From assembly GCA_008711135.1 (NCBI GenBank), contig VUAW01000001.1, positions 496,001 through 560,000 of the forward strand: a stretch of DNA of 64,000 nt. Reading direction: 5' to 3'. The notes below the pieces were generated by a model. The model saw nothing but the letters and a program-made list of their open reading frames with translations, had not been told where the DNA came from and searched no databases. Numbering within the stretch: the first letter of the stretch is position 1; the number at the start of each line of letters is the position of its first letter. The position numbers and the translations under genes are program-made. This document shows, in pieces, positions 1 to 64,000 of the stretch. This DNA is from Rhodobacteraceae bacterium LNNU 3342 (GTDB lineage: Bacteria > Pseudomonadota > Alphaproteobacteria > Rhodobacterales > Rhodobacteraceae).

Positions 1-365
1 TCGAGGCCCGACCGGGGGAAGTGGTCGGTGACTGCCGCGGGGCGAAAATCCTCGATCTCGGCGTCATACACCTCGAAGTTGGCAGCATAGGCGCGCACCT
101 GGTCTTCGGGAAGCGCAGGGCCGCCCTGATCGCTCAGCGTGCGGAAGGCCACATGCTTCAGCCCATGGCAGGCCGCGCAGATCTCGGTATAGACCTGCAG
201 GCCGCGCTGCAGCTGGTTGCGGTCATAGGCGCCAAAGGGCCCTTCGAACGGGAACGCATAGTCGATGATATGCGTGTCCCCTTCGCCGGCGGCCTGCGCC
301 CCGCCTGCCGTCAGAGCAAGCGCCGTGAGCGCAGAGAGTGCAAGTTTGCGGATCATCTCAGGCAT
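1..365 (-). CDS. petC: Cytochrome c1, bc1 complex subunit (5' part, runs off window)
   Basis: Membrane-anchored c-type cytochrome that takes electrons from the Rieske protein in the cytochrome bc1 complex and passes them to a soluble cytochrome c. Only about 121 codons are visible. The reading frame begins MPEMIRK or [15 protein letters not shown], followed by a signal peptide ending near AQA, then a haem attachment motif CAACHG at 165-179 with the typical following residues LKHV. The start at 365 has AGGAAAGG just upstream; the ATG at 356 is an in-frame alternative and gives a more typical signal peptide. It lies 9 bases after petB in the same operon. The axial methionine and C-terminal anchor lie outside the window. 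Identity is firm from the haem motif and the gene order. Confidence 0.95.
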
Positions 366-374
366 GTCCTTTCC

Positions 375-1718
375 TCACTCGGCCGGAGTGGCCCGGGTGG
401 CAGAGGCACCCTTGTTCTTGGAGTTCTTCGCCAGGAAGTCGTCCTCGATCGTGGCGGGCGGGGTCAGCGGCTTTTCGATGACGCCCAGCAGCGGCAGGAT
501 GACGAGGAAGTAGGCGAACCAGTAGGTCGAGGCGATCAGCGAGATCCAGGTGTAGATCCCTTCGGCGGGCATTGCCCCCACCCAAGCCAGCACGAAGAAG
601 TCGATCACCAGCAGCCAGAACCACCACTTGAACATCGGGCGATAGGTACCCGACCGGACCGACGAGGTGTCGAGCCAGGGCGCCAGCGCCATCACCGCGA
701 TCGCGCCGAACATCGCCAGCACGCCGAAGAACTTGGCGTCGATGATGCCGAAGCTGAGGAAGTAGACCAGCTGGACGATCCAGACGTCGTTGGTGAAGGC
801 GCGCAGGATGGCGTAGAACGGCAGGAAGTACCATTCGGGCACGATATGCGCCGGGGTCACCAGCGGGTTCGCCTCCACATAGTTGTCTGGGTGGCCGAGG
901 AAGTTCGGCATGAAGCCCACGAGCACGAAGAACACCACCAGCACCATGGCGAGCGCGGCGAAGTCCTTGAGGATGTAGTAGGGCCAGAACGGAACGGTGT
1001 CCTTCTGCGCCTCTTCCTTGGAGGTGCGGCGGACTTCAACGCCCGAAGGGTTGCTGTTGCCCGTCGTGTGGAAGGCCCAGATGTGCACCACGACCAGCGC
1101 CGCGATGACGAAGGGCAGCAGATAGTGGAGCGAGAAGAAGCGGTTCAGCGTGGCGTTGTCCACGGCCGGGCCGCCGAGCAGCCAGGTTTGCAGCGCCTCG
1201 CCAATACCCGGGATCGCGCCGAACAGGCCGGTGATCACGGTTGCACCCCAGAAGGACATCTGGCCCCAGGGCAGAACGTAGCCCATGAAGGCGGTGGCCA
1301 TCATCAGCAGGTAGATCAGCATGCCGATGATCCAGGTCACCTCGCGCGGGGTCTTGTAGGTCCCGTAGTAGAGGTTGCGGAAGATGTGCATGTAGACTGC
1401 AAAGAAGAACAGCATCGCGCCGTTCTGGTGCAGGTAGCGCAGCATGTGTCCGCCGTTCACGTTGCGCATGATGTGCTCGACGCTGGCGAAGGCCAGATCG
1501 ACATGCGGCGTGTAGTGCATGACCAGCACGATGCCCGTGACGATCTGCAGCGCAAGGCAGAAGATCAGCACGATGCCCCAGATCCACATCCAGTTCAGGT
1601 TCTTGGGCGTGGGCAGCATGATCGTGTCGTAGAGCAGCGCCACGATCGGCAACCGCCGGTGGAGCCACTTTTCACCGCCCGTCTTGGGCTCGTAATGGTC
1701 GTGGGGAATCCCGCTCAT
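375..1718 (-). CDS. petB: Cytochrome b of the bc1 complex
   Basis: Integral membrane subunit of ubiquinol:cytochrome c oxidoreductase carrying two b haems and both quinone sites. The 447-residue product opens with [14 protein letters not shown] and shows the conserved quinol-oxidation motif PEWY, the segment [16 protein letters not shown], and paired histidines in the second and fourth helices. Its length fits Rhodobacter-type cytochrome b, which is longer than the mitochondrial form and has an extended C-terminal tail (here ending in a Lys/Asn/Ala-rich stretch). It sits 11 bases after petA and 9 before petC. The bc1 complex couples ubiquinol oxidation to proton release into the periplasm. 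Confidence 0.97.
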
Positions 1719-1729
1719 CTTTATCTCCC

Positions 1730-2290
1730 TCAGCCCAACTGGATCGTGGTTTCGTCAACGAAGGCCGCGACGGGAATATGCAGGTTCTCGGGCGCGGGGC
1801 CGCGGCGGATCCGGCCGGCAGTGTCATAGTGCGAACCGTGGCAGGGGCAGAACCAGCCGCCGAAGTCGCCGGCACCGTTGCCCAGCGGCACGCAGCCGAG
1901 GTGGGTGCAGACGCCCATCATCACCAGCCATTCGCCGGTTTCGTCCAGCGAGCGGTTCTGGTCCGTAGCCGGAACCTCGCCCATGTTGGCGTTGCGCGCG
2001 TCCGTGTCCATCAGGTCGTTCAGCGGCGTGTCGCGTGCGATCGCGATCTCTTCCTCAGTCCGGCGGCGGATGAACACCGGCTTGCCCAGCCACTTGACCG
2101 TGATCTGGGTGCCGACCGCGACATCAGCCACGTCGACGAAGATCGAGGACAGCGCCTGCACATCCGCCGAGGGATTCATCTGGTTGACAAGCGGCCAGAC
2201 GGCGGCACCGACCGCCACCGTCGCCGCGCCTGCCGTGGCGTAGTACAGGAAATCCCTGCGAGTGCCTGCGTTCTCTTCTGCGTGGGACAC
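1730..2290 (-). CDS. petA: Rieske iron-sulfur protein of the bc1 complex
   Basis: Carries electrons from ubiquinol to cytochrome c1. The product has the two cluster-binding boxes CTHLGC and CPCHGSHYD, which supply two Cys and two His to the [2Fe-2S] cluster. An N-terminal [11 protein letters not shown] segment is the uncleaved Tat signal-anchor of bacterial Rieske proteins. I place the start at the GTG at 2290 (VSHAEENAG, 186 residues) because it has AAGGGAG upstream and matches the length of Rhodobacter homologues. A longer in-frame ATG at 2344 adds 18 unlikely residues. It is the first gene of petABC. The 180 bases between it and the upstream glutathione S-transferase must hold the promoter, but I see no convincing -35/-10 pair. 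Confidence 0.96.
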
Positions 2291-2470
2291 GAGAATTCTC
2301 CCTTCCATGACCGGCTCCGACGGCCAATACGATGACAAGGCCACAGTTGCCTGCCGCCCTTCCGCGCCGGTTCTAGCGGGGGGCGGCCAACCCGTCCAGT
2401 GGCGTTTTCCACATTCGCCCCCTGTGTGGCCGCGATCTGTCGCCGCAGCCCCCTTGTCAACCAGCGGGTG

Positions 2471-3082
2471 TCAACCGGCGGGGCTGTGGGCGGTCATGCT
2501 GGGACGTGCGGAAAAGGTGGCGAACCAGCCGGCAAGGCCGGGCCGGCCGTCGCGCCAGTTGCGGTCTGCATGACGCAGGTCGAGGTAACCGAGCGCGCAG
2601 CCCACCGCGATCTGCCCGATCGAGATCGGCCCGTTCAGCGTACCCAGCCAGCGCGCCTCCAGCGCGTCAAGGGCGCGGGCGATCTTGGTCCACTGGCCTT
2701 CGACCCAGTCCGGCATGCGCCGGTCCTCGGGGCGGACGCGGGATTCGTAGACCATCAGCAGCGCCGCATCCATGATGCCATCCGCCGTCGCCTCCAGCGT
2801 CAGGACATCCCAGAGCGCATCCCCCTGCGGATAGAGCCGCCCGTCCGCGCGGTGGTCGAGGTAGCGGCAGATCACCCGGCTGTCGTAAAGCGCAGGCCCA
2901 TCGGGGCGCTCCAGTGTCGGGATCTTGCCCAGCGGATTCTGCGCCAGCGGCAGGTTGCCCGGATCGACCGGGGTGCCGCTGGCCTGAACCAGCGCGACAT
3001 CCCCGGCCTGCCCGGTTTCGACCAGCGTCACCAGCACCTTGCGGGCGTAGGGCGAGTTTGCGGAATAATAGAGTCTCAGCAT
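2471..3082 (-). CDS. Glutathione S-transferase family protein
   Basis: Predicted cytosolic enzyme of 203 residues. The N-terminal thioredoxin-like half begins MLRLYYSANSPYARKVLV, with a Ser/Tyr-containing first strand-helix turn typical of glutathione binding, followed by the cis-proline and the acidic P(E/D)S-like region (NPLGKIPTLERPDGPALYDS). The C-terminal half is all-helical (DVLTLEATADGIMDAAL). The start at 3082 has AAGG six bases upstream; an upstream ATG at 3142 adds a low-quality leader and is rejected. It lies 60 bases after the formate dehydrogenase alpha gene on the same strand, so it may be co-transcribed. The substrate cannot be told from sequence. Confidence 0.88.
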   Translation of the reverse strand: MLRLYYSANSPYARKVLVTLVETGQAGDVALVQASGTPVDPGNLPLAQNPLGKIPTLERPDGPALYDSRVICRYLDHRADGRLYPQGDALWDVLTLEATADGIMDAALLMVYESRVRPEDRRMPDWVEGQWTKIARALDALEARWLGTLNGPISIGQIAVGCALGYLDLRHADRNWRDGRPGLAGWFATFSARPSMTAHSPAG

Positions 3083-3142
3083 TGCGAACCTTCGGCGACG
3101 TGCTTGTTCGCTGAAGCTAGCAGGCCGCGCAATGCTGTCCAA

Positions 3143-5908
3143 CTATTCCGCGGCCATTGCCCCTGCCGGTTCGACACGGACGGCGGCGAACTTGAACTCC
3201 GGGATCTTGCCATAGGGGTCGAGCGCCGGGTTCGTCAGCACGTTGGCCGCGGCCTCCACATAGGCGAAGGGAACGAAGACCATATCCTCGGCCACGGCGC
3301 GGTCGGCCCGGGCCATGATCGTGATCTCGCCCCGCCGGGTGATCAGGCGCACCATGCCGCCCGCTTCCACCCCCAGGCGCCGCAGCGTGGTAGGGTGGAG
3401 GGAGCAGTTCGCCTCTGGCTCTACCGCGTCCAGCACGCGCGACCGGCGGGTCATCGACCCGGTGTGCCAGTGTTCCAACTGCCGCCCCGTCGTCATCACC
3501 ATCGGGAATTCAGCATCCGGGCTCTCGTCCGGCGGAATGAGCGCGGCGGGGGTAAAGCGGGCACGCCCTTCGGCCCGGGGGAAGCCATCGCCAAAGACGA
3601 TGGGCTGGCCCGGATCGCTGGGCGAGAGGCTGGGGTAGGTCACCGCACCTTCGTTCACCAGCCGGTCCCAGGTGATGTTGTCGAGGCTGCGCATCCCCCG
3701 CGCCATCTCGGTATAAACCTCGGACGGGTCGGTGTACTGCCAGTCGAGGCCAAGCCGGCGCGCGAGGTCCACCGTGATCTGCCAATCCGGAAGGGCCTGC
3801 CCTGGGGGCCTCACTGCCGCCCGCGCGATCTGCACCTGCCGGTTGGTGTTGGTCACCGTCCCGGCCTTTTCGTAGAAGGCAGCCGCGGGCAGGATCACGT
3901 CCGCATAGTTCGCGGTTTCCGTCAGGAAGATGTCCTGCACCACAAGATGCTCGAGCTTGGCCAGCGCCTCGCGGGCATGGGTCACGTCCGGGTCAGACAT
4001 CGCCGGGTTCTCGCCCGAGATATACATGCCCCGGATCGTGCCTTCGTGCACCGCATCAAGGATTTCCGTGACCGTCAGGCCCTTTTGCGCCGAAAAGTCG
4101 CCGCTGCCCCAGATTTCGGAAAACTGCGCGCGAACCGCGTCATCCGTCACCGTCTGGTAATCCGGCAGGAACATGGGGATGAGGCCCGCGTCGGACGCAC
4201 CCTGAACGTTGTTCTGCCCCCGCAGCGGATGCAGCCCTGTCCCCGGCCGCCCCACATGCCCGCACATGAGCGCGAGGCTGATCAGGCAACGGGAATTGTC
4301 GGTGCCATGGATGTGCTGCGAAACGCCCATCCCCCAGAAGATCATCCCGGCCCGCGAGGTCGCAAAGTCCCGCGCCACCTGGCGGAGCGTTTCAGCCGGG
4401 ATGCCGCAATGTTCGGCCATCTTTTCCGGCGTGAAGTTCGCCAGATGCGCCTTCTCGGCCTCCCAGTTCTCGGTATAGGCGTCGATGTATTGCTGGTCGT
4501 AGAGCCGTTCCTCGACGATCGTCGCCATGATCGCGTTCAGCATCGCCACGTCCGCGCCGGGGCGGAACTGGAGCATATGCGTCGCGTGCCGCTTCAACGC
4601 CTGCCCGCGCGGGTCCATCACGATCAGCTTGCCGCCGCGCTTGGCGAACTGCTTGAAGAAGGTCGCAGCCACGGGGTGATTTTCGACCGGATTCGCGCCG
4701 ATGACGATGGCGACGTCGGCGTTCTCGATCTCGTTGAAGGTGGCCGTCACGGCGGCGGAACCGACGTTCTCCATCAGCGCCGCCACCGAGGACGCATGGC
4801 AAAGCCGCGTGCAGTGGTCGACGTTGTTATGGCCGAACCGCTGGCGGATCAGCTTCTGGAACAGATAGGCCTCTTCGTTGGTGCACTTGGCACTGCCAAA
4901 GCCCGCGACAGACTGGCCGCCATGGGCTGCGTCCAGCTGGGCAAGGCCATTCGCGGCCACGTCCAGCGCCTCTTCCCACGTCGCCTCGCGGAAGTGGGTC
5001 CAAGGGTTGGCGGGATCGACGTTCAGCCCCTTGGGCGGCGCATCCTCACGCCGGATCAGCGGCACGTGCAGCCGGTGCGGGTGATGGATGTAGTCAAAGC
5101 CGAAGCGGCCCTTGACGCAGAGGCGGCCTTCGTTCGCGGGGCCGTTGATGCCGTCCACGTGGGTGACGCGGTCGCCCTTGATCTTGAGGCTCACCTGACA
5201 CCCGACGCCACAGAAGGGGCAGACGCTTTGCACTTCACGGTCGAAGTCGCGGCTGTCCCCCCGTTCCTCGGCATCAAGGGTCGCAGGCATCAGCGCGCCC
5301 GTGGGGCAGGCCTGCACGCATTCGCCGCAGGCCACGCAGGTGCTGTTGCCCATGGGATCGTCAAAGTCGAAAACGGGATAGGCGTCGTGACCGCGTCCGC
5401 CCATGCCGATCACGTCGTTCACCTGCACTTCGCGGCAGGCGCGGACGCAGAGGTTGCACTGGATGCAGGCGTCGAGGTTCACCCGCATCGCCACGTGGCT
5501 GTCGTCCAGCAGCGGGATGCGTTCGACCTCCAGCGTCGGGAAGCGGGACGTGCTCACACCTTGGGCATCAGCCATGTCCCACAGGTGCGAAGATCGGTCG
5601 TGCGCCATTTCCCGTTCGGGCTGGTCGGCCAGCAGCAGTTCCATCACCAGCCGCCGAGAGGTTTCTGCCCGCGCGGACTGGCTGTTGACGACCATGCCAT
5701 CCGCCGGCTTGCGGATGCAGCTGGGGGCCAGCACACGCTCGCCCTCGATCTCTACCATGCAGGCGCGGCAGTTGCCGTCGCTGCGATAGCCGGGCGCATC
5801 CTTGTGGCAAAGGTGGGGGATCAGCGTGCCCTCGCGCTTTGCCACCTCCCAGATGGTTTCATCGTCGCGCGCCTGAACCTCGCGCCCATCAAGCGTAAAG
5901 CGGATCAT
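3143..5908 (-). CDS. fdhA: NAD-dependent formate dehydrogenase alpha subunit (Mo/W-bis-MGD)
   Basis: Catalytic subunit of a soluble NAD-linked formate dehydrogenase (formate to CO2), 921 residues. In order: an N-terminal [2Fe-2S] domain (Cys 34, 47, 50, 64); two ferredoxin-type [4Fe-4S] motifs (Cys 148/151/154/158 and 191/194/197/201); a [4Fe-4S] site next to the molybdopterin domain (CPFCGVGC at 230-237 plus Cys 264); and the metal-site motif CTRLCHAS, whose Cys 370-His 371 pair is the expected metal ligand and catalytic His. The start at 5908 has GAGG six bases upstream and follows the stop of the beta gene by one base, so translation is coupled. The HCTRLCHASSV wording and the two-gene layout resemble the tungsten FDH1 of Methylobacterium extorquens. 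Whether Mo or W is used cannot be read from sequence. Confidence 0.93.
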   Translation of the reverse strand: MIRFTLDGREVQARDDETIWEVAKREGTLIPHLCHKDAPGYRSDGNCRACMVEIEGERVLAPSCIRKPADGMVVNSQSARAETSRRLVMELLLADQPEREMAHDRSSHLWDMADAQGVSTSRFPTLEVERIPLLDDSHVAMRVNLDACIQCNLCVRACREVQVNDVIGMGGRGHDAYPVFDFDDPMGNSTCVACGECVQACPTGALMPATLDAEERGDSRDFDREVQSVCPFCGVGCQVSLKIKGDRVTHVDGINGPANEGRLCVKGRFGFDYIHHPHRLHVPLIRREDAPPKGLNVDPANPWTHFREATWEEALDVAANGLAQLDAAHGGQSVAGFGSAKCTNEEAYLFQKLIRQRFGHNNVDHCTRLCHASSVAALMENVGSAAVTATFNEIENADVAIVIGANPVENHPVAATFFKQFAKRGGKLIVMDPRGQALKRHATHMLQFRPGADVAMLNAIMATIVEERLYDQQYIDAYTENWEAEKAHLANFTPEKMAEHCGIPAETLRQVARDFATSRAGMIFWGMGVSQHIHGTDNSRCLISLALMCGHVGRPGTGLHPLRGQNNVQGASDAGLIPMFLPDYQTVTDDAVRAQFSEIWGSGDFSAQKGLTVTEILDAVHEGTIRGMYISGENPAMSDPDVTHAREALAKLEHLVVQDIFLTETANYADVILPAAAFYEKAGTVTNTNRQVQIARAAVRPPGQALPDWQITVDLARRLGLDWQYTDPSEVYTEMARGMRSLDNITWDRLVNEGAVTYPSLSPSDPGQPIVFGDGFPRAEGRARFTPAALIPPDESPDAEFPMVMTTGRQLEHWHTGSMTRRSRVLDAVEPEANCSLHPTTLRRLGVEAGGMVRLITRRGEITIMARADRAVAEDMVFVPFAYVEAAANVLTNPALDPYGKIPEFKFAAVRVEPAGAMAAE

Positions 5909-5909
5909 C

Positions 5910-7592
5910 TCAGACCTCATCGGGGAAGTGTTGCATGGTCAGCCGGATCGGGTTCGGCGCCGCCTGCCCCAGCCCGCAGATCGAGGCATCGGCCAGGACC
6001 GTGCACAGGTCATCCAGCAGCGCTCGGTCCCATTTCGGCGCCTGCATCAGCTTGACCGCCTTTTCGCAGCCGACCCGACAAGGGGAGCACTGACCACAGG
6101 ATTCGGATTCAAAGAACCGCAGCATGTTGAGCGCGGCGTCGCGGGCGCTGTCCTGCTCCGAGAGGACCACCACCGCGGCGGAACCGATAAAGGTGCCATG
6201 CGGTTGCAGCGTGTCGAAATCCAGCGGCACGTCGTTCAGGCTGGCCGGCAAGAGACCCGAGGATGGGCCGCCCGGCTGGTAGGCCTTGAACACGTGACCT
6301 TCCGCCATCCCGCCCGCAGCCTCGATCACGTCGGTGATCGTCGACCCGGCCGGCAGCAGGTAGACCCCCGGCTTTGCCACGCGGCCGGACACGGAATAGC
6401 TCCGCATTCCCTTGCGGCCATTCTTTTCCACGTCGCGCAGGATCTGCGGCCCTTCGCGGCAGATGCGGGCGACCCAGTGCAGGGTTTCCACATTGTGCAC
6501 CAGCGTCGGCCGGTCAAACAGCCCGACCTGCGCCACGTAGGGCGGGCGGTTCCGGGGGATGCCGCGCTTGCCCTCGATCGATTCGATCATCGCGGATTCT
6601 TCGCCGCAGATATAGGCGCCCGCGCCACGTCGCAGTTCAACATAGCCGGGCTGGATCAGCTGCGCGTCCTCCAGCGCCGTGATTTCGCGCCGCAGGATTT
6701 CGAGGATCGCGGGATATTCATCGCGCATATAGATGAAGCAGCGATCCGCCTCTACCGCCCAGGCGGCGATCAGCATCCCTTCAAGGAACAGATGAGGCGT
6801 GCGCTCAAGATAATAGCGGTCCTTGAAGGTGCCCGGCTCGCCCTCATCCCCGTTCACGGCAAGATAGCGCGGCCCCTGCCCCGCCCGGACAAAGGACCAC
6901 TTGCGCCCTGAGGGGAACCCTGCCCCGCCGAGGCCCCGAAGGCCGGAATGCAGCAGCGTCTCCTGCACCTCGTCCGGGTTGCCATTCTGGCGCAGGCGGC
7001 CAAGCACCTCATAACCGCCGGCCTCCCGGTAAGGGGCAAGCGCCTCATAGGGCGGCAGATGGGCGTGGGTGTCGCCCGCCGCGACCGCCGCCGCAACCTT
7101 TTCCGGCGTGGCATGGGTGATGTGGTTGTGCCCCACCTCGGCCACCGGGGCCGTTTCGCAGCGGCCCATGCAGGGCGCGCGCAGGACACGCACGCGCGCG
7201 GGGTCATGCCCCGCCTCCAGCGCCGCCAAAAGGGCCTCTGACCCTGCCAGTTCGCAGGAGAGCGAGTCGCAGACGCGGATGGTCAGATCCGGCGGCGGGG
7301 TTTCCCCTTCCTTCACCGGGTCGAAGTGGGCGTAGAAGGTCGCAACCTCCCAGACCTCGGCCATGGACATCCGCAGCTCTTCGGCCAGCGCGCGCAGATG
7401 GGCGGCAGGCAGATGGCTCTTGGCATCCTGGATCAGGTGCAGGAACTCGATCAGCAGGTCACGGCGGCGTGGCCGGTCGCCCAGCAGGGCAAGAACCTCG
7501 GCCAGGGCGGCATCGTCCAGCTGCCGCCCCTTGGGCGTCTTGCGCCCCCGGCCGCGTGCCGATTTCCAGATGCCTTTTTCGTCCAACGCCAT
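5910..7592 (-). CDS. fdhB: Formate dehydrogenase beta subunit, fused gamma-beta (NuoE-NuoF type)
   Basis: Diaphorase subunit that passes electrons from the alpha subunit to NAD+, 560 residues. Residues about 1-170 are a NuoE/FdsG-like domain with the [2Fe-2S] ligands Cys 108, 113, 141 and 145. Residues about 185-560 are a NuoF/FdsB-like domain with the FMN/NADH region GLGGAGFPSGRKW (220-232), NGDEGEPGTFKDRY, and the C-terminal [4Fe-4S] motif ESCGQCSPCRVGC. In Rhodobacter capsulatus and Cupriavidus these are two proteins (FdsG, FdsB); here they are one. The start has GGAGGG upstream. It precedes fdhA with one base between stop and start. No fdsC/fdsD-like maturation gene lies next to it in this window. 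Confidence 0.93.
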   Translation of the reverse strand: MALDEKGIWKSARGRGRKTPKGRQLDDAALAEVLALLGDRPRRRDLLIEFLHLIQDAKSHLPAAHLRALAEELRMSMAEVWEVATFYAHFDPVKEGETPPPDLTIRVCDSLSCELAGSEALLAALEAGHDPARVRVLRAPCMGRCETAPVAEVGHNHITHATPEKVAAAVAAGDTHAHLPPYEALAPYREAGGYEVLGRLRQNGNPDEVQETLLHSGLRGLGGAGFPSGRKWSFVRAGQGPRYLAVNGDEGEPGTFKDRYYLERTPHLFLEGMLIAAWAVEADRCFIYMRDEYPAILEILRREITALEDAQLIQPGYVELRRGAGAYICGEESAMIESIEGKRGIPRNRPPYVAQVGLFDRPTLVHNVETLHWVARICREGPQILRDVEKNGRKGMRSYSVSGRVAKPGVYLLPAGSTITDVIEAAGGMAEGHVFKAYQPGGPSSGLLPASLNDVPLDFDTLQPHGTFIGSAAVVVLSEQDSARDAALNMLRFFESESCGQCSPCRVGCEKAVKLMQAPKWDRALLDDLCTVLADASICGLGQAAPNPIRLTMQHFPDEV

Positions 7593-7675
7593 TCCAGCCC
7601 TCCGGGTTGTGGCCGCCGATCATGGCGGCCCCTGCCTTGGGCCGCAGGCTGACGCGAGATCAACGCTTAATCAAG

Positions 7676-7710
7676 GGCTATCTTGCGTCTTTTGATAGGC
7701 AGCGCCTATC
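7676..7710. promoter_or_regulatory. ATAG-N7-CTAT palindrome upstream of the formate dehydrogenase genes
   Basis: GATAGGC at 7694-7700 and GCCTATC at 7704-7710 form a perfect 7-3-7 inverted repeat containing ATAG-N7-CTAT. A third near-copy half-site, GGCTATC, lies at 7676-7682. The group is 84-118 bases upstream of the fdhB start and overlaps the stop codon of opgC. ATAG-N7-CTAT is a layout typical of LysR-type regulator sites, so a formate-responsive LysR activator is a reasonable inference, but no such regulator gene is in the window. Confidence 0.45.
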
Positions 7711-8866
7711 GACGTCGCTGCTGCGCCGACCAGTCGCACAGCATCGCCAGCAGCAGCTGTGCCAGCAGCCCGCTGCCGATCAGGAAAGCATCCGTGCCAG
7801 TCCCCACCGGGAACCAGAGCTTGGCCGCCTGCATCAGGATTGCCAGAACCGAACCCATCGCGAAAACCGGCAACGCCTGCCGCCCCATCACGTCCAGCGG
7901 CCAAAGCCAGCGGCTGTGGCACAGGGCGCGGACAATCGGGAACGCCGTGACGATATAGAACAGCGCCAACACATGAAGCAGGCGCGGCAGCCCAAGGAAG
8001 GTCTTGTCAAACCCGGCGATGAAGAACGGGGTACCGAAGTCCCGCAGCGACGCCATGATCGCCCGGCCTGCAGCGCCGACGTCCGGCAGGCGCACCCACA
8101 ACAGCGCGATGAGGACAAAGGCCAGCGCGACATGCAACGCCGCGGGAATCATTGGGACCAGTCGCCGGCCCTCTTTGGCGGCAACGCCGGTGCAAAGGCC
8201 GATGACGAACAGGAATTGCCAAGAGAAAGGGTTGAAGAACCATCCGCCCGGGTTCGGGAAGGCAGGCATGTTGAGCCGCCACTGCCCCGCCAGGAACCAG
8301 AGCACGCCGGACAGCGCGACCAACAGCCAGGGCCGCCGCAGCCCGATCAGGAAAAACAGCGGCGTGCCCAGCAACAGCACGATGTAAAGCGGCAGGATGT
8401 TGAAATAGCCCAGCTGGTGCCCCAGCGTCGGCAGTCCCACCAGCACGTCAAGCGGGTTGCGGAACAGCGGTCCCAGGTTGTTGCGCTGGATCATGGAAAA
8501 CAGGCCGAAGTACTGCGCCGCTGCCGCGCAGATCGCGATCGCCATGAAGGTGATGGCGATATGCACAAGATAAAGCGTCCATGCCCGCCCCCAGACCCGC
8601 GCCACTGCGGGCCAGAGCGGCGGCTTGCGAAACTGCGTGCCATAGGCCAGCCCCGCCGAAACACCTGACATCAGCACGAATGCCTCTGCCGCGTCGGAAA
8701 AGCCGAAGTTGCGGCTGGTGAAATGCTCAAACACCGTGCCGGGCACATGATTGATGAAGATCGTCACCAGAGCGAGGCCCCGGAAGACGTCAAGCCGCGC
8801 GTCCCGCTGAGAGACGAGGGGAAGCGCAATGGCCGGCGCCTGCGCGCCGCGCGTGGTGTCAGGCAT
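7706..8866 (-). CDS. opgC: OpgC, succinylation of osmoregulated periplasmic glucans
   Basis: Multi-spanning inner-membrane acyltransferase-like protein, 386 residues, about ten hydrophobic segments. The family marker is the N-terminal block RLDVFRGLALVTIFINHVPG followed by SRNFGFSDAAEAFVLMSG. OpgC proteins transfer succinyl groups onto the glucan backbone made by OpgG and OpgH, giving it negative charge. The start overlaps the stop of opgH by 8 bases, so it is the last gene of opgGIHC. Its stop codon lies inside the palindrome upstream of fdhB, so the opg transcript must end close to or within the formate dehydrogenase promoter region. Confidence 0.9.
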   Translation of the reverse strand: MPDTTRGAQAPAIALPLVSQRDARLDVFRGLALVTIFINHVPGTVFEHFTSRNFGFSDAAEAFVLMSGVSAGLAYGTQFRKPPLWPAVARVWGRAWTLYLVHIAITFMAIAICAAAAQYFGLFSMIQRNNLGPLFRNPLDVLVGLPTLGHQLGYFNILPLYIVLLLGTPLFFLIGLRRPWLLVALSGVLWFLAGQWRLNMPAFPNPGGWFFNPFSWQFLFVIGLCTGVAAKEGRRLVPMIPAALHVALAFVLIALLWVRLPDVGAAGRAIMASLRDFGTPFFIAGFDKTFLGLPRLLHVLALFYIVTAFPIVRALCHSRWLWPLDVMGRQALPVFAMGSVLAILMQAAKLWFPVGTGTDAFLIGSGLLAQLLLAMLCDWSAQQRRR

Positions 8867-10652
8867 AAGTTGGGGCGCTCAGCTCAGGATGATCATCCCT
8901 GATGTGGTCCGCGTTGCTCCATTGGTCAAGGATCTGGCGCTGCCACTGGATCACAAGCGCAGGAGCGGTCTCGGACGGGACGATGAAGGCATTGCGCGAC
9001 CAGGACCCGCCCCGCCAAGATGATAGCGCAATCACCACGGGCGACAGGATCATCGGCACCGCCACCGGCAGCAGCCAGAACACCAGTTCCGGCGCCAACC
9101 GCCAGGCCGCAACCAGACCGAGGATGCCGAAGACGACGATCCAGCGGCTTGCCGTCCAAGCCTCTCCCAACGTCAGTGTGCCGTCGCCGCGCCGGTTCGG
9201 GGGCCAGCCTCCGTCGATGCCCATCAGCACCTGAAAGACCGAGCGGGTCTGGAACATCAGCATGATCGGCGCCATGACGCTGGACGCAGCCAATTCCCAC
9301 ATCGTGGTCAGGAACACCCGCCCCGCGCCGCCAAAGTCCCGCGCCCGGCCGGTCAGGGCCGCATGGGCCGCGATCAGCAGCTTGGGCAGGATCAGGAGGC
9401 CCAGCACCCCGATGGCCAGCGCAATGGCCTTGGAGGTCTCGTTGCTCGGGAACACGGGGAAAAGCTGGTAGGGTTCGGGGAAGTAGTTCGGTTCATGCTG
9501 GAACAGCGGCTGCACGACGCTTGCGATCATGAACATCAGCCAGAAGAGCGGCGCGATGTAGGCAAGGATCCCCTGCAGGAAGACAAATCGGCTCCACCCC
9601 TTCAGCCTTGGCGCGCCGATGATGCGGCTGTGCTGCAGGTTGCCCTGGCACCAGCGGCGGTCGCGCCGGGCATAGTCGATGATGTTTTCGGGGCCTTCCT
9701 CGAACGATCCCTCCAAATCAGGATCGACGCGCACGCGCCAGCCGGCACGGGCCAGCAACGCGGCCTCTACATAGTCATGGCTCAGGACGTGGCCGCCAAA
9801 GGGGGGATTGCCGCTCAGGACCGGCAGGCCGCAGCTTTCGGCAAAGGCCCGCACCCGGACCAGCGCGTTGTGACCCCAGAACGGACCGCAGCGCCCCTGC
9901 ATCAGGGCCTGCCCCCGGGCAAAGACGGGGGAATAAAAGCTTGCCGCGAACTGGACCGCCCGGCCAAAGCGTGACTGCGCCTTGACGATCTTGGGCAGGG
10001 TCTGCAGCAGGCCGAGATCGGGCTCTGCCTCCATCCGCCGGACCATTTCGGCGATAGTGGCGCCTTCCATCAGGCTGTCGGCGTCCAGAATCAGCGCATA
10101 GTCATAGGCCGCGCCTGACTTCTGAAAGAAATCTTCGATATTACCGGCCTTCTTGCCGGTGTTCACAGTGCGGCGGCGATAGAACATGCGCCCGTGGCTG
10201 CCCCGTTCGTCCACCAGACGGTCGAACCAGAAGCGTTCCTGCCGGGCAAGTTCGTCATCCCGCGTATCGGACAGGATCGCGATGTCGAAATGCGCACCAA
10301 GCCCCGTCGCCTCGACCGAACGATCGATCGCGGCGACGCGGGAAAATGTCTCTGCCGGATCTTCGTTGCAGATGGGCATGAGGATGGCCGTGCGCCCCCG
10401 GATCGGCGCGTCCGAAAAATCGGGCGCCGCGTTCACACGCCCGAACAGCCCCAGAAGGCCCTGCATCGCCCCCCAAGCGAGCCAAAGCGTGCTGATCCCG
10501 ATCAGGACCGCGCGCAGGATGTCGAGCCGGTCCAGCCCGTCAGCGGCACCGAACTGCAGGAACAGCATCGCCGCCCCCACCCCCACGGCCAACGCGGGAA
10601 GCAGGGCGGCAAGCCGCACCGCGACCAGGGAGGGGCCGCGCGCGGGGCCCAT
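8859..10652 (-). CDS. opgH: OpgH, glucan glucosyltransferase
   Basis: Membrane glucosyltransferase of family GT2 that polymerises the beta-1,2-glucan backbone of osmoregulated periplasmic glucans from UDP-glucose, 597 residues. Two N-terminal membrane spans are followed by the catalytic domain with MPICNEDP, the metal-binding DADSLMEG, and the acceptor and product-site motif RRDRRWCQGNLQHSR (a Q(R)xxRW variant). Several membrane spans follow (for example LKGWSRFVFLQGILAYIAPLFW). It is shorter than the roughly 850-residue E. coli OpgH because it lacks the long cytoplasmic N-terminus. It begins 5 bases after opgI; no clear ribosome binding site is visible, so it probably depends on coupling. 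Confidence 0.95.
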   Translation of the reverse strand: MGPARGPSLVAVRLAALLPALAVGVGAAMLFLQFGAADGLDRLDILRAVLIGISTLWLAWGAMQGLLGLFGRVNAAPDFSDAPIRGRTAILMPICNEDPAETFSRVAAIDRSVEATGLGAHFDIAILSDTRDDELARQERFWFDRLVDERGSHGRMFYRRRTVNTGKKAGNIEDFFQKSGAAYDYALILDADSLMEGATIAEMVRRMEAEPDLGLLQTLPKIVKAQSRFGRAVQFAASFYSPVFARGQALMQGRCGPFWGHNALVRVRAFAESCGLPVLSGNPPFGGHVLSHDYVEAALLARAGWRVRVDPDLEGSFEEGPENIIDYARRDRRWCQGNLQHSRIIGAPRLKGWSRFVFLQGILAYIAPLFWLMFMIASVVQPLFQHEPNYFPEPYQLFPVFPSNETSKAIALAIGVLGLLILPKLLIAAHAALTGRARDFGGAGRVFLTTMWELAASSVMAPIMLMFQTRSVFQVLMGIDGGWPPNRRGDGTLTLGEAWTASRWIVVFGILGLVAAWRLAPELVFWLLPVAVPMILSPVVIALSSWRGGSWSRNAFIVPSETAPALVIQWQRQILDQWSNADHIRDDHPELSAPTYA

Positions 10653-10657
10653 GGCGT

Positions 10658-10819
10658 TTACTGCCGCGCCCGCGCGGCGGGCAGCAGCGCGGCAAGAAGA
10701 TGGCGCAGGCGGGTGACCAGGCCCGGCCCCTCAAGCACCTGCTTGGGCATGGCAAGGGGCGCGGCCGGAAGTTCGGCCATATCCCGGTTGTCGTGGTTCC
10801 GGCTTGTCGTCACGTTCAT
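10658..10819 (-). CDS. opgI: OpgI, small protein of the glucan operon (53 aa)
   Basis: A 53-residue reading frame between opgG and opgH, starting MNVTTSRNHDNRDMAELPAA and ending in LPAARARQ. Its ATG overlaps the opgG stop (ATGA at 10816-10819) and its stop is 5 bases before opgH, which argues for a translated gene and not chance. In R. sphaeroides a small gene called opgI sits at this place in the opgGIHC operon and has no known function. The C-terminal half (VTRLRHLLAALLPAARARQ) could form a basic amphipathic helix. There is no signal peptide. Name assigned by position; function unknown. Confidence 0.7.
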   Translation of the reverse strand: MNVTTSRNHDNRDMAELPAAPLAMPKQVLEGPGLVTRLRHLLAALLPAARARQ

Positions 10820-12420
10820 GGTTGCATCCACTGGTAAAGCCAGGTTTCGGAAAGTTTGCGTTGATAGCCGGCGACATGGGCCACCAGCTCGATGGTGCTG
10901 CCGCGCGATCCCTGCACGTCCAGCACGAGGCGCCAGATGTCTTCCTGCGGCACCTTGGAAAGGGTCTGGTTCACGATCTCGCCCTGCGAGACCGAAACGA
11001 CCGGCTTGATATCGGCATCCTCGGGCAGGCGGCCAAGCATCCCGCCCTTGAAATCGACGACGAACTTGCGCAGTCCTTCGGGCGCGGGAACACCCGATGC
11101 GCCGCCGACGCCCGCGCCTGTCCGGTGGACCCATGCACGGTCGGTCATGCGGTCGGGGTCGAGCATCCCCCAGCGCAGGCGATAGCTGTATTCACGTTCG
11201 TCCCCCGCCCGCACCGGCGTATCCGGCACCCAGTAGGCGACGATGTTGTCGTTGACCTCCAGATCCGTCGGGATTTCGACGAGTCGGATTGCGCCGAGGC
11301 CCCATTCGCCCAGCGGCTCCACGCTCAGCGAGGGGCGGAGTTCGTACCGCGCTTCCTTGTCCTGATAACGCTCAAAGCCACGGTCGCGCTGATACAGGCC
11401 AAAGCTGCGGGGCTGATGTTCGGTGAAATAGGACCCTGCAAGGCGCGGCGGGTTGTTCAACGGCCGCCAAAGCACCTCGCCGTCGTTGCGGGTGATCAGC
11501 AGCCCGTTGCTGTCATGGACCTGCGGACGATAATCGTCGAACTGGCCGCGGTTCTTTTCGTCGTAAAGGAACATCGACGTCAGCGGGGCGATGCCCAGCT
11601 GTTCGATATCGGCGCGGAAGAACAGCCGCGCGGTCACCTCCATCACCGTCTCTACCCCAGGGGTAATGACAAAGCGATAGGCCCCGGTGACGCTGGGCGA
11701 TTCCAGCGCCGCGTGGACCACCACCTGCCGCGCCCCCGGCGCCGGACGTTCCAGCCAGAAATGCGAGAAGCGCGGGAATTCCTCGCCCGAAGGGAGGCCC
11801 GTGTTGATCGCCAGCCCGCGTGCAGAAATGCCATAGGCATTCCCCTGCCCCAGCGCCCGGAAGTAGCTCGCCCCCACGAAGGCCACGAGTTCGTCCGAAA
11901 CATCTGCCCGATTCAGCGGGTAGTTCAGGCGAACGCCGGCCACGCCCGGCATATCGGCATGTTCGGGAACACGTTCGGCCAGATCGTTGAGGTATTCGAA
12001 GTCGTCGGTCGAAAAGGTCATGTCGCGGGCGCGGCCATCGACGACCTCGCTCACCCGGACCGGTTCGTTGAACAGCCAGCCCATGCTGAAGGCATGGACG
12101 GAAAACAGGTTCTGCTCGTCCTCGATCCACCGGGCGCGTTCGGAGCGGAAGCGGATCAGGCGATAGTCGTCGTACTGGAGGCTTTGCAGGAAGCTGGGCG
12201 TCTGCTCGACCACCTCATGGGGGTGCTGCGCCTTCTCGCGCATGACCTCGACCAAGTGGTCGAACGAAAAGGGCTCGCCCTCGGCTGGCGCGACCGGCGC
12301 CTCTTGCGCCCGCACAGCCAGCGGCAGCGCCGTAGTATACATCAGCACCGCGGCTGCCGGCATGGCAGCAAGCATCCTGCGCCGGGAAAGCCCGGTCTTT
12401 CTGGTTTCAGAGACTTTCAT
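10816..12420 (-). CDS. opgG: OpgG/OpgD-type periplasmic glucan biosynthesis protein
   Basis: Periplasmic protein needed for osmoregulated periplasmic glucan synthesis, 534 residues, the usual length. The N-terminus has a twin-arginine-like signal, SRRRMLAAMPAAAVL (from residue 12), with a cleavage site near AVRA-Q. The mature part begins with FSFDHLVEVMREKAQ and includes QYDDYRLIRFR, typical of the MdoG family. E. coli OpgG uses Sec and its paralogue OpgD uses Tat, so the RR signal makes the export route an open point. First gene of opgGIHC; the stop overlaps the opgI start. No clear ribosome binding site precedes the ATG. Confidence 0.93.
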   Translation of the reverse strand: MKVSETRKTGLSRRRMLAAMPAAAVLMYTTALPLAVRAQEAPVAPAEGEPFSFDHLVEVMREKAQHPHEVVEQTPSFLQSLQYDDYRLIRFRSERARWIEDEQNLFSVHAFSMGWLFNEPVRVSEVVDGRARDMTFSTDDFEYLNDLAERVPEHADMPGVAGVRLNYPLNRADVSDELVAFVGASYFRALGQGNAYGISARGLAINTGLPSGEEFPRFSHFWLERPAPGARQVVVHAALESPSVTGAYRFVITPGVETVMEVTARLFFRADIEQLGIAPLTSMFLYDEKNRGQFDDYRPQVHDSNGLLITRNDGEVLWRPLNNPPRLAGSYFTEHQPRSFGLYQRDRGFERYQDKEARYELRPSLSVEPLGEWGLGAIRLVEIPTDLEVNDNIVAYWVPDTPVRAGDEREYSYRLRWGMLDPDRMTDRAWVHRTGAGVGGASGVPAPEGLRKFVVDFKGGMLGRLPEDADIKPVVSVSQGEIVNQTLSKVPQEDIWRLVLDVQGSRGSTIELVAHVAGYQRKLSETWLYQWMQP

Positions 12421-12484
12421 GTGACTGCACGATCCGCCGCAAGTTCGACCCGGAGTAAAAGCCCTCGGGGCAGGTTGGTTCCCT

Positions 12485-12513
12485 TATATCTACGTCGCCC
12501 CGGCCACCTACAA
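12485..12513 (-). promoter_or_regulatory. Possible promoter of the opgGIHC operon
   Basis: On the minus strand TTGTAG (12513-12508) and GATATA (12490-12485) are separated by 17 bases, about 65 bases upstream of the opgG start. Spacing is ideal but both boxes are imperfect, so this is only a candidate. Confidence 0.3.
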
Positions 12514-13021
12514 GGCGGCCGGCGGGATCCGGCGAATTGCCGCGCAAGCCCGGCCCACCGCTTCTGCATCACCGCCTTCAGCCCCCGTTCGCGCACGCAG
12601 CATCTGACCGGCACATTGTGCTTTTATTGCCGCTGCGCAAGGGGTTAAGCAGGGGGCGGCAGCGACAATGCAAAGATTTTGTGTCAGATCGGCATGGATC
12701 TGCCTGTCGCTGCGCCAGGGCCGGAGGCAGGACACCAGCCGCAGCCCCCGGCAGGCGGGATTCGGCCCGCCGCCGCAGCAGCCGGCAGGGATCCGCCGAA
12801 CGGTGAAACCGGTAAAAAGTGTCGCATTATCAAAGCCTGCGGCCCGTGCAGCGCGGCCACGGGTGCGCGCAAGGCGCTGCCGTCCCCACAAAAGCCGCTG
12901 TGGCAGCCGCCGTCGGCCTGCCTGCACAAAAAGCAGGCTTCGGCGTCGGCTTGATGGGCAGACTGATGTCACCCGACTTGCCGCCCCGACTCACGTCGTC
13001 AGCGACAGGGCTGGGATACGC
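12514..13021. other. Long intergenic region between opgG and metG
   Basis: Together with 12421-12484 this is the longest gene-free stretch in the window (about 600 bases). Short open frames exist in several frames on both strands, but none has a ribosome binding site, a recognisable domain or convincing composition. I see no tRNA, obvious riboswitch or strong hairpin with a U-tract. It must hold the opg promoter on the minus strand and the 3' end of the metG transcript. An unrecognised small RNA cannot be excluded. Confidence 0.5.
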
Positions 13022-14740
13022 TCAGTTGCGAATGCCTGAAAAACGCTGCTGCCACTCGGCTCGCTCTTCGTCCGTGATCTTGCGGAACAGAACCTCTGGC
13101 ACGGTGAAGGCATGGCCAGCCGGCAGCGCCTGAAGCGCGGCCTGCAGGTCCACGGGCCAGTCCCACGACGTGGATCCCATGGCATCCATCATCGCCGCCG
13201 CCGCATCCGGAATGAACGGCTGCGAGATCACCGCGTAGACGCGGATGAGGTTGAGCGCCAGCCGCACCTGCGCCGCCGCCTGTTCCGGATCGGTCTTGAC
13301 CACCGACCAAGGGGCGGCAGCCTGCAGGTATTCGTTGCCGATCACCCAGATCGCGCGCAGTTCGGACGCGGCCTTGCGGACCTCCATCGCCTCCATATGC
13401 GCCTCATAGGTGCGGATGCGGGTGGTCAGTTCCTCGATCAGGGCGGCTTCCTGCGGGCCGAATTCGCCGCCTTCGGGCACAACCTCGCCGAACTTCGACC
13501 GGCAGAACTTGGTCACGCGACTGACAAGGTTGCCCAGCACGTCGGCCAGATCCTTGTTCACGCTCGCCTGGAAGTTCTCCCACGTGAACTCACTGTCCGA
13601 ATTTTCCGGCGCGTGCGACAGCAGCCACCAGCGCCAGTAGTCCGCCGGCAGGATCGACAGCGCTTGATCCATGAAGACGCCGCGCCCCAGCGAAGTGGAG
13701 AACTGGCCGCCGTCATAGTTCAGGTAGTTGAAGGACTTGATGTAGTCGACAAGCTTCCACGGCTCGCCGGACCCCATGATCGTCGCGGGGAACGAAAGCG
13801 TGTGGAAGGGCACGTTGTCCTTGCCCATGAACTGGACATAGCGCACGTCCTCGGCGCCCTCGTCCAGACGCCACCAGCGGCGCCAGGCGGACTCATCCAT
13901 GCCCTGCGCATCGGCCCATTCCGCGGTGGCGGCAATGTATTCGACCGGCGCGTCGAACCAGACGTAGAAGACCTTGCCCTCCATCCCCGGCCAGTCCTCG
14001 GTGCCCTTTTTCACGGGCACGCCCCAGTGCAGGTCGCGGGTGATGCCCCGGTCCTGCAGCCCTTCGCCGTCATGGAGCCACTTCTTGGCGATCGAGGTGG
14101 TCAGGATCGGCCAGTCAGTCTTGCTGTCGATCCACTGGTCCAGTTGATCCCGCATCGCCGACTGCCGCAGGTAGAGGTGCTTCGTCTCGCGCACCTCAAG
14201 GTCGGTCGAGCCCGAAATGGCCGAACGCGGGTTGATCAGGTCCGTGGGGTCAAGCTGTTTGGTACATTCCTCGCACTGGTCGCCGCGGGCGCGGTCATAG
14301 CCGCAGTTGGGGCAGGTGCCTTCGATATACCGGTCGGGAAGGAAGCGGCCATCGGCGTGCGAATAGACCTGCTTTTCCGACACCTCGGTGATGTAGCCGT
14401 TTTCAGCCAGCTTGCCGGCGAATTGCTGGGTCAGCACGTGGTTGCGCTGGCTCGACGACCGGCCGAAGTGGTCAAAGGACAGGCGGAAGCCGGCAGCGAG
14501 CTCCTTCTGCACCTCGTGCATCTCGGCGCAGTATTCCTCGACCGGCTTGCCGGCCTTGGCGGCGGCCAGTTCGGCGGGCGTACCGTGTTCGTCGGTGGCG
14601 CAGATGAACATGACCTCATTGCCGCGGGCACGCATGTAGCGGGCGTAAAGATCAGCCGGCAACTGACTGCCGACAAGATTGCCCAGATGCTTGATCCCGT
14701 TGATGTAAGGAATGGCAGAGGTGATGAGAATTCGGGCCAT
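13022..14740 (-). CDS. metG: Methionyl-tRNA synthetase
   Basis: Class I aminoacyl-tRNA synthetase charging tRNA-Met, 572 residues. The N-terminus [21 protein letters not shown] contains the HIGH-like motif (HLGN). A zinc-binding insert has CPNC and CEEC, and the KMSKS-loop equivalent is the variant [11 protein letters not shown]. The anticodon-binding helical domain (residues about 400-560) follows. There is no C-terminal EMAP-type dimerisation domain, consistent with the short length. It stands alone between the opg operon and the pca genes. The CsaA-like protein near 62032 is a separate domain of the same tRNA-binding fold and is not linked to it. Confidence 0.97.
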
Positions 14741-14828
14741 GCGCGCGTCCCCGTGCGTGAGTTCCGGCCCCCTTTACCGCAGCTTGACGCCAAGGGCCAG
14801 AGCGACGCAAACCGTCAAGGCCAAGCTG

Positions 14829-14862
14829 CCCGCGCCGCCGCAGGTACCTCCGGCGGCGCGGG
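14829..14862 (-). terminator. Perfect 12-bp GC hairpin downstream of pcaF
   Basis: CCCGCGCCGCCG (14829-14840) and its exact reverse complement (14851-14862) flank a 10-base loop, ending 6 bases beyond the pcaF stop. It is placed like a terminator for pcaIJF but has no U-tract on either strand, so it may act as an RNA 3'-end stabiliser or a factor-dependent terminator. Confidence 0.45.
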
Positions 14863-14868
14863 ATATGG

Positions 14869-16068
14869 TCAGACGCGTTCCAGCGCGATGCTGATGCCCT
14901 GCCCCACGCCGATGCACATCGTGGACAGTGACCGCCGCCCGCCACCCCGCTGCAGTTCCAGCGCCGCGGTGCCGCTGATGCGGGCCCCCGACATTCCAAG
15001 CGGATGGCCCAGCGCAATGGCCCCGCCGTTCGCGTTCACCCGCGGATCGTCATCTGCGATGCCCAACTGGCGCAGGGTTGCCACGCCCTGTGCGGCAAAG
15101 GCCTCGTTCAGCTCGATCACGTCAAAGTCGGCCTGAGTCAGGCCAAGCCGATCCAGCAGCTTCTGGCTGGCGGGCGCGGGGCCGATCCCCATGATCCGCG
15201 GGGGCACGCCTGCCGTGGCACCGCCCAGAACCCGCGCGATGGGGGTCAGGCCATGCGCCTTGACAGCCGCTTCGGATGCGAGGATCAATGCCGCCGCGCC
15301 ATCATTGACGCCGCTGGCATTGCCCGCAGTGACAGATCCGTTCGGGAACAGCGGCTTCAGCTTGGCCAGGGCCTCGGCCGTCGTGGCGCGGGGATGTTCG
15401 TCCCGGTCCACCACCAGCGGATCGCCCTTGCGCTGCGGGATGGTGACAGACGTGATTTCGGCCGCAAGCCGTCCATTGGCCTGCGCCGCAGCCGCCTTGG
15501 TCTGGCTGGCTAGCGCCATGGCATCCTGCGCCTCGCGGCTGATGCCGAAGTCTTCGGCGACGTTCTGCCCGGTCTGAGGCATTGAGTCGGTGCCATAGGC
15601 CGCGTGCATCGCCGGGTTCACGAAACGCCAGCCGATGGTGGTGTCGTAGATCTCGGCGTTGCGGGAAAATGCGGTGTCAGCCTTGGGCATCACGAAGGGG
15701 GCACGGGACATGCTTTCCACCCCGCCCGCGATCATCAGGTCGGCCTGACCCGCCGCGATCGCCCGCGCAGCCGCCAGAACCGCATCCATTCCTGACCCGC
15801 AGAGCCGGTTGATCGTGGTCCCCGTCACCGCCACCGGCAGCCCGGCCAGCAGCGCCGACATGCGGGCGACGTTGCGGTTGTCCTCGCCCGCTTGGTTGGC
15901 ACAGCCGAAGATCACGTCCTCCACGGCCTCCCAATCCACGCCAGTGTTGCGCGCCATCAGCGCGCGCAGCGGCACAGCGCCGAGGTCATCGGCGCGCACT
16001 GACGACAGCGCTCCGCCATAGCGGCCGATGGGCGTGCGGATATAGTCGCAGATGAAAACGTCGATCAT
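14869..16068 (-). CDS. pcaF: 3-oxoadipyl-CoA thiolase
   Basis: Final step of the beta-ketoadipate pathway: 3-oxoadipyl-CoA plus CoA gives succinyl-CoA and acetyl-CoA. The 399-residue product has the thiolase active-site Cys in NRLCGSGMDAV, the His motif GHPLGMSGAR and the C-terminal acid/base Cys in LSTMCIGVGQG. The start MIDVFICDYIRTPIGRYGGALS and length match PcaF and not the general acetyl-CoA acetyltransferases; the neighbours pcaI and pcaJ decide the assignment. It begins 2 bases after the pcaJ stop, so it is the third gene of pcaIJF. Its expression should follow PcaR control from the 17554-17586 operator. Confidence 0.93.
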   Translation of the reverse strand: MIDVFICDYIRTPIGRYGGALSSVRADDLGAVPLRALMARNTGVDWEAVEDVIFGCANQAGEDNRNVARMSALLAGLPVAVTGTTINRLCGSGMDAVLAAARAIAAGQADLMIAGGVESMSRAPFVMPKADTAFSRNAEIYDTTIGWRFVNPAMHAAYGTDSMPQTGQNVAEDFGISREAQDAMALASQTKAAAAQANGRLAAEITSVTIPQRKGDPLVVDRDEHPRATTAEALAKLKPLFPNGSVTAGNASGVNDGAAALILASEAAVKAHGLTPIARVLGGATAGVPPRIMGIGPAPASQKLLDRLGLTQADFDVIELNEAFAAQGVATLRQLGIADDDPRVNANGGAIALGHPLGMSGARISGTAALELQRGGGRRSLSTMCIGVGQGISIALERV

Positions 16069-16070
16069 GC

Positions 16071-16742
16071 TTAAAGCTCCGGCACAATGAGGTCGGCGAC
16101 CGGGCCTTGGGTCAGCAGTTCGGCCCCGGTCAGGGATTGCAGGTCTTCAACCGACATCGTCGGCAGCTTTTCCCGCAGGACGAAGCGGCCATCCTCGATG
16201 TCGATCACAGCAAGGCTAGAATAGATCCGCGTGACACAGCCAACCCCGGTCAGCGGCAGGCTGCAGCGTTGAACAAGCTTGGGACGGCCATCCTTGGTGA
16301 CGTGGTCGGTGATGACGGCGACACGTTTGGCCCCATGCACAAGGTCCATCGCCCCGCCCACGGCCGGAACTCCGCGCGGGCCCGTCGACCAGTTCGCTAG
16401 ATCGCCGGTTTCGGCAACCTCATAGGCGCCAAGGATCGCCACATCCAGATGCCCGCCGCGCACCATGGCAAAGCTGTCGGCATGGTGGAAGAAGGCCGTG
16501 CCGGGCTTCAGCGTCACCGCCTTCTTGCCCGCGTTGATCAGGTCCCAGTCCTCTTCCCCGGCGGCGGGTGCCTCCCCAAAGCCAAGGATGCCGTTTTCGG
16601 TGTGAAAGATCGCCTCGCGTCCGGGCGGCTGGAAGCGGGCCACCATTTCGGGAAAGCCGATGCCAAGGTTCACATAGGCGCCATCGGTGATGTCCTGCGC
16701 GGCGCGCCAAGCCATCTGCGTGGGGGTCAGCTTGGTGGTCAT
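16071..16742 (-). CDS. pcaJ: 3-oxoadipate CoA-transferase subunit B
   Basis: Beta subunit of succinyl-CoA:3-oxoadipate CoA-transferase, 223 residues. It carries the catalytic glutamate motif (HTENGILGFGEAP), where the Glu forms the CoA thioester, plus the early GIGFPEMVARF loop. Together with PcaI it activates 3-oxoadipate for thiolysis by PcaF. The start overlaps the pcaI stop by 4 bases (ATGA, 16739-16742) and the gene ends 2 bases before pcaF. Upstream pathway genes (pcaDCHGB) are not in the window. Confidence 0.94.
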   Translation of the reverse strand: MTTKLTPTQMAWRAAQDITDGAYVNLGIGFPEMVARFQPPGREAIFHTENGILGFGEAPAAGEEDWDLINAGKKAVTLKPGTAFFHHADSFAMVRGGHLDVAILGAYEVAETGDLANWSTGPRGVPAVGGAMDLVHGAKRVAVITDHVTKDGRPKLVQRCSLPLTGVGCVTRIYSSLAVIDIEDGRFVLREKLPTMSVEDLQSLTGAELLTQGPVADLIVPEL

Positions 16743-17473
16743 TGCGACACCTCCGGATACACTGCCTTGGCGCGGTTCAGATCTTCCTCTTGCGTAGGGT
16801 TGGGCACCTCGACGACACCTTGGACAAAGATGCCAGGGGTGACCACGGCCTCGGGGTCAATGCCGCCGGGCTCGACCAGCCTGGACACCTGCACGATCGT
16901 GTTTGCGGCCGCCATGCACATCAGAGGTCCGAAGTTGCGCGCAGCCATGCGGTAGGTCAGGTTGCCCAGCCGGTCGCCCAGATGCGCCTTGACCAGCGTA
17001 TAGTCAGCCTTGAGCCAGCGTTCCTGCACATAGGACCGGCCTTCGAATTCTGCGACAGGCTTGCCCTGTGCTAGATCGGTGCCATAGCTGGTGGGGGTGT
17101 AAAACGCTGGAATGCCTGCCCCGCCTGCGCGGATGCGCTCGGCCAGCGTGCCCTGCGGCACCAGCTCCAGCTCGATCTTGCCGGCAAGGTAGAGTTCCGT
17201 GAACACCACCGGATCGGCCGACCGGGGGAAGGAACAGATCAGCTTGCTGACCATCCCCGCCTCGATCAGCGCCGCCAGACCGACATGCCCGTTCCCGGCG
17301 TTGTTGTTCACCACCGTCAGGTTCTTCGGGTGGCCGGTTTCCCGGTAGCGGTCGATCAGCGCGTGAATCAACTCGATCGGCGCGCCAGAGCCGCCGAAAC
17401 CGCCGATCATGACGGTCATGCCGTCCTCGATCCCTGCCACCGCCGTGGCAAGGTCGTGCAGTGTCTTGTCCAT
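16739..17473 (-). CDS. pcaI: 3-oxoadipate CoA-transferase subunit A
   Basis: Alpha subunit of succinyl-CoA:3-oxoadipate CoA-transferase, 244 residues. The glycine-rich motif GGFGGSGAPIELI near residue 23 and the block NNNAGNGHVGLAALIEAG are typical of subunit A of family I CoA-transferases. First gene of the pcaIJF operon; a good ribosome binding site (GGAGGAG) precedes the ATG at 17473. It is divergent from pcaR, and the 127-base gap holds a strong inverted repeat, so induction by a pathway intermediate through PcaR is expected. Confidence 0.94.
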   Translation of the reverse strand: MDKTLHDLATAVAGIEDGMTVMIGGFGGSGAPIELIHALIDRYRETGHPKNLTVVNNNAGNGHVGLAALIEAGMVSKLICSFPRSADPVVFTELYLAGKIELELVPQGTLAERIRAGGAGIPAFYTPTSYGTDLAQGKPVAEFEGRSYVQERWLKADYTLVKAHLGDRLGNLTYRMAARNFGPLMCMAAANTIVQVSRLVEPGGIDPEAVVTPGIFVQGVVEVPNPTQEEDLNRAKAVYPEVSQ

Positions 17474-17553
17474 CTAACTCCTCCAACCGGCCGTCCGTGC
17501 CGGGCTGTCCGAAGGTGGGATAGAACCGCCGGGCGATTGCGTCCAGATCATCC

Positions 17554-17586
17554 GTGCGATATGCTGTATTTGTTGACATATCGCAC
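17554..17586. promoter_or_regulatory. Inverted repeat operator between pcaI and pcaR
   Basis: GTGCGATATG (17554-17563) and CATATCGCAC (17577-17586) form a perfect 10-base inverted repeat with a 13-base spacer, so the arm centres are 23 bases apart, about two helical turns. The right arm overlaps a TTGACA (17573-17578). The repeat ends 14 bases before the pcaR start, so binding there should also control pcaR itself. IclR-family proteins bind such repeats as dimers or tetramers. Confidence 0.75.
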
Positions 17587-17600
17587 AAACTGGAGTTGGC

Positions 17601-18356
17601 GTGATCAATGAACGCGACATCATGGGTGGGTTGGCCAAAGGGCTGGCGGTGATCGAAACCTTCACTGCGGACCAGCCCCGCCAGTCCATTGCCGCCGTCG
17701 CGGCTGCTTCAGGATTGGATCGGGCGACGGCCCGCCGCTGCCTACTGACGCTGGCCCATCACGGATATGCGGATTACGACGGCAAGTTCTTCACGCTGAC
17801 GCCGCGGGTGCTGCGGCTGGGCACGGCCTGCCTCGCTACGATGCCCCTGCCCCAGATCGTGCAGCCGGTGCTGGATGATCTTTCGGAGCGGATCGGGCAA
17901 AGCTCTTCCGTCTCGATCCTCGATGGTACCGAGATCGTCTATGTCGCCCGGGCGGCACAGCGAAAGGTGATGTCGATCAACCTGATGCCCGGCTCACGGC
18001 TGCCGGCGCACTGCACCTCGATGGGCCGTGTGCTGCTTGCCGCCCTGCCCGAAGCGGAGGTGCGTGCCTTGCTGGAGGCCCATCCCCCCGAAGCCCGGAC
18101 CCCGATGACCCGGACCGCGCCCGATGACATCATGGAAGAAATCGCCCGCGCCCGGTCCCAAAGCTATGCGATCATAGATCAGGAGGTGGAGTTGGGCCTG
18201 CAATCCCTCGCCGTGCCGTTGATGAATGCCCGTGGCCACGTGGTTGCCGCGCTCAACGTCGGGTTCGCGGGGACCGAGGCCGTCATGCCCCTGCTTGACC
18301 ATTTCCTGCCAAAGCTGCAGGCGGTTCAGTCCGAACTGCGGGGACTGCTGACCTGA
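17601..18356 (+). CDS. pcaR: IclR-family regulator of the pca genes
   Basis: DNA-binding regulator of 251 residues: an N-terminal winged helix-turn-helix (about residues 9-70, including QSIAAVAAASGLDRATARRC) and a C-terminal IclR effector domain (about 85-250, with GSRLPAHCTSMGRVLLA and the EVELGLQSLAVPLMNARG block). The PcaR/PcaU/PobR subfamily responds to beta-ketoadipate pathway compounds, and the divergent pcaIJF operon supports PcaR. The start is GTG at 17601 with GGAG five bases upstream. It is likely autoregulated through the adjacent inverted repeat. Activator or repressor mode cannot be decided from sequence. Confidence 0.9.
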   Translation: MINERDIMGGLAKGLAVIETFTADQPRQSIAAVAAASGLDRATARRCLLTLAHHGYADYDGKFFTLTPRVLRLGTACLATMPLPQIVQPVLDDLSERIGQSSSVSILDGTEIVYVARAAQRKVMSINLMPGSRLPAHCTSMGRVLLAALPEAEVRALLEAHPPEARTPMTRTAPDDIMEEIARARSQSYAIIDQEVELGLQSLAVPLMNARGHVVAALNVGFAGTEAVMPLLDHFLPKLQAVQSELRGLLT

Positions 18357-18470
18357 CGTGCGATGCAACGAGTTGATTGGGGCTTCCAGACAGCCGGAAT
18401 TGCTGAGAACTTTGACGACTTTGGCAGCAGGACAAACCGCGCCAACCCCAAGACAGATGACAGATCATTC

Positions 18471-18546
<76 letters not shown>

Positions 18547-18603
18547 CACAGGCGCGTGTGTGCATCGGGGCGGGGTGAAAGTCAAGTGCCTGCCCCCGGT
18601 GCG

Positions 18604-21444
18604 TCATTCCGCTGCCTCGGCGTAGGCCGTCATCGGTGGGCAGGTGCAGATCAGGTTGCGGTCACCGTGGACGTTGTCCACCCGGCCGACCGGCGGCCAG
18701 TACTTGTCCACCCGGAACGAGCCCGGGGGGAAGCACCCTTCCTCGCGGCTGTAGGGGCGATCCCAGTCGGCCACAAGATCCGCGACCGTGTGCGGCGCGT
18801 GCTTGAGCGGGTTGTTCGCGGGATCCATGCGCCCTTCCTCTACCGCCGCGATCTCGGCGCGGATAGCACGCATCGCGGTGATGAAGCGGTCAAGCTCTGC
18901 CTTGGTTTCGGACTCTGTTGGCTCTACCATCAGGGTGCCGGGGACGGGCCAACTCATGGTCGGGGCATGAAAGCCGTGGTCGATCAGCCGCTTGGCGATG
19001 TCGTCCACGGTGATGCCTGCTGCGGCAAAGGGACGGGTGTCAAGGATGCATTCATGCGCCACCCGCTCGTTGCGCCCGCGGAAAAGCACGTCGTACGCGC
19101 CTTCAAGCTGCCGCGCGATGTAGTTGGCGTTCAGGATCGCGACCTTGGTCGCCTGCGTCAGCCCTGCCCCGCCCATCATCAGGCAGTAGGCCCACGAAAT
19201 CAGCAGGATCGAGGCCGAGCCATAGGGCGCGGCGCTGACCGGCCCCTCGTCCCCGCCCCGCGCCGGATGGCCGGGCAGATGCGGCGCCAAATGCGCCTTC
19301 ACCCCGATCGGTCCCATGCCAGGCCCGCCGCCGCCATGTGGGATGGCAAAGGTCTTGTGCAGGTTCAGGTGGCTGACATCCGCACCGATGTCGCCGGGGC
19401 GCGACAGGCCTACCATCGCGTTCATGTTCGCCCCATCCAGATAGACCTGCCCGCCATGCTGATGGGTGATGGCGCAGACCTCGCTGACGGTTTCTTCGAA
19501 CACGCCGTGGGTAGACGGATAGGTGATCATGCAGGCGGCAAGGTCATCCCCCGCCGCCGCGGCCTTGGCGCGAAAATCTTCAAGGTCGATGTCACCATTG
19601 GCCGCCGATTTGACCGGTACCACCTTCATGCCGCACATCTGGGCGCTGGCCGGATTGGTGCCGTGGGCGGATACCGGGATCAGGCAGATGTTCCGATGCC
19701 CCTCTCCCCGCGCCCGGTGATAGGCCTGGATCGTCAGAAGCCCCGCGTATTCCCCCTGCGCGCCTGAATTCGGCTGCATGGAAAACGCGTCATAACCCGT
19801 CACCTCGCACAGCTTGGCGGAGAGGTCCTCGATCACCTCCGCAAAGCCTTGGGCCTGATCTGCGGGCGCAAAGGGGTGAAGCGTGGCGAATTCGGGCCAG
19901 GTGATCGGCATCATCTCTGCCGCCGCGTTCAGCTTCATCGTGCAGGACCCCAGCGGGATCATTGCCCGGTCCAGCGCCAGATCGCGATCCGACAGGCGGC
20001 GCATGTAGCGCATCATCTCGGATTCAGCCCGGTTCATGTGGAAGACCGGATGCGTCAGGTAATCGCTTTGCCGCACAAGGTCATCGGGGAACCCGATACC
20101 CACCTCGGCCGGGGCGGGATCGGTGATGCCGAAGGCCGAAAGAACCCGCGCGATGGTATCCGCATTGGTTGTTTCATCCAACGAGATCCCCACCCGGTCT
20201 CGCCCGACCTTGCGCAGGTTGATGCCCCGCTGTTCGGCGGCAGCCAGGATCCCCGCCTGCCCCACGCCCACCTGAACAGTAATGGTGTCAAAGAAGGCCG
20301 CCGGCGAGACCTCTGCCCCTGCGGCCTTCAGCGCCTCGGCCAGGCGGACAGTGTTGAAATGCACCTTTTCCGCGATGGCCCGCAGGCCCTTCGGTCCGTG
20401 GAACACGGCATAGAAGGACGCCATGACCGCCAGCAGCGCCTGCGCCGTGCAGACGTTGGAGGTCGCTTTTTCCCGCCGGATATGCTGTTCCCGCGTCTGA
20501 AGCGCCAGCCGATAGGCCCGATCGCCCCGCGCATCCACCGAGACGCCCACGATCCGTCCGGGCATCGCGCGCTTCATCTCGTCCCGGCAGGACATGAAGG
20601 CGGCATGGGGGCCGCCAAAGCCCAGTGGCACGCCGAACCGCTGGCTGGATCCCACGGCGATATCCGCCCCCATCGCGCCCGGTTCCTTCAGCATGCAGAG
20701 CGCGAGCAGATCGGTCGCAACCACTACCACGGCCTGCGCCTCGTGCAGGGAAGTGATCTGGTTCGTCAGGTCGCGGACACGGCCATGCGTGCCGGGATAC
20801 TGGAAGATCGCACCAAAGACGCGGGCGGGTTCAAGCGCTTCCGGCGCCGCGACAATGATCTCGATACCCAGCGGCGCGGCGCGGGTCTGCATCACGGCGA
20901 TGTTCTGCGGGTGGCAGTTTTCATCGACAAAGAACGCCCGCGCCTTGGACTTGGCCACGCGTTCCGCCATCATCATCGCCTCGGCACAGGCCGTCGCCTC
21001 GTCCAGAAGCGAGGCGTTGGCGACCGGCAACCCCGTCAGGTCCGCGACCATCGTCTGGTAGTTCAGCAGCGCCTCCAGCCGTCCTTGGGCGATTTCGGGC
21101 TGATAAGGGGTGTAGGCCGTGTACCAAGCCGGGTTCTCAAGGATGTTGCGCTGGATCGCGGGCGGGGTCACGGTGCCGTAATAGCCCTGCCCTATCAGGC
21201 TGGTCATCACCCGGTTCTTCCCCGCCACCTGACGCATCCGCGCCAGCAGCTCGTGTTCGGCCAGCGGCTCCCAGTCCAGCGGGCGCTGCTGTCGGATCGT
21301 GTCGGGCACGGTCTCGTCAATCAGCGCCTCAAGGCTGGCCACGCCCAGCGCCGCCAGCATCGCTTCCATCTCGGCCGGTGAGGGACCGATGTGGCGACGG
21401 TTGGCAAAGTCATAGGCGTCATAGGTGACAGGGGTATAGGCCAT
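18604..21444 (-). CDS. gcvP: Glycine dehydrogenase (P protein), single chain
   Basis: PLP-dependent decarboxylating subunit of the glycine cleavage system, transferring the aminomethyl group of glycine to lipoyl-GcvH and releasing CO2. At 946 residues it is the fused, homodimeric type and not the split GcvPA/GcvPB type. The PLP-lysine block [20 protein letters not shown] and the N-terminal block [32 protein letters not shown] are typical. It begins 7 bases after gcvH. Last gene of gcvTHP, under the glycine riboswitch at 22997-23150. Confidence 0.97.
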
Positions 21445-21451
21445 GATGTCC

Positions 21452-21811
21452 TCAGCCGATGTAGTCGTTGTATTCGTCCTCGGACATGAAGTCGTCGAGG
21501 ACGGACATGTCGTCGATCTTCATCTTGAAGAACCAGGCCTCGCCGGTCGGGTCTTCGTTCACCAGCGCGGGGTTGTCGACCAGGACGTCGTTGACCTCGA
21601 CGATCTCTCCATCAACCGGCGCCAGAATGTCCGAGGCCGCCTTGACGCTCTCGATCACCACGACCTCATCGCCCTTGGCGGCCACGGTGCCGACCTCGGG
21701 CAGCTCGATGAACACCACGTCCCCCAACTGGGTAGAGGCATGTTCCGTGATGCCCACCACGACAAGGTCGCCCTCAACGCGCAGCCATTCATGTTCTTCG
21801 GTGTATTTCAT
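21452..21811 (-). CDS. gcvH: Glycine cleavage system H protein
   Basis: Lipoyl carrier protein of the glycine cleavage system, 119 residues, usual size. The lipoylated lysine lies in [20 protein letters not shown] start at ATG 21811 ([14 protein letters not shown]) because GAGGA lies just upstream and this is where the family begins; the longer open frame to 21928 runs into gcvT and is an artefact. It is 10 bases after gcvT and 7 before gcvP. Confidence 0.97.
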
Positions 21812-21821
21812 CTGTTCCTCG

Positions 21822-22925
21822 TCAGCGTTTGAAGGTGGATGGACGGAAAGGCAGCGGCGCGACCGTGACCGGCAGCCGTTTGCCGCGCACCTCTCCCCAG
21901 AGTCTTGTGCCCGATGACGCAAGGTCAACAGGGAGATAGCCCATTGCCACCGCCGCGTTCAGGCTCGGCCCAAACCCGCCCGAGGTTACGGTGCCGACTG
22001 CCTCGCCCCCTTCGGCCTTCGCGTAAAGGGCCGTGCCCTCGCGCATGGGTGCGCGGCCTTTGGGGAGCAGGCCCATGCGCCGTCGGGCAGGACCGGCCTC
22101 AAGCTCCTCAAGAATGCGATCTGCGCCGGGAAAGCCGCCCACGCGCGCGCCTCCGCGACGGCGCACCTTCTGGATCGCCCAGTCCAATCCGGCCTCGACC
22201 GGCGTTGTCCCACGGTCGATGTCATGGCCGTAAAGGCAGAGCCCGGCCTCCAGCCGCAGGCTGTCGCGCGCGCCAAGGCCCACGGGCTGGACTGCCGGAT
22301 CGGCCAGCAGCGCCCGGGCAAAGGCCTCGGCGCTGTCATCGGGGACCGAGATTTCATAGCCGTCATCGCCGGTATAGCCGGACCGCGAAACCAAGAGCGG
22401 CACGCCCAGCCAGTCCAGAACCGCCACATCCATGAAACGCATCGCAGCAGCGCCGGGGGCCAGCGCTTCCAGCACCCGTTCAGCCTCCGGACCCTGCAGG
22501 GCCAGCAGCGCGCGATCCTCAACCACGGTCACCACGTCGCCCAGATGGGCGCGCAGATGCGCCACGTCGGCCTCCTTGCAGGAGGCGTTGACGACCAGGA
22601 ACAGGTGGTCGCCCCGGTTCGCGATCATGAGGTCATCCAGAATGCCGCCTCCCTGATCGGTAAAGAACCCGTACCGCTGCCGCCCCTCGGACAGGCCCCC
22701 CACATCGACCGGCACCAGCCGCTCAAGTGCCTCGGGCGGGCAATGCAGGATCACCTGGCCCATGTGGCTGACGTCGAAGAGACCCGCCGCGCTGCGCGCG
22801 TGCAGATGCTCCTTCATCACCCCTGCCGGATATTGCACCGGCATCTCATAGCCGGCAAAGGGCACCATGCGTGCGCCCAGTTCCAGATGCAGGTCGTGAA
22901 GAACCGTGCGCTTCAGGTCGGCCAT
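21822..22925 (-). CDS. gcvT: Glycine cleavage system aminomethyltransferase (T protein)
   Basis: Transfers the methylene carbon from aminomethyl-lipoyl-GcvH to tetrahydrofolate, releasing ammonia. The 367-residue product has the T-protein start (LHDLHLELGARMVPFAGYEMPVQYP), the folate-domain block LFDVSHMGQV and the active-site region SRSGYTGDDGYEISV. First gene of gcvTHP. The 5' leader carries a tandem glycine riboswitch, so the operon should respond to glycine. The riboswitch ends about 70 bases before the start codon. Confidence 0.96.
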   Translation of the reverse strand: MADLKRTVLHDLHLELGARMVPFAGYEMPVQYPAGVMKEHLHARSAAGLFDVSHMGQVILHCPPEALERLVPVDVGGLSEGRQRYGFFTDQGGGILDDLMIANRGDHLFLVVNASCKEADVAHLRAHLGDVVTVVEDRALLALQGPEAERVLEALAPGAAAMRFMDVAVLDWLGVPLLVSRSGYTGDDGYEISVPDDSAEAFARALLADPAVQPVGLGARDSLRLEAGLCLYGHDIDRGTTPVEAGLDWAIQKVRRRGGARVGGFPGADRILEELEAGPARRRMGLLPKGRAPMREGTALYAKAEGGEAVGTVTSGGFGPSLNAAVAMGYLPVDLASSGTRLWGEVRGKRLPVTVAPLPFRPSTFKR

Positions 22926-22996
22926 GCCGCCCTCCCCTGTTTCGCCGGTCGCTGATGTCCGGCATCGTTTCAGCAGGCCATGGCCTGCGTCTCGAT

Positions 22997-23150
22997 GCCC
23001 CCTCTGTCCCTTCGCCTGAGATTGTTATCCCTTCGGCGGGCGCGGCTGCGCCTCTCTCCAGAGTCCTTTGCCAGAACGGTCCCTTGTGCCTGAGAGTTTA
23101 CCGGGGCGGTTGCTCCTTCGGCACCGGGTTTCCCCGGATTCTCCCGATCC
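22997..23150 (-). promoter_or_regulatory. Tandem glycine riboswitch upstream of gcvT
   Basis: On the minus strand two consecutive glycine-aptamer units are readable. The first (about 23150-23071) has GGGAGA, GCCGAAGGAGCAA and AACTCTCAGGCACAAGGGACCG. The second (about 23065-22997) has CTCTGGAGAGAGG, CCGAAGGGATAACAATC and TCTCAGGCGAAGGGACAGAGG. These are the conserved blocks of the glycine riboswitch. It lies directly upstream of the glycine cleavage operon. The stretch after the second aptamer (22926-22996) has no clear U-tract terminator, so control may be translational. Only one gene set is downstream, and it would be switched on by glycine. Confidence 0.93.
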
Positions 23151-23160
23151 TGACACATTC

Positions 23161-23190
23161 CGGATAGCGCGGAGGCAGGGCATCTGGCAA
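23161..23190 (-). promoter_or_regulatory. Probable promoter of the gcvTHP operon
   Basis: On the minus strand TTGCCA (23190-23185) and TATCCG (23166-23161) are separated by 18 bases. The predicted transcript would start near 23154, right at the 5' edge of the riboswitch, which supports the call. Confidence 0.5.
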
Positions 23191-23232
23191 GCCTCTTGAA
23201 GCGAAAGCGACGTTATTGCAGAAGTCTCCGAC

Positions 23233-23775
23233 ATGACCGCCTGTTTCTTCGGCTACGGTTCCCTGGTGAACCGCGCGACCCATGCCTATGCCCCTGCCTA
23301 TCCCGCCCGAGTCACTGGCTGGCGGCGGGAATGGCGTCACCTTGCCGGTCGTCCCGTCGCGATCCTGACCGCTGTGCGCGACCCGCGGGCAGCGATTTCT
23401 GGCCTTATTGCGCCCGTACCCCAAGGAGACTGGTCCGCGCTTGACCTGCGCGAGGCGTACTACCTGCGCCACCCGCTGGGCGATGAACTGCGGCATGACG
23501 GTCCGCCGGATGCGCGGGTGCAGACCTACGCCGTCCCCGACGCACCACCGGCACCGGTGCAGCCCATCCTGCGCAGCTATCTGGACGTGGTGGTGCAGGG
23601 CTATCTTCAGGTCTTTGGTCCCGAAGGGGTGCAGGCCTTCTTTGACAGCACGACCGGGTGGGAGGCACCGCTGCTCGACGACCGCGAAGCGCCGATCTAC
23701 CCCCGGCACCAGATGCTTTCGCCGCAGGAAACGGCGCTGGTCGATGCGCATCTGGAACGCATCCGCGGCGGTTGA
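23233..23775 (+). CDS. Gamma-glutamylcyclotransferase (ChaC/GGCT-fold) family protein
   Basis: Cytosolic protein of 180 residues with the GGCT-fold signature near the N-terminus, FFGYGSLVNRAT, which forms the substrate loop in gamma-glutamylcyclotransferases and related enzymes. Members release 5-oxoproline from gamma-glutamyl peptides or glutathione. The expected catalytic Glu in the middle of the domain could be among DLREAYYL or YLDVVVQGYLQVFG, but I cannot fix it. Divergent from the gcv operon, with 42 bases between its start and the gcv promoter. No strong ribosome binding site. Substrate uncertain. Confidence 0.75.
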   Translation: MTACFFGYGSLVNRATHAYAPAYPARVTGWRREWRHLAGRPVAILTAVRDPRAAISGLIAPVPQGDWSALDLREAYYLRHPLGDELRHDGPPDARVQTYAVPDAPPAPVQPILRSYLDVVVQGYLQVFGPEGVQAFFDSTTGWEAPLLDDREAPIYPRHQMLSPQETALVDAHLERIRGG

Positions 23776-23826
23776 CTGCACCACCGCGGCACTACCTTCA
23801 TGTCGATGCGATCAAAGGAGGTCCCG

Positions 23827-24255
23827 ATGCGCGCGCTGATGTTGCTTGCTGCAACCACCCTTCTTGCGACACCCGCCCTAGCCCAACCGCCCGAGGGCGC
23901 CCTTCCCCTGTCCGAGATCCTAGCCATCGTCGAGGCCCGCGAGGGCGTCACCTATCTCGAGGAAATCGAATGGGACGATGACGGCTATTGGGACATGGAA
24001 TTCCACACCGCCAACGGCTCAACCGAGGTCAGGATCGACCCCCGGACGGGGGAGCGTCACGACGACTTACGCGGGCGGCGCCGGGGTCAGCCCCTGGCCC
24101 GCACCACCTGCAACAGCGGCATGAGGTCGCCCATGTCCGGCCCATGCGACTGGCCAGTCAGCGCCTTGCGCAGCGGCATGAACAGGCCCTTGCCCTTGCG
24201 GCCCGTCGCCTCTTTCACCTTTGCCGTCCACTGGCCCCAGGTTTCGTCGGTATAG
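23827..24255 (+). CDS. Exported PepSY-like small protein with a run-on C-terminus
   Basis: The start is marked by AGGAGG five bases before ATG 23827. The product begins with a Sec signal (MRALMLLAATTLLATPALAQ) and continues as a short PepSY-like domain: LPLSEILAIVEAREGV, then WDMEFHTANGSTEVRIDPRTGE. Proteins of this kind usually end soon after a DPxTGE-type strand, at about 80-95 residues. Here the frame stays open for another 57 or so residues, and from 24087 on it reads antisense to the end of gltX, giving 142 residues in all. The tail (RPLPLRPVASFTFAVH...) looks like antisense sequence and not a domain. Likely a periplasmic protein whose original stop was lost; function unknown. Confidence 0.6.
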   Translation: MRALMLLAATTLLATPALAQPPEGALPLSEILAIVEAREGVTYLEEIEWDDDGYWDMEFHTANGSTEVRIDPRTGERHDDLRGRRRGQPLARTTCNSGMRSPMSGPCDWPVSALRSGMNRPLPLRPVASFTFAVHWPQVSSV

Positions 24256-25409
24256 GGCTGATCGGGGAGGAGCGAGAGCGCCTCGCGCACGAAATCGGCG
24301 TCTTCGGGATCGATCACCGGCTCCGCGCCGTCGCGGCAAAGCTGCCACCATGCGTCGAGGTCATTCAGCACGGTGATGTTGTCCTTGGCGACACGCCAGA
24401 ACCGTTCGGCCTTGTCGGCAGGCACGCCCAGCGCCGCGATCCGGTCCTTCACCGCGTCGAAGCCCAGCCCCTGCACGTATTTCGCTGTCAGCGGGAACAG
24501 GTCATCTGCGTCGAACTTGGTGGGGGCCGAACCGAACTGTGACAGGTCGAACCCTTCTGCCAGTTCTTCCAGCGAGCTCCGCAGTTCCACCGGCTGCGAC
24601 GACCCCAGCCGCGCCATCAGCGACAGGAGCGCCGCTGGCTCCACGCCCTTTTCGCGCAGGTCACGCAGCGCCAGCGTGCCGAGCCGCTTGGACAGCGCCT
24701 CGCCCTGCGGGCCGGTGAGCAGGCTGTGATGGGCAAAGGCCGGGGGCGTGCCGCCCAGAGCCTCGATGATCTGGATCTGGGTCGCCGTGTTCGTGACGTG
24801 GTCGGACCCGCGCACGATGTGGGTCACGCCCATGTCAATGTCATCGACGACCGAGGCGAGCGTATAAAGCACCTGCCCGTCGGCACGGATCAGCACCGGG
24901 TCCGACACGCTTGCCGCGTCGATGGAAATGTCGCCCAGAATGCCGTCGGTCCATTCGATCCGCTGCTGGTCCAGCAGGAAACGCCAGTAGCCGGGGGTAT
25001 CCTTGCGCTTTTCAGCTTTCTGTTCCTCGGTCAGGTTCAGCGCGGCGCGGTCATAGACCGGCGGCTTGCCCATGTTGAGCTGCTTCTTGCGCTTGAGGTC
25101 CAGTTCGGTCGGCGTTTCAAAGCATTCATAGAAACGCCCCATGTCCCGCAGCCTGTCGGCGGCCTCTTGATAGCGGTCCAGACGATCCGACTGTTTCTCG
25201 ATCCGATCCCAGGTCAGGCCCAGCCATTCCAGGTCGCGCTGGATGCCGTCGGCATACTCCTGTTTCGACCGTTCCGCGTCGGTATCGTCCAGCCGCAGGA
25301 TGAACTGCCCGCCCGTCTTGCGCGCGATGAGAAAGTTGAACAGCGCCGTGCGCAGGTTGCCGACATGCAGCCAGCCGGTGGGTGAAGGGGCGAAACGGGT
25401 GGTGGTCAT
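24087..25409 (-). CDS. gltX: Glutamyl-tRNA synthetase
   Basis: Class I synthetase charging tRNA-Glu, 440 residues. Signature motifs: the HIGH-type FAPSPTGWLHVGNLRTALFN at the N-terminus and the KMSKS-type ALSKRLGTLALRDL near residue 240. Many alphaproteobacteria carry two GltX paralogues, one of which may charge tRNA-Gln for the amidotransferase route; which one this is cannot be told from the window. Its 3' end overlaps the converging PepSY-like frame by 169 bases. It is divergent from the small zincin gene, with a palindrome between the two. Confidence 0.95.
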   Translation of the reverse strand: MTTTRFAPSPTGWLHVGNLRTALFNFLIARKTGGQFILRLDDTDAERSKQEYADGIQRDLEWLGLTWDRIEKQSDRLDRYQEAADRLRDMGRFYECFETPTELDLKRKKQLNMGKPPVYDRAALNLTEEQKAEKRKDTPGYWRFLLDQQRIEWTDGILGDISIDAASVSDPVLIRADGQVLYTLASVVDDIDMGVTHIVRGSDHVTNTATQIQIIEALGGTPPAFAHHSLLTGPQGEALSKRLGTLALRDLREKGVEPAALLSLMARLGSSQPVELRSSLEELAEGFDLSQFGSAPTKFDADDLFPLTAKYVQGLGFDAVKDRIAALGVPADKAERFWRVAKDNITVLNDLDAWWQLCRDGAEPVIDPEDADFVREALSLLPDQPYTDETWGQWTAKVKEATGRKGKGLFMPLRKALTGQSHGPDMGDLMPLLQVVRARG

Positions 25410-25439
25410 GGGTGAACTCCTGTTCCCGCCCCTCTTTCA

Positions 25440-25463
25440 CATATGGGCGATTTTGTCCATATG
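25440..25463. repeat. Inverted repeat CATATGG-N10-CCATATG between gltX and the zincin gene
   Basis: A perfect 7-base inverted repeat (25440-25446 and 25457-25463) centred in the 75-base divergent region. The arm spacing of 17 bases between centres suits a dimeric regulator. No nearby regulator gene suggests which. Candidate operator only. Confidence 0.35.
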
Positions 25464-25484
25464 ATGGGGCCCGGAGGAACCGAG

Positions 25485-25901
25485 ATGACAAGCAACTGGA
25501 CCGGCATCACGCCACCCACGCTGGACGACATTACCGACCTTGCCCGGCAGGCCATCGACCTGCTGCCTGCCGAATATGCGGCCGCCGCCCGGGCCGTTGC
25601 CCTGCGCGTCGAGGATTTTCCCGCGGACGAGATGCTCGATGAGCTTGACCTGCAGGACCCGTTCGAACTGACCGGTCTTTATGAAGGCATACCGCTGACG
25701 GAAAAGTCGGTCATGGACCAGCCGCACCGGCCGGATGCGATCTGGCTTTTCCGCCGCCCGATCCTTGACGAATGGGCCCAGCGCGGGGACGAGACGCTGG
25801 GTCATCTGGTGGCGCATGTCTATCTGCACGAACTTGCCCACCACTTTGGCTGGTCGGATGAGGATATCGCCCGCATCGCCCCCTGGACCTACGAGGACTG
25901 A
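25485..25901 (+). CDS. Small zincin-like metallopeptidase family protein
   Basis: Cytosolic protein of 138 residues belonging to the minimal zincin family (COG3824 type), as judged from the C-terminal zinc motif HELAH (residues 115-119) in LHELAHHFGWSDEDI and the small size. His 115, Glu 116 and His 119 would bind zinc and activate water. The start at 25485 has GGAGGA upstream; a start at 25443 would place the coding region over the palindrome. No signal peptide. The substrate is unknown. Followed 67 bases later by the metallo-beta-lactamase-fold gene on the same strand. Confidence 0.8.
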   Translation: MTSNWTGITPPTLDDITDLARQAIDLLPAEYAAAARAVALRVEDFPADEMLDELDLQDPFELTGLYEGIPLTEKSVMDQPHRPDAIWLFRRPILDEWAQRGDETLGHLVAHVYLHELAHHFGWSDEDIARIAPWTYED

Positions 25902-25967
25902 AGCCGCTGGACTGACGCGCCCACAGCCCTATCCTTGCCGCGCAACCAGCAGCAAGGGAAAGCCGCC

Positions 25968-26915
25968 ATGCCAGTTCTTTCGCCAAGCCTGTCCCGCCGT
26001 CACGCGCTGCTCGCCGGGGCGGCCGCGTCGCTCGCCGCAGCGGGCGCCGGAACCAGTCGTCCCGCCCGGGCCGCCGCCGCCATGACCGGGCCCGCCTTCC
26101 CGAACTACAACCGCTTCCGCCTTGGCGGGTTCGAGGTGACGGCGCTTCTTGCCGGGACCCGCACCGTCCCGAACCCGCAGGAGACCTTTGGCCTCAACGT
26201 GTCGGCCGACGAATTCGAGTCCGTGTCAGAGGCGAACTTCATCCCCACCGACCGCGCGCAGTTCTTCTTTACTCCGACGCTGGTGAACACTGGGGCAGAG
26301 CTTGTGCTGTTCGACACCGGCGTCAATGCCGACGGCATGCTTGCCGCGCTGGAGGCCGCGGGCCATACGGCGGAAGAGGTTGACGTGGTCGTGCTAACCC
26401 ATATGCACGGCGACCACATTGGCGGGCTGATGCACAACGGCAGCCCGACCTTCGGCAACGCTCGCTATGTCGCCGGCAGCATCGAACATGAGCACTGGCG
26501 CAGCGCGGGCAACGAACAGTTCGACGCCAACGTGCGCCCGCTGGAGGATCAGACCACCCTCATCAACGGTGGCGACAGCGTGCTGTCAGGCATCACCGCG
26601 ATGGAGGCCTTTGGTCATACCCCCGGCCACATGGCCTTCATGCTGGAAAGTGAGGGCGAGCAGCTTGTCCTGATCGCTGACACCGCCAACCACTATGTCT
26701 GGTCGCTTGCCCATCCCGACTGGGAGGTACGGTTTGACATGGACAAGCAGGCCGCCGCCCAGACCCGGCGCGAGATGTTCGGCATGCTGGCGGCAGACCG
26801 CATCCCCTTCATCGGCTACCACATGCCTTTCCCGGCCCGCGGCTATGTCGAAAGCAACGGCGACGGCTTCCGCTATGTCCCGGCCAGCTACCAGATGATG
26901 ATGGATGAAGCCTGA
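25968..26915 (+). CDS. Exported metallo-beta-lactamase-fold hydrolase
   Basis: Predicted periplasmic hydrolase of 315 residues. The N-terminus has a Tat-type signal (SLSRRHALLAGAAASLAAAG). The metal-binding motif is HMHGDH (residues 145-150), with further ligands expected at His 221 (GHTPGH) and Asp 238 (LIADTANH), a complete binuclear set. The fold includes lactonases, quorum-quenching enzymes and others, so the substrate is open. The start at 25968 has AAGGGAAAG upstream; the in-frame ATG at 25935 would put extra residues before the signal. Convergent with wrbA, separated by a terminator. Confidence 0.85.
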   Translation: MPVLSPSLSRRHALLAGAAASLAAAGAGTSRPARAAAAMTGPAFPNYNRFRLGGFEVTALLAGTRTVPNPQETFGLNVSADEFESVSEANFIPTDRAQFFFTPTLVNTGAELVLFDTGVNADGMLAALEAAGHTAEEVDVVVLTHMHGDHIGGLMHNGSPTFGNARYVAGSIEHEHWRSAGNEQFDANVRPLEDQTTLINGGDSVLSGITAMEAFGHTPGHMAFMLESEGEQLVLIADTANHYVWSLAHPDWEVRFDMDKQAAAQTRREMFGMLAADRIPFIGYHMPFPARGYVESNGDGFRYVPASYQMMMDEA

Positions 26916-26960
26916 GATCAGCGAATCGTAGGCCGGACGATGATCAAATCGTTCGGGCAT

Positions 26961-26990
26961 TAAAAAAGGCGGGGCACGCAGCCCCGCCTT
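26961..26990 (-). terminator. Rho-independent terminator of wrbA (possibly bidirectional)
   Basis: GGCGGGGC (26968-26975) and GCCCCGCC (26981-26988) form an 8-base GC stem with a 5-base loop. On the minus strand it is followed by a run of six or more T, so it ends wrbA; on the plus strand the downstream sequence is only TT then C-rich, so it is weaker for the metallo-beta-lactamase-fold gene. Confidence 0.85.
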
Positions 26991-27010
26991 CCCCCCGAAA
27001 CTCCAAGGGC

Positions 27011-27601
<591 letters not shown>

Positions 27602-27697
27602 GTGTCGCTCCTTGACGTTCTATTGGCGGGACTATGCGGCGCAGGCGGGTCCCGCACCATTCGCCCCATCGCGCATGCCCTGTGCGGGCCTGCACGG

Positions 27698-29356
27698 TCA
27701 GGTCGGGTCGCGCCACCGGTTCACGATCGGATAGCGCCGGTCCAGCCAGAACGCGCGTGACGTCAACCGGGTCCCGGGCGCGGATTGGAACCGCTTGTAT
27801 TCCGACAGGTAGATCAGCTGCTCCACCCGCTTTACCGTCGCCCGGTCAAAGCCCTGGGCGACCAGATCGGCCACGCTTTCGTCCCGGTCCACCAGCCCTT
27901 CCAGAATGGCATCCAGCACCGGATAGGGAGGCAGGCTATCCTCGTCCTTCTGATCCTCGCGCAGCTCGGCCGAAGGGGGCTTGTCGATGACGCGGGGCGG
28001 GATGACCTCGCCCGCGGGTCCCATCATCCAGTCGCGGTGACTGGCGTTGCGCCAGCGGCAGGTCTCGAACACCCGCGTCTTGTACATGTCCTTGATCGGG
28101 TTATAGCCGCCCGCCATGTCGCCATAGATCGTGGCATAGCCCACAGCGACTTCGGACTTGTTGCCGGTGGTCAGCAGCATTTCCCCGAACTTGTTCGACA
28201 GCGCCATCAGCAGCAGGCCCCGCAACCGGGACTGAATGTTTTCCTCGGTCAGGTCGGGCTTGCGACCTTCGAACAGCGGCGCGAGCGCGTCAGTCACCGC
28301 CTGTTGGGGGCCGCTGATGGGAACAGTGTCCAGCCGCGCGCCCAGCGCCCGAGCCACGCCCTCGGCATCCTCGAGCGATTCCTGGCTGGTAAAGCGCGAG
28401 GGCAGCATCACGCAGCGCAGGTTCTGCGCTCCCACCGCATCCGCCGCAATCGCCGCCACCAGTGCCGAATCCACCCCACCCGACAGACCCAGCAGCACCT
28501 TGGAAAAGCCGCTTTTCCCCAGGTAGTCGCGCAGGGACAGGACCATGGCGTGGTAATCCTGCTCAACCTCTGCCGGCAGTTCCGCCATCGCCCCCGGCAC
28601 GATGCGCCAGCCTTCACCATCATTGCGCAGGTCAAGATGCGTGATCTGCGTGGTGAAGGCCGGCATCTGCAGCGCCAGCTTGCCACCGGGATTCAGAGCA
28701 AAGCTTGCCCCGTCAAAGACCTGGTCATCCTGCCCGCCCACCATGTTGAGGTAGATGACCGGCAGGCCGGTTTCGACCGTGCGCGCAACCATCAGGTTCA
28801 GCCGCACGTCGTGCTTGCCGCGATAATAGGGCGAGCCGTTCGGCACCAGCAGGATCTCTGCACCGCTTTCGGCCTGCGCCTCGGCCACGTCCTCGTGCCA
28901 GCTGTCCTCGCAGATCGGGGTACCGATGCGCAGTGGGCCGATCCGGTAGGGACCGGCGATGGGGCCGGGGGTGTAAAGCCGGGCTTCGTCGAACACCCCG
29001 TCATTGGGCAGGTGATGCTTGTAAAGGACGGCATGCACCGAGCCCGCCGACAGGATGCAATAGGCGTTGTAGACGCGACCGTCCTCGGCCCAAGGCGCGC
29101 CGATGCCCAGCGCCGGGCCATCCGCACAGTCGCGCGCCAGCTGGCGGACATGATCCATGGCATCGGCTACGAAGGCGGATTTCAGCACCAGGTCCTGCGC
29201 CTGATAGCCGCTGATGAACATCTCTGGCAGCGCGACCATCTGCGCACCGGCCTCGCGCCCTTCCTGCCACGCCGCGCGCGCCTGTCCGGCATTCGCGGCC
29301 AGCGCCCCGACTGTGGGATTGAGCTGCGCCAGTGTCAGGCGGAAAGTCTCGACCAT
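27698..29356 (-). CDS. nadE: NAD+ synthase, glutamine-hydrolysing
   Basis: Makes NAD+ from deamidated NAD using glutamine as ammonia source and ATP, 552 residues. The N-terminal nitrilase-type glutaminase domain (about 1-260) shows the Glu in LPEMFISGY, the Lys in LYKHHLPNDGVFDE and the nucleophile Cys in TPICEDSWHED. The C-terminal synthetase domain (about 270-552) has the ATP-pyrophosphatase loop LGLSGGVDSAL. The two-domain form is usual in this group. Single gene upstream of wrbA, with 96 bases between. Confidence 0.96.
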   Translation of the reverse strand: MVETFRLTLAQLNPTVGALAANAGQARAAWQEGREAGAQMVALPEMFISGYQAQDLVLKSAFVADAMDHVRQLARDCADGPALGIGAPWAEDGRVYNAYCILSAGSVHAVLYKHHLPNDGVFDEARLYTPGPIAGPYRIGPLRIGTPICEDSWHEDVAEAQAESGAEILLVPNGSPYYRGKHDVRLNLMVARTVETGLPVIYLNMVGGQDDQVFDGASFALNPGGKLALQMPAFTTQITHLDLRNDGEGWRIVPGAMAELPAEVEQDYHAMVLSLRDYLGKSGFSKVLLGLSGGVDSALVAAIAADAVGAQNLRCVMLPSRFTSQESLEDAEGVARALGARLDTVPISGPQQAVTDALAPLFEGRKPDLTEENIQSRLRGLLLMALSNKFGEMLLTTGNKSEVAVGYATIYGDMAGGYNPIKDMYKTRVFETCRWRNASHRDWMMGPAGEVIPPRVIDKPPSAELREDQKDEDSLPPYPVLDAILEGLVDRDESVADLVAQGFDRATVKRVEQLIYLSEYKRFQSAPGTRLTSRAFWLDRRYPIVNRWRDPT

Positions 29357-29442
29357 CGGTGCCCCCGTTCGTGGTTCTTCAAGGTTATCTAGCAGGTTGC
29401 CACGGACATGAAAGCCCGTGCGCCGCAGCCGGGTTCCGGCCC

Positions 29443-29472
29443 TTGCACCCGCCCTGCCCCGTCCACTAGTGT
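29443..29472 (+). promoter_or_regulatory. Possible promoter of the MORN repeat gene
   Basis: TTGCAC (29443-29448), an 18-base spacer and TAGTGT (29467-29472) lie about 30 bases before the start codon at 29503, after a ribosome binding site AGGGGA. Consistent but not strong. Confidence 0.35.
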
Positions 29473-29502
29473 GCGCGCGAATTTGGCGGCAGGGGACGCG
29501 GC

Positions 29503-30963
29503 ATGATCAGCAGGCAGAAATTCTGGGCGGCAGGCGCTGCGCTGGCGCTGATTTCGGCCGGGCTGGTCCAGGCGCAATCGTCGACTGGCCTGATCGCCAA
29601 GCAGTATGACGACGGCAGCTTTTACGAAGGCACCTTTCGCGACGGCAAGCAGCACGGGCACGGCACCTATCGCCTGCCGAACGGCTATGAATACAGTGGC
29701 GACTGGGTCGACGGCGTGATCGAAGGGCAAGGCACCGCGCGCTTCACCAACGGTTCAGTTTATGAGGGCAGCTTTGCTGCCGGCGCGCCGCATGGACAAG
29801 GCCGGATGACCTTTGTCGATGGCAGCGTCTTTGAAGGCACCTGGGCCGAGGGGCAGATGACCGGCGAAGGCCGCATGACCTATGCCACCGGCCAGACCTA
29901 CACCGGCGGCTTCCGAGAAGGCCTCCACCACGGCAAGGGCGTGCTTGAATCCGAAGGCTTCCGCTATGACGGCGACTGGGTCGATGGCGCGCAGACCGGC
30001 CGCGCCCGCATCGTCTATAGCGACGGCACGATCTATGAGGGCGAAGTGCTGGACGGCCAGCGCCACGGCAGCGGCCGGGTCGAGATGGCAGACGGGCTAG
30101 TTTATGAAGGCACGTGGGAAGACGGCCAGATCCACGGCAGCGGTGTGCTCCGGCAGGCGAACGGCGACGTCTATACCGGGATGCTGGCGAACGGTCGGCG
30201 CGAGGGCGAGGGACGCATCGCCTTTGCAAGCGGCGACAGCTATGAAGGCGGCTTTACCGACGATCGCCGCCACGGGCATGGCGTCTTCCGGTCCGCCGAC
30301 GGCTTTGTCTACGAGGGCGACTGGGATTCCGGCTGGATGGAGGGACAAGGCCAGGCCACCTATCCTGACGGGTCCGTCTATGTCGGCCAGTTCCGCCAGG
30401 ATGCGGCCCATGGGGAAGGAACCATAACCTATGCCGATGGCGGCACCTATGAAGGCGAATGGCGCGAGGGCGTGATCGAGGGCACCGGCATCGCACGATA
30501 TGCGGACGGCCTGACCTACGAGGGCAGCTTTGTCGACGGCCGCTTGCACGGCAAGGGCCGGATGACCTGGCCCGATGGCCACAGCTATGAAGGCGACTGG
30601 GAAAACGGGCTGCGCCATGGCGAGGGTACTGCCACCTATCCTGATGGCACCGTCTATACCGGCGGCTTTGCCGAGGGCGAGCGCCACGGCGCCGGCCGGA
30701 TCGAGATGCCGGACGGCTTCCGCCACGAAGGCGCCTGGGAGAACGGCCAGATGACCGGCCCCGGCATTGCCACCTATCCAAACGGCGACGTTTATGAGGG
30801 CGATTTCGTCAACGGCCAGCGGCATGGCAACGGGACGGTGCGCTATGCCACCGGCGAGGTGGTTTCGGGCCTGTGGGAAAACGGCGAACTGGTGACGCTG
30901 GCCCCCGCGCCCGCCGAGGCCGGAACGGAAGTCGAGGCTGAGGAAGGTGAAACTCTTCCCTGA
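29503..30963 (+). CDS. Exported MORN-repeat protein (18 full repeats)
   Basis: 486 residues with a Sec signal (ISRQKFWAAGAALALISAGLVQA) and then an almost uninterrupted array of MORN repeats of 22-23 residues, each of the form Y-E-G-x-(W/F)-x-x-G-x-x-x-G-x-G-x-x-x-x-x-x-G. I count 18 full repeats from about residue 41 and a final partial one (VSGLWENGELVTL), then an acidic Ala/Glu tail. MORN arrays fold as a long twisted beta-sheet and mediate lipid or protein contacts; in bacteria their role is mostly unassigned. A periplasmic or surface scaffold is a reasonable inference. It has its own promoter-like sequence and no operon partner. The repeats differ clearly from each other at DNA level, so the array is old and not recently expanded. 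Confidence 0.85.
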   Translation: MISRQKFWAAGAALALISAGLVQAQSSTGLIAKQYDDGSFYEGTFRDGKQHGHGTYRLPNGYEYSGDWVDGVIEGQGTARFTNGSVYEGSFAAGAPHGQGRMTFVDGSVFEGTWAEGQMTGEGRMTYATGQTYTGGFREGLHHGKGVLESEGFRYDGDWVDGAQTGRARIVYSDGTIYEGEVLDGQRHGSGRVEMADGLVYEGTWEDGQIHGSGVLRQANGDVYTGMLANGRREGEGRIAFASGDSYEGGFTDDRRHGHGVFRSADGFVYEGDWDSGWMEGQGQATYPDGSVYVGQFRQDAAHGEGTITYADGGTYEGEWREGVIEGTGIARYADGLTYEGSFVDGRLHGKGRMTWPDGHSYEGDWENGLRHGEGTATYPDGTVYTGGFAEGERHGAGRIEMPDGFRHEGAWENGQMTGPGIATYPNGDVYEGDFVNGQRHGNGTVRYATGEVVSGLWENGELVTLAPAPAEAGTEVEAEEGETLP

Positions 30964-31016
30964 CGCTGCGGCATTTTGCACTTTCCTTTTGCCGCACCAG
31001 CCGTATAGTCGCGCCC

Positions 31017-31103
31017 ATGGCACGGTTCGCACATATCATCGCTTCCTGCGGGGCTTCGCTCCCGCTGAACCGCCGTGGCCTCCTTCTCCTTAGCTGCCTC
31101 TGA
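31017..31103 (+). CDS. leuL: Leucine-rich leader peptide upstream of leuA (28 aa)
   Basis: A short frame encoding MARFAHIIASCGASLPLNRR followed by GLLLLSCL, ending 77 bases before leuA. The run of four Leu codons just before the stop, in front of a leucine biosynthesis gene, is the hallmark of an attenuation leader peptide. A TATAGT sequence (31004-31009) ends 7 bases before its ATG, so the transcript probably starts at or next to the ATG and the leader would be translated without a Shine-Dalgarno site. The symbol leuL is given by analogy. Known alphaproteobacterial leu leaders work this way, but this one rests on sequence alone. Confidence 0.72.
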   Translation: MARFAHIIASCGASLPLNRRGLLLLSCL

Positions 31104-31161
31104 GCGTGCCCCCGGGCGCGACCGCTCAGAGGTGACCAGCGCCCAGCACCCCGGCTAAGGA
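31087..31161 (+). promoter_or_regulatory. RNA structure of the leuA leader (attenuator region)
   Basis: Two stems stack end to end. The inner one is perfect: CCTCTGAGCG (31097-31106) with CGCTCAGAGG (31123-31132), and it covers the leader stop codon. The outer one pairs TCCTTAGCTG (31087-31096), which includes the last Leu codons, with CGGCTAAGGA (31152-31161), 20 bases before leuA, as ten pairs with one G-U. A ribosome stalled on the Leu codons would block the outer stem. There is no U-tract after either stem, so whether it acts on transcription or translation is open. Confidence 0.55.
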
Positions 31162-31180
31162 TCAAGAAAGAGAATACACC

Positions 31181-32740
31181 ATGAGCATTCACACCGAACA
31201 GGACCAGGTCCTGATCTTCGACACCACGCTGCGGGATGGCGAACAGTCCCCCGGCGCCACCATGACCCACGATGAAAAGCTGGAAATCGCTGCCCTGCTG
31301 GACGAAATGGGCGTGGACATCATCGAGGCGGGTTTCCCGATTGCCTCCGAAGGCGATTTCGCCGCCGTGTCGGCCATTGCGAAACTGTCGAAGCGCGCAG
31401 TGATCTGCGGCCTCGCCCGCGCCAACCCCACCGACATTGACCGCGCCTGGGAGGCGGTGAAGCACGCCGCCCGCCCCCGCATCCACACCTTCATCGGCAC
31501 CTCGCCACTGCACCGCGACATCACCAAGCTGTCGCAAGATGCGATGGCAGAACGGATCCACGCCACCGTCAGCCATGCACGCAACCTTTGCGACAACATC
31601 CAGTGGTCGCCGATGGATGCGACGCGGACGGAACATGATTACCTGTGCCGGGTGGTGGAAATCGCCATCAAGGCCGGCGCCACCACGATCAACATCCCCG
31701 ACACCGTGGGCTATACCGCGCCACGTGAAAGCGCCGACCTGATCCGCATGCTGCGTGAACGCGTGCCCGGCGCGGACGAGATCATCTTTGCCACCCACTG
31801 CCACAACGACCTTGGCATGGCGACGGCGAACGCGCTGGCAGCGGTCGAGGCGGGCGCCCGTCAGATCGAATGCACGATCAACGGGCTCGGCGAGCGCGCC
31901 GGCAACACCGCCTTGGAAGAGGTAGTGATGGCGCTCAAGGTGCGCAACGACATCATGCCCTATCGGACCGGCATCGACACGACCAAGATCATGAAGGCAA
32001 GCCGCCTTGTATCGACCGTGTCTGGCTTTCCAGTGCAGTTCAACAAGGCGATCGTGGGCAAGAACGCCTTCCTGCATGAATCCGGCATCCACCAGGACGG
32101 CGTGCTGAAGAACGCCGAAACGTTCGAGATCATGCGCCCTGCCGATATCGGCCTGAATGAAACCAACATCGTCATGGGCAAGCATTCCGGGCGCGCGGCC
32201 CTGCGGGCCAAGCTGAAGGAACTGGGGTTCGACTTGGCCGACAACCAGCTCAACGACGTGTTCGTGCGGTTCAAGGCGCTCGCCGACCGCAAGAAAGAGG
32301 TCTATGACGACGACCTGATCGCGCTGATGCAGGACAGCGCGACCAATGCCGAACATGACACCATCCAGGTCAAGCGGCTGCGGGTCATCTGCGGCACTGA
32401 CGGCCCGCAAGAGGCCGAACTGACCCTGACCATCGACGGGCAGGACCATTCCGTGGATGCCACCGGCGACGGTCCCATCGACGCCGCCTTCCACGCGGTC
32501 AAGATGCTGTTCCCGCACACCGCGCGGCTGCAGCTTTACCAGGTGCATGCCGTGACCGAAGGCACCGATGCCCAGGCCACCGTTTCCGTGCGGATGGAGG
32601 AAGACGGCAAGATCGTCACTGGACAGTCAGCCGACACCGATACGGTGGTGGCCAGCGTCAAGGCCTATGTCAACGCGCTGAACAAGCTGATCACGCGGCG
32701 GCTCAAGACCAAGCCCGCGGCCGAAGTCTCGGGGTCGTGA
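31181..32740 (+). CDS. leuA: 2-isopropylmalate synthase
   Basis: First committed step of leucine synthesis: 2-oxoisovalerate plus acetyl-CoA gives 2-isopropylmalate. The 519-residue protein has the DRE-TIM catalytic domain with [16 protein letters not shown], the metal/His block [34 protein letters not shown], then a C-terminal regulatory domain (about 400-519) that normally binds leucine for feedback inhibition. Preceded by a Leu-rich leader peptide and RNA structure, so control by leucyl-tRNA supply is likely on top of feedback. Downstream gene is mreB, which has its own promoter-like sequence. Confidence 0.97.
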
Positions 32741-32784
32741 AGCCGCTGCGGCGAAAATGCGCTGATCCCATGTGTGGCAAGTAT

Positions 32785-33918
<1,134 letters not shown>

Positions 33919-33960
33919 AACTGACGGCCGGAACGCGCGGCACTTCAAGGTGGGGTTGCT

Positions 33961-34896
33961 GTGGCTAGGGACAAGGCAGCACAGGATCATTATGTCCGAC
34001 CGGTCAGGCGCATCCTGATCGGAGTCCTTGCGCTGTGCCTGATTTCGATTTTCCTGCTGTGGCGGATCGACAATCCCCGGGTTGAACGCTTCCGGGCGGC
34101 GTTGGTCGACCGGATTGTGCCCAACATGGAATGGGCCATGGTGCCGGTGACTCGGGCGATCGGGCTGGTGGACAACCTCCGCTCCTATGCCCGCATCCAC
34201 GAACAGAACCAGGAACTGCGGCGCGAATTGCAACAGATGCGCGCCTGGCGCGAGGCTGCGCTGCAGCTGGAACAGAAGAACGCCAAGCTGCTCGACCTCA
34301 ACAACGTGCGGCTTGATCCGCGGCTGACCCATGTGACGGGCGTGGTGCTGGCGGACAGCGGCAGCCCCTTCCGCCAGTCGGTGCTGCTGAACGTGGGCGC
34401 CCGCGACGGCATCCGCGACGGCTGGGCCACGATGGACGGGCTTGGCCTTGTCGGGCGGATTTCGGGCGTGGGAAACGCCTCGTCCCGGGTCATCCTGCTG
34501 ACCGATGCGGCAAGCCGCATCCCGGTGACGATCCTGCCGTCCGGGCAGCGCGCGCTCTTGTCCGGCGACAACACGCAGGCGCCGGTGCTGGAGTTCCTGG
34601 AGAAGCCTGAACTCGTTCGCCCCGGCGACCGGATCGTATCCTCGGGCGATGGCGGGATGTTCCCGGCGGGCCTGCTGGTCGGTCAGGTGGCACAGGGGCC
34701 CGACCGGCGGCTGCGGGCCTGGCTGTCTGCCGACTACCAGCGGCTGGAGTTCCTCCGGGTCCTCCGCAGCCCCGAAACAGAGCGGATCGAGGATCCCGGC
34801 GGCCTTGTCGCGCCGCCGCTTCTGGGCGCCATTCCCTTCACCCCCCTGCCCGCCGAAGGGGAGGCTCCGCCGGACGAAGGCACGGCGGATGGCTGA
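33961..34896 (+). CDS. mreC: Rod shape-determining protein MreC
   Basis: Bitopic inner-membrane protein linking MreB to the periplasmic wall enzymes, 311 residues. It has one N-terminal membrane span (ILIGVLALCLISIFLLW), a coiled-coil region (about 75-115, rich in Glu/Gln/Leu: IHEQNQELRRELQQMRAW) and a C-terminal beta-barrel domain with the conserved DSGSPFRQSVLLNVGARDGI stretch. The start is GTG at 33961 after AAGGTGGGG. It overlaps mreD by 8 bases. Confidence 0.95.
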   Translation: MARDKAAQDHYVRPVRRILIGVLALCLISIFLLWRIDNPRVERFRAALVDRIVPNMEWAMVPVTRAIGLVDNLRSYARIHEQNQELRRELQQMRAWREAALQLEQKNAKLLDLNNVRLDPRLTHVTGVVLADSGSPFRQSVLLNVGARDGIRDGWATMDGLGLVGRISGVGNASSRVILLTDAASRIPVTILPSGQRALLSGDNTQAPVLEFLEKPELVRPGDRIVSSGDGGMFPAGLLVGQVAQGPDRRLRAWLSADYQRLEFLRVLRSPETERIEDPGGLVAPPLLGAIPFTPLPAEGEAPPDEGTADG

Positions 34897-35428
34897 TCAT
34901 ATCGCCACATACCGCTGGTTCTACCGGGGCCTCTACCTTCTTCTGGCGGCAGTCGTGTTCTTCTTCCGGCTGCTTCCGCTTGGCACCATGCCGCACGCAA
35001 TGCCGGGGCCGGACCTGATCCTTTGCCTGACGCTGGCGTGGATGCTGCGGCGGCCTGATTACCTTCCGGCACTGCTGATCGCGGCAGTCTACCTGCTTGA
35101 AGATCTGCTCTTCATGCGGCCGCCGGGCGTCTGGGCGCTGGTCGTGCTGCTGGGAACGGAATTCCTGCGCGTCCGCGCCGCCTTCCTGCGCGAGGTGAGC
35201 CTGCTGGTGGAATGGGCGGCCGTTGCGCTGGTGCTGGTGGGGATGGGCCTTTTGAACCGGCTGCTTCTGGGGGTGGCAATGGTTCCGCAGGTGGGCCTTG
35301 GCCCAACGATGATGCAGATCGGGATGACGGTCGCGGCCTATCCGCTGGTGGTGGCGCTTTCCAGTTGGGCCTTCAAGGTCCGCAAGCCCGCCACCGGTGA
35401 GGTCGATGCCCATGGGAGACGCCTGTGA
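34889..35428 (+). CDS. mreD: Rod shape-determining protein MreD
   Basis: Integral membrane protein of 179 residues with about five hydrophobic segments (for example GLYLLLAAVVFFFRLLPLG and WAAVALVLVGMGLLNRLLLGV). MreD family members are poorly conserved, so the call rests on size, membrane topology and its place between mreC and the PBP2 gene. It starts inside the mreC end (34889) and its stop overlaps the GTG start of mrdA (GTGA, 35425-35428), so all are translationally coupled. MreD is part of the elongasome and modulates MreC-PBP2. Confidence 0.92.
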   Translation: MADHIATYRWFYRGLYLLLAAVVFFFRLLPLGTMPHAMPGPDLILCLTLAWMLRRPDYLPALLIAAVYLLEDLLFMRPPGVWALVVLLGTEFLRVRAAFLREVSLLVEWAAVALVLVGMGLLNRLLLGVAMVPQVGLGPTMMQIGMTVAAYPLVVALSSWAFKVRKPATGEVDAHGRRL

Positions 35429-37368
35429 GACGTTCGCAGAAGGATACTGACGAAAGCGCGCGCCGCATCACCCGCCGCGCCCTGCTTCTGGGTGGGGCGC
35501 AGGCGGCGGTCGTCGCGGCCTTGGGCCTGCGCCTGCGTCACATGCAGGTGGAGGAAGCCGACCAGTACCGCCTTCTGGCTGAGGAGAACCGGATCAACAT
35601 CCGCCTGATCCCGCCGGCCCGGGGGCTCATCCATGACCGCAATGGCGTCATTGTCGCAGGCAACGAGCAGAACTACCGCGTCGTCATCGTGCGCGAGGAT
35701 GCGGGCGACGTAGAAGAAGCGCTTGCCCGCCTGCGCAAGCTCATCCACCTGACGCAAGAGGATGTGGACCGCACCCTGCGCGAACTTTCGCGCCGGTCGG
35801 CCTTTGTGCCGATCACCGTGGCCGAACGCCTGTCGTGGGAAGATCTGGCCCGCGTCGCCGCCAATGCCCCTGCCCTGCCCGGCGTGACCCCCGAGGTCGG
35901 CCTGTCGCGCCATTATCCCTTTGGCGGCGACTATGCGCATGTGGTGGGCTATGTCGGCCCTGTCAGCGAAAGCGACCTTGCGCAACTGGAAACGCCCGAC
36001 CCGCTGCTGCAGATCCCACGCTTCCAGATCGGCAAAGTTGGCGTCGAGACCCGACTCGAGGATGCGTTGCGTGGCAAGGCCGGATCGCGCAGGATCGAGG
36101 TCAATGCCGTGGGCCGCGTGATGCGTGAGCTTGACCGCCAGGAGGGCGAACCGGGGGCCAGCGTCCAGCTGACGGTGGATGACCGGCTGCAAAACTACGT
36201 TCAGGCACGGCTTGGCGGCGAAAGCGCCGCCTGCGTGGTGATGGATGTCGATAACGGCGATATTCTGGCCATCTCCTCGGCGCCGTCCTTTGATCCGAAC
36301 CTTTTCGTGCGTGGGATCGGCGTGGCGGACTATCGCGCGCTGATGGACAACGACCACCGGCCGCTGGCGAACAAGACGGTGCAGGGTGCCTATCCGCCGG
36401 GTTCGACCTACAAGATGGTAACGGCGCTAGCCGCGCTCGAGGCAGGCGTCGTCGGGCTGAACGACACCGTCTATTGCCCCGGCTACATGGATGTCGCGGG
36501 GCGGCGCTTTCACTGCTGGAAGCGTGGCGGCCACGGCCGCGTGGCGCTGGTGGCGGCGCTGGCGGAAAGCTGCGACTGCTATTTCTACGACGTCGCCCAG
36601 CGCTGCGGTATCGACCGCATCGCCGAGATGTCCGTGCGGCTGGGACTGGGGCAGCGGCATGAGTTGCCGATGTCCGCGATTTCCGAGGGGCTGAACCCCA
36701 ACCGCCAGTGGAAGCGCGAACGCCATGGCCAAGAATGGCGTGTCGGCGACACAGTCAATGCCTCGATCGGGCAAGGATACGTGCTCAGCACGCCCCTGCA
36801 ACTGGCGGTAATGACGGCGCGGCTGGCATCCGGGCGGGCGGTGTCGCCGCGGCTCATCAAGGCGATCAACGGGGTCGAGCAACCCGTCAATCCCGGCGAA
36901 CCGCTGGGCCTGAACCCCGACTTCATGCGCGAAATCCGGCGCGGCATGTCTGCCACCGTCAACAGCCAGCGGGGTACGGCCTACAGTAGCCGGATCGAGG
37001 ATGCCGCCATGCGGATGGCCGGCAAGACCGGCACCAGCCAAGTGCGCAACATCACCGCCGCCGAACGCGCGCGCGGCGTGGTGCGCAACGACCAGTTGCC
37101 CTGGAACCGCCGCGACCACGCGCTGTTCGTGGGCTACGCCCCGGCCGAGGCGCCGCGGATCGCCGTATCGGTGGTGGTTGAACACGGCATGGGCGGGTCC
37201 ACCGCCGCTGCACCCATCGGGCGCGACGTGTCGCTTTTCGCGCTGCACCGGGGGCTGCCGCCGCTGTCGGCCTATCCATCGTCCCAGCGTACCCGCATCG
37301 AGAACGAGCGGCGCGAGCTCAGCCTGCGCAGCCCCGACACCCCGCAATCCGGACAAACCCGCGCATGA
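35425..37368 (+). CDS. mrdA: Penicillin-binding protein 2 (elongation transpeptidase)
   Basis: Class B PBP that cross-links peptidoglycan during lateral growth, partner of RodA, 647 residues. One N-terminal membrane span (about 18-38), a dimerisation/pedestal domain beginning LIPPARGLIHDRNG, and the transpeptidase domain with the nucleophile motif STYK (Ser 327, Lys 330), the SCD triad (382-384) and KTGT (534-537). Start GTG overlaps mreD; the stop overlaps rodA (ATGA). The missing TPR-like extras and the C-terminal tail rich in Ser/Arg are normal variation for the family. Confidence 0.96.
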   Translation: MRRSQKDTDESARRITRRALLLGGAQAAVVAALGLRLRHMQVEEADQYRLLAEENRINIRLIPPARGLIHDRNGVIVAGNEQNYRVVIVREDAGDVEEALARLRKLIHLTQEDVDRTLRELSRRSAFVPITVAERLSWEDLARVAANAPALPGVTPEVGLSRHYPFGGDYAHVVGYVGPVSESDLAQLETPDPLLQIPRFQIGKVGVETRLEDALRGKAGSRRIEVNAVGRVMRELDRQEGEPGASVQLTVDDRLQNYVQARLGGESAACVVMDVDNGDILAISSAPSFDPNLFVRGIGVADYRALMDNDHRPLANKTVQGAYPPGSTYKMVTALAALEAGVVGLNDTVYCPGYMDVAGRRFHCWKRGGHGRVALVAALAESCDCYFYDVAQRCGIDRIAEMSVRLGLGQRHELPMSAISEGLNPNRQWKRERHGQEWRVGDTVNASIGQGYVLSTPLQLAVMTARLASGRAVSPRLIKAINGVEQPVNPGEPLGLNPDFMREIRRGMSATVNSQRGTAYSSRIEDAAMRMAGKTGTSQVRNITAAERARGVVRNDQLPWNRRDHALFVGYAPAEAPRIAVSVVVEHGMGGSTAAAPIGRDVSLFALHRGLPPLSAYPSSQRTRIENERRELSLRSPDTPQSGQTRA

Positions 37369-38513
37369 GCTACCTTGAATATACAGTCAAGACGGTCCCG
37401 ACGGGGCTGCGCAAGGTGCTCTATATCAACTGGGCGCTGGTGGTGCTGCTGACGGCCATCGCCTCGGTCGGGATCCTGATGCTTTATTCAGTGTCGGGCG
37501 GGCGGATGGAGGTCTGGGCAGAGCCCCAGATGGAACGCTTCGCGCTAGGCCTGATGGCGATGTTCACGGTAGCCTTCGTGCCGATCTGGTTCTGGCGCAA
37601 CATGGCGGGACTGGCTTTTGCGGTCTCGCTCGTGCTGCTTCTGGCGGTCGAATTCGTGGGCACCGTCGGCATGGGCGCCCAGCGCTGGATTGACCTTGGC
37701 TTCATGCGGCTTCAGCCTTCGGAGCTTACCAAGATCACTCTGGTGATGATCCTTGCAGCCTATTACGACTGGTTGGACATCAAGAAGACCTCGCGCCCGC
37801 TGTGGGTTCTGATCCCGGTGGTCTTGACCCTGATTCCCGTGGCGCTGGTGCTGCGGCAGCCTGACCTCGGCACAGCACTTCTGCTGCTGTTCGGGGGCGG
37901 GGTGATGATGTTCCTTGCGGGCGTGCACATCCTTTATTTCATCGTGGTCGTCGCGCTGGGCGTCGGGCTGGTGGCGGCGGTCTTCATGTCGCGCGACACG
38001 CCGTGGCAGTTGCTCAAGGACTACCAGTTCCGGCGGATCGACACCTTCCTTGATCCCTCCAGTGATCCGCTGGGCGCGGGCTACCACATCAGCCAGGCCA
38101 AGATCGCGCTGGGTTCGGGCGGCTGGTCAGGGCGCGGCTTCATGCAGGGTACGCAAAGCCGGCTGAACTTCCTGCCCGAAAAGCACACTGACTTCATCTT
38201 TACCACGCTGGCCGAGGAGTTCGGCTTTGTCGGCGCGGCCTCGCTGCTGGCGCTCTACGTGGCGCTGATCGTCTTCACCATCGTGACGGCGCTGAGCAAC
38301 CGCGACAGGTTTTCATCGCTGCTGACGCTGGGGATCGCAGCGACGCTCTTCTTCTACTTCTCGATCAATACGGCGATGGTGATGGGGCTGGCGCCGGTGG
38401 TGGGCGTGCCCCTGCCCCTTGTATCCTATGGCGGGTCTGCGATGCTCGTGCTCATGCTGGCCTACGGGCTGGTTCAAAGCGCGCATATCCACCGAGCAAG
38501 AGGACGTACATGA
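37365..38513 (+). CDS. rodA: Rod shape-determining protein RodA (SEDS glycosyltransferase)
   Basis: Ten-span SEDS-family peptidoglycan polymerase acting with PBP2, 382 residues. Conserved segments include GAQRWIDLGFMRLQPSELTKI, LRQPDLGTALLLLFGG and LPEKHTDFIFTTLAEEFGFVG; the functional Asp of SEDS proteins lies in the latter region. Final cell-shape gene of the cluster; its stop overlaps the start of a hydroxyacid dehydrogenase (ATGA, 38510-38513), tying metabolic genes into the same transcript. Confidence 0.96.
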   Translation: MSYLEYTVKTVPTGLRKVLYINWALVVLLTAIASVGILMLYSVSGGRMEVWAEPQMERFALGLMAMFTVAFVPIWFWRNMAGLAFAVSLVLLLAVEFVGTVGMGAQRWIDLGFMRLQPSELTKITLVMILAAYYDWLDIKKTSRPLWVLIPVVLTLIPVALVLRQPDLGTALLLLFGGGVMMFLAGVHILYFIVVVALGVGLVAAVFMSRDTPWQLLKDYQFRRIDTFLDPSSDPLGAGYHISQAKIALGSGGWSGRGFMQGTQSRLNFLPEKHTDFIFTTLAEEFGFVGAASLLALYVALIVFTIVTALSNRDRFSSLLTLGIAATLFFYFSINTAMVMGLAPVVGVPLPLVSYGGSAMLVLMLAYGLVQSAHIHRARGRT

Positions 38514-39448
38514 CAGCCACCGCCTATTTCGCCGCGGGTCAGGATCTTTGGGAAAAATACCAGCCGCATCTTGAACGCGCCTTCGGCGAACTGGGCCTGG
38601 ACGTGACGCTGGCGCCGCATGCGCCCGATCCCGCAGCGGTGGCTTTCATCATCTTCGCCCCGGGCGGAGAGATCGAGGACTTCACCCCCTACACTAACTG
38701 CCGCGCGGTGCTGAACCTTTGGGCCGGGGTCGAACGGATCGTGGGCAACCGGACCCTGACCCAGCCCCTGTGCCGGATGGTCGACCCCGCCCTCACCGAA
38801 GGCATGGTGGAATGGGTAACGGGCCATGTGCTGCGCCATCACCTCGGGATCGACAGCCACATCCTGAACCAAGACGGGATCTGGCGGCGGGACGCGGTGC
38901 CGCCCATTGCCCGCGACCGCCCGGTGGCCATGCTGGGACTGGGCGAGTTGGGCCGCGCCTGCGGAGCCGCGCTTGCCGCGCTCAACTTTCCCGTCATGGG
39001 GTGGAGCCGTACTGCCCGCGACGTTGTCGGTATCGAGTGTCATTCCGGGGACGAGGGGCTGGAACATGTCCTGCGACGTGCGGAAATTGTCGTGACGCTG
39101 CTGCCCCTGACGCCGGAAACGGAAAACCTGCTGGACGCGCGGCGTCTGGGCTGGCTGTCGCAGGGCGCCGTCATCATCAATCCGGGCCGAGGCCCACTGA
39201 TCGAAGATGAGGCATTGCTGGCCGCGCTGGACAGAGGGCAGGTCAAACACGCCACGCTGGACGTCTTCCGAACCGAACCGCTGCCCCCGGAACATCCCTT
39301 CTGGGCGCATCCAAGGGTAACCGTCACGCCCCACATTGCCGCTGAGACCCGCCCCGCCAGCGCAAGTCGCGTCGTGGCCGAAAACATCCGGCGAAGCCTT
39401 GCAAACGAGCCACTGCTGTATCTTGTCGACCGCGCCCGCGGCTATTGA
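38510..39448 (+). CDS. ghrA: Glyoxylate/hydroxypyruvate reductase A-like dehydrogenase
   Basis: NAD(P)H-dependent D-2-hydroxyacid dehydrogenase of 312 residues, the same length as E. coli GhrA. The nucleotide-binding motif is LGLGELGRACGAAL; later blocks include LLPLTPETENLLD, NPGRGPLIEDEALLAALD and the catalytic region DVFRTEPLPPEHPFW followed by PHIAAETRP (catalytic His). Expected substrates are glyoxylate or hydroxypyruvate. It starts inside the rodA stop codon. Substrate assignment is by family only. Confidence 0.82.
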   Translation: MTATAYFAAGQDLWEKYQPHLERAFGELGLDVTLAPHAPDPAAVAFIIFAPGGEIEDFTPYTNCRAVLNLWAGVERIVGNRTLTQPLCRMVDPALTEGMVEWVTGHVLRHHLGIDSHILNQDGIWRRDAVPPIARDRPVAMLGLGELGRACGAALAALNFPVMGWSRTARDVVGIECHSGDEGLEHVLRRAEIVVTLLPLTPETENLLDARRLGWLSQGAVIINPGRGPLIEDEALLAALDRGQVKHATLDVFRTEPLPPEHPFWAHPRVTVTPHIAAETRPASASRVVAENIRRSLANEPLLYLVDRARGY

Positions 39449-39487
39449 GCTTGCGGGAACGCTCTTGCCCGGGGCAGGCTGGGCAAC

Positions 39488-40759
39488 ATGCGGGTCAGGA
39501 CTGTTGAAATTGCTGTCATCGGTGCGGGGGTCATAGGTCTTGCCATCGCACATCGGCTAGCACGGGCGGGGCATGAGGTTGCCGTGATCGACCCGGCGCC
39601 ACCCGGATCGGGCGCCTCCTATGGCAATGCGGGCACGATTGCCGATTACGCCGTCCTGCCGGTGGGCACGCCTGATGTGCTGCGACGGCTTCCGAACCTG
39701 CTTTTCGACCGGAACTCGCCGCTGGCGATCCGGCAGGCGGCGCTCCCGACGCTGGCCCCCTGGCTGCTGCGCTTCGCGCGCCAGTCGCTTCCCGGTGCCG
39801 CCCGGCGGAACGCGCAGGCCATCGCCGCCCTGCTGGCCGATGCCACGCCCGCGTGGAAAACCCTTGCAACCGAAATCGGCGGCACTGACCTTCTGCGGCA
39901 TGAGGGGTGCCTGTACCTTTACGAAACCCCTGCCGCCCTGGCCGCCGCCAAGGCCGATAGGGAGACGCGTCGCCGCCTGGGGATCTCGGTCGAACTGATC
40001 GATGCCGCCACTGTCGCGCGGATGGAGCCGAATCTGCCCCCGGCGGCAGGCGGCGCCTTCTTCCCCAAGGCGATCTTCATGACCGATCCGGGGCGCATGG
40101 TGGCCCGGCTTGCCCGCGCGGCCCAGCGCGCCGGGGCGGTGCATCTGCCAGCCACGGTGACGGCACTTCAGCGTACGGTGAAAGGGGTGCAGATCGCTGC
40201 CAATGGCCTTAACCTGCGGGCGCGGCATGTGGTGATCGCCGCAGGGGCTCATTCCCGCCCCCTGGCCCGGATGGCCGGCGACCGTGTGCCGCTGGATACG
40301 GAACGCGGCTATCATGTGGAATGGGACATGGAGGCTCCGCTGCTGACGCGGCCTGCCAGCCCGACGGCGCGCGGCTTTTACCTGTGCCCGATGACCGGGC
40401 GGCTGCGGGTTGCCGGCACGGTGGAACTGGGCGGCCTGACCGCGCCGCCCTCGCCCCACCGACTGGTCCGGCTGGAGGAAGGCGCCCGCGCCATCTTTCC
40501 TGACCTGCCGCCGCCGGACCGGAGCTGGATGGGCTTCCGCCCCTCGATGCCCGACAGCCTGCCGGTGATCGGTCCCTCGGTGGCGGGGGGTGACATCCTG
40601 CACGCCTATGGCCACGGCCACATCGGCCTGACGCTGGCGCCCCGCACCGCGCGGCTGATCGCCGCCCTGATCGAGGGACGCGAACCCGACCTGCCGCTTG
40701 GCCCCTACCTGCCCGGCCGATTCAGCCGGCAGGTTGAACGCGGATCAAGCGCCCGATAG
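39488..40759 (+). CDS. FAD-dependent amino acid/amine dehydrogenase (DadA-like)
   Basis: Oxidoreductase of the D-amino acid oxidase family, 423 residues. The N-terminal dinucleotide motif is IGAGVIGLAIAHRLARAG, with PGSGASYGNAGTI close behind as in DadA-type dehydrogenases, and the C-terminal FAD-binding region is HAYGHGHIGLTLAPRTA. It would oxidise a D-amino acid, glycine-like or other amine substrate and pass electrons to the respiratory chain. It follows the hydroxyacid dehydrogenase by 39 bases on the same strand. No exact substrate can be given. Confidence 0.82.
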   Translation: MRVRTVEIAVIGAGVIGLAIAHRLARAGHEVAVIDPAPPGSGASYGNAGTIADYAVLPVGTPDVLRRLPNLLFDRNSPLAIRQAALPTLAPWLLRFARQSLPGAARRNAQAIAALLADATPAWKTLATEIGGTDLLRHEGCLYLYETPAALAAAKADRETRRRLGISVELIDAATVARMEPNLPPAAGGAFFPKAIFMTDPGRMVARLARAAQRAGAVHLPATVTALQRTVKGVQIAANGLNLRARHVVIAAGAHSRPLARMAGDRVPLDTERGYHVEWDMEAPLLTRPASPTARGFYLCPMTGRLRVAGTVELGGLTAPPSPHRLVRLEEGARAIFPDLPPPDRSWMGFRPSMPDSLPVIGPSVAGGDILHAYGHGHIGLTLAPRTARLIAALIEGREPDLPLGPYLPGRFSRQVERGSSAR

Positions 40760-40787
40760 GGTGGCCCGGCACCTGCCGGAGAATACC

Positions 40788-41804
40788 GTGTCCCACCCCC
40801 GCACCGCCTTCGTCACCGGCTCGGCCGGGTTCATCGGTTTTCACCTGTGCCAGCGGCTGCTTGAGGATGGCTTTCGCGTGATCGGCGTGGATTCCTTCAA
40901 CGCCTATTACGACGTCGGGCTGAAACGCGCCCGCCACGCGATGCTGACCGATCACCCGTCGTTCACGGGGGCGGAGGCGCTGCTGGAACAGCCGGGGCAG
41001 TTGCAGGCCCTCCTGGCGGAACACCGGCCGCAGGTCGTGCTGCACCTTGCCGCGCAGGCCGGGGTGCGCCATTCGATCGACCAGCCGCGCGACTACCTGA
41101 ACGCCAACATCATCGGCACCTTCGAACTGCTGGAGGCCGCGCGCACCCATCCGCCGGCGCATATGCTGCTGGGATCGACCTCCTCGGCCTATGGGGCGAA
41201 CACGGCGATGCCCTATGCGGAAACAGACAAGGCAGATACGCAGATGTCCTTCTACGCCGCGACCAAGAAGGCGACCGAGGCGATGGCGCATTCCTATGCC
41301 CATCTTTACGACCTTCCGGTCACGATGTTCCGCTTCTTCACCGTCTATGGCCCCTGGGGCCGGCCCGACATGGCGCTGTTCAAGTTCACCCGCGCGATCC
41401 TGCAGGGTGATCCCGTAGACATCTACAACCACGGCGACATGATGCGCGACTTCACCTATATCGACGATCTGGTCGAAGCCATCCGCCGCCTGATCGAGGT
41501 GCCGCCGGAACGCCCGCAGGGGCCAGTGCCCGAAGGCGACAGCCTGTCGCCGGTCGCGCCCTTCCGCATCGTCAACATCGGCAACGGTGCACCCGTCCGC
41601 CTGATGGACTTCGTCGAGGCGGTAGAGGCCGCCACCGGACGCAGCGCGATCCGCAACTACCTGCCGATGCAGCCCGGCGACGTGCCCGCGACTTGGGCCG
41701 ACACGCGCCTTCTGGAACGGCTGGTCGGCCCGATGCCCCGGACCGGCATCCATGACGGGGTGCAGGCTTTCGTGGAATGGTACCGCAACTATTATCAGGT
41801 GTGA
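40788..41804 (+). CDS. NAD-dependent epimerase, UDP-glucuronate 4-epimerase type
   Basis: Short-chain dehydrogenase/reductase-type epimerase of 338 residues. It shows the NAD motif VTGSAGFIGFHLCQRLL, the acid-sugar family marker NAYYDVGLKRAR, the STSSAYG motif, the catalytic YAATKK (Tyr-x3-Lys) and RFFTVYGPWGRPDMALFKF, which is characteristic of UDP-glucuronate 4-epimerases. The product UDP-galacturonate feeds capsule or LPS sugars. The start is GTG at 40788 with GGAG upstream; the longer frame to 40698 overlaps the previous gene. No other polysaccharide gene is adjacent. Confidence 0.85.
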   Translation: MSHPRTAFVTGSAGFIGFHLCQRLLEDGFRVIGVDSFNAYYDVGLKRARHAMLTDHPSFTGAEALLEQPGQLQALLAEHRPQVVLHLAAQAGVRHSIDQPRDYLNANIIGTFELLEAARTHPPAHMLLGSTSSAYGANTAMPYAETDKADTQMSFYAATKKATEAMAHSYAHLYDLPVTMFRFFTVYGPWGRPDMALFKFTRAILQGDPVDIYNHGDMMRDFTYIDDLVEAIRRLIEVPPERPQGPVPEGDSLSPVAPFRIVNIGNGAPVRLMDFVEAVEAATGRSAIRNYLPMQPGDVPATWADTRLLERLVGPMPRTGIHDGVQAFVEWYRNYYQV

Positions 41805-41805
41805 C

Positions 41806-42753
41806 ATGAGCGATTTCTTCCACCCGATCTCGGGTTTTGATCTGCCCCGCTTTGCCGGCGTTCCCACCTTCATGCGCCTGCCGCATGTTCCCCTCGACGA
41901 TCCGCGGCTGGCAGAGGTCGAGATCGGCCTGATCGGCGCCCCTTGGGACGGCGGCACCACCAACCGTCCCGGTCCCCGCCACGGCCCGCGCCAGCTGCGC
42001 GACCTGTCCACCATGATCCGGGCGCAGAACGGGGCCACCGGCGTGCGTCCCTTTGAACGGGCCAATTGCGCCGATCTGGGCGACGTGCCACCGAACCCCG
42101 CCGACCTGATGGACACGCTGGGGCGGATGACTGATTTCTACACCCAGGTCCGCGCCGCCGGCATCCGCCCCCTGACCGCCGGAGGCGACCACCTGTGCAC
42201 GCTGCCGATCCTGCGGGCGCTGGCCAAGGATCGCCCCTTGGGCATGATCCATTTCGACAGCCACACGGACCTGTTCCACAGCTATTTCGGCGGCACGATG
42301 TACACCCACGGCACCCCCTTCCGCCGCGCGGTAGAGGAAGGGCTGCTCGACCCCCGCCGCGTCTGCATGATCGGCATCCGCGGCACCACCTATGACAGCG
42401 AAGACCGGGACTTCGCCACTGCCCAAGGCATCCGCGTCATCCCGATCGAGGAATTCCACGCCCGAGGCCCCGTGGACGTCATGGCCGAGGCCCGCGCCAT
42501 TGCAGGCGATGGCGACACCTATGTCAGCTATGACATCGACTTCATCGACCCGGCCTATGCCCCCGGTACCGGCACCCCGGAAATCGGCGGGCCGACATCC
42601 TATCAGGCACTGCAGGTGGTGCGTGGCCTTCAAGGGGTGCGAATTGTGGGTGCCGACCTTGTCGAGGTTTCGCCGCCCTTCGACCCATCGGGCGGGACGG
42701 CGTTCCTTGGTGCCTCGGTGATGTTCGAACTGCTCTGCGTGATGGTGGCCTAG
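41806..42753 (+). CDS. Agmatinase-family ureohydrolase
   Basis: Mn-dependent hydrolase of the arginase/agmatinase fold, 315 residues. Metal-ligand motifs are GGDH (126-129), DSHTD (151-155, where the usual family wording is DAHxD) and SYDIDFIDP (241-249), so the two-metal centre is complete. Likely releases urea from agmatine or another guanidino compound; the exact substrate is open. The start at 41806 follows the epimerase stop by one base. Its stop codon shares CTAG with the stop of the converging znuB. Confidence 0.85.
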   Translation: MSDFFHPISGFDLPRFAGVPTFMRLPHVPLDDPRLAEVEIGLIGAPWDGGTTNRPGPRHGPRQLRDLSTMIRAQNGATGVRPFERANCADLGDVPPNPADLMDTLGRMTDFYTQVRAAGIRPLTAGGDHLCTLPILRALAKDRPLGMIHFDSHTDLFHSYFGGTMYTHGTPFRRAVEEGLLDPRRVCMIGIRGTTYDSEDRDFATAQGIRVIPIEEFHARGPVDVMAEARAIAGDGDTYVSYDIDFIDPAYAPGTGTPEIGGPTSYQALQVVRGLQGVRIVGADLVEVSPPFDPSGGTAFLGASVMFELLCVMVA

Positions 42754-43541
42754 CGGCGCAGCATCCCGGCCACGGGCACCGACACCGCGAAAAGCGTCGC
42801 CGCCAACGCGACGATGCTTGGCCCCGCCGGCGTGTCCCAGTGCAACGAGGCCTGAAGGCCGCCCAGCACCGCAAGCCCGCCGATCAGGACGGCCAGCACC
42901 GCCATCGCCTCGGGCGTGCGGGCAAGGCTGCGGGCCGTCGCGGCGGGCACGATCAGCATGGCGGCGATCAGCAGCGCGCCAACCACCTTGATGGCAACCG
43001 CCACCACCAGCGCCAGCGCCACGGTCAGCACCAGCCGTTCCCGCCCCGGATTGATGCCCGAGGCATGGGCCAGATCCTCGCTCAAGGTGGCGGTCAGCAA
43101 TCCCCGCCAGCGCCAGACCAAAAGCGCCACGACCGCCGCCGCCCCGCCTGCGATCACTGCAAGGTCCATGCGGGACACGGCAAGGATGTCCCCGAACAGG
43201 TAGGCTGACAGGTCCACCCGGACCCCCGGAATGAACGACACCGCCACCAGACCAAAGGCCAGCGCCGAATGGGCCAGAACTCCCAGTGTCGTATCCATCG
43301 CCCAGCCTCGGCCGGCCAGCGAGGCAACCGTCAGCGCCATCAGCAGCGCCACGACCAGCGTCCCCGCGTAGATCGAGGTGGAAAAGGCAAGCGCCAGCGC
43401 CACCCCCAGAATGGCCGCATGCGCGGTGGCGTCCCCGAAATACGCCATGCGCCGCCAGACGACAAAGCACCCCAACGGGCCGGTGGCGCAGGCAACAGCA
43501 AGCCCGGCAAGCGCCGCGCGGACAAGAAAATCATCAAGCAT
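42750..43541 (-). CDS. znuB: Zinc ABC transporter permease
   Basis: Integral membrane permease of the high-affinity Zn2+ importer, 263 residues and about eight hydrophobic segments. The N-terminal LLDDFLVRAALAGLA-like start, MAYFGDATAHAAILGVALAL and the KVVGALLIAAMLIVPAATAR block are typical of the family. The start at 43541 lies 8 bases inside the end of znuC. Last gene of zur-znuC-znuB. Its stop (TAG) is the reverse of the ureohydrolase stop within the same CTAG. Confidence 0.94.
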   Translation of the reverse strand: MLDDFLVRAALAGLAVACATGPLGCFVVWRRMAYFGDATAHAAILGVALALAFSTSIYAGTLVVALLMALTVASLAGRGWAMDTTLGVLAHSALAFGLVAVSFIPGVRVDLSAYLFGDILAVSRMDLAVIAGGAAAVVALLVWRWRGLLTATLSEDLAHASGINPGRERLVLTVALALVVAVAIKVVGALLIAAMLIVPAATARSLARTPEAMAVLAVLIGGLAVLGGLQASLHWDTPAGPSIVALAATLFAVSVPVAGMLRR

Positions 43542-44289
43542 CGGCGGCTCTTTGGCTGTGGTGGTGGGCATGGTCATGCCCGTCGTGGTCGTGGTCATGC
43601 ACGTGCTGGTACAGCGCCAGCGCGCCGCCGGTCCCGAGCCCGAACAGCGCCCGGTATTCTGGTGCATTCGACACAACGCGGGGTGTCCCCTCGCAGCAGA
43701 CATGTCCGTTCAGGCATATCACCCGGTCCGAGGCGCTCATGACCACGTGCAGGTCATGGCTGACCAGAAGAACGGCACAGCCGATGTCGCGGCGCACTTC
43801 CTCGATCAGCTTGTAAAAGGCCGCGACCCCCGGCTGGTCAAGCCCCTGCGTCGGTTCGTCCAGCACCAGTATTTCCGGCCGCGACAGCAGCGCCCGGGCC
43901 AGCAGCACCCGCTGGAACTGCCCGCCCGACAGGCCAACCATCTGCCGTCCGCCAAGTTCGGCCACGCCAGTGCGCGCCAGCGCCTCGGCAGCGGCGTGGT
44001 CATCCACCCGGTCAGGCAGCGACAGGAAACGCCGCACCGTGATCGGCAGCGCCGGGTCGACATGCAGCCGCTGTGGCACATAGCCGATGCGCAGCCCCGC
44101 CTTGCGCATCACGCGTCCTTCGGACAAGGACTGGATACCCAGAAGCGCCCGCAGCAGCGTCGACTTGCCTGACCCGTTCGGCCCGACAACGGTGACGATT
44201 TCCCCCTGCGAGATTGCGAAATCCACATGCGCCAGAACCGGCGCGCCGCCGTGGCGGATAGTCAGGTTGCGCGCTTCGATCAGGCTCAT
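43534..44289 (-). CDS. znuC: Zinc ABC transporter ATP-binding protein
   Basis: ATPase of the ZnuABC importer, 251 residues from the ATG at 44289. Walker A GPNGSGKST, signature LSGGQFQRVLLARALL, Walker B ILVLDEPTQGLDQ, and the H-loop LLVSHDLH are all present. The C-terminus has a His-rich tail (HVHDHDHDGHDHAHHH), seen also in other ZnuC proteins and able to bind zinc. The start overlaps the zur stop (ATGA) and the end overlaps znuB by 8 bases. Confidence 0.95.
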   Translation of the reverse strand: MSLIEARNLTIRHGGAPVLAHVDFAISQGEIVTVVGPNGSGKSTLLRALLGIQSLSEGRVMRKAGLRIGYVPQRLHVDPALPITVRRFLSLPDRVDDHAAAEALARTGVAELGGRQMVGLSGGQFQRVLLARALLSRPEILVLDEPTQGLDQPGVAAFYKLIEEVRRDIGCAVLLVSHDLHVVMSASDRVICLNGHVCCEGTPRVVSNAPEYRALFGLGTGGALALYQHVHDHDHDGHDHAHHHSQRAADA

Positions 44290-44780
44290 GCCGCGCTCCG
44301 GCAGGCGGGGCACAGGCCCAGCGCCTCGATGTTGGATCGCTCGATGGCGAAACCCGCATCGGCCGCCGCGGCTTCCAGCGCGCTGCGGAGTCCCGTCCCT
44401 GGCGCTTCGGCGACCGCCTGGCAGGACCGGCAGATCAGGAAGACCGGCTGATGCGCCTCTCCAGGATGCATGCAGGCGGCAAAGGCGTTCAGGCGGCGCA
44501 CGCGATGCGCCAGGCCCAGATCCACCAGGAATTCCAGCGCCCGATAGGCGACCGGGGGCTGGTTGCCAAAGCCGTCAGCCGCCAGCCGTTCCAGCACCTC
44601 GTATGCGCCCAGCGCCTGATGTGCCTCAAGCAGGATTTCAAGCGTGCGGCGGCGCACCGGCGTCATGCGCGCCCCCTTTTCCCGGGCAAGCGCCTCGGCC
44701 CGCGCCAGCACGTCGCTGGAACAATGGCTGTGGTCGTGCTGGGCAAAAGCCAGCCGGGACTGAGGTGTGTCGTTCATCAT
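44286..44780 (-). CDS. zur: Zinc uptake regulator (Fur family)
   Basis: Zn-responsive repressor of 164 residues. A winged-helix domain (about 30-95, including RMTPVRRRTLEILLEAHQALGAYEVL) precedes the dimerisation domain, which keeps the two structural zinc pairs CRSC and CPAC. The N-terminus carries extra His/Cys residues (HDHSHCSS). An ATG at 44777 is an alternative start. It leads the zur-znuC-znuB operon and is divergent from znuA, with a Zur box between, so it should repress both directions, itself included, when zinc is sufficient. Confidence 0.94.
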   Translation of the reverse strand: MMNDTPQSRLAFAQHDHSHCSSDVLARAEALAREKGARMTPVRRRTLEILLEAHQALGAYEVLERLAADGFGNQPPVAYRALEFLVDLGLAHRVRRLNAFAACMHPGEAHQPVFLICRSCQAVAEAPGTGLRSALEAAAADAGFAIERSNIEALGLCPACRSAA

Positions 44781-44787
44781 TCCGTCC

Positions 44788-44816
44788 TTGACATGTTATG
44801 TCATAACATATGATAC
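44788..44816 (+). promoter_or_regulatory. znuA promoter with a Zur box filling its spacer
   Basis: TTGACA (44788-44793), a spacer of exactly 17 bases and TGATAC (44811-44816) form a near-consensus promoter for znuA. The spacer contains TGTTATG-T-CATAACA (44794-44808), a perfect palindrome extended by one more pair to 44793-44809, matching the TGTTATA-type Zur boxes of proteobacteria. A bound Zur would sit between -35 and -10 and block RNA polymerase. On the other strand the box is 14-31 bases before the zur start. Confidence 0.85.
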
Positions 44817-44848
44817 GCAGCCCACCCTGCCAAGGAGGACCAAGAAGA

Positions 44849-45880
44849 ATGCGTTATACCATCACCCTTGCCGCGGCCAGTGCCGCAGCGGCCATCGCCG
44901 CGACTGCCGCCTCTGTTTCCGCCGAGGTTCCCGAGGTTGTGACTGACATGCCGGTCGTTCATTCGCTTGTAACGCAGGTGATGGGCGATCTTGGGACGCC
45001 GGCTGTCCTTCTGGATCAGGGCGCCGATTCCCACAGCTTCCAGCTTCGCCCCTCGCAGGCGGCGGCGCTGTCCGGGGCCGACCTGCTGTTCTGGGTGGGG
45101 CCGGAAATGACCCCGTGGCTGGATCGTGCGATCACCGGCGTCGGCCTTCGGGGCGAGGCGATAAGCCTGCTTCACGCCGAAGGCGTCACCACCCGCGCCT
45201 ATGATGACGCGGATCCTCATGATCACGGGGACGGACACGGGCATGATCATGGGGACGGGCACGGCCACGACCACGCACATGGACACGACCATGATCATGG
45301 GCATGATCACGGGCATGATGAAGCGCATGGACACGAAGACCATGATCACGCCCACGACGGGCTTGACCCCCACGCCTGGCTTGATCCCGAAAATGCCCGG
45401 GTGTGGCTTGACGTGATCGCCGTCGAACTGGCCGAACATGACCCGGAGAATGCATCCGTCTACCAGGCAAATGCCGAAGCGGCCCGCGCGGCCATTCAGG
45501 AAGCCGAAGCCCAGGTGGCAGCCCTGCTGGAGCCGGTGGGCGACACGCCGATCTATGTGTTCCATGACGCCTATGGCTATTTCGCCGACCATTTCGGCCT
45601 GAACATCAGCGGCACCGTCGCATCCGGCGATGCGGCCAGCCCCGGCGCTGCCCGCCTTTCCGCCTTGCGGGACGAGGCTGGTCAGGGCGCCGCCGTCTGC
45701 ATCTTCCCCGAAGCGCAGCACGATCCGCGCCAGGTGGAGCTTCTGGCCGAAGGCAACGACATGCGCGTGGGCGCGCCGCTGGACCCCGAAGGCAGCACCC
45801 TGACCTATGGGCCGGACCTCTACACGACGCTGCTGCTTGGCCTGGCCCAGAACATCGCCGACTGCGTGACCGAAAGCTAG
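44849..45880 (+). CDS. znuA: Zinc ABC transporter substrate-binding protein
   Basis: Periplasmic zinc-binding protein of the ZnuABC importer, 343 residues with a Sec signal (about 1-25, cut near SVSA-EVPE). A loop at residues 124-169 is nearly all His/Asp/Gly, with 20 His in 46 residues, the flexible metal-rich loop known in ZnuA proteins. Metal-site histidines are expected in DQGADSHSFQLRPSQ, DPHAWLDPENA and VFHDAYGYF. The start at 44849 is preceded by AAGGAGG. Under Zur control through 44788-44816. Confidence 0.95.
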   Translation: MRYTITLAAASAAAAIAATAASVSAEVPEVVTDMPVVHSLVTQVMGDLGTPAVLLDQGADSHSFQLRPSQAAALSGADLLFWVGPEMTPWLDRAITGVGLRGEAISLLHAEGVTTRAYDDADPHDHGDGHGHDHGDGHGHDHAHGHDHDHGHDHGHDEAHGHEDHDHAHDGLDPHAWLDPENARVWLDVIAVELAEHDPENASVYQANAEAARAAIQEAEAQVAALLEPVGDTPIYVFHDAYGYFADHFGLNISGTVASGDAASPGAARLSALRDEAGQGAAVCIFPEAQHDPRQVELLAEGNDMRVGAPLDPEGSTLTYGPDLYTTLLLGLAQNIADCVTES

Positions 45881-45942
45881 GCACTGCCGTTTCCGCCCCG
45901 ATCGTGCTAGTTCCACCCGTGGCAGCGCAAGAGGGGCAGACG

Positions 45943-46791
45943 ATGGCAGACTGGATTGCAGTAGACTGGCCATGCGCGGGGGGAACCGCCCCCCGCGCAT
46001 GGGCAATTGGCCCCGAAGGACCGCTGGCAGAGGCGACGCTGGACCTGCAGGGCAACGAAGCCTTTGGCGACGCGCTTCTTCGGCTGGTCGAGCCGTGGCT
46101 GGATGACGCGACAGATGTGATCGTCGCCGGCGCGGCGGACCCGTCGGCGGCCCGCCCTGTTCCCTGCCCGCCGCTCGACCGGCCCGTAGTCGCTGCGGCC
46201 CCTGACCCGCGCATGCGCCTGCACCTTGTTCCCGGCCTGCGCCAGAACCGCCCTACCCCTGACCTGACGCAGGGGGCCGAGGTTCGCATTGCTGGCCTCA
46301 TTGCGGCTGAACCTCAGTTCGATGGGATCCTCTGCCTCCCTGGCCCGCACACCACTTGGGCGCATCTGAGCGCGGGAGAGGTGGTCAGCTTCCAGACCTT
46401 CCTGACCGGCAGCCTGCTACCCCTGCTTTCCGATGAGGCACCCTCAGCCACAGTTGGAGAGGACTTCCTGCAGGCGGCAGAGGAGGCGCGGTCGCGGCCC
46501 GAACGGCTGGCCGCTCGCCTGGCGCAGGTCCGTGCGGAACAGTTGCTGGGCAGCCTGGACGAGGATGCGGCGCAATCCCGGCGGGCGGGGCTGCTGATCG
46601 GGGCAGAGCTTGCCGCAGCCCGGCCATGGTGGCTGGGTCAGCAGGTGGTGGTCGCCGGCCCCTCGCCGCTCGCGGAACAGTATCTGGCAGCGCTGGCGGC
46701 ACAGGGCGTCACCGCCCGCCCCCGCGCCGAGTCGGAGCTTGTGCTGGCCGGCCTCGTCCGCGCCCGCACCCTTTTGAAGGGTAACGCATGA
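45943..46791 (+). CDS. 2-dehydro-3-deoxygalactonokinase-like protein with altered catalytic motifs
   Basis: The 282-residue product aligns by eye over its length with DgoK kinases: MADWIAVDW at the start, PGPHTTWAHLSAGEVVSFQTFLTG in the middle and LLIGAELAAAR towards the end. But the residues that mark active DgoK differ. The phosphate loop DWGSTNLRAW reads DWPCAGGTAPRAW, the MRGEE motif reads TQGAE, the THxKW motif reads PHTTW, and the TGEL motif reads TGSL. The reading frame is intact and a good ribosome binding site (GAGGGG) precedes it. It overlaps galM by 4 bases. So either a divergent sugar kinase or an inactive relative; the normal partner aldolase is absent. Confidence 0.7.
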   Translation: MADWIAVDWPCAGGTAPRAWAIGPEGPLAEATLDLQGNEAFGDALLRLVEPWLDDATDVIVAGAADPSAARPVPCPPLDRPVVAAAPDPRMRLHLVPGLRQNRPTPDLTQGAEVRIAGLIAAEPQFDGILCLPGPHTTWAHLSAGEVVSFQTFLTGSLLPLLSDEAPSATVGEDFLQAAEEARSRPERLAARLAQVRAEQLLGSLDEDAAQSRRAGLLIGAELAAARPWWLGQQVVVAGPSPLAEQYLAALAAQGVTARPRAESELVLAGLVRARTLLKGNA

Positions 46792-47777
46792 CCGCCGACA
46801 TCCGCCCCTTTGGAACCACCGCCGACGGGCAGGAGGTCAGCGCCATCCGCCTGCAGGCAGGCGAACTGCAGGTGGTGCTTCTGACTTGGGGCGCAGTGGT
46901 TCAGGACCTGCGGCTGGCCGGTACGCCGTGGCCCCTTGTGCTGGGCAGCGATCAGCTGGCGGCTTATGAAAGAGTGATGGACTACTTCGGCGCGGTGGTG
47001 GGGCCGGTGGCGAACCGGATCGGTGGCGCGCGGGTGCGGATCGCAGGCGAGGATCACGGGCTGGAGGCGAATGACGGCCCCGACTGCCTTCACGGTGGCA
47101 CATGGGGCACCCAGCGCCGGATCTGGGCGCTGGCGGATGCCGGGAAGGCACACGCGCTGCTGCGACTGGTGCTGCCGGATGGCGAAGGCGGGCTTCCCGG
47201 GAAGCGGGTGATCGAAGCACTTTACCGGATCGAGCCGCCTTCGACCCTGCGCCTGAGCCTGCGCGCCATCACCGACCGCCCGACCCTGATGAACCCGGCA
47301 AGCCACTGCTACTGGAACCTCGACGCCTCGCCCACGATCCAAGGGCACCGGCTGCGCGTCGTGGCGGACCGTTTCCTGCCGACCCGGAAGAACCTGCCGA
47401 CAGGCGAGGTTGCTGCGGTTCACGGCGCCTTTGATCTGCGCGAAGGCCGGGTCTTTGACCTGAGCGAAGGCTTTGACCACAACTGGTGCCTCAGCAACGC
47501 GCCCCGCCCGCTGACGGAGGTCGCGGTGCTGGAAGGCAGCCGGGGGGTGCGCCTGACGCTTGCCACGACAGCGCCCGGGCTTCAGGTCTTTGACGGGGCG
47601 ACACTGGAGACGCGGCCCTTCCTTGGGCACCTTGGGCAGCCCTATGGGCCGCATGCGGGGGTCGCGCTGGAACCGCAGCACTGGCCGAATGCGCCGAACA
47701 ATCCTGGCTTTCCGTCCGTCCTGCTGCCGCCCGACGGGCGGTTTGAACAGGAAACCTGCTTTACCTTGTCGCGCTAA
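46788..47777 (+). CDS. galM: Aldose 1-epimerase
   Basis: Interconverts alpha and beta anomers of aldoses, 329 residues. Family landmarks: GPVANRIGGARVRIAG near residue 78, the LHGG motif (first catalytic His region), and NPASHCYWNLD carrying the second catalytic His. A Glu near GVALEPQHWPNAPNN provides the base. It overlaps the preceding DgoK-like gene (ATGA), so the pair is coupled and probably handles the same sugar, likely galactose- or arabinose-related. Its TAA stop shares CTAA with the TAG stop of converging puuD. Confidence 0.92.
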   Translation: MTADIRPFGTTADGQEVSAIRLQAGELQVVLLTWGAVVQDLRLAGTPWPLVLGSDQLAAYERVMDYFGAVVGPVANRIGGARVRIAGEDHGLEANDGPDCLHGGTWGTQRRIWALADAGKAHALLRLVLPDGEGGLPGKRVIEALYRIEPPSTLRLSLRAITDRPTLMNPASHCYWNLDASPTIQGHRLRVVADRFLPTRKNLPTGEVAAVHGAFDLREGRVFDLSEGFDHNWCLSNAPRPLTEVAVLEGSRGVRLTLATTAPGLQVFDGATLETRPFLGHLGQPYGPHAGVALEPQHWPNAPNNPGFPSVLLPPDGRFEQETCFTLSR

Positions 47778-48994
47778 AGCCCTGCGGCACGATACCAGCG
47801 CACGACGGCGGCGCGTTCGGCGGGTTCCATGTAGGACAGGTTCGCGGGCGGCATCGCGTGGGTCAGCCCCGCCTGAAGATAGATGTCACGCGCCGACCGC
47901 GCGATCTGCGCCTCGGTTTCCAGAACAACTCCCTTGGGTGCCCAGTGCAGCCCTTCCCAGACGGGTTCAGCGGCATGGCACATGGAACAGCGGCCGGTGA
48001 CGATCTGGTGCACCTCGTCGAAGCCCTCAGCCTCTGCGAACCGCAGGGCTGCGCCGCTCAGCGACGCCTCTTCCTCCACGTGAAACATCGGGGCGGTGGA
48101 CAGCCAGGCGATGATCAGGAACAGCACCGCCGTCGCGCCCCAGGTCCAGATCGGGCTGCCCTTGCGGGCGTGCCGGGTGTTGAACCAGTGCCGGATCGTG
48201 ACGCCCATCAGGAACACGAGGCTGGCGATCAGCCAATTGTACTGACTGGCAAAGGCCAACGGATAGTGGTTCGACAGCATCAGGAACAGTACCGGCAGCG
48301 TCAGGTAATTGTTGTGGGTGCTGCGCTGCTTGGCGATCTTGCCATACTTTGGATCAGGCGCCCGTCCGGCCTTGAGATCGGCCACCACGATCTTCTGATT
48401 GGGGATGATGATCAGGAACACGTTCGCCGACATGATCGTGGCGGTAAAGGCGCCCAGATGCAGCAGCGCCGCGCGCCCCGAAAACACCTGCGTGTAGCCC
48501 CAAGCCATCGCCACCAGGATTACGTAAAGCAGGATCATCAGCCGGGTGTTGTCGTCGCCGAACCGGCTCTTGCAGATCGCGTCATAGGCGATCCAGCCTA
48601 ACCCAAGCGAAGCAAGCGAGATCAGGATTGCCTGCCAGATTGGAATATCCAGCACGTTGGGATCGACCAGATAGAATTCGGCTCCCAGATAATAAACCAG
48701 CACCAGCAGCGCAAAACCCGACATCCAGGTGGCATAGCTTTCCCACTTGAACCACGTCAGGTGGTCCGGCAGCCGCGCCGGGGCCACAAGGTACTTCTGG
48801 ATGTGGTAGAAGCCCCCGCCGTGGACCTGCCATTCCTCGCCATGCGCACCGGGCGGCAGGTCGGGCGCCTGCCGCAGGCCAAGGTCCAGCGCGATGAAAT
48901 AGAAGGACGACCCGATCCACGCAATCGCCGTGATCACGTGCAGCCAGCGCACCGCAAATTCCAGCCATTCGCCCAATACTGCAAGATCATACAT
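47774..48994 (-). CDS. puuD: Membrane-bound urate hydroxylase with C-terminal cytochrome c domain
   Basis: Oxidises urate to 5-hydroxyisourate, replacing soluble uricase and feeding electrons to a c-type haem; 406 residues. The N-terminal part is a membrane domain of about eight spans beginning LGEWLEFAVRWLHVITAIAWIG (His-containing helix) with a STHNNYLTLPVLFLMLSNHYP block. The C-terminal domain has the haem motif CSMCH (336-340), and Met 381 (HAMPP) is a likely sixth ligand. Divergent from the LysR gene; convergent with galM. It starts urate catabolism that continues in 50027-53209. Confidence 0.93.
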   Translation of the reverse strand: MYDLAVLGEWLEFAVRWLHVITAIAWIGSSFYFIALDLGLRQAPDLPPGAHGEEWQVHGGGFYHIQKYLVAPARLPDHLTWFKWESYATWMSGFALLVLVYYLGAEFYLVDPNVLDIPIWQAILISLASLGLGWIAYDAICKSRFGDDNTRLMILLYVILVAMAWGYTQVFSGRAALLHLGAFTATIMSANVFLIIIPNQKIVVADLKAGRAPDPKYGKIAKQRSTHNNYLTLPVLFLMLSNHYPLAFASQYNWLIASLVFLMGVTIRHWFNTRHARKGSPIWTWGATAVLFLIIAWLSTAPMFHVEEEASLSGAALRFAEAEGFDEVHQIVTGRCSMCHAAEPVWEGLHWAPKGVVLETEAQIARSARDIYLQAGLTHAMPPANLSYMEPAERAAVVRWYRAAGL

Positions 48995-49094
48995 GGTCCG
49001 GTCCCTTTCATTCCGAGGCAGGCTATACCACCCGGAACCTTTCTGTTAATTCGTCAAATACCGCATCACTTTCAAATTTGGCCGAACAATCAGC

Positions 49095-50042
49095 ATGGCC
49101 TATGTCAACAACATCCGCATGTTCGTTCGCGTCTACGAGCTTGGCAGCATGAGCGCCGCCGCCCGCGACCAGCGCACCTCGCCCGCCGTGGCCTCGGCCC
49201 GGGTGTCGGATCTGGAACGGCATCTGGGGGTGCGGCTTTTCAACCGGACGACCCGCAGCCTGCAGCCAACGGAAAACGGCCGCATCTTTTATGACGGCGC
49301 CCGGAAGGTGCTGGAGGCGATCGAGGAGGCAGAGGCCGCCGTGGTCGATGCCACCCGCAGCCCGCGCGGGACGATCTTCGTGGCGGCACCCTTGGGCATC
49401 GGGCGGCGCTTCATCGCACCGCATGTTCCGGCATTCAAGGACGACTGGCCTGCAATCGACGTGCGGCTGCGCATGTCTGACCGGGTGATCGACGTGACGG
49501 CCGAAGGGCTCGACGTGGCCTTTCATCTTGGCCCGCTGGAGGACAGCACGCTCCGCCTGCGGCTGGTGGCGGATTGCCCTCGCATCCTGTGCGCCGCCCC
49601 CGCCTATGTGCAGCGGCGCGGGATGCCGCGCGACGGGGCGACGCTGGTCGCCGACCGGCACGACTGCCTCACCCTGCGGTTCCCGGGCGCCAAGGAATTC
49701 CAGTGGACGCTCCAGACCCCGGAAGGGGCCCGCAAATATGACGTCGCAGGGCCGTTCGAGTCCGACGACGGCGATGTGCTGACAGGCTGGGCGCTGGATG
49801 GGCGGGGGATCGTGCTGAAACCGATCTTCGAGGTGGCCGAACATCTGCGGTCGGGCGCGCTGGTGCCGGTGGCGCGTGCCACGCCGCCCCTGCCCACGCA
49901 ACTGGTTGCGCTGACGCCGCCGCGGCGGGACAGGGACCCCAAGACGCGGCTTTTCACCGATTTCATGGCCGCCCGCTGCAAGGCCGAATTGGCCCGCTGC
50001 ATGGCTGGAATCGACGTGAAGGCGCTTCAGCTGCCCCTGTAG
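49095..50042 (+). CDS. LysR-family regulator, probably of urate catabolism
   Basis: DNA-binding regulator of 315 residues. The N-terminal helix-turn-helix (about 5-65) has [33 protein letters not shown] broken by the typical LysR pattern ending [16 protein letters not shown]. The C-terminal effector domain includes [20 protein letters not shown]. It lies between puuD (divergent, 100 bases away) and uraH (convergent, overlapping by 16 bases), so a role in this cluster is likely but not shown. No ribosome binding site is clear. The ligand is unknown; urate or allantoin would be reasonable. Confidence 0.85.
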
Positions 50043-50374
50043 GTCGAATAGCCGAAGGGCGACAGCAGCAGCGGCACGTGGTAGTGCCCCTCTTCCATCC
50101 CAAAGCGGATCGGAATTTCGTCCAGAAACAGCGGATCGCTTACCGCCTGCCCGCTGGCGTGCAGGTATTCCCCGGCATGAAAGACTAGTTCGTACCTGCC
50201 GGGGGCAAAGTTGTCCTTTGGCAGGATCGGGCTGTCGGTTCGGCCATCGGCGTTGGTCTCCATCTCGGTCAGTTGCTCCCGCCCACCGTCCAGCCGGAAC
50301 AGCGTGATGCGCAGCCCTGCCGCCGGGCGGCCGCGGGCGGTATCCAGAACATGGGTCGTCAGGTATCCGGGCAT
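50027..50374 (-). CDS. uraH: 5-hydroxyisourate hydrolase
   Basis: Transthyretin-fold enzyme converting 5-hydroxyisourate to OHCU, 115 residues, usual length. It starts [20 protein letters not shown] and ends in the hallmark YRGS tetrapeptide; [19 protein letters not shown] holds the active-site His. The start at 50374 has GGAGG upstream; the longer open frame to 50473 is rejected. Follows PuuD in the pathway. Its end overlaps that of the LysR gene by 16 bases. Confidence 0.95.
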
Positions 50375-50443
50375 GAAACCTCCGTCTTTTGGGCATCCTA
50401 GCGGCAAGGCAGGGAAATGGCCCCCTGAATGCCGGAATAGGTC

Positions 50444-50462
50444 TTTCAGGAATTTCCTGAAA
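50444..50462. promoter_or_regulatory. Perfect 19-base palindrome between uraH and the PuuE-UraD gene
   Basis: TTTCAGGAA, a single T and TTCCTGAAA form an exact 9-1-9 inverted repeat in the 137-base divergent region. It is 49 bases upstream of the puuE start and 70 upstream of uraH. Placement suits an operator controlling both directions. Which regulator binds is not known; the nearby LysR gene is one candidate, although centred symmetry without a T-N11-A core is less typical for LysR. Confidence 0.65.
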
Positions 50463-50511
50463 ATGATCCCCATTCGCTTGATCTATCAGTAAATGAAAAA
50501 AGGAGTCCGCG

Positions 50512-51912
50512 ATGAACCGCTATCCCCGCAACATGCATGGCCATGGCCCGAACCCGCCGCAGGCCGACTGGCCCGGCGGGGCGCGGATCGCGGTGTCGGT
50601 GGTCCTGAACTACGAAGAGGGCGGCGAGAACTGCATCCTGCACGGCGATGCAGGGTCCGAGGCGTTCCTGTCCGATATCACCGGCGCCGCGCCTTGGCCG
50701 GGACAGCGGCACTGGAACATGGAATCGATCTATGAATACGGGGCGCGGGCGGGCTTCTGGCGGCTGCACCGGCTGTTCACCGGCATGGACATCCCAGTCA
50801 CCATCTATGGCGTCGCCACCGCGCTTGCCCGCAGCCCCGCACAGGTTGCCGCGATGAAGGAGGCAGGATGGGAGATCGCGTCCCACGGGCTCAAGTGGGT
50901 CGAACATCGCGACATGCCCGAAGACGAGGAACGCGCCCAGATTGCCGAGGCCATCCGCCTGCATGCCGAGGTCGTGGGCGAGCGCCCGCGTGGCTGGTAC
51001 ACTGGGCGCTGTTCCGTCAATACCGTTCGTTTAGTGGCCGAGGAAGGCGGCTTTGACTGGCTTTCAGACACCTATGACGACGACCTGCCCTATTGGCTGG
51101 AGGTGGGCGCACGCGACCAACTGGTGATCCCCTACACACTGGAAGCCAACGACATGCGCTTTGCCACCGCGCCCGGCTACATCACCGGCGAACAGTTCTT
51201 CCAGTACCTGAAGGACAGCTTCGACACGCTTTACGCCGAGGGCGGGCGGATGTTTTCCGTTGGGCTGCACTGCCGGCTGATCGGGCGCCCGGGCAAGATC
51301 GCGGGGCTGAAGCGGTTCCTGGAATACGCGCAGGGGCACGAAGGCGTCTGGTTCCCCCGCCGGATCGACATCGCCCGCCACTGGGCGTCGCGGCATCCGC
51401 ACCAGCGCCGTGAACGGCCCAGCCAGATGGACCGCGAAACCTTTGTCGCCCGCTTTGGCGGGATCTTCGAACATTCGCCGTGGATCGCCGAGCGTGCCTG
51501 GGATCTGGAACTGGGCCCCGCGCATGACACGGCGATCGGGGTGCACAGCGCATTGACCCGCATCTTCCGCACGGCCAGTCAAGACGAACGGCTGGGCGTG
51601 CTGCGGGCGCACCCCGACCTTGCGGGCAAGCTGGCCGCCGCCCGCCGCCTGACCGCCGAATCCACCGCCGAACAGGCCAGCGCCGGTCTGGACGCGCTGA
51701 CGGATGAGGAACGTGTGACCTTCCAGCAGCTCAACCACGACTACGTGGCCAAGCACGGGTTCCCCTTCATCATCGCCGTGCGCGACAACACCAAGGCCTC
51801 GATCCTCGACGCCTTCCGCGCCCGCGTCGCCAATGACACCGCGACTGAATTCGAAACCGCCTGCCGGCAGGTCGAACGCATCGCTGAATTGCGCCTGAAG
51901 GACATGCCATGA
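50512..51912 (+). CDS. puuE: Bifunctional allantoinase (PuuE) and OHCU decarboxylase (UraD)
   Basis: One protein of 466 residues with two enzymes of the urate pathway. Residues about 1-300 are a polysaccharide-deacetylase-like allantoinase of the PuuE type (RIAVSVVLNYEEGGE, NMESIYEYGARAGFWRLHRLF, WEIASHGLKWVEH). Residues about 306-466 are OHCU decarboxylase (catalytic His 367 in LRAHPDLAGKL, GLDALTDEE, KHGFPFIIAVRD). The order in the protein is the reverse of the pathway order. The stop overlaps the next gene by 4 bases. Preceded by the 50444-50462 palindrome and an AAAGGAG site. Confidence 0.94.
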   Translation: MNRYPRNMHGHGPNPPQADWPGGARIAVSVVLNYEEGGENCILHGDAGSEAFLSDITGAAPWPGQRHWNMESIYEYGARAGFWRLHRLFTGMDIPVTIYGVATALARSPAQVAAMKEAGWEIASHGLKWVEHRDMPEDEERAQIAEAIRLHAEVVGERPRGWYTGRCSVNTVRLVAEEGGFDWLSDTYDDDLPYWLEVGARDQLVIPYTLEANDMRFATAPGYITGEQFFQYLKDSFDTLYAEGGRMFSVGLHCRLIGRPGKIAGLKRFLEYAQGHEGVWFPRRIDIARHWASRHPHQRRERPSQMDRETFVARFGGIFEHSPWIAERAWDLELGPAHDTAIGVHSALTRIFRTASQDERLGVLRAHPDLAGKLAAARRLTAESTAEQASAGLDALTDEERVTFQQLNHDYVAKHGFPFIIAVRDNTKASILDAFRARVANDTATEFETACRQVERIAELRLKDMP

Positions 51913-52736
51913 GCCAGTACCACTTCCCCCCGGGCGGCCTTCCGCCGCAAACGGCGCTGCACACCGGCCGCGCCGTGTTCACCGAAGCCTATGCGGTGAT
52001 CCCGCGGGGGGTTTTCAGCGACATCGTCACCAGCTTCCTGCCCGGCTGGGACAAGACGCGGGTCTGGATTATCGCGCGCCCCATGTCGGGCTTTTCCGAA
52101 ACCTTCAGCCAGTACGTGATGGAGGTTGCCCCCGGCGGCGGCGCAACGATGCCCGAACCGGACCCGATAGCGCAGGGCGTGATCTTCGTCACGAATGGAG
52201 AAATCTGGCTGTCGCTCGACGGGCAGGAACATGAGCTGGGGCCGGGCGGCTATGCCTATATCCCCGCCGGCTGCAACTGGCGGCTGAAGAACGGGACCGA
52301 CCATCCCGCCCGGTTCCACTGGGTGCGAAAACGCTACGAACCCGCGCCCGGGGTGCCCGCGCCCACCGCCTTTGTCACCAACGAAACCGAGATCGCACCG
52401 ATCGCCATGCCGGGGACCGAGGGGCGCTGGGCGACGACCCGCTTTGTTGACCCCGCCGACCTGCGCCACGACATGCACGTCAACATCGTGACCTTCCAGC
52501 CCGGCGGCGTGATCCCGTTCGAGGAGACCCATGTCATGGAGCACGGGCTGTTCGTGCTGGAAGGCAAGGCAGTTTATCGGCTCAACCGCGACTGGGTAGA
52601 GGTCGAGGCCGGTGATTTCATGTGGCTCCGCGCCTTCTGCCCGCAGGCCTGTTACGCCGGGGGGCCGGGGCGGTTCCGCTATCTGCTGTACAAGGATGTG
52701 AACCGGCATGTGAAGCTGGGGGGCGCATGGGCATGA
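51909..52736 (+). CDS. (S)-ureidoglycine aminohydrolase
   Basis: Bicupin of 275 residues that deaminates (S)-ureidoglycine to (S)-ureidoglycolate in the allantoin route. The N-terminal cupin contains GVIFVTNGEIWLSLDGQEHELGPGGYAYIPAG and the C-terminal cupin the metal-site region FEETHVMEHGLFVLEGKAVYRLN (His/Glu ligands). The start overlaps the PuuE-UraD stop; the end overlaps allA. E. coli calls its homologue AllE. The intermediate allantoate hydrolase that supplies its substrate is not encoded in this window. Confidence 0.93.
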   Translation: MSQYHFPPGGLPPQTALHTGRAVFTEAYAVIPRGVFSDIVTSFLPGWDKTRVWIIARPMSGFSETFSQYVMEVAPGGGATMPEPDPIAQGVIFVTNGEIWLSLDGQEHELGPGGYAYIPAGCNWRLKNGTDHPARFHWVRKRYEPAPGVPAPTAFVTNETEIAPIAMPGTEGRWATTRFVDPADLRHDMHVNIVTFQPGGVIPFEETHVMEHGLFVLEGKAVYRLNRDWVEVEAGDFMWLRAFCPQACYAGGPGRFRYLLYKDVNRHVKLGGAWA

Positions 52737-53209
52737 TCCACACGCAGCCCCTGACGGCAGAAGAGTTTGCCCCTTTCGGCGACGTGCTGGAGGCCGGCGG
52801 AGAGCCTGACCGGATCATCAACCAGGGGCTCTGCGGCCGCTTTCATGACCGTGCGCGGCTTGATTTCGGCCCTGACGGACGCGCCGGGATCAGCATCTTC
52901 AAGGCCCAGCCCCGCAGCCTCCCCTACCGGCTGGAGATGGTGGAACGCCATCCGGAGGGTTCGCAGGCCTTCATCCCCATGACGGCGGACCCGTTCCTGG
53001 TCATCGTCGCCCCGGATGAAGACGGCCAACCCGGGATGCCGCTGGCTTTCCTCACGGCACCGGGACAGGGGATCAACCTGCTGCGGAACACGTGGCATGG
53101 GGTACTGACGCCGCTGGCAGAGCCGGGGCTATTCGCCGTGTTCGACCGCATCGGCCCTACCCCGAACCTGCAGGAGCACTGGTTCGAGACGCCTTACGAG
53201 ATTGCCTGA
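52733..53209 (+). CDS. allA: Ureidoglycolate lyase
   Basis: Splits (S)-ureidoglycolate to glyoxylate and urea, final step of the cluster, 158 residues (E. coli AllA is 160). Landmarks: LTAEEFAPFGDVLEAGG, MVERHPEGSQAFIPMTADPFLVIVAP and NTWHGVLTPL with the expected catalytic His. I start at ATG 52733, which overlaps the previous stop as ATGA and has a G-rich site nine bases upstream; the in-frame ATG at 52727 adds two residues. Its 3' end overlaps the converging gap gene by 16 bases. Confidence 0.93.
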   Translation: MIHTQPLTAEEFAPFGDVLEAGGEPDRIINQGLCGRFHDRARLDFGPDGRAGISIFKAQPRSLPYRLEMVERHPEGSQAFIPMTADPFLVIVAPDEDGQPGMPLAFLTAPGQGINLLRNTWHGVLTPLAEPGLFAVFDRIGPTPNLQEHWFETPYEIA

Positions 53210-54180
53210 CCCTGCATCCGCGCCGCCATTTCGAGCATCCGGCAGGAAAAGCCCCATTCGTTGTCGTACCAGCCGAACACCCGCAGCATCCCGCCGCGGG
53301 TCACGGCGGTTTCCGGCAGGGCCATGACGATGCTTTCCGGCCGCGCGCGCAGGTCGGTCGACACAAGCGGCCCCTCCGTCCAGCCGATCACGCCGCCCGC
53401 CGCGCGAAGTGCGGTGTTCACAGCCTCGACCGAAAGGCGGGCGCGGGTCATCACCGCCAGATCCACGGCCGAAACGCTGGCTGTGGGGACGCGCACCGCG
53501 CTCCCTTCAATCCGCCCGGCAAGATCCGGAAGCACCACATCCAGCAGGCGCTGGGCGCTGGTGGTGGTTGGCACCATAGACAGCGCCGCGGCGCGGGAGC
53601 GGGCGTAATCGGCGGCCGGCGCATCCACAGTGGGCTGGCTGCCGGTGTAGCAGTGGATCGTGGTCATGTAGCCGGTTTCCACCCCCCATTCCACCTCGAT
53701 CAGCCGGACGAGCGGCGCGAGGGCGTTCGTGGTGCAGGAGGCGTTGGAGACAATTGCCTGATTGCCCAGCAGATGGTCGTTGGCGCCGATGACGATGGTC
53801 GCATCCGCCGCTCGTGACGGCCCCGACACCAGCACCCGCCGCGCCCCGGCCGTTAGCCCGCGCCTAGCAACCTCTGCCGTATCGGCGCGACCGGTGCATT
53901 CCATGACGATGTCGATGCCCGCCAGGTCGAGCCGGGAAAGATCAGGCTCGCGTGTCAGGGTGATCCGCCGACCATCCACCACCAGCGCTCCACTTTCCAG
54001 CGTCACCTGCCCGGGATAAGGCCCAAAAACGCTGTCATACTGGAACAGGTAGGCGCACATCTCGGGCACAGCGATGTCGTTGATGGCGACGATGTCCACC
54101 GCCGGCACATGTCCCCGCAGCCAAGCCCGCAGTACCGTGCGCCCGATCCGCCCGAATCCGTTGATCGCCACCTTGACCAT
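53194..54180 (-). CDS. gap: Glyceraldehyde-3-phosphate dehydrogenase (type I)
   Basis: NAD(P)-dependent phosphorylating GAPDH, 328 residues. The NAD motif is VKVAINGFGRIGRTVLRAWL, the catalytic Cys is in SNASCTTNALAP and the activating His in MTTIHCYTGSQPTVD; the C-terminus has WYDNEWGFSCRM. The sequence differs from classical glycolytic GAPDH at several conserved spots (CTTNALAP and HCYTGSQ wording), so it may be a second isoenzyme, for example for gluconeogenesis or a biosynthetic erythrose-phosphate activity. The start at ATG 54180 has GGGGGAAG upstream; the GTG at 54192 is rejected. It follows carB by 58 bases on the same strand. Confidence 0.88.
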   Translation of the reverse strand: MVKVAINGFGRIGRTVLRAWLRGHVPAVDIVAINDIAVPEMCAYLFQYDSVFGPYPGQVTLESGALVVDGRRITLTREPDLSRLDLAGIDIVMECTGRADTAEVARRGLTAGARRVLVSGPSRAADATIVIGANDHLLGNQAIVSNASCTTNALAPLVRLIEVEWGVETGYMTTIHCYTGSQPTVDAPAADYARSRAAALSMVPTTTSAQRLLDVVLPDLAGRIEGSAVRVPTASVSAVDLAVMTRARLSVEAVNTALRAAGGVIGWTEGPLVSTDLRARPESIVMALPETAVTRGGMLRVFGWYDNEWGFSCRMLEMAARMQGQAIS

Positions 54181-54238
54181 GACTTCCCCCACGCAAGCAC
54201 GGGAGAAGTGCTAGACCCGGCCGAAGCCGGGCGCAAGC

Positions 54239-57571
<3,333 letters not shown>

Positions 57572-57600
57572 GACGGCCCCCATTGCGCAAATCCTCGCGG

Positions 57601-57628
57601 GTTATAGCCATGCCGGAACGCCGTGCAA
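57601..57628 (-). promoter_or_regulatory. Probable promoter of carB
   Basis: On the minus strand TTGCAC (57628-57623) and TATAAC (57606-57601) are separated by 16 bases, giving a transcript start near 57594 and a short leader before the carB start at 57571. Confidence 0.55.
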
Positions 57629-57739
57629 CCCCCATAACCACAGCCGGATGATCGCGCAGCCGTGATCGACGCTGCAGAGGGGCTGCCTATATCGCATCAT
57701 GAGGCAGGTGCGACATTTTCATGGGGCCGAGGTGCATTA

Positions 57740-58444
57740 ATGCGTGAGACGGTAGTCCAGTCAACACCCGCGGCGCGACCCCGCCCCGGACGGAGCACCC
57801 CTGACCTTCGCAAGATCCGCCTGCTTGCGGAAATGGTGACGCTTTACATAGGCGTTCCGCTGGTGCTTGCGCTGGCGCTGCCGGCCTCGACCATGTTCAC
57901 GATCCTGCTGGGCGTTACTGTTCTTGGCCTTGCGCTGCTGCATCTGACACCCGGATTTCACTGGCACGATCTGCTGCACGGGTGGCACCGGATCGAATGG
58001 CCAATCGTGCTGGGAATCGGCGTCGTCACGCTGGCCGCCGGCAGCTGGCTGGTGTTCCTGACAAACCGCGAGGCCTGGTTCGGGCTGCTGCTGCACCGCC
58101 CCGGAATGATGATCACGATCCTTCTGCTTTATCCGCTGCTTTCGGCATTGCCGCAGGAACTCGTGTTCCGGCCGCTGTTCTTTCGCCGCTATGCCGAGAT
58201 CCTGCCCGCCACGCCCCACGCGATCCTGCTGAACGCGGCGCTCTTTTCCTTCGCGCATCTGCTCTACTGGAGCTGGATCGTCGCCGCGATGACCTTCGTG
58301 GGGGGCATCGCCTTTGCCTGGGCCTACGAGGTGCGCCGCAACTTCCCGATGGCGGTGGCGCTTCATGCGGTTTCGGGCAGCATCGTCTTCATCGTGGGGC
58401 TGGGGATGTTCTTCTACTCCGGCAACATCGTGCGGCCCTTCTAG
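57740..58444 (+). CDS. CPBP-family intramembrane metalloprotease-like protein
   Basis: Integral membrane protein of 234 residues with about six spans. It carries the CPBP (Abi/CAAX) motifs in modified form: [13 protein letters not shown] (139-144, Gln in place of the first Glu of the usual EExxxR), FSFAH (169-173) and HAVSG with His 209. The family cleaves or binds substrates in the membrane; with the first Glu changed, activity is uncertain. The start at 57740 is preceded by GAGG; longer in-frame starts run into the carB promoter region. Divergent from carB, 74 bases before aspS. Confidence 0.78.
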
Positions 58445-58456
58445 AGGCCGTTTCCC

Positions 58457-58485
58457 TTGACTTCCCCCGTGGCAAAGGGTGTATC
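58457..58485 (+). promoter_or_regulatory. Promoter of aspS
   Basis: TTGACT (58457-58462), exactly 17 bases and TGTATC (58480-58485) lie in the 74-base gap before aspS, giving a leader of about 25 bases that contains the ribosome binding site AGGGGGC. Confidence 0.6.
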
Positions 58486-58518
58486 GGCGCGGATACCGGA
58501 ACACCTAGGGGGCGCCTC

Positions 58519-60291
58519 ATGCACGCTTATCGCAGCCACACCTGCGCGGAACTGAACAAGGCCCAGGTCGGGCAGGACGTGCGGCTTGCCGGCTGGGTCC
58601 ATCGCGTCCGCGACCATGGCGGCGTGCTGTTCATCGACCTGCGCGACCACTATGGCATCACCCAGGTTCTGGCCGACAGCGACAGCCCCGCCTTTGCCGA
58701 ACTGGAAAAGGTGCGGTCGGAATGGGTGATCCGCATCGACGGCACCGTCAAGGCTCGTGACGCCTCCCTTGTGAACCCCAAGATCCCGACGGGTGAAATC
58801 GAGGTCTATGCCCGCGCGGTTGAAGTCCTTGGTCCGGCCGAGGATCTGCCGCTGCCTGTTTTCGGCGAACAGGACTACCCTGAGGAAACCCGCCTCACCT
58901 ACCGCTTCCTTGACCTGCGGCGGGAAAAGCTGCACCGCAACATGATGCTGCGGTCGAACGTGGTGCGCAGCTTGCGCAACCGGATGTGGGACGCGGGCTT
59001 CAACGAATTCCAGACCCCGATCATCACCGCGTCCAGCCCCGAAGGGGCGCGCGACTTCCTCGTGCCGTCGCGGCTGCACCCTGGCAAGTTCTATGCGCTG
59101 CCGCAGGCGCCGCAGCAGTTCAAGCAGCTGATCATGGTCGCGGGCTTTGACCGCTACTTCCAGATCGCGCCCTGCTTCCGGGACGAAGACCCGCGCGCCG
59201 ACCGTTCGCCCACCGACTTCTACCAGCTTGACCTGGAGATGTCCTTCGTCGAGCAAGAGGACGTCTTTGCCGCCATTCAACCGGTGATCCAGGGCATCTT
59301 CGAGGAATTCGGTAACGGCCGAAAGGTCGACACCAACTGGGAGCGTATCGCCTACAAGGACGCGTTGCTGTGGTACGGATCGGACAAGCCCGACCTGCGC
59401 AACCCGATCAAGATGCAGGTGGTGAGCGAGCATTTCCGCGGCTCCGGCTTTGCGATCTTCGCGAAACTGCTGGAGAATGAAGGCACCGAGATCCGCGCCA
59501 TTCCCGCCCCCACAGGCGGCAGCCGCAAGTTCTGCGACCGAATGAATGCCTTTGCACAAGCCCAGGGCCTGCCCGGCATGGGCTATATCTTCTGGCGCGA
59601 GGAAGGCGGCCAGATGGAGGCGGCCGGCCCGCTGGCCAAGAACATCGGCCCGGAACGCACCGAGGCGATCCGCCAGCAGCTTGGCCTTGGCGTGGGTGAC
59701 GCGGCCTTCTTCCTTGGCGGCAAGCCGGAGCAGTTCGAGGCCGTCGCTGGCCGTGCCCGCAACGAGATCGGGCGCGAGTTGGAGCTGGCCGAAACAGATA
59801 CCTTCCGCTTTGCCTGGATCGTCGACTTCCCGATGTATGAGAAGACGGACGACGGCAAGATCGACTTCAGCCACAACCCGTTCTCGATGCCGCAAGGTGG
59901 CCTTGAGGCGCTGAATGGCGACCCGCTGGAGGTGCTTGGCTACCAGTATGACCTTGCCTGCAACGGGTACGAGTTGATTTCCGGCGCGATCCGCAACCAC
60001 AAGCCGGAAATCATGTTCAAGGCGTTCGAACTGGCCGGCTATCCGAAGGAAGAGGTCGAAAAACGCTTCGGCGGCATGGTCAAGGCCTTCCGCTATGGCG
60101 CCCCGCCCCACGGCGGCTGTGCCGCGGGCATTGACCGGATCGTGATGCTGCTGGCCGATGAGGCGAACATCCGCGAGGTCATCATGTTCCCGATGAACCA
60201 GCGGGCCGAAGACCTGATGATGGGCGCGCCCAGCCTGCCGATGAACGAGCAGCTGCGCGAACTGGGGCTGCGGGTCATTCCGAAGGAATAA
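58519..60291 (+). CDS. aspS: Aspartyl-tRNA synthetase
   Basis: Class II synthetase charging tRNA-Asp, 590 residues, the bacterial type with an inserted GAD domain. Order: OB-fold anticodon domain ([19 protein letters not shown]), motif 2 ([22 protein letters not shown]), the GAD insert (about 290-420) and motif 3 ([13 protein letters not shown]). Many alphaproteobacterial AspRS also charge tRNA-Asn (non-discriminating) for later amidation, which cannot be settled here. ATG 58519 has AGGGGGC upstream. Followed by a strong terminator. Confidence 0.97.
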
Positions 60292-60314
60292 CACCTTCAG
60301 GCGGAACTTCCGGA

Positions 60315-60349
60315 ACGGGCGCGCGTCAAGGATGACGGCGCCCGTTTTT
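60315..60349 (+). terminator. Rho-independent terminator of aspS
   Basis: ACGGGCGC (60315-60322) pairs with GCGCCCGT (60338-60345), with an inner stem CGTCA/TGACG separated by AGGA, followed directly by five T. A textbook terminator 24 bases beyond the aspS stop. It excludes transcription read-through as the main route into the next gene. Confidence 0.92.
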
Positions 60350-60368
60350 CATGGAGACAAGAGCAAAG

Positions 60369-61079
60369 ATGGCGGAACGGAATCCTGACGGCATGCTCGA
60401 CTGGGTCGTACCCCCGCCGCCCCCGCGGGCGGCACTCGAAGGACGGCTGATTCATCTTGAACCCCTGAACGCCGAGGCCCATGCCGGTGACCTGTTCCAG
60501 GCCTTTTCTGCCGCCGATGATGGGCTGTGGGACTACATGGCCTATGGGCCGTTCCATTCGGCGGCGGTCTTTCACCGCTGGGTCAAGGAAGCGACCCAAG
60601 ACGAGGGCCGCATCCATTTCGCCCTCCGGGATTTGGCCACGGGCCAACCGGGTGGCGTGGCGGCCTTCATGGGGATCACGCCCCAGCACGGCACGATCGA
60701 AATTGGCGCGATCACCTTGGCGCCCGCGCTTCAGCAGAACCCTGCGGCAACCGAGGCTTTCGCCCTGATGATCAGCTGGGCCTTCGCCGCAGGTTATCGG
60801 CGGGTGGAATGGAAATGCAACGCGCAGAACCTCGCCTCGCGACGCGCGGCGCAACGGCTGGGCTTTTCATTCGAAGGCGTCGTCCGTCAGCACATGGTCG
60901 TCAAGGGGCGCAACCGCGACACGGCGTGGTTCGCGATCATCGACCGGGAGTGGCCCGCCCTCCGCGAGGCCTATGATGCTTGGCTGAGCCCTGCGAACTT
61001 TGACATCGAGGGCCGCCAAGTCGAACGGTTGACCGATATGACGCGGCTTGTGCGGGTGGCATCCGACCCGGTGGTCTAG
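60369..61079 (+). CDS. GNAT-family N-acetyltransferase (RimJ/RimL type)
   Basis: Acetyl-CoA-dependent acetyltransferase of 236 residues. The fold of this subgroup shows as LEGRLIHLEPLNAEAHAGDL near the N-terminus, then FMGITPQHGTIEIGAI, PAATEAFALMISWAFAAGYRRVEWKCNAQNLASRRAAQRLGF broken by the usual GNAT helix, and FEGVVRQHMVVKGRNRDTAWFAI. The RimJ/RimL type acetylates protein N-termini or small amines; the target is unknown. I start at 60369 because the ATG at 60351 abuts the terminator U-tract. Its stop shares CTAG with the converging dehydrogenase. Confidence 0.87.
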   Translation: MAERNPDGMLDWVVPPPPPRAALEGRLIHLEPLNAEAHAGDLFQAFSAADDGLWDYMAYGPFHSAAVFHRWVKEATQDEGRIHFALRDLATGQPGGVAAFMGITPQHGTIEIGAITLAPALQQNPAATEAFALMISWAFAAGYRRVEWKCNAQNLASRRAAQRLGFSFEGVVRQHMVVKGRNRDTAWFAIIDREWPALREAYDAWLSPANFDIEGRQVERLTDMTRLVRVASDPVV

Positions 61080-62032
61080 ACCCTGTTCGGGGGCTCGCGC
61101 CCATCAAAAAAGGCCGTCAGGTTCTCGACCGCCATCAGGCCCATCGCCTCGCGCACCTCAAGGGCAGCGGTGCCCAGATGCGGTAGCAGGGTAACGTTCT
61201 CCATTCCCCGTAGGGCTTCGGGGACGACGGGTTCATTTTCATAGACGTCGAGCCCCGCCCCCGCGATCCGCCCCTGCGCCAGCGCGGCGATCAGGGCCTT
61301 CTCATCCACCACGTCGCCGCGGGCGATGTTGATCAGGATCGCGTGGGGCTGCATCGCGACAAGCTCTGCCGCGCCGATCATGTGCCGTGTTTCGCCACCG
61401 CCCGGCACCGCGATCACCACCACGTCCACCGCCCCCACCAGCGCCGGCAGCGTCGGTACCTGCTGCGCGGGTAGGCCGGGATCGGCCACGGTGGACCGGT
61501 TGAAGAACAGCACCTCCATCCCAAACCCGAAATGGCAGCGCCGCGCGATGGCCTTGCCGATCCGGCCAAGGCCCACGATCCCCAACTTCTTGCCTGTGAC
61601 GTGAAGCCCTAGCATCTGTGTCGGGTGCCAGCCCTCCCACGTTCCGGATCTGACAAGGCGCTCACCCTCGCCCGCCCGGCGGGCCGTCATCAGCAACAGG
61701 GTCATCGCGATGTCAGCGGTCGCATCCGTGACGGCGCCGGGGGTGTTGGTGACAACAACACCTGCCTCTGCCGCCGAGCGCACATCAAGATGGTTATACC
61801 CTACCCCGAAATTCGCCAGGATCCGGCAGCGGGGCTTGCCGGCCGCCGCAAAGGCGCGGGCGTCGAACGCATCGCCTAGCGTGGGCAGGATGCCGTCATA
61901 GGCCTGCAGGGCTTCGGCGGCCTCCTCTGCCGCCAGGGGCGTGTTGCTTTCGCGCAGGGTGACGTCGAAACGCTCTTGCGCCGCCTGCAGGACCGAGGTT
62001 GGCAGCGGGCGGGTGAGCAGGACGTGAACCAT
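61076..62032 (-). CDS. D-2-hydroxyacid dehydrogenase (glyoxylate/hydroxypyruvate reductase type)
   Basis: NAD(P)-dependent dehydrogenase of 318 residues. Motifs: NFGVGYNHLDVRSAAEAG, the nucleotide fold KLGIVGLGRIGKAIARR, ARGDVVDEKALIAAL with the catalytic Arg region and LDVYENEPVVPEAL, then LLPHLGTAAL with the catalytic His. Similar to GyaR/GhrB-type reductases acting on glyoxylate or hydroxypyruvate. It starts at 62032, overlapping the stop of the CsaA-like gene by one base (TGATG). Last gene of a proC-csaA-like-gyaR-like group. Confidence 0.88.
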   Translation of the reverse strand: MVHVLLTRPLPTSVLQAAQERFDVTLRESNTPLAAEEAAEALQAYDGILPTLGDAFDARAFAAAGKPRCRILANFGVGYNHLDVRSAAEAGVVVTNTPGAVTDATADIAMTLLLMTARRAGEGERLVRSGTWEGWHPTQMLGLHVTGKKLGIVGLGRIGKAIARRCHFGFGMEVLFFNRSTVADPGLPAQQVPTLPALVGAVDVVVIAVPGGGETRHMIGAAELVAMQPHAILINIARGDVVDEKALIAALAQGRIAGAGLDVYENEPVVPEALRGMENVTLLPHLGTAALEVREAMGLMAVENLTAFFDGREPPNRV

Positions 62033-62364
62033 CAGAACATCCGCCCACCCAGCGGCACCTCATGGTCGGGGGCCAGAAGCACCACCGCGCCTTCGGCATC
62101 CGGAACGCCCAGCACCAGGACTTCGGACAGGACAGGGCCGATCTGGCGGGGCGGGAAGTTCACCACGGCCATCACCCGGCGCCCTACCAGTTCTTCGAGC
62201 GTATAATGCACGGTGATCTGGGCCGAGGACCGCTTTTCCCCGATCTCTGGCCCGAAATCGACCCAAAGCTTGAAGGCCGGCTTGCGCGCCTCGGGGAAGG
62301 GTTCGGCGCGGGTGATCTGGCCGACGCGAATGTCCACCTTTTCGAAATCATCATAGGTGATCAT
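62032..62364 (-). CDS. CsaA-like tRNA-binding/chaperone domain protein
   Basis: Small OB-fold protein of 110 residues: DDFEKVDIRVGQITRAEPFPEARKPAFKLWVDFG, split here by family blocks, then VVNFPPRQIGPVLSEVLVLG. This is the tRNA-binding domain of the EMAP-II/CsaA type, which in stand-alone form is linked to protein secretion or tRNA handling; its role here is unknown. It starts inside the proC stop (ATGA, 62361-62364) and ends inside the next start, so all three genes are coupled. Confidence 0.9.
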   Translation of the reverse strand: MITYDDFEKVDIRVGQITRAEPFPEARKPAFKLWVDFGPEIGEKRSSAQITVHYTLEELVGRRVMAVVNFPPRQIGPVLSEVLVLGVPDAEGAVVLLAPDHEVPLGGRMF

Positions 62365-63173
62365 CGGCCAAGCTCCCGGCTGCGTTCGGCGGCGGCATGT
62401 ACGGCCCGGCGCAGCAGTGCCGGAAAGCCGGTTTCCTCATCCATCAGCACCGCAAGCGCGGCGGCCGTCGTGCCATTCGGGCTCGTCACGTTGATGCGCA
62501 GCTGCGCGGGGCTTTCGCCCGCCTGCTCGGCCAGTTGCCCGGCACCGGCGACAGTGGCACGAGCAAGCTGCAGGGCAAGATCCTCGTCCAGCCCCTCGGC
62601 CACGCCGGCGGCGGCCAGCGTTTCGATCAGGTGAAAGACATAGGCCGGGCCGGACCCCGAAACCGCCGTCACCGCGTCCATCTGCGCCTCTTCCTGCAGG
62701 CGCACGGTCTGGCCCACGGCTGACAGCAGCGTTTCGGCCAAGGTCATTGCTCCTTCGCCGGCCTGTGCGTTGCCAATCAGCGCCGTGATCCCGCGCCCTA
62801 CGGCCGCCGGGGTATTCGGCATCGCCCGCACCACCGGCGTCTGCGCCCCCAGCACGGATTCGTAATAGGCGATAGGCGTGCCTGCGGCGACAGACAGGAA
62901 CAGCGTCGATCCATTGCCCAGCGGTTTCAGAGTCGGCAGGGCTTCGGCCATCATCTGCGGCTTGACGGCCACAAGCACGATGGCGGGCGCATCAGGCAGG
63001 TCTGCGTTCAGGTTCACACCTTGCGCCTTCAGCCAGTCGGAAGGGTTCGGATCGCGCACCCAGACCGCATTTGCCGGAAGCCCCTGCTTCAGCCAGCCTT
63101 CCAGCATGGCAGATCCCATCTTGCCGCAGCCTAGAAGCACAAGGCCCCGGGCCGCCAGATCGTCGAACGTCAT
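62361..63173 (-). CDS. proC: Pyrroline-5-carboxylate reductase
   Basis: Final step of proline synthesis, reduction of pyrroline-5-carboxylate with NAD(P)H, 270 residues. The nucleotide motif is LVLLGCGKMGSAMLEGWL and the catalytic region AVSGSGPAYVFHLIETLAAAGV, with the C-terminal SPNGTTAAALAVLMD block. The start at 63173 has AGGGGAAG upstream; the open frame to 63425 extends into the YbjN-like gene and is an artefact. It overlaps the next gene by 4 bases and follows the YbjN-like gene by 17. Confidence 0.96.
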   Translation of the reverse strand: MTFDDLAARGLVLLGCGKMGSAMLEGWLKQGLPANAVWVRDPNPSDWLKAQGVNLNADLPDAPAIVLVAVKPQMMAEALPTLKPLGNGSTLFLSVAAGTPIAYYESVLGAQTPVVRAMPNTPAAVGRGITALIGNAQAGEGAMTLAETLLSAVGQTVRLQEEAQMDAVTAVSGSGPAYVFHLIETLAAAGVAEGLDEDLALQLARATVAGAGQLAEQAGESPAQLRINVTSPNGTTAAALAVLMDEETGFPALLRRAVHAAAERSRELGR

Positions 63174-63190
63174 GTCTTCCCCTTGTCGTT

Positions 63191-63694
63191 TCAGGCGCGG
63201 CCATAGGCCTCGGCAATGGCGACCTGCAGCGCCGAGGCGGGGCTGCGATCGGCCCATGAGACCAGCTGGAAGGCCGGGTAGAACCGTTCGCAGGCGGCGA
63301 CGGCCCCGCTGATCATCCGGTCGATCTGTTCCGGCCCCGCCATCTGGCCGCCCGCCAGCACCAGCCCATAGCGCCAGACCATGAGCTTCTGCTCCGGCCA
63401 GAAGCTGAAGCCGCCCGTCCAGCACAGTTCATTCGTGCGGTTCAGCGTTTCATAAAGCGCGGGCAGGCGCGGCTCTGGCGGCTCCATCTCGAAGGTGCAG
63501 ACGAGGCGCAGCGTTTCGTCACGCTCGGACCAGGCAAGCGTGATGGAATAGGTCCGCCACTGCCCCTCGACCGCCATGGCGATCTGGTCGTCGGTGACGC
63601 GGTCGAACTCCCACTCGTGATGTTCGGCCAGTGTTTCCACCAGGTCGATCGGGTGCAGATCCTCGCCGGTCAGGTAGAGTTCGGAATTCGACAT
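63191..63694 (-). CDS. YbjN-domain protein
   Basis: Cytosolic protein of 167 residues with the YbjN fold: DDLHPIDLVETLAEHHEWEFDRVTDDQIAMAVEGQ-type start, then TLRLVCTFEMEPPEPRLPALYETLNRTNELCWTGGFSFW, followed by a helical end with ACERFYPAFQLV. YbjN-like proteins resemble secretion chaperones and have unclear roles. I start at 63694 (MSNSELYLTG) because AAGGAAG lies upstream; the ATG at 63709 adds five residues without a site. Precedes proC by 17 bases, so co-expression is likely. Confidence 0.85.
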   Translation of the reverse strand: MSNSELYLTGEDLHPIDLVETLAEHHEWEFDRVTDDQIAMAVEGQWRTYSITLAWSERDETLRLVCTFEMEPPEPRLPALYETLNRTNELCWTGGFSFWPEQKLMVWRYGLVLAGGQMAGPEQIDRMISGAVAACERFYPAFQLVSWADRSPASALQVAIAEAYGRA

Positions 63695-63836
63695 CACCGC
63701 TTCCTTCATTTGCAGCGCCGCATGACACTGCGCGTCTGATCAAGGGGCGGCAGCAGGGCACGCGTCCCTTACAAGATATGGTGTTCCGAAAGCGACAGCC
63801 TGTAAAGGGGCCGGGCGGGTTTTTCCTGTGGAAAAC

Positions 63837-63860
63837 CAAAAGGCCCGCGCAGGGCGGGCC
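63837..63860 (-). terminator. Rho-independent terminator of ubiK
   Basis: On the minus strand GGCCCGC and GCGGGCC form a 7-base stem (63860-63854 with 63848-63842) around a 5-base loop, followed by TTTT. It lies 16 bases beyond the ubiK stop. Confidence 0.8.
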
Positions 63861-63875
63861 ATTCGGGTATCCGGA

Positions 63876-64000
63876 TCAGGATCGCGCCTCGGGCGGGCGG
63901 GTGTCAGTGACCGACTTCGCCTCCAGCGCGTCGATCCGCGCCTTCAGCGCCTCGTTCTCCTCACGGGCCTTCTGGGCCATGGCGCGCACGGCGTCGAATT
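63876..64000 (-). CDS. ubiK: Ubiquinone biosynthesis accessory factor UbiK (3' part, runs off window)
   Basis: The last 40 residues of a small coiled-coil protein: FDAVRAMAQKAREENEALKA followed by RIDALEAKSVTDTRPPEARS. The heptad-like Ala/Glu/Leu pattern and the VRAMAQKAREENEALKARI wording match the UbiK/YqiC family (formerly BMFP), a trimeric accessory protein for ubiquinone synthesis. The start and N-terminal half lie outside the window. Ends with the terminator at 63837-63860. Confidence 0.8.
   Translation of the reverse strand, partial: FDAVRAMAQKAREENEALKARIDALEAKSVTDTRPPEARS

Follow-up and report, generated by a model that had tools for sequence, protein, structure and literature searches.

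DgoK, the 2-keto-3-deoxy-galactonokinase family (PF05035), is represented among solved structures by the Sinorhizobium meliloti (3t69) and Klebsiella pneumoniae (3r1x) proteins. The window (the whole 64-kb stretch of DNA that was analysed) encodes a protein that has in common with them both the sequence family and, over the full length, the predicted fold, but it differs from them in that MRGEE, GTHxK, TGEL and the phosphate loop are altered, and in that it carries two signatures, SAxE and WWLGQ, that neither solved DgoK has. Among the matches listed, no DgoK pseudokinase was found in the titles and abstract openings of the literature on DgoK, on Rhodobacter/Roseobacter, on pseudoenzymes and on dgoK with galM and znuA. 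CoaX and TsaB are catalytically inactive proteins. We know of no precedent for the loss of a whole lobe among pseudo-enzymes built on the actin-like/hexokinase fold. The reuse of an actin-like fold as a binding partner has precedents in mycobacterial CoaX, seen with Dop in the PDB titles 9b78 and 9cku, and in bacterial TsaB; both belong to other families (Z about 14 for the model of the window protein against CoaX).

The original prediction described the gene, hereafter dgoK*, as encoding a DgoK-like protein in which every catalytic motif is changed while the frame is intact. The frame is indeed open from the ATG, with GAGGGG directly upstream, to the stop codon, and the protein scores 168.4 bits against PF05035, well above the Pfam gathering score of 25 bits. 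Alignment with 55 related proteins (mostly intact, three of them themselves altered) showed that all four DgoK family motifs (MRGEE, GTHxKW, TGE and DWGTS) are altered: the phosphate loop, DWGTSNLRAW in the relatives, reads DWPCAGGTAPRAW in the window protein, MRGEE has become TQGAE and GTHxKW has become GPHTTW. The GMVGSxQGW stretch, which was absent from the original list, is also gone. The motifs are thus lost, though not every single residue of them, since D8 and R18 of the phosphate loop, the second glutamate of MRGEE (E113) and H136 of GTHxKW are retained; the description is right at the motif level. Nor did the catalytic residues turn up at shifted positions, a finding that would have spoken against the prediction: the lost motifs do not reappear elsewhere in the alignments.

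Features of the dgoK* locus (positions in the window)
Feature	Position	Strand	Basis
znuB-like ABC-3 permease	42750..43703	-	PF00950
znuC-like ABC ATPase	43534..44313	-	PF00005
zur-like Fur-family gene	44286..44780	-	name by reading and position; no Pfam match at 1e-5
Zur-site-like palindrome GTTA-N5-TAAC, between zur and znuA	44795..44807	.	motif match
znuA, zinc-binding protein	44810..45880	+	PF01297, E 5.2e-57
dgoK*, DgoK-like putative pseudokinase, 282 aa	45943..46791	+	PF05035, E 2.2e-49; altered motifs; model
Former phosphate loop, now DWPCAGGTAPRAW, 3-residue insertion	45964..46002	+	aligned to DWGTSNLRAW of relatives
Former MRGEE, now TQGAE	46267..46281	+	alignment
Former THxKW, now PHTTW	46345..46359	+	alignment
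S-A-G-E turn, core signature	46369..46380	+	SAxE in 59/59 DgoK*
Former TGEL, now TGSL	46405..46416	+	alignment
PWWLGQ, end of long helix 207-230 (model), second core signature	46624..46641	+	[WYF]WLG in 58/59 DgoK*
galM, aldose 1-epimerase, ATGA overlap with dgoK*	46788..47777	+	PF01263, E 2.1e-55
puuD-like urate oxidase, convergent	47774..48994	-	PF06181

The claim that the surrounding fold is kept was borne out by an AlphaFold2 model of the window protein (pLDDT 94.1, pTM 0.90), which was helped to look DgoK-like by its input alignment, made of the window protein and 55 relatives from named records, mostly intact DgoKs. The model has the two-lobed actin-like fold of 3t69 and 3r1x, which were also its top two Foldseek matches. 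VIA-align superimposed it on 3t69 over 273 residues (Z 29.9, rmsd 2.3) and on 3r1x with a Z of 27.3, the next entries scoring 14.7 and below. The DgoK fold is therefore predicted to be whole in the window protein although the active site is not. In the model, the S-A-G-E turn sits between strands 137-143 and 146-153.

We surveyed the family to which the window belongs through 394 genomes, each standing for one genus and drawn from a larger group. A search with the window protein gave a match in 326 of them; coordinates were obtained from a second search with a divergent member and from a complete new scan of 59 genomes, most of them with weak matches. From the fetched loci we extracted 181 sequences, 146 of them distinct, and dropped 10 that were fragments, pieces of broken genes or copies cut by contig ends. 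The remaining 136 were classed by eye on a motif table as 77 intact DgoKs and 59 DgoK*, a class defined by the retention of SAxE and [YWF]WLG and the absence of MRGEE and GTHxK, to which the window protein belongs. With the addition of G210 (L298), DgoK* occurs in at least 60 of the 394 genera (the named relatives are Rhodobacteraceae/Paracoccaceae), a lower bound because the mid-ranking matches were not all fetched. By contrast, 67 of the 394 genera are without a DgoK-family match, so the role of DgoK* is not indispensable; a profile re-scan of the 68 genomes without a match, 17 of which are less than 90% complete or more than 5% contaminated, returned one partial hit only.

The two classes differ sharply in their catalytic motifs. 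MRGEE and GTHxK are each found in 77/77 intact proteins and in 0/59 DgoK*, and a loose P-loop pattern in 76/77 versus 2/59 (AGGTA of the window protein, and L123; both chance-like). TG[ED] occurs somewhere in the protein in all 77 intact DgoKs and in 13 of the 59 DgoK*; in five of the latter, TGE or TGD occupies the former TGEL position, which counts against the dead-kinase reading. The reverse holds for the core signatures: 56 of the 77 intact proteins have SAxE, 56 have [WYF]WLG and 54 have both, versus the near-universal presence in DgoK* (see table). Both are missing from the intact DgoK encoded elsewhere in the window genome (L052). Note that DgoK* were recruited by similarity, which favours proteins keeping a core: some core retention is thus expected, but recruitment by similarity gives no reason for the loss to fall on the catalytic motifs. 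An alignment of 30 DgoK* contains invariant columns, and the old cleft motifs are not conserved there. Altered motifs were also seen in three of 80 named loci, those of Gemmobacter lutimaris (L225), Paracoccus sp. S-4012 (L251) and a record labelled Maritalea mobilis (L257). The last of these (3983-4891) still has GEE and TGE and is still followed by a KDPGal aldolase gene; it is possibly an intermediate in which the kinase was decaying before the operon was lost.

Several DgoK* depart from the DgoK architecture further than the window protein does. In 24 of the 59, the match to the family profile begins at position 75 or later, some of these retaining an N-terminal stretch too divergent to match, and seven are just 164-194 aa long. 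What several of the short forms lack is the N-lobe, the half of the protein that holds the phosphate loop and forms one side of the cleft. A missed N-lobe is impossible in L168 and L161, where only 12 and 14 bp, respectively, separate the start of DgoK* from the gene upstream. DgoK* nevertheless pass the Pfam 2-keto-3-deoxy-galactonokinase cut-off, including the two short ones scanned (L168 and L171, 59 and 69.8 bits), so that galactose catabolism may be wrongly inferred from them.

These observations make it likely that DgoK* is a pseudokinase, i.e. a descendant of the dgo-operon 2-dehydro-3-deoxygalactonokinase that no longer phosphorylates and is selected for a job of its C-lobe. This part of the original prediction, which had offered a pseudo-kinase, a sugar sensor or new chemistry, is well supported by the motif losses. 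The reading rests on the contrast in MRGEE and GTHxK between the two classes and on the retention of SAxE and [WYF]WLG, together with the predicted DgoK fold, the short forms without N-lobe and, as detailed below, the dN/dS values of one genus, the conservation at the protein level, the gene orders common to several genera and the genomes that have no other DgoK. Loss of the kinase motifs would leave a site that is dead in vitro, and the kept part, i.e. the S-A-x-E turn and the YWLGQ helix end, would be a docking surface for another macromolecule. Such a C-lobe function would need neither ATP nor the cleft, and is probably kinase-independent and protein-binding. Since the catalytic half is missing in many genera and a small part is near-invariant, DgoK* offers a testable handle on the hidden second function of a metabolic enzyme.

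A more tentative extension, on balance doubtful, is that the dgo-operon DgoK is bifunctional: the intact enzyme of Rhodobacteraceae would already carry the second role, and its kinase half would have been discarded in at least 60 genera, possibly many times, with the second function surviving every time, in some lineages despite the complete disappearance of the N-lobe and frequently downstream of a transporter gene. The trees bear on the number of losses. In a tree of the 136 sequences, all 59 DgoK* lie on one side of a branch (SH-aLRT 99). The same split was recovered, with a support of 91, below the 95 mark, in an 81-row tree built without the motif columns; after exclusion of the longest branches and of rows shorter than 230 aa, 38 of the 59 DgoK* remained in this tree, and its two outgroup rows did not group together. 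DgoK* evolves fast, and long branches are involved in both protein trees. On a RpoB tree of 79 genomes (47 with DgoK*, 29 with an intact protein and three with both; G249 gave no RpoB), on the other hand, the two states need 12 changes, and 10 changes of the DgoK* label are required even if only well-supported branches are counted. The distance between DgoK* and intact proteins follows species distance (47 x 29 pairs, double-centred rho 0.169, reached by 0/2000 permutations, which treat as independent rows that are not), as compared with 0.586 for intact versus intact; 10 paralogues of other type, a small control, do not follow it (0.032, 610/2000). Moreover, the five of the 29 intact proteins that are closest to the window protein (G316, G034, G128, G159 and G409) all come from the window's nine-genome group on the RpoB tree. 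AU tests on 42 rows rejected neither a single clade of the 20 DgoK* included (p 0.391) nor a grouping of the three-member set that includes the window protein with the intact DgoKs from six species relatives (p 0.501). The protein trees favour one clade, and the distances hint at a history shared with the intact copies of related species.

The neighbours of dgoK* were analysed in 53 loci, with gene calls made by our own script. Directly upstream on the same strand lies sulP in 11 loci, a znuA-like gene in 10, rpe in four and eamA in four, i.e. a transporter gene (sulP, znuA-like or eamA) in 25 of the 53. Downstream, galM follows immediately in six loci, the window and five others, and galM is also adjacent in L305; four of the six have znuA immediately upstream. 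The puuD gene follows in five of the 53. As the neighbours differ by lineage (znuA, sulP, eamA, rpe, lysR), no single pathway is implied. The original prediction had asked whether relatives with galM form a separate conserved clade; such relatives exist, but the lineage extends far beyond the galM-linked set. With respect to other DgoKs, the thresholds used gave no second match to the DgoK family in 39 of the 60 DgoK* genomes, which rules out a heteromer with intact DgoK as a general role. DgoK* does accompany the intact protein of dgo-operon (WLG) type in two (G027 and G210) of 55 genomes carrying the latter and searched with a DgoK* profile, and G221 likewise has both DgoK* and an intact DgoK.

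The pairing with galM is one argument for a sensor, in which an aldose or aldonate would still bind in the cleft, unphosphorylated, and be reported to GalM or another partner. As originally stated, the two genes are coupled in the window, the start of galM lying within the stop codon of dgoK* (overlap -4). Aligned to 4rnl, the galM product keeps the NRI, LHGG, H-Y-NL, DHN and ALE-QH stretches, which we take to be those holding the catalytic residues of aldose epimerase. The full-length fold predicted for the window protein and its four retained residues also fit a sensor. As a family-wide function, however, this reading is weakened by the DgoK* of 164-187 aa, which have no N-lobe and hence no cleft, by the absence of conservation of the old cleft motifs and by the small share of loci in which galM is adjacent; we consider it unlikely.

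The gene orders point to another origin of the pairing. The original prediction noted that no KDPGal aldolase is nearby, and tblastn searches with the dgo-operon aldolase, lactonase, beta-galactosidase and SDR indeed found none of them in the 64-kb window. The KDPGal aldolase, lactonase and dehydrogenase that stand beside dgoK in a De Ley-Doudoroff operon are therefore missing, and of such an operon the window has just dgoK* and galM. The same genome, on another contig (C22, L052), has aldolase, intact DgoK, galM and lactonase genes side by side, as well as a sugar ABC transporter nearest YtfR, below the cut-off of that model. In L037 and many named intact loci, the order is, in whole or in part, SDR, dgoK, KDPG-type aldolase, SMP-30 lactonase and GH42 beta-galactosidase, which is the order given for the De Ley-Doudoroff cluster 1 (dgo) of Roseobacter litoralis in PMC3141670. 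The run downstream of dgoK in Pacificibacter marinus (L235) is lactonase, galM, puuD and HIUase; in the window, galM is followed by puuD and then, past a LysR gene, by HIUase. Finally, L306 (G201) reads zur, znuCB, znuA, dgoK*, SMP30 lactonase, galM and is possibly an intermediate stage of operon erosion. Judging from these gene orders, the window locus looks like a dgo locus that has lost the aldolase, lactonase and beta-galactosidase genes, and the dgoK*-galM pairing looks like a relic of this operon.

Erosion of the operon would also suit a functionless remnant of it, decaying slowly and with its frame open by chance, and a few frames are in keeping with decay: in G120 and G076 the matching region extends across stop codons, suggesting that the ends have been trimmed, and in G249 (C19, L191), which also has an open DgoK*, the match to a second DgoK copy with GTHxK spans four stops. 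Such cases, which the original prediction regarded as a potential refutation, are not the rule. Indeed, in the genus of G400, which carries a short DgoK* rather than the form of the window, comparison of three species gave dN/dS of 0.233, 0.247 and 0.283 (one of the three DgoK* ends two codons early); the estimate is confined to this genus, those of the window, G255 and G155 comprising one genome each. In addition, fourfold sites are about equally variable in conserved (1.50 bits of entropy, n=40) and variable columns (1.57 bits, n=130), so that the conservation lies in the protein, not in the DNA, and selection acts on the protein. The third codon positions being free, an overlapping DNA or RNA element under the conserved core is ruled out. 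These values, the retention of the two core signatures and the gene orders common to several genera make a remnant improbable. Altered chemistry, in which the rebuilt phosphate loop (PCAGGTAP) would serve another substrate or reaction, is less probable still: the loop region does remain rich in Gly and Thr and has been lengthened by an insertion, not shortened, but the insertion is found in none of the 29 other DgoK* aligned and no alternative set of conserved polar residues stands out in the 30-DgoK* alignment, which leaves the proposal of new chemistry with no positive evidence.

With the pseudokinase reading retained, the surroundings of the window gene suggest when it may be expressed. The znuA gene lies 62 bp upstream of dgoK*, and a terminator scan found no terminator-like site between znuA, dgoK* and galM. 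The palindrome GTTA-N5-TAAC, a Zur motif as quoted from PMC4176598, has a single match in the 64-kb window (0.01 expected) and occurs somewhere in the fetched stretch of five of the 10 other znuA-dgoK* loci. L034 has, at the corresponding place, a homologue of the zur-like gene with 75% identity. Given the Zur-like site, the short gap, the terminator scan and the ATGA overlap, the window protein is probably made with ZnuA and GalM from one Zur-controlled transcript, and dgoK* may be a zinc-starvation gene in the window. We do not extend a zinc role to the family, most of the DgoK* loci examined not lying behind znuA (znuA-like upstream in 10/53, plus L306). Three side observations concern transporters. 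ZnuA of the window has a long His/Asp-rich insert (HDHGHDHG). A metal-type ABC importer gene lies downstream of DgoK*, on the opposite strand, in six loci. In eight of the fetched loci (L154, L172, L173, L177, L178, L184, L186 and L190), genes for a BLH-phosphatase/disulfide-reductase fusion and a SulP permease precede DgoK*, in this order, and SulP is present in three further loci whose fetched stretch shows no fusion gene.
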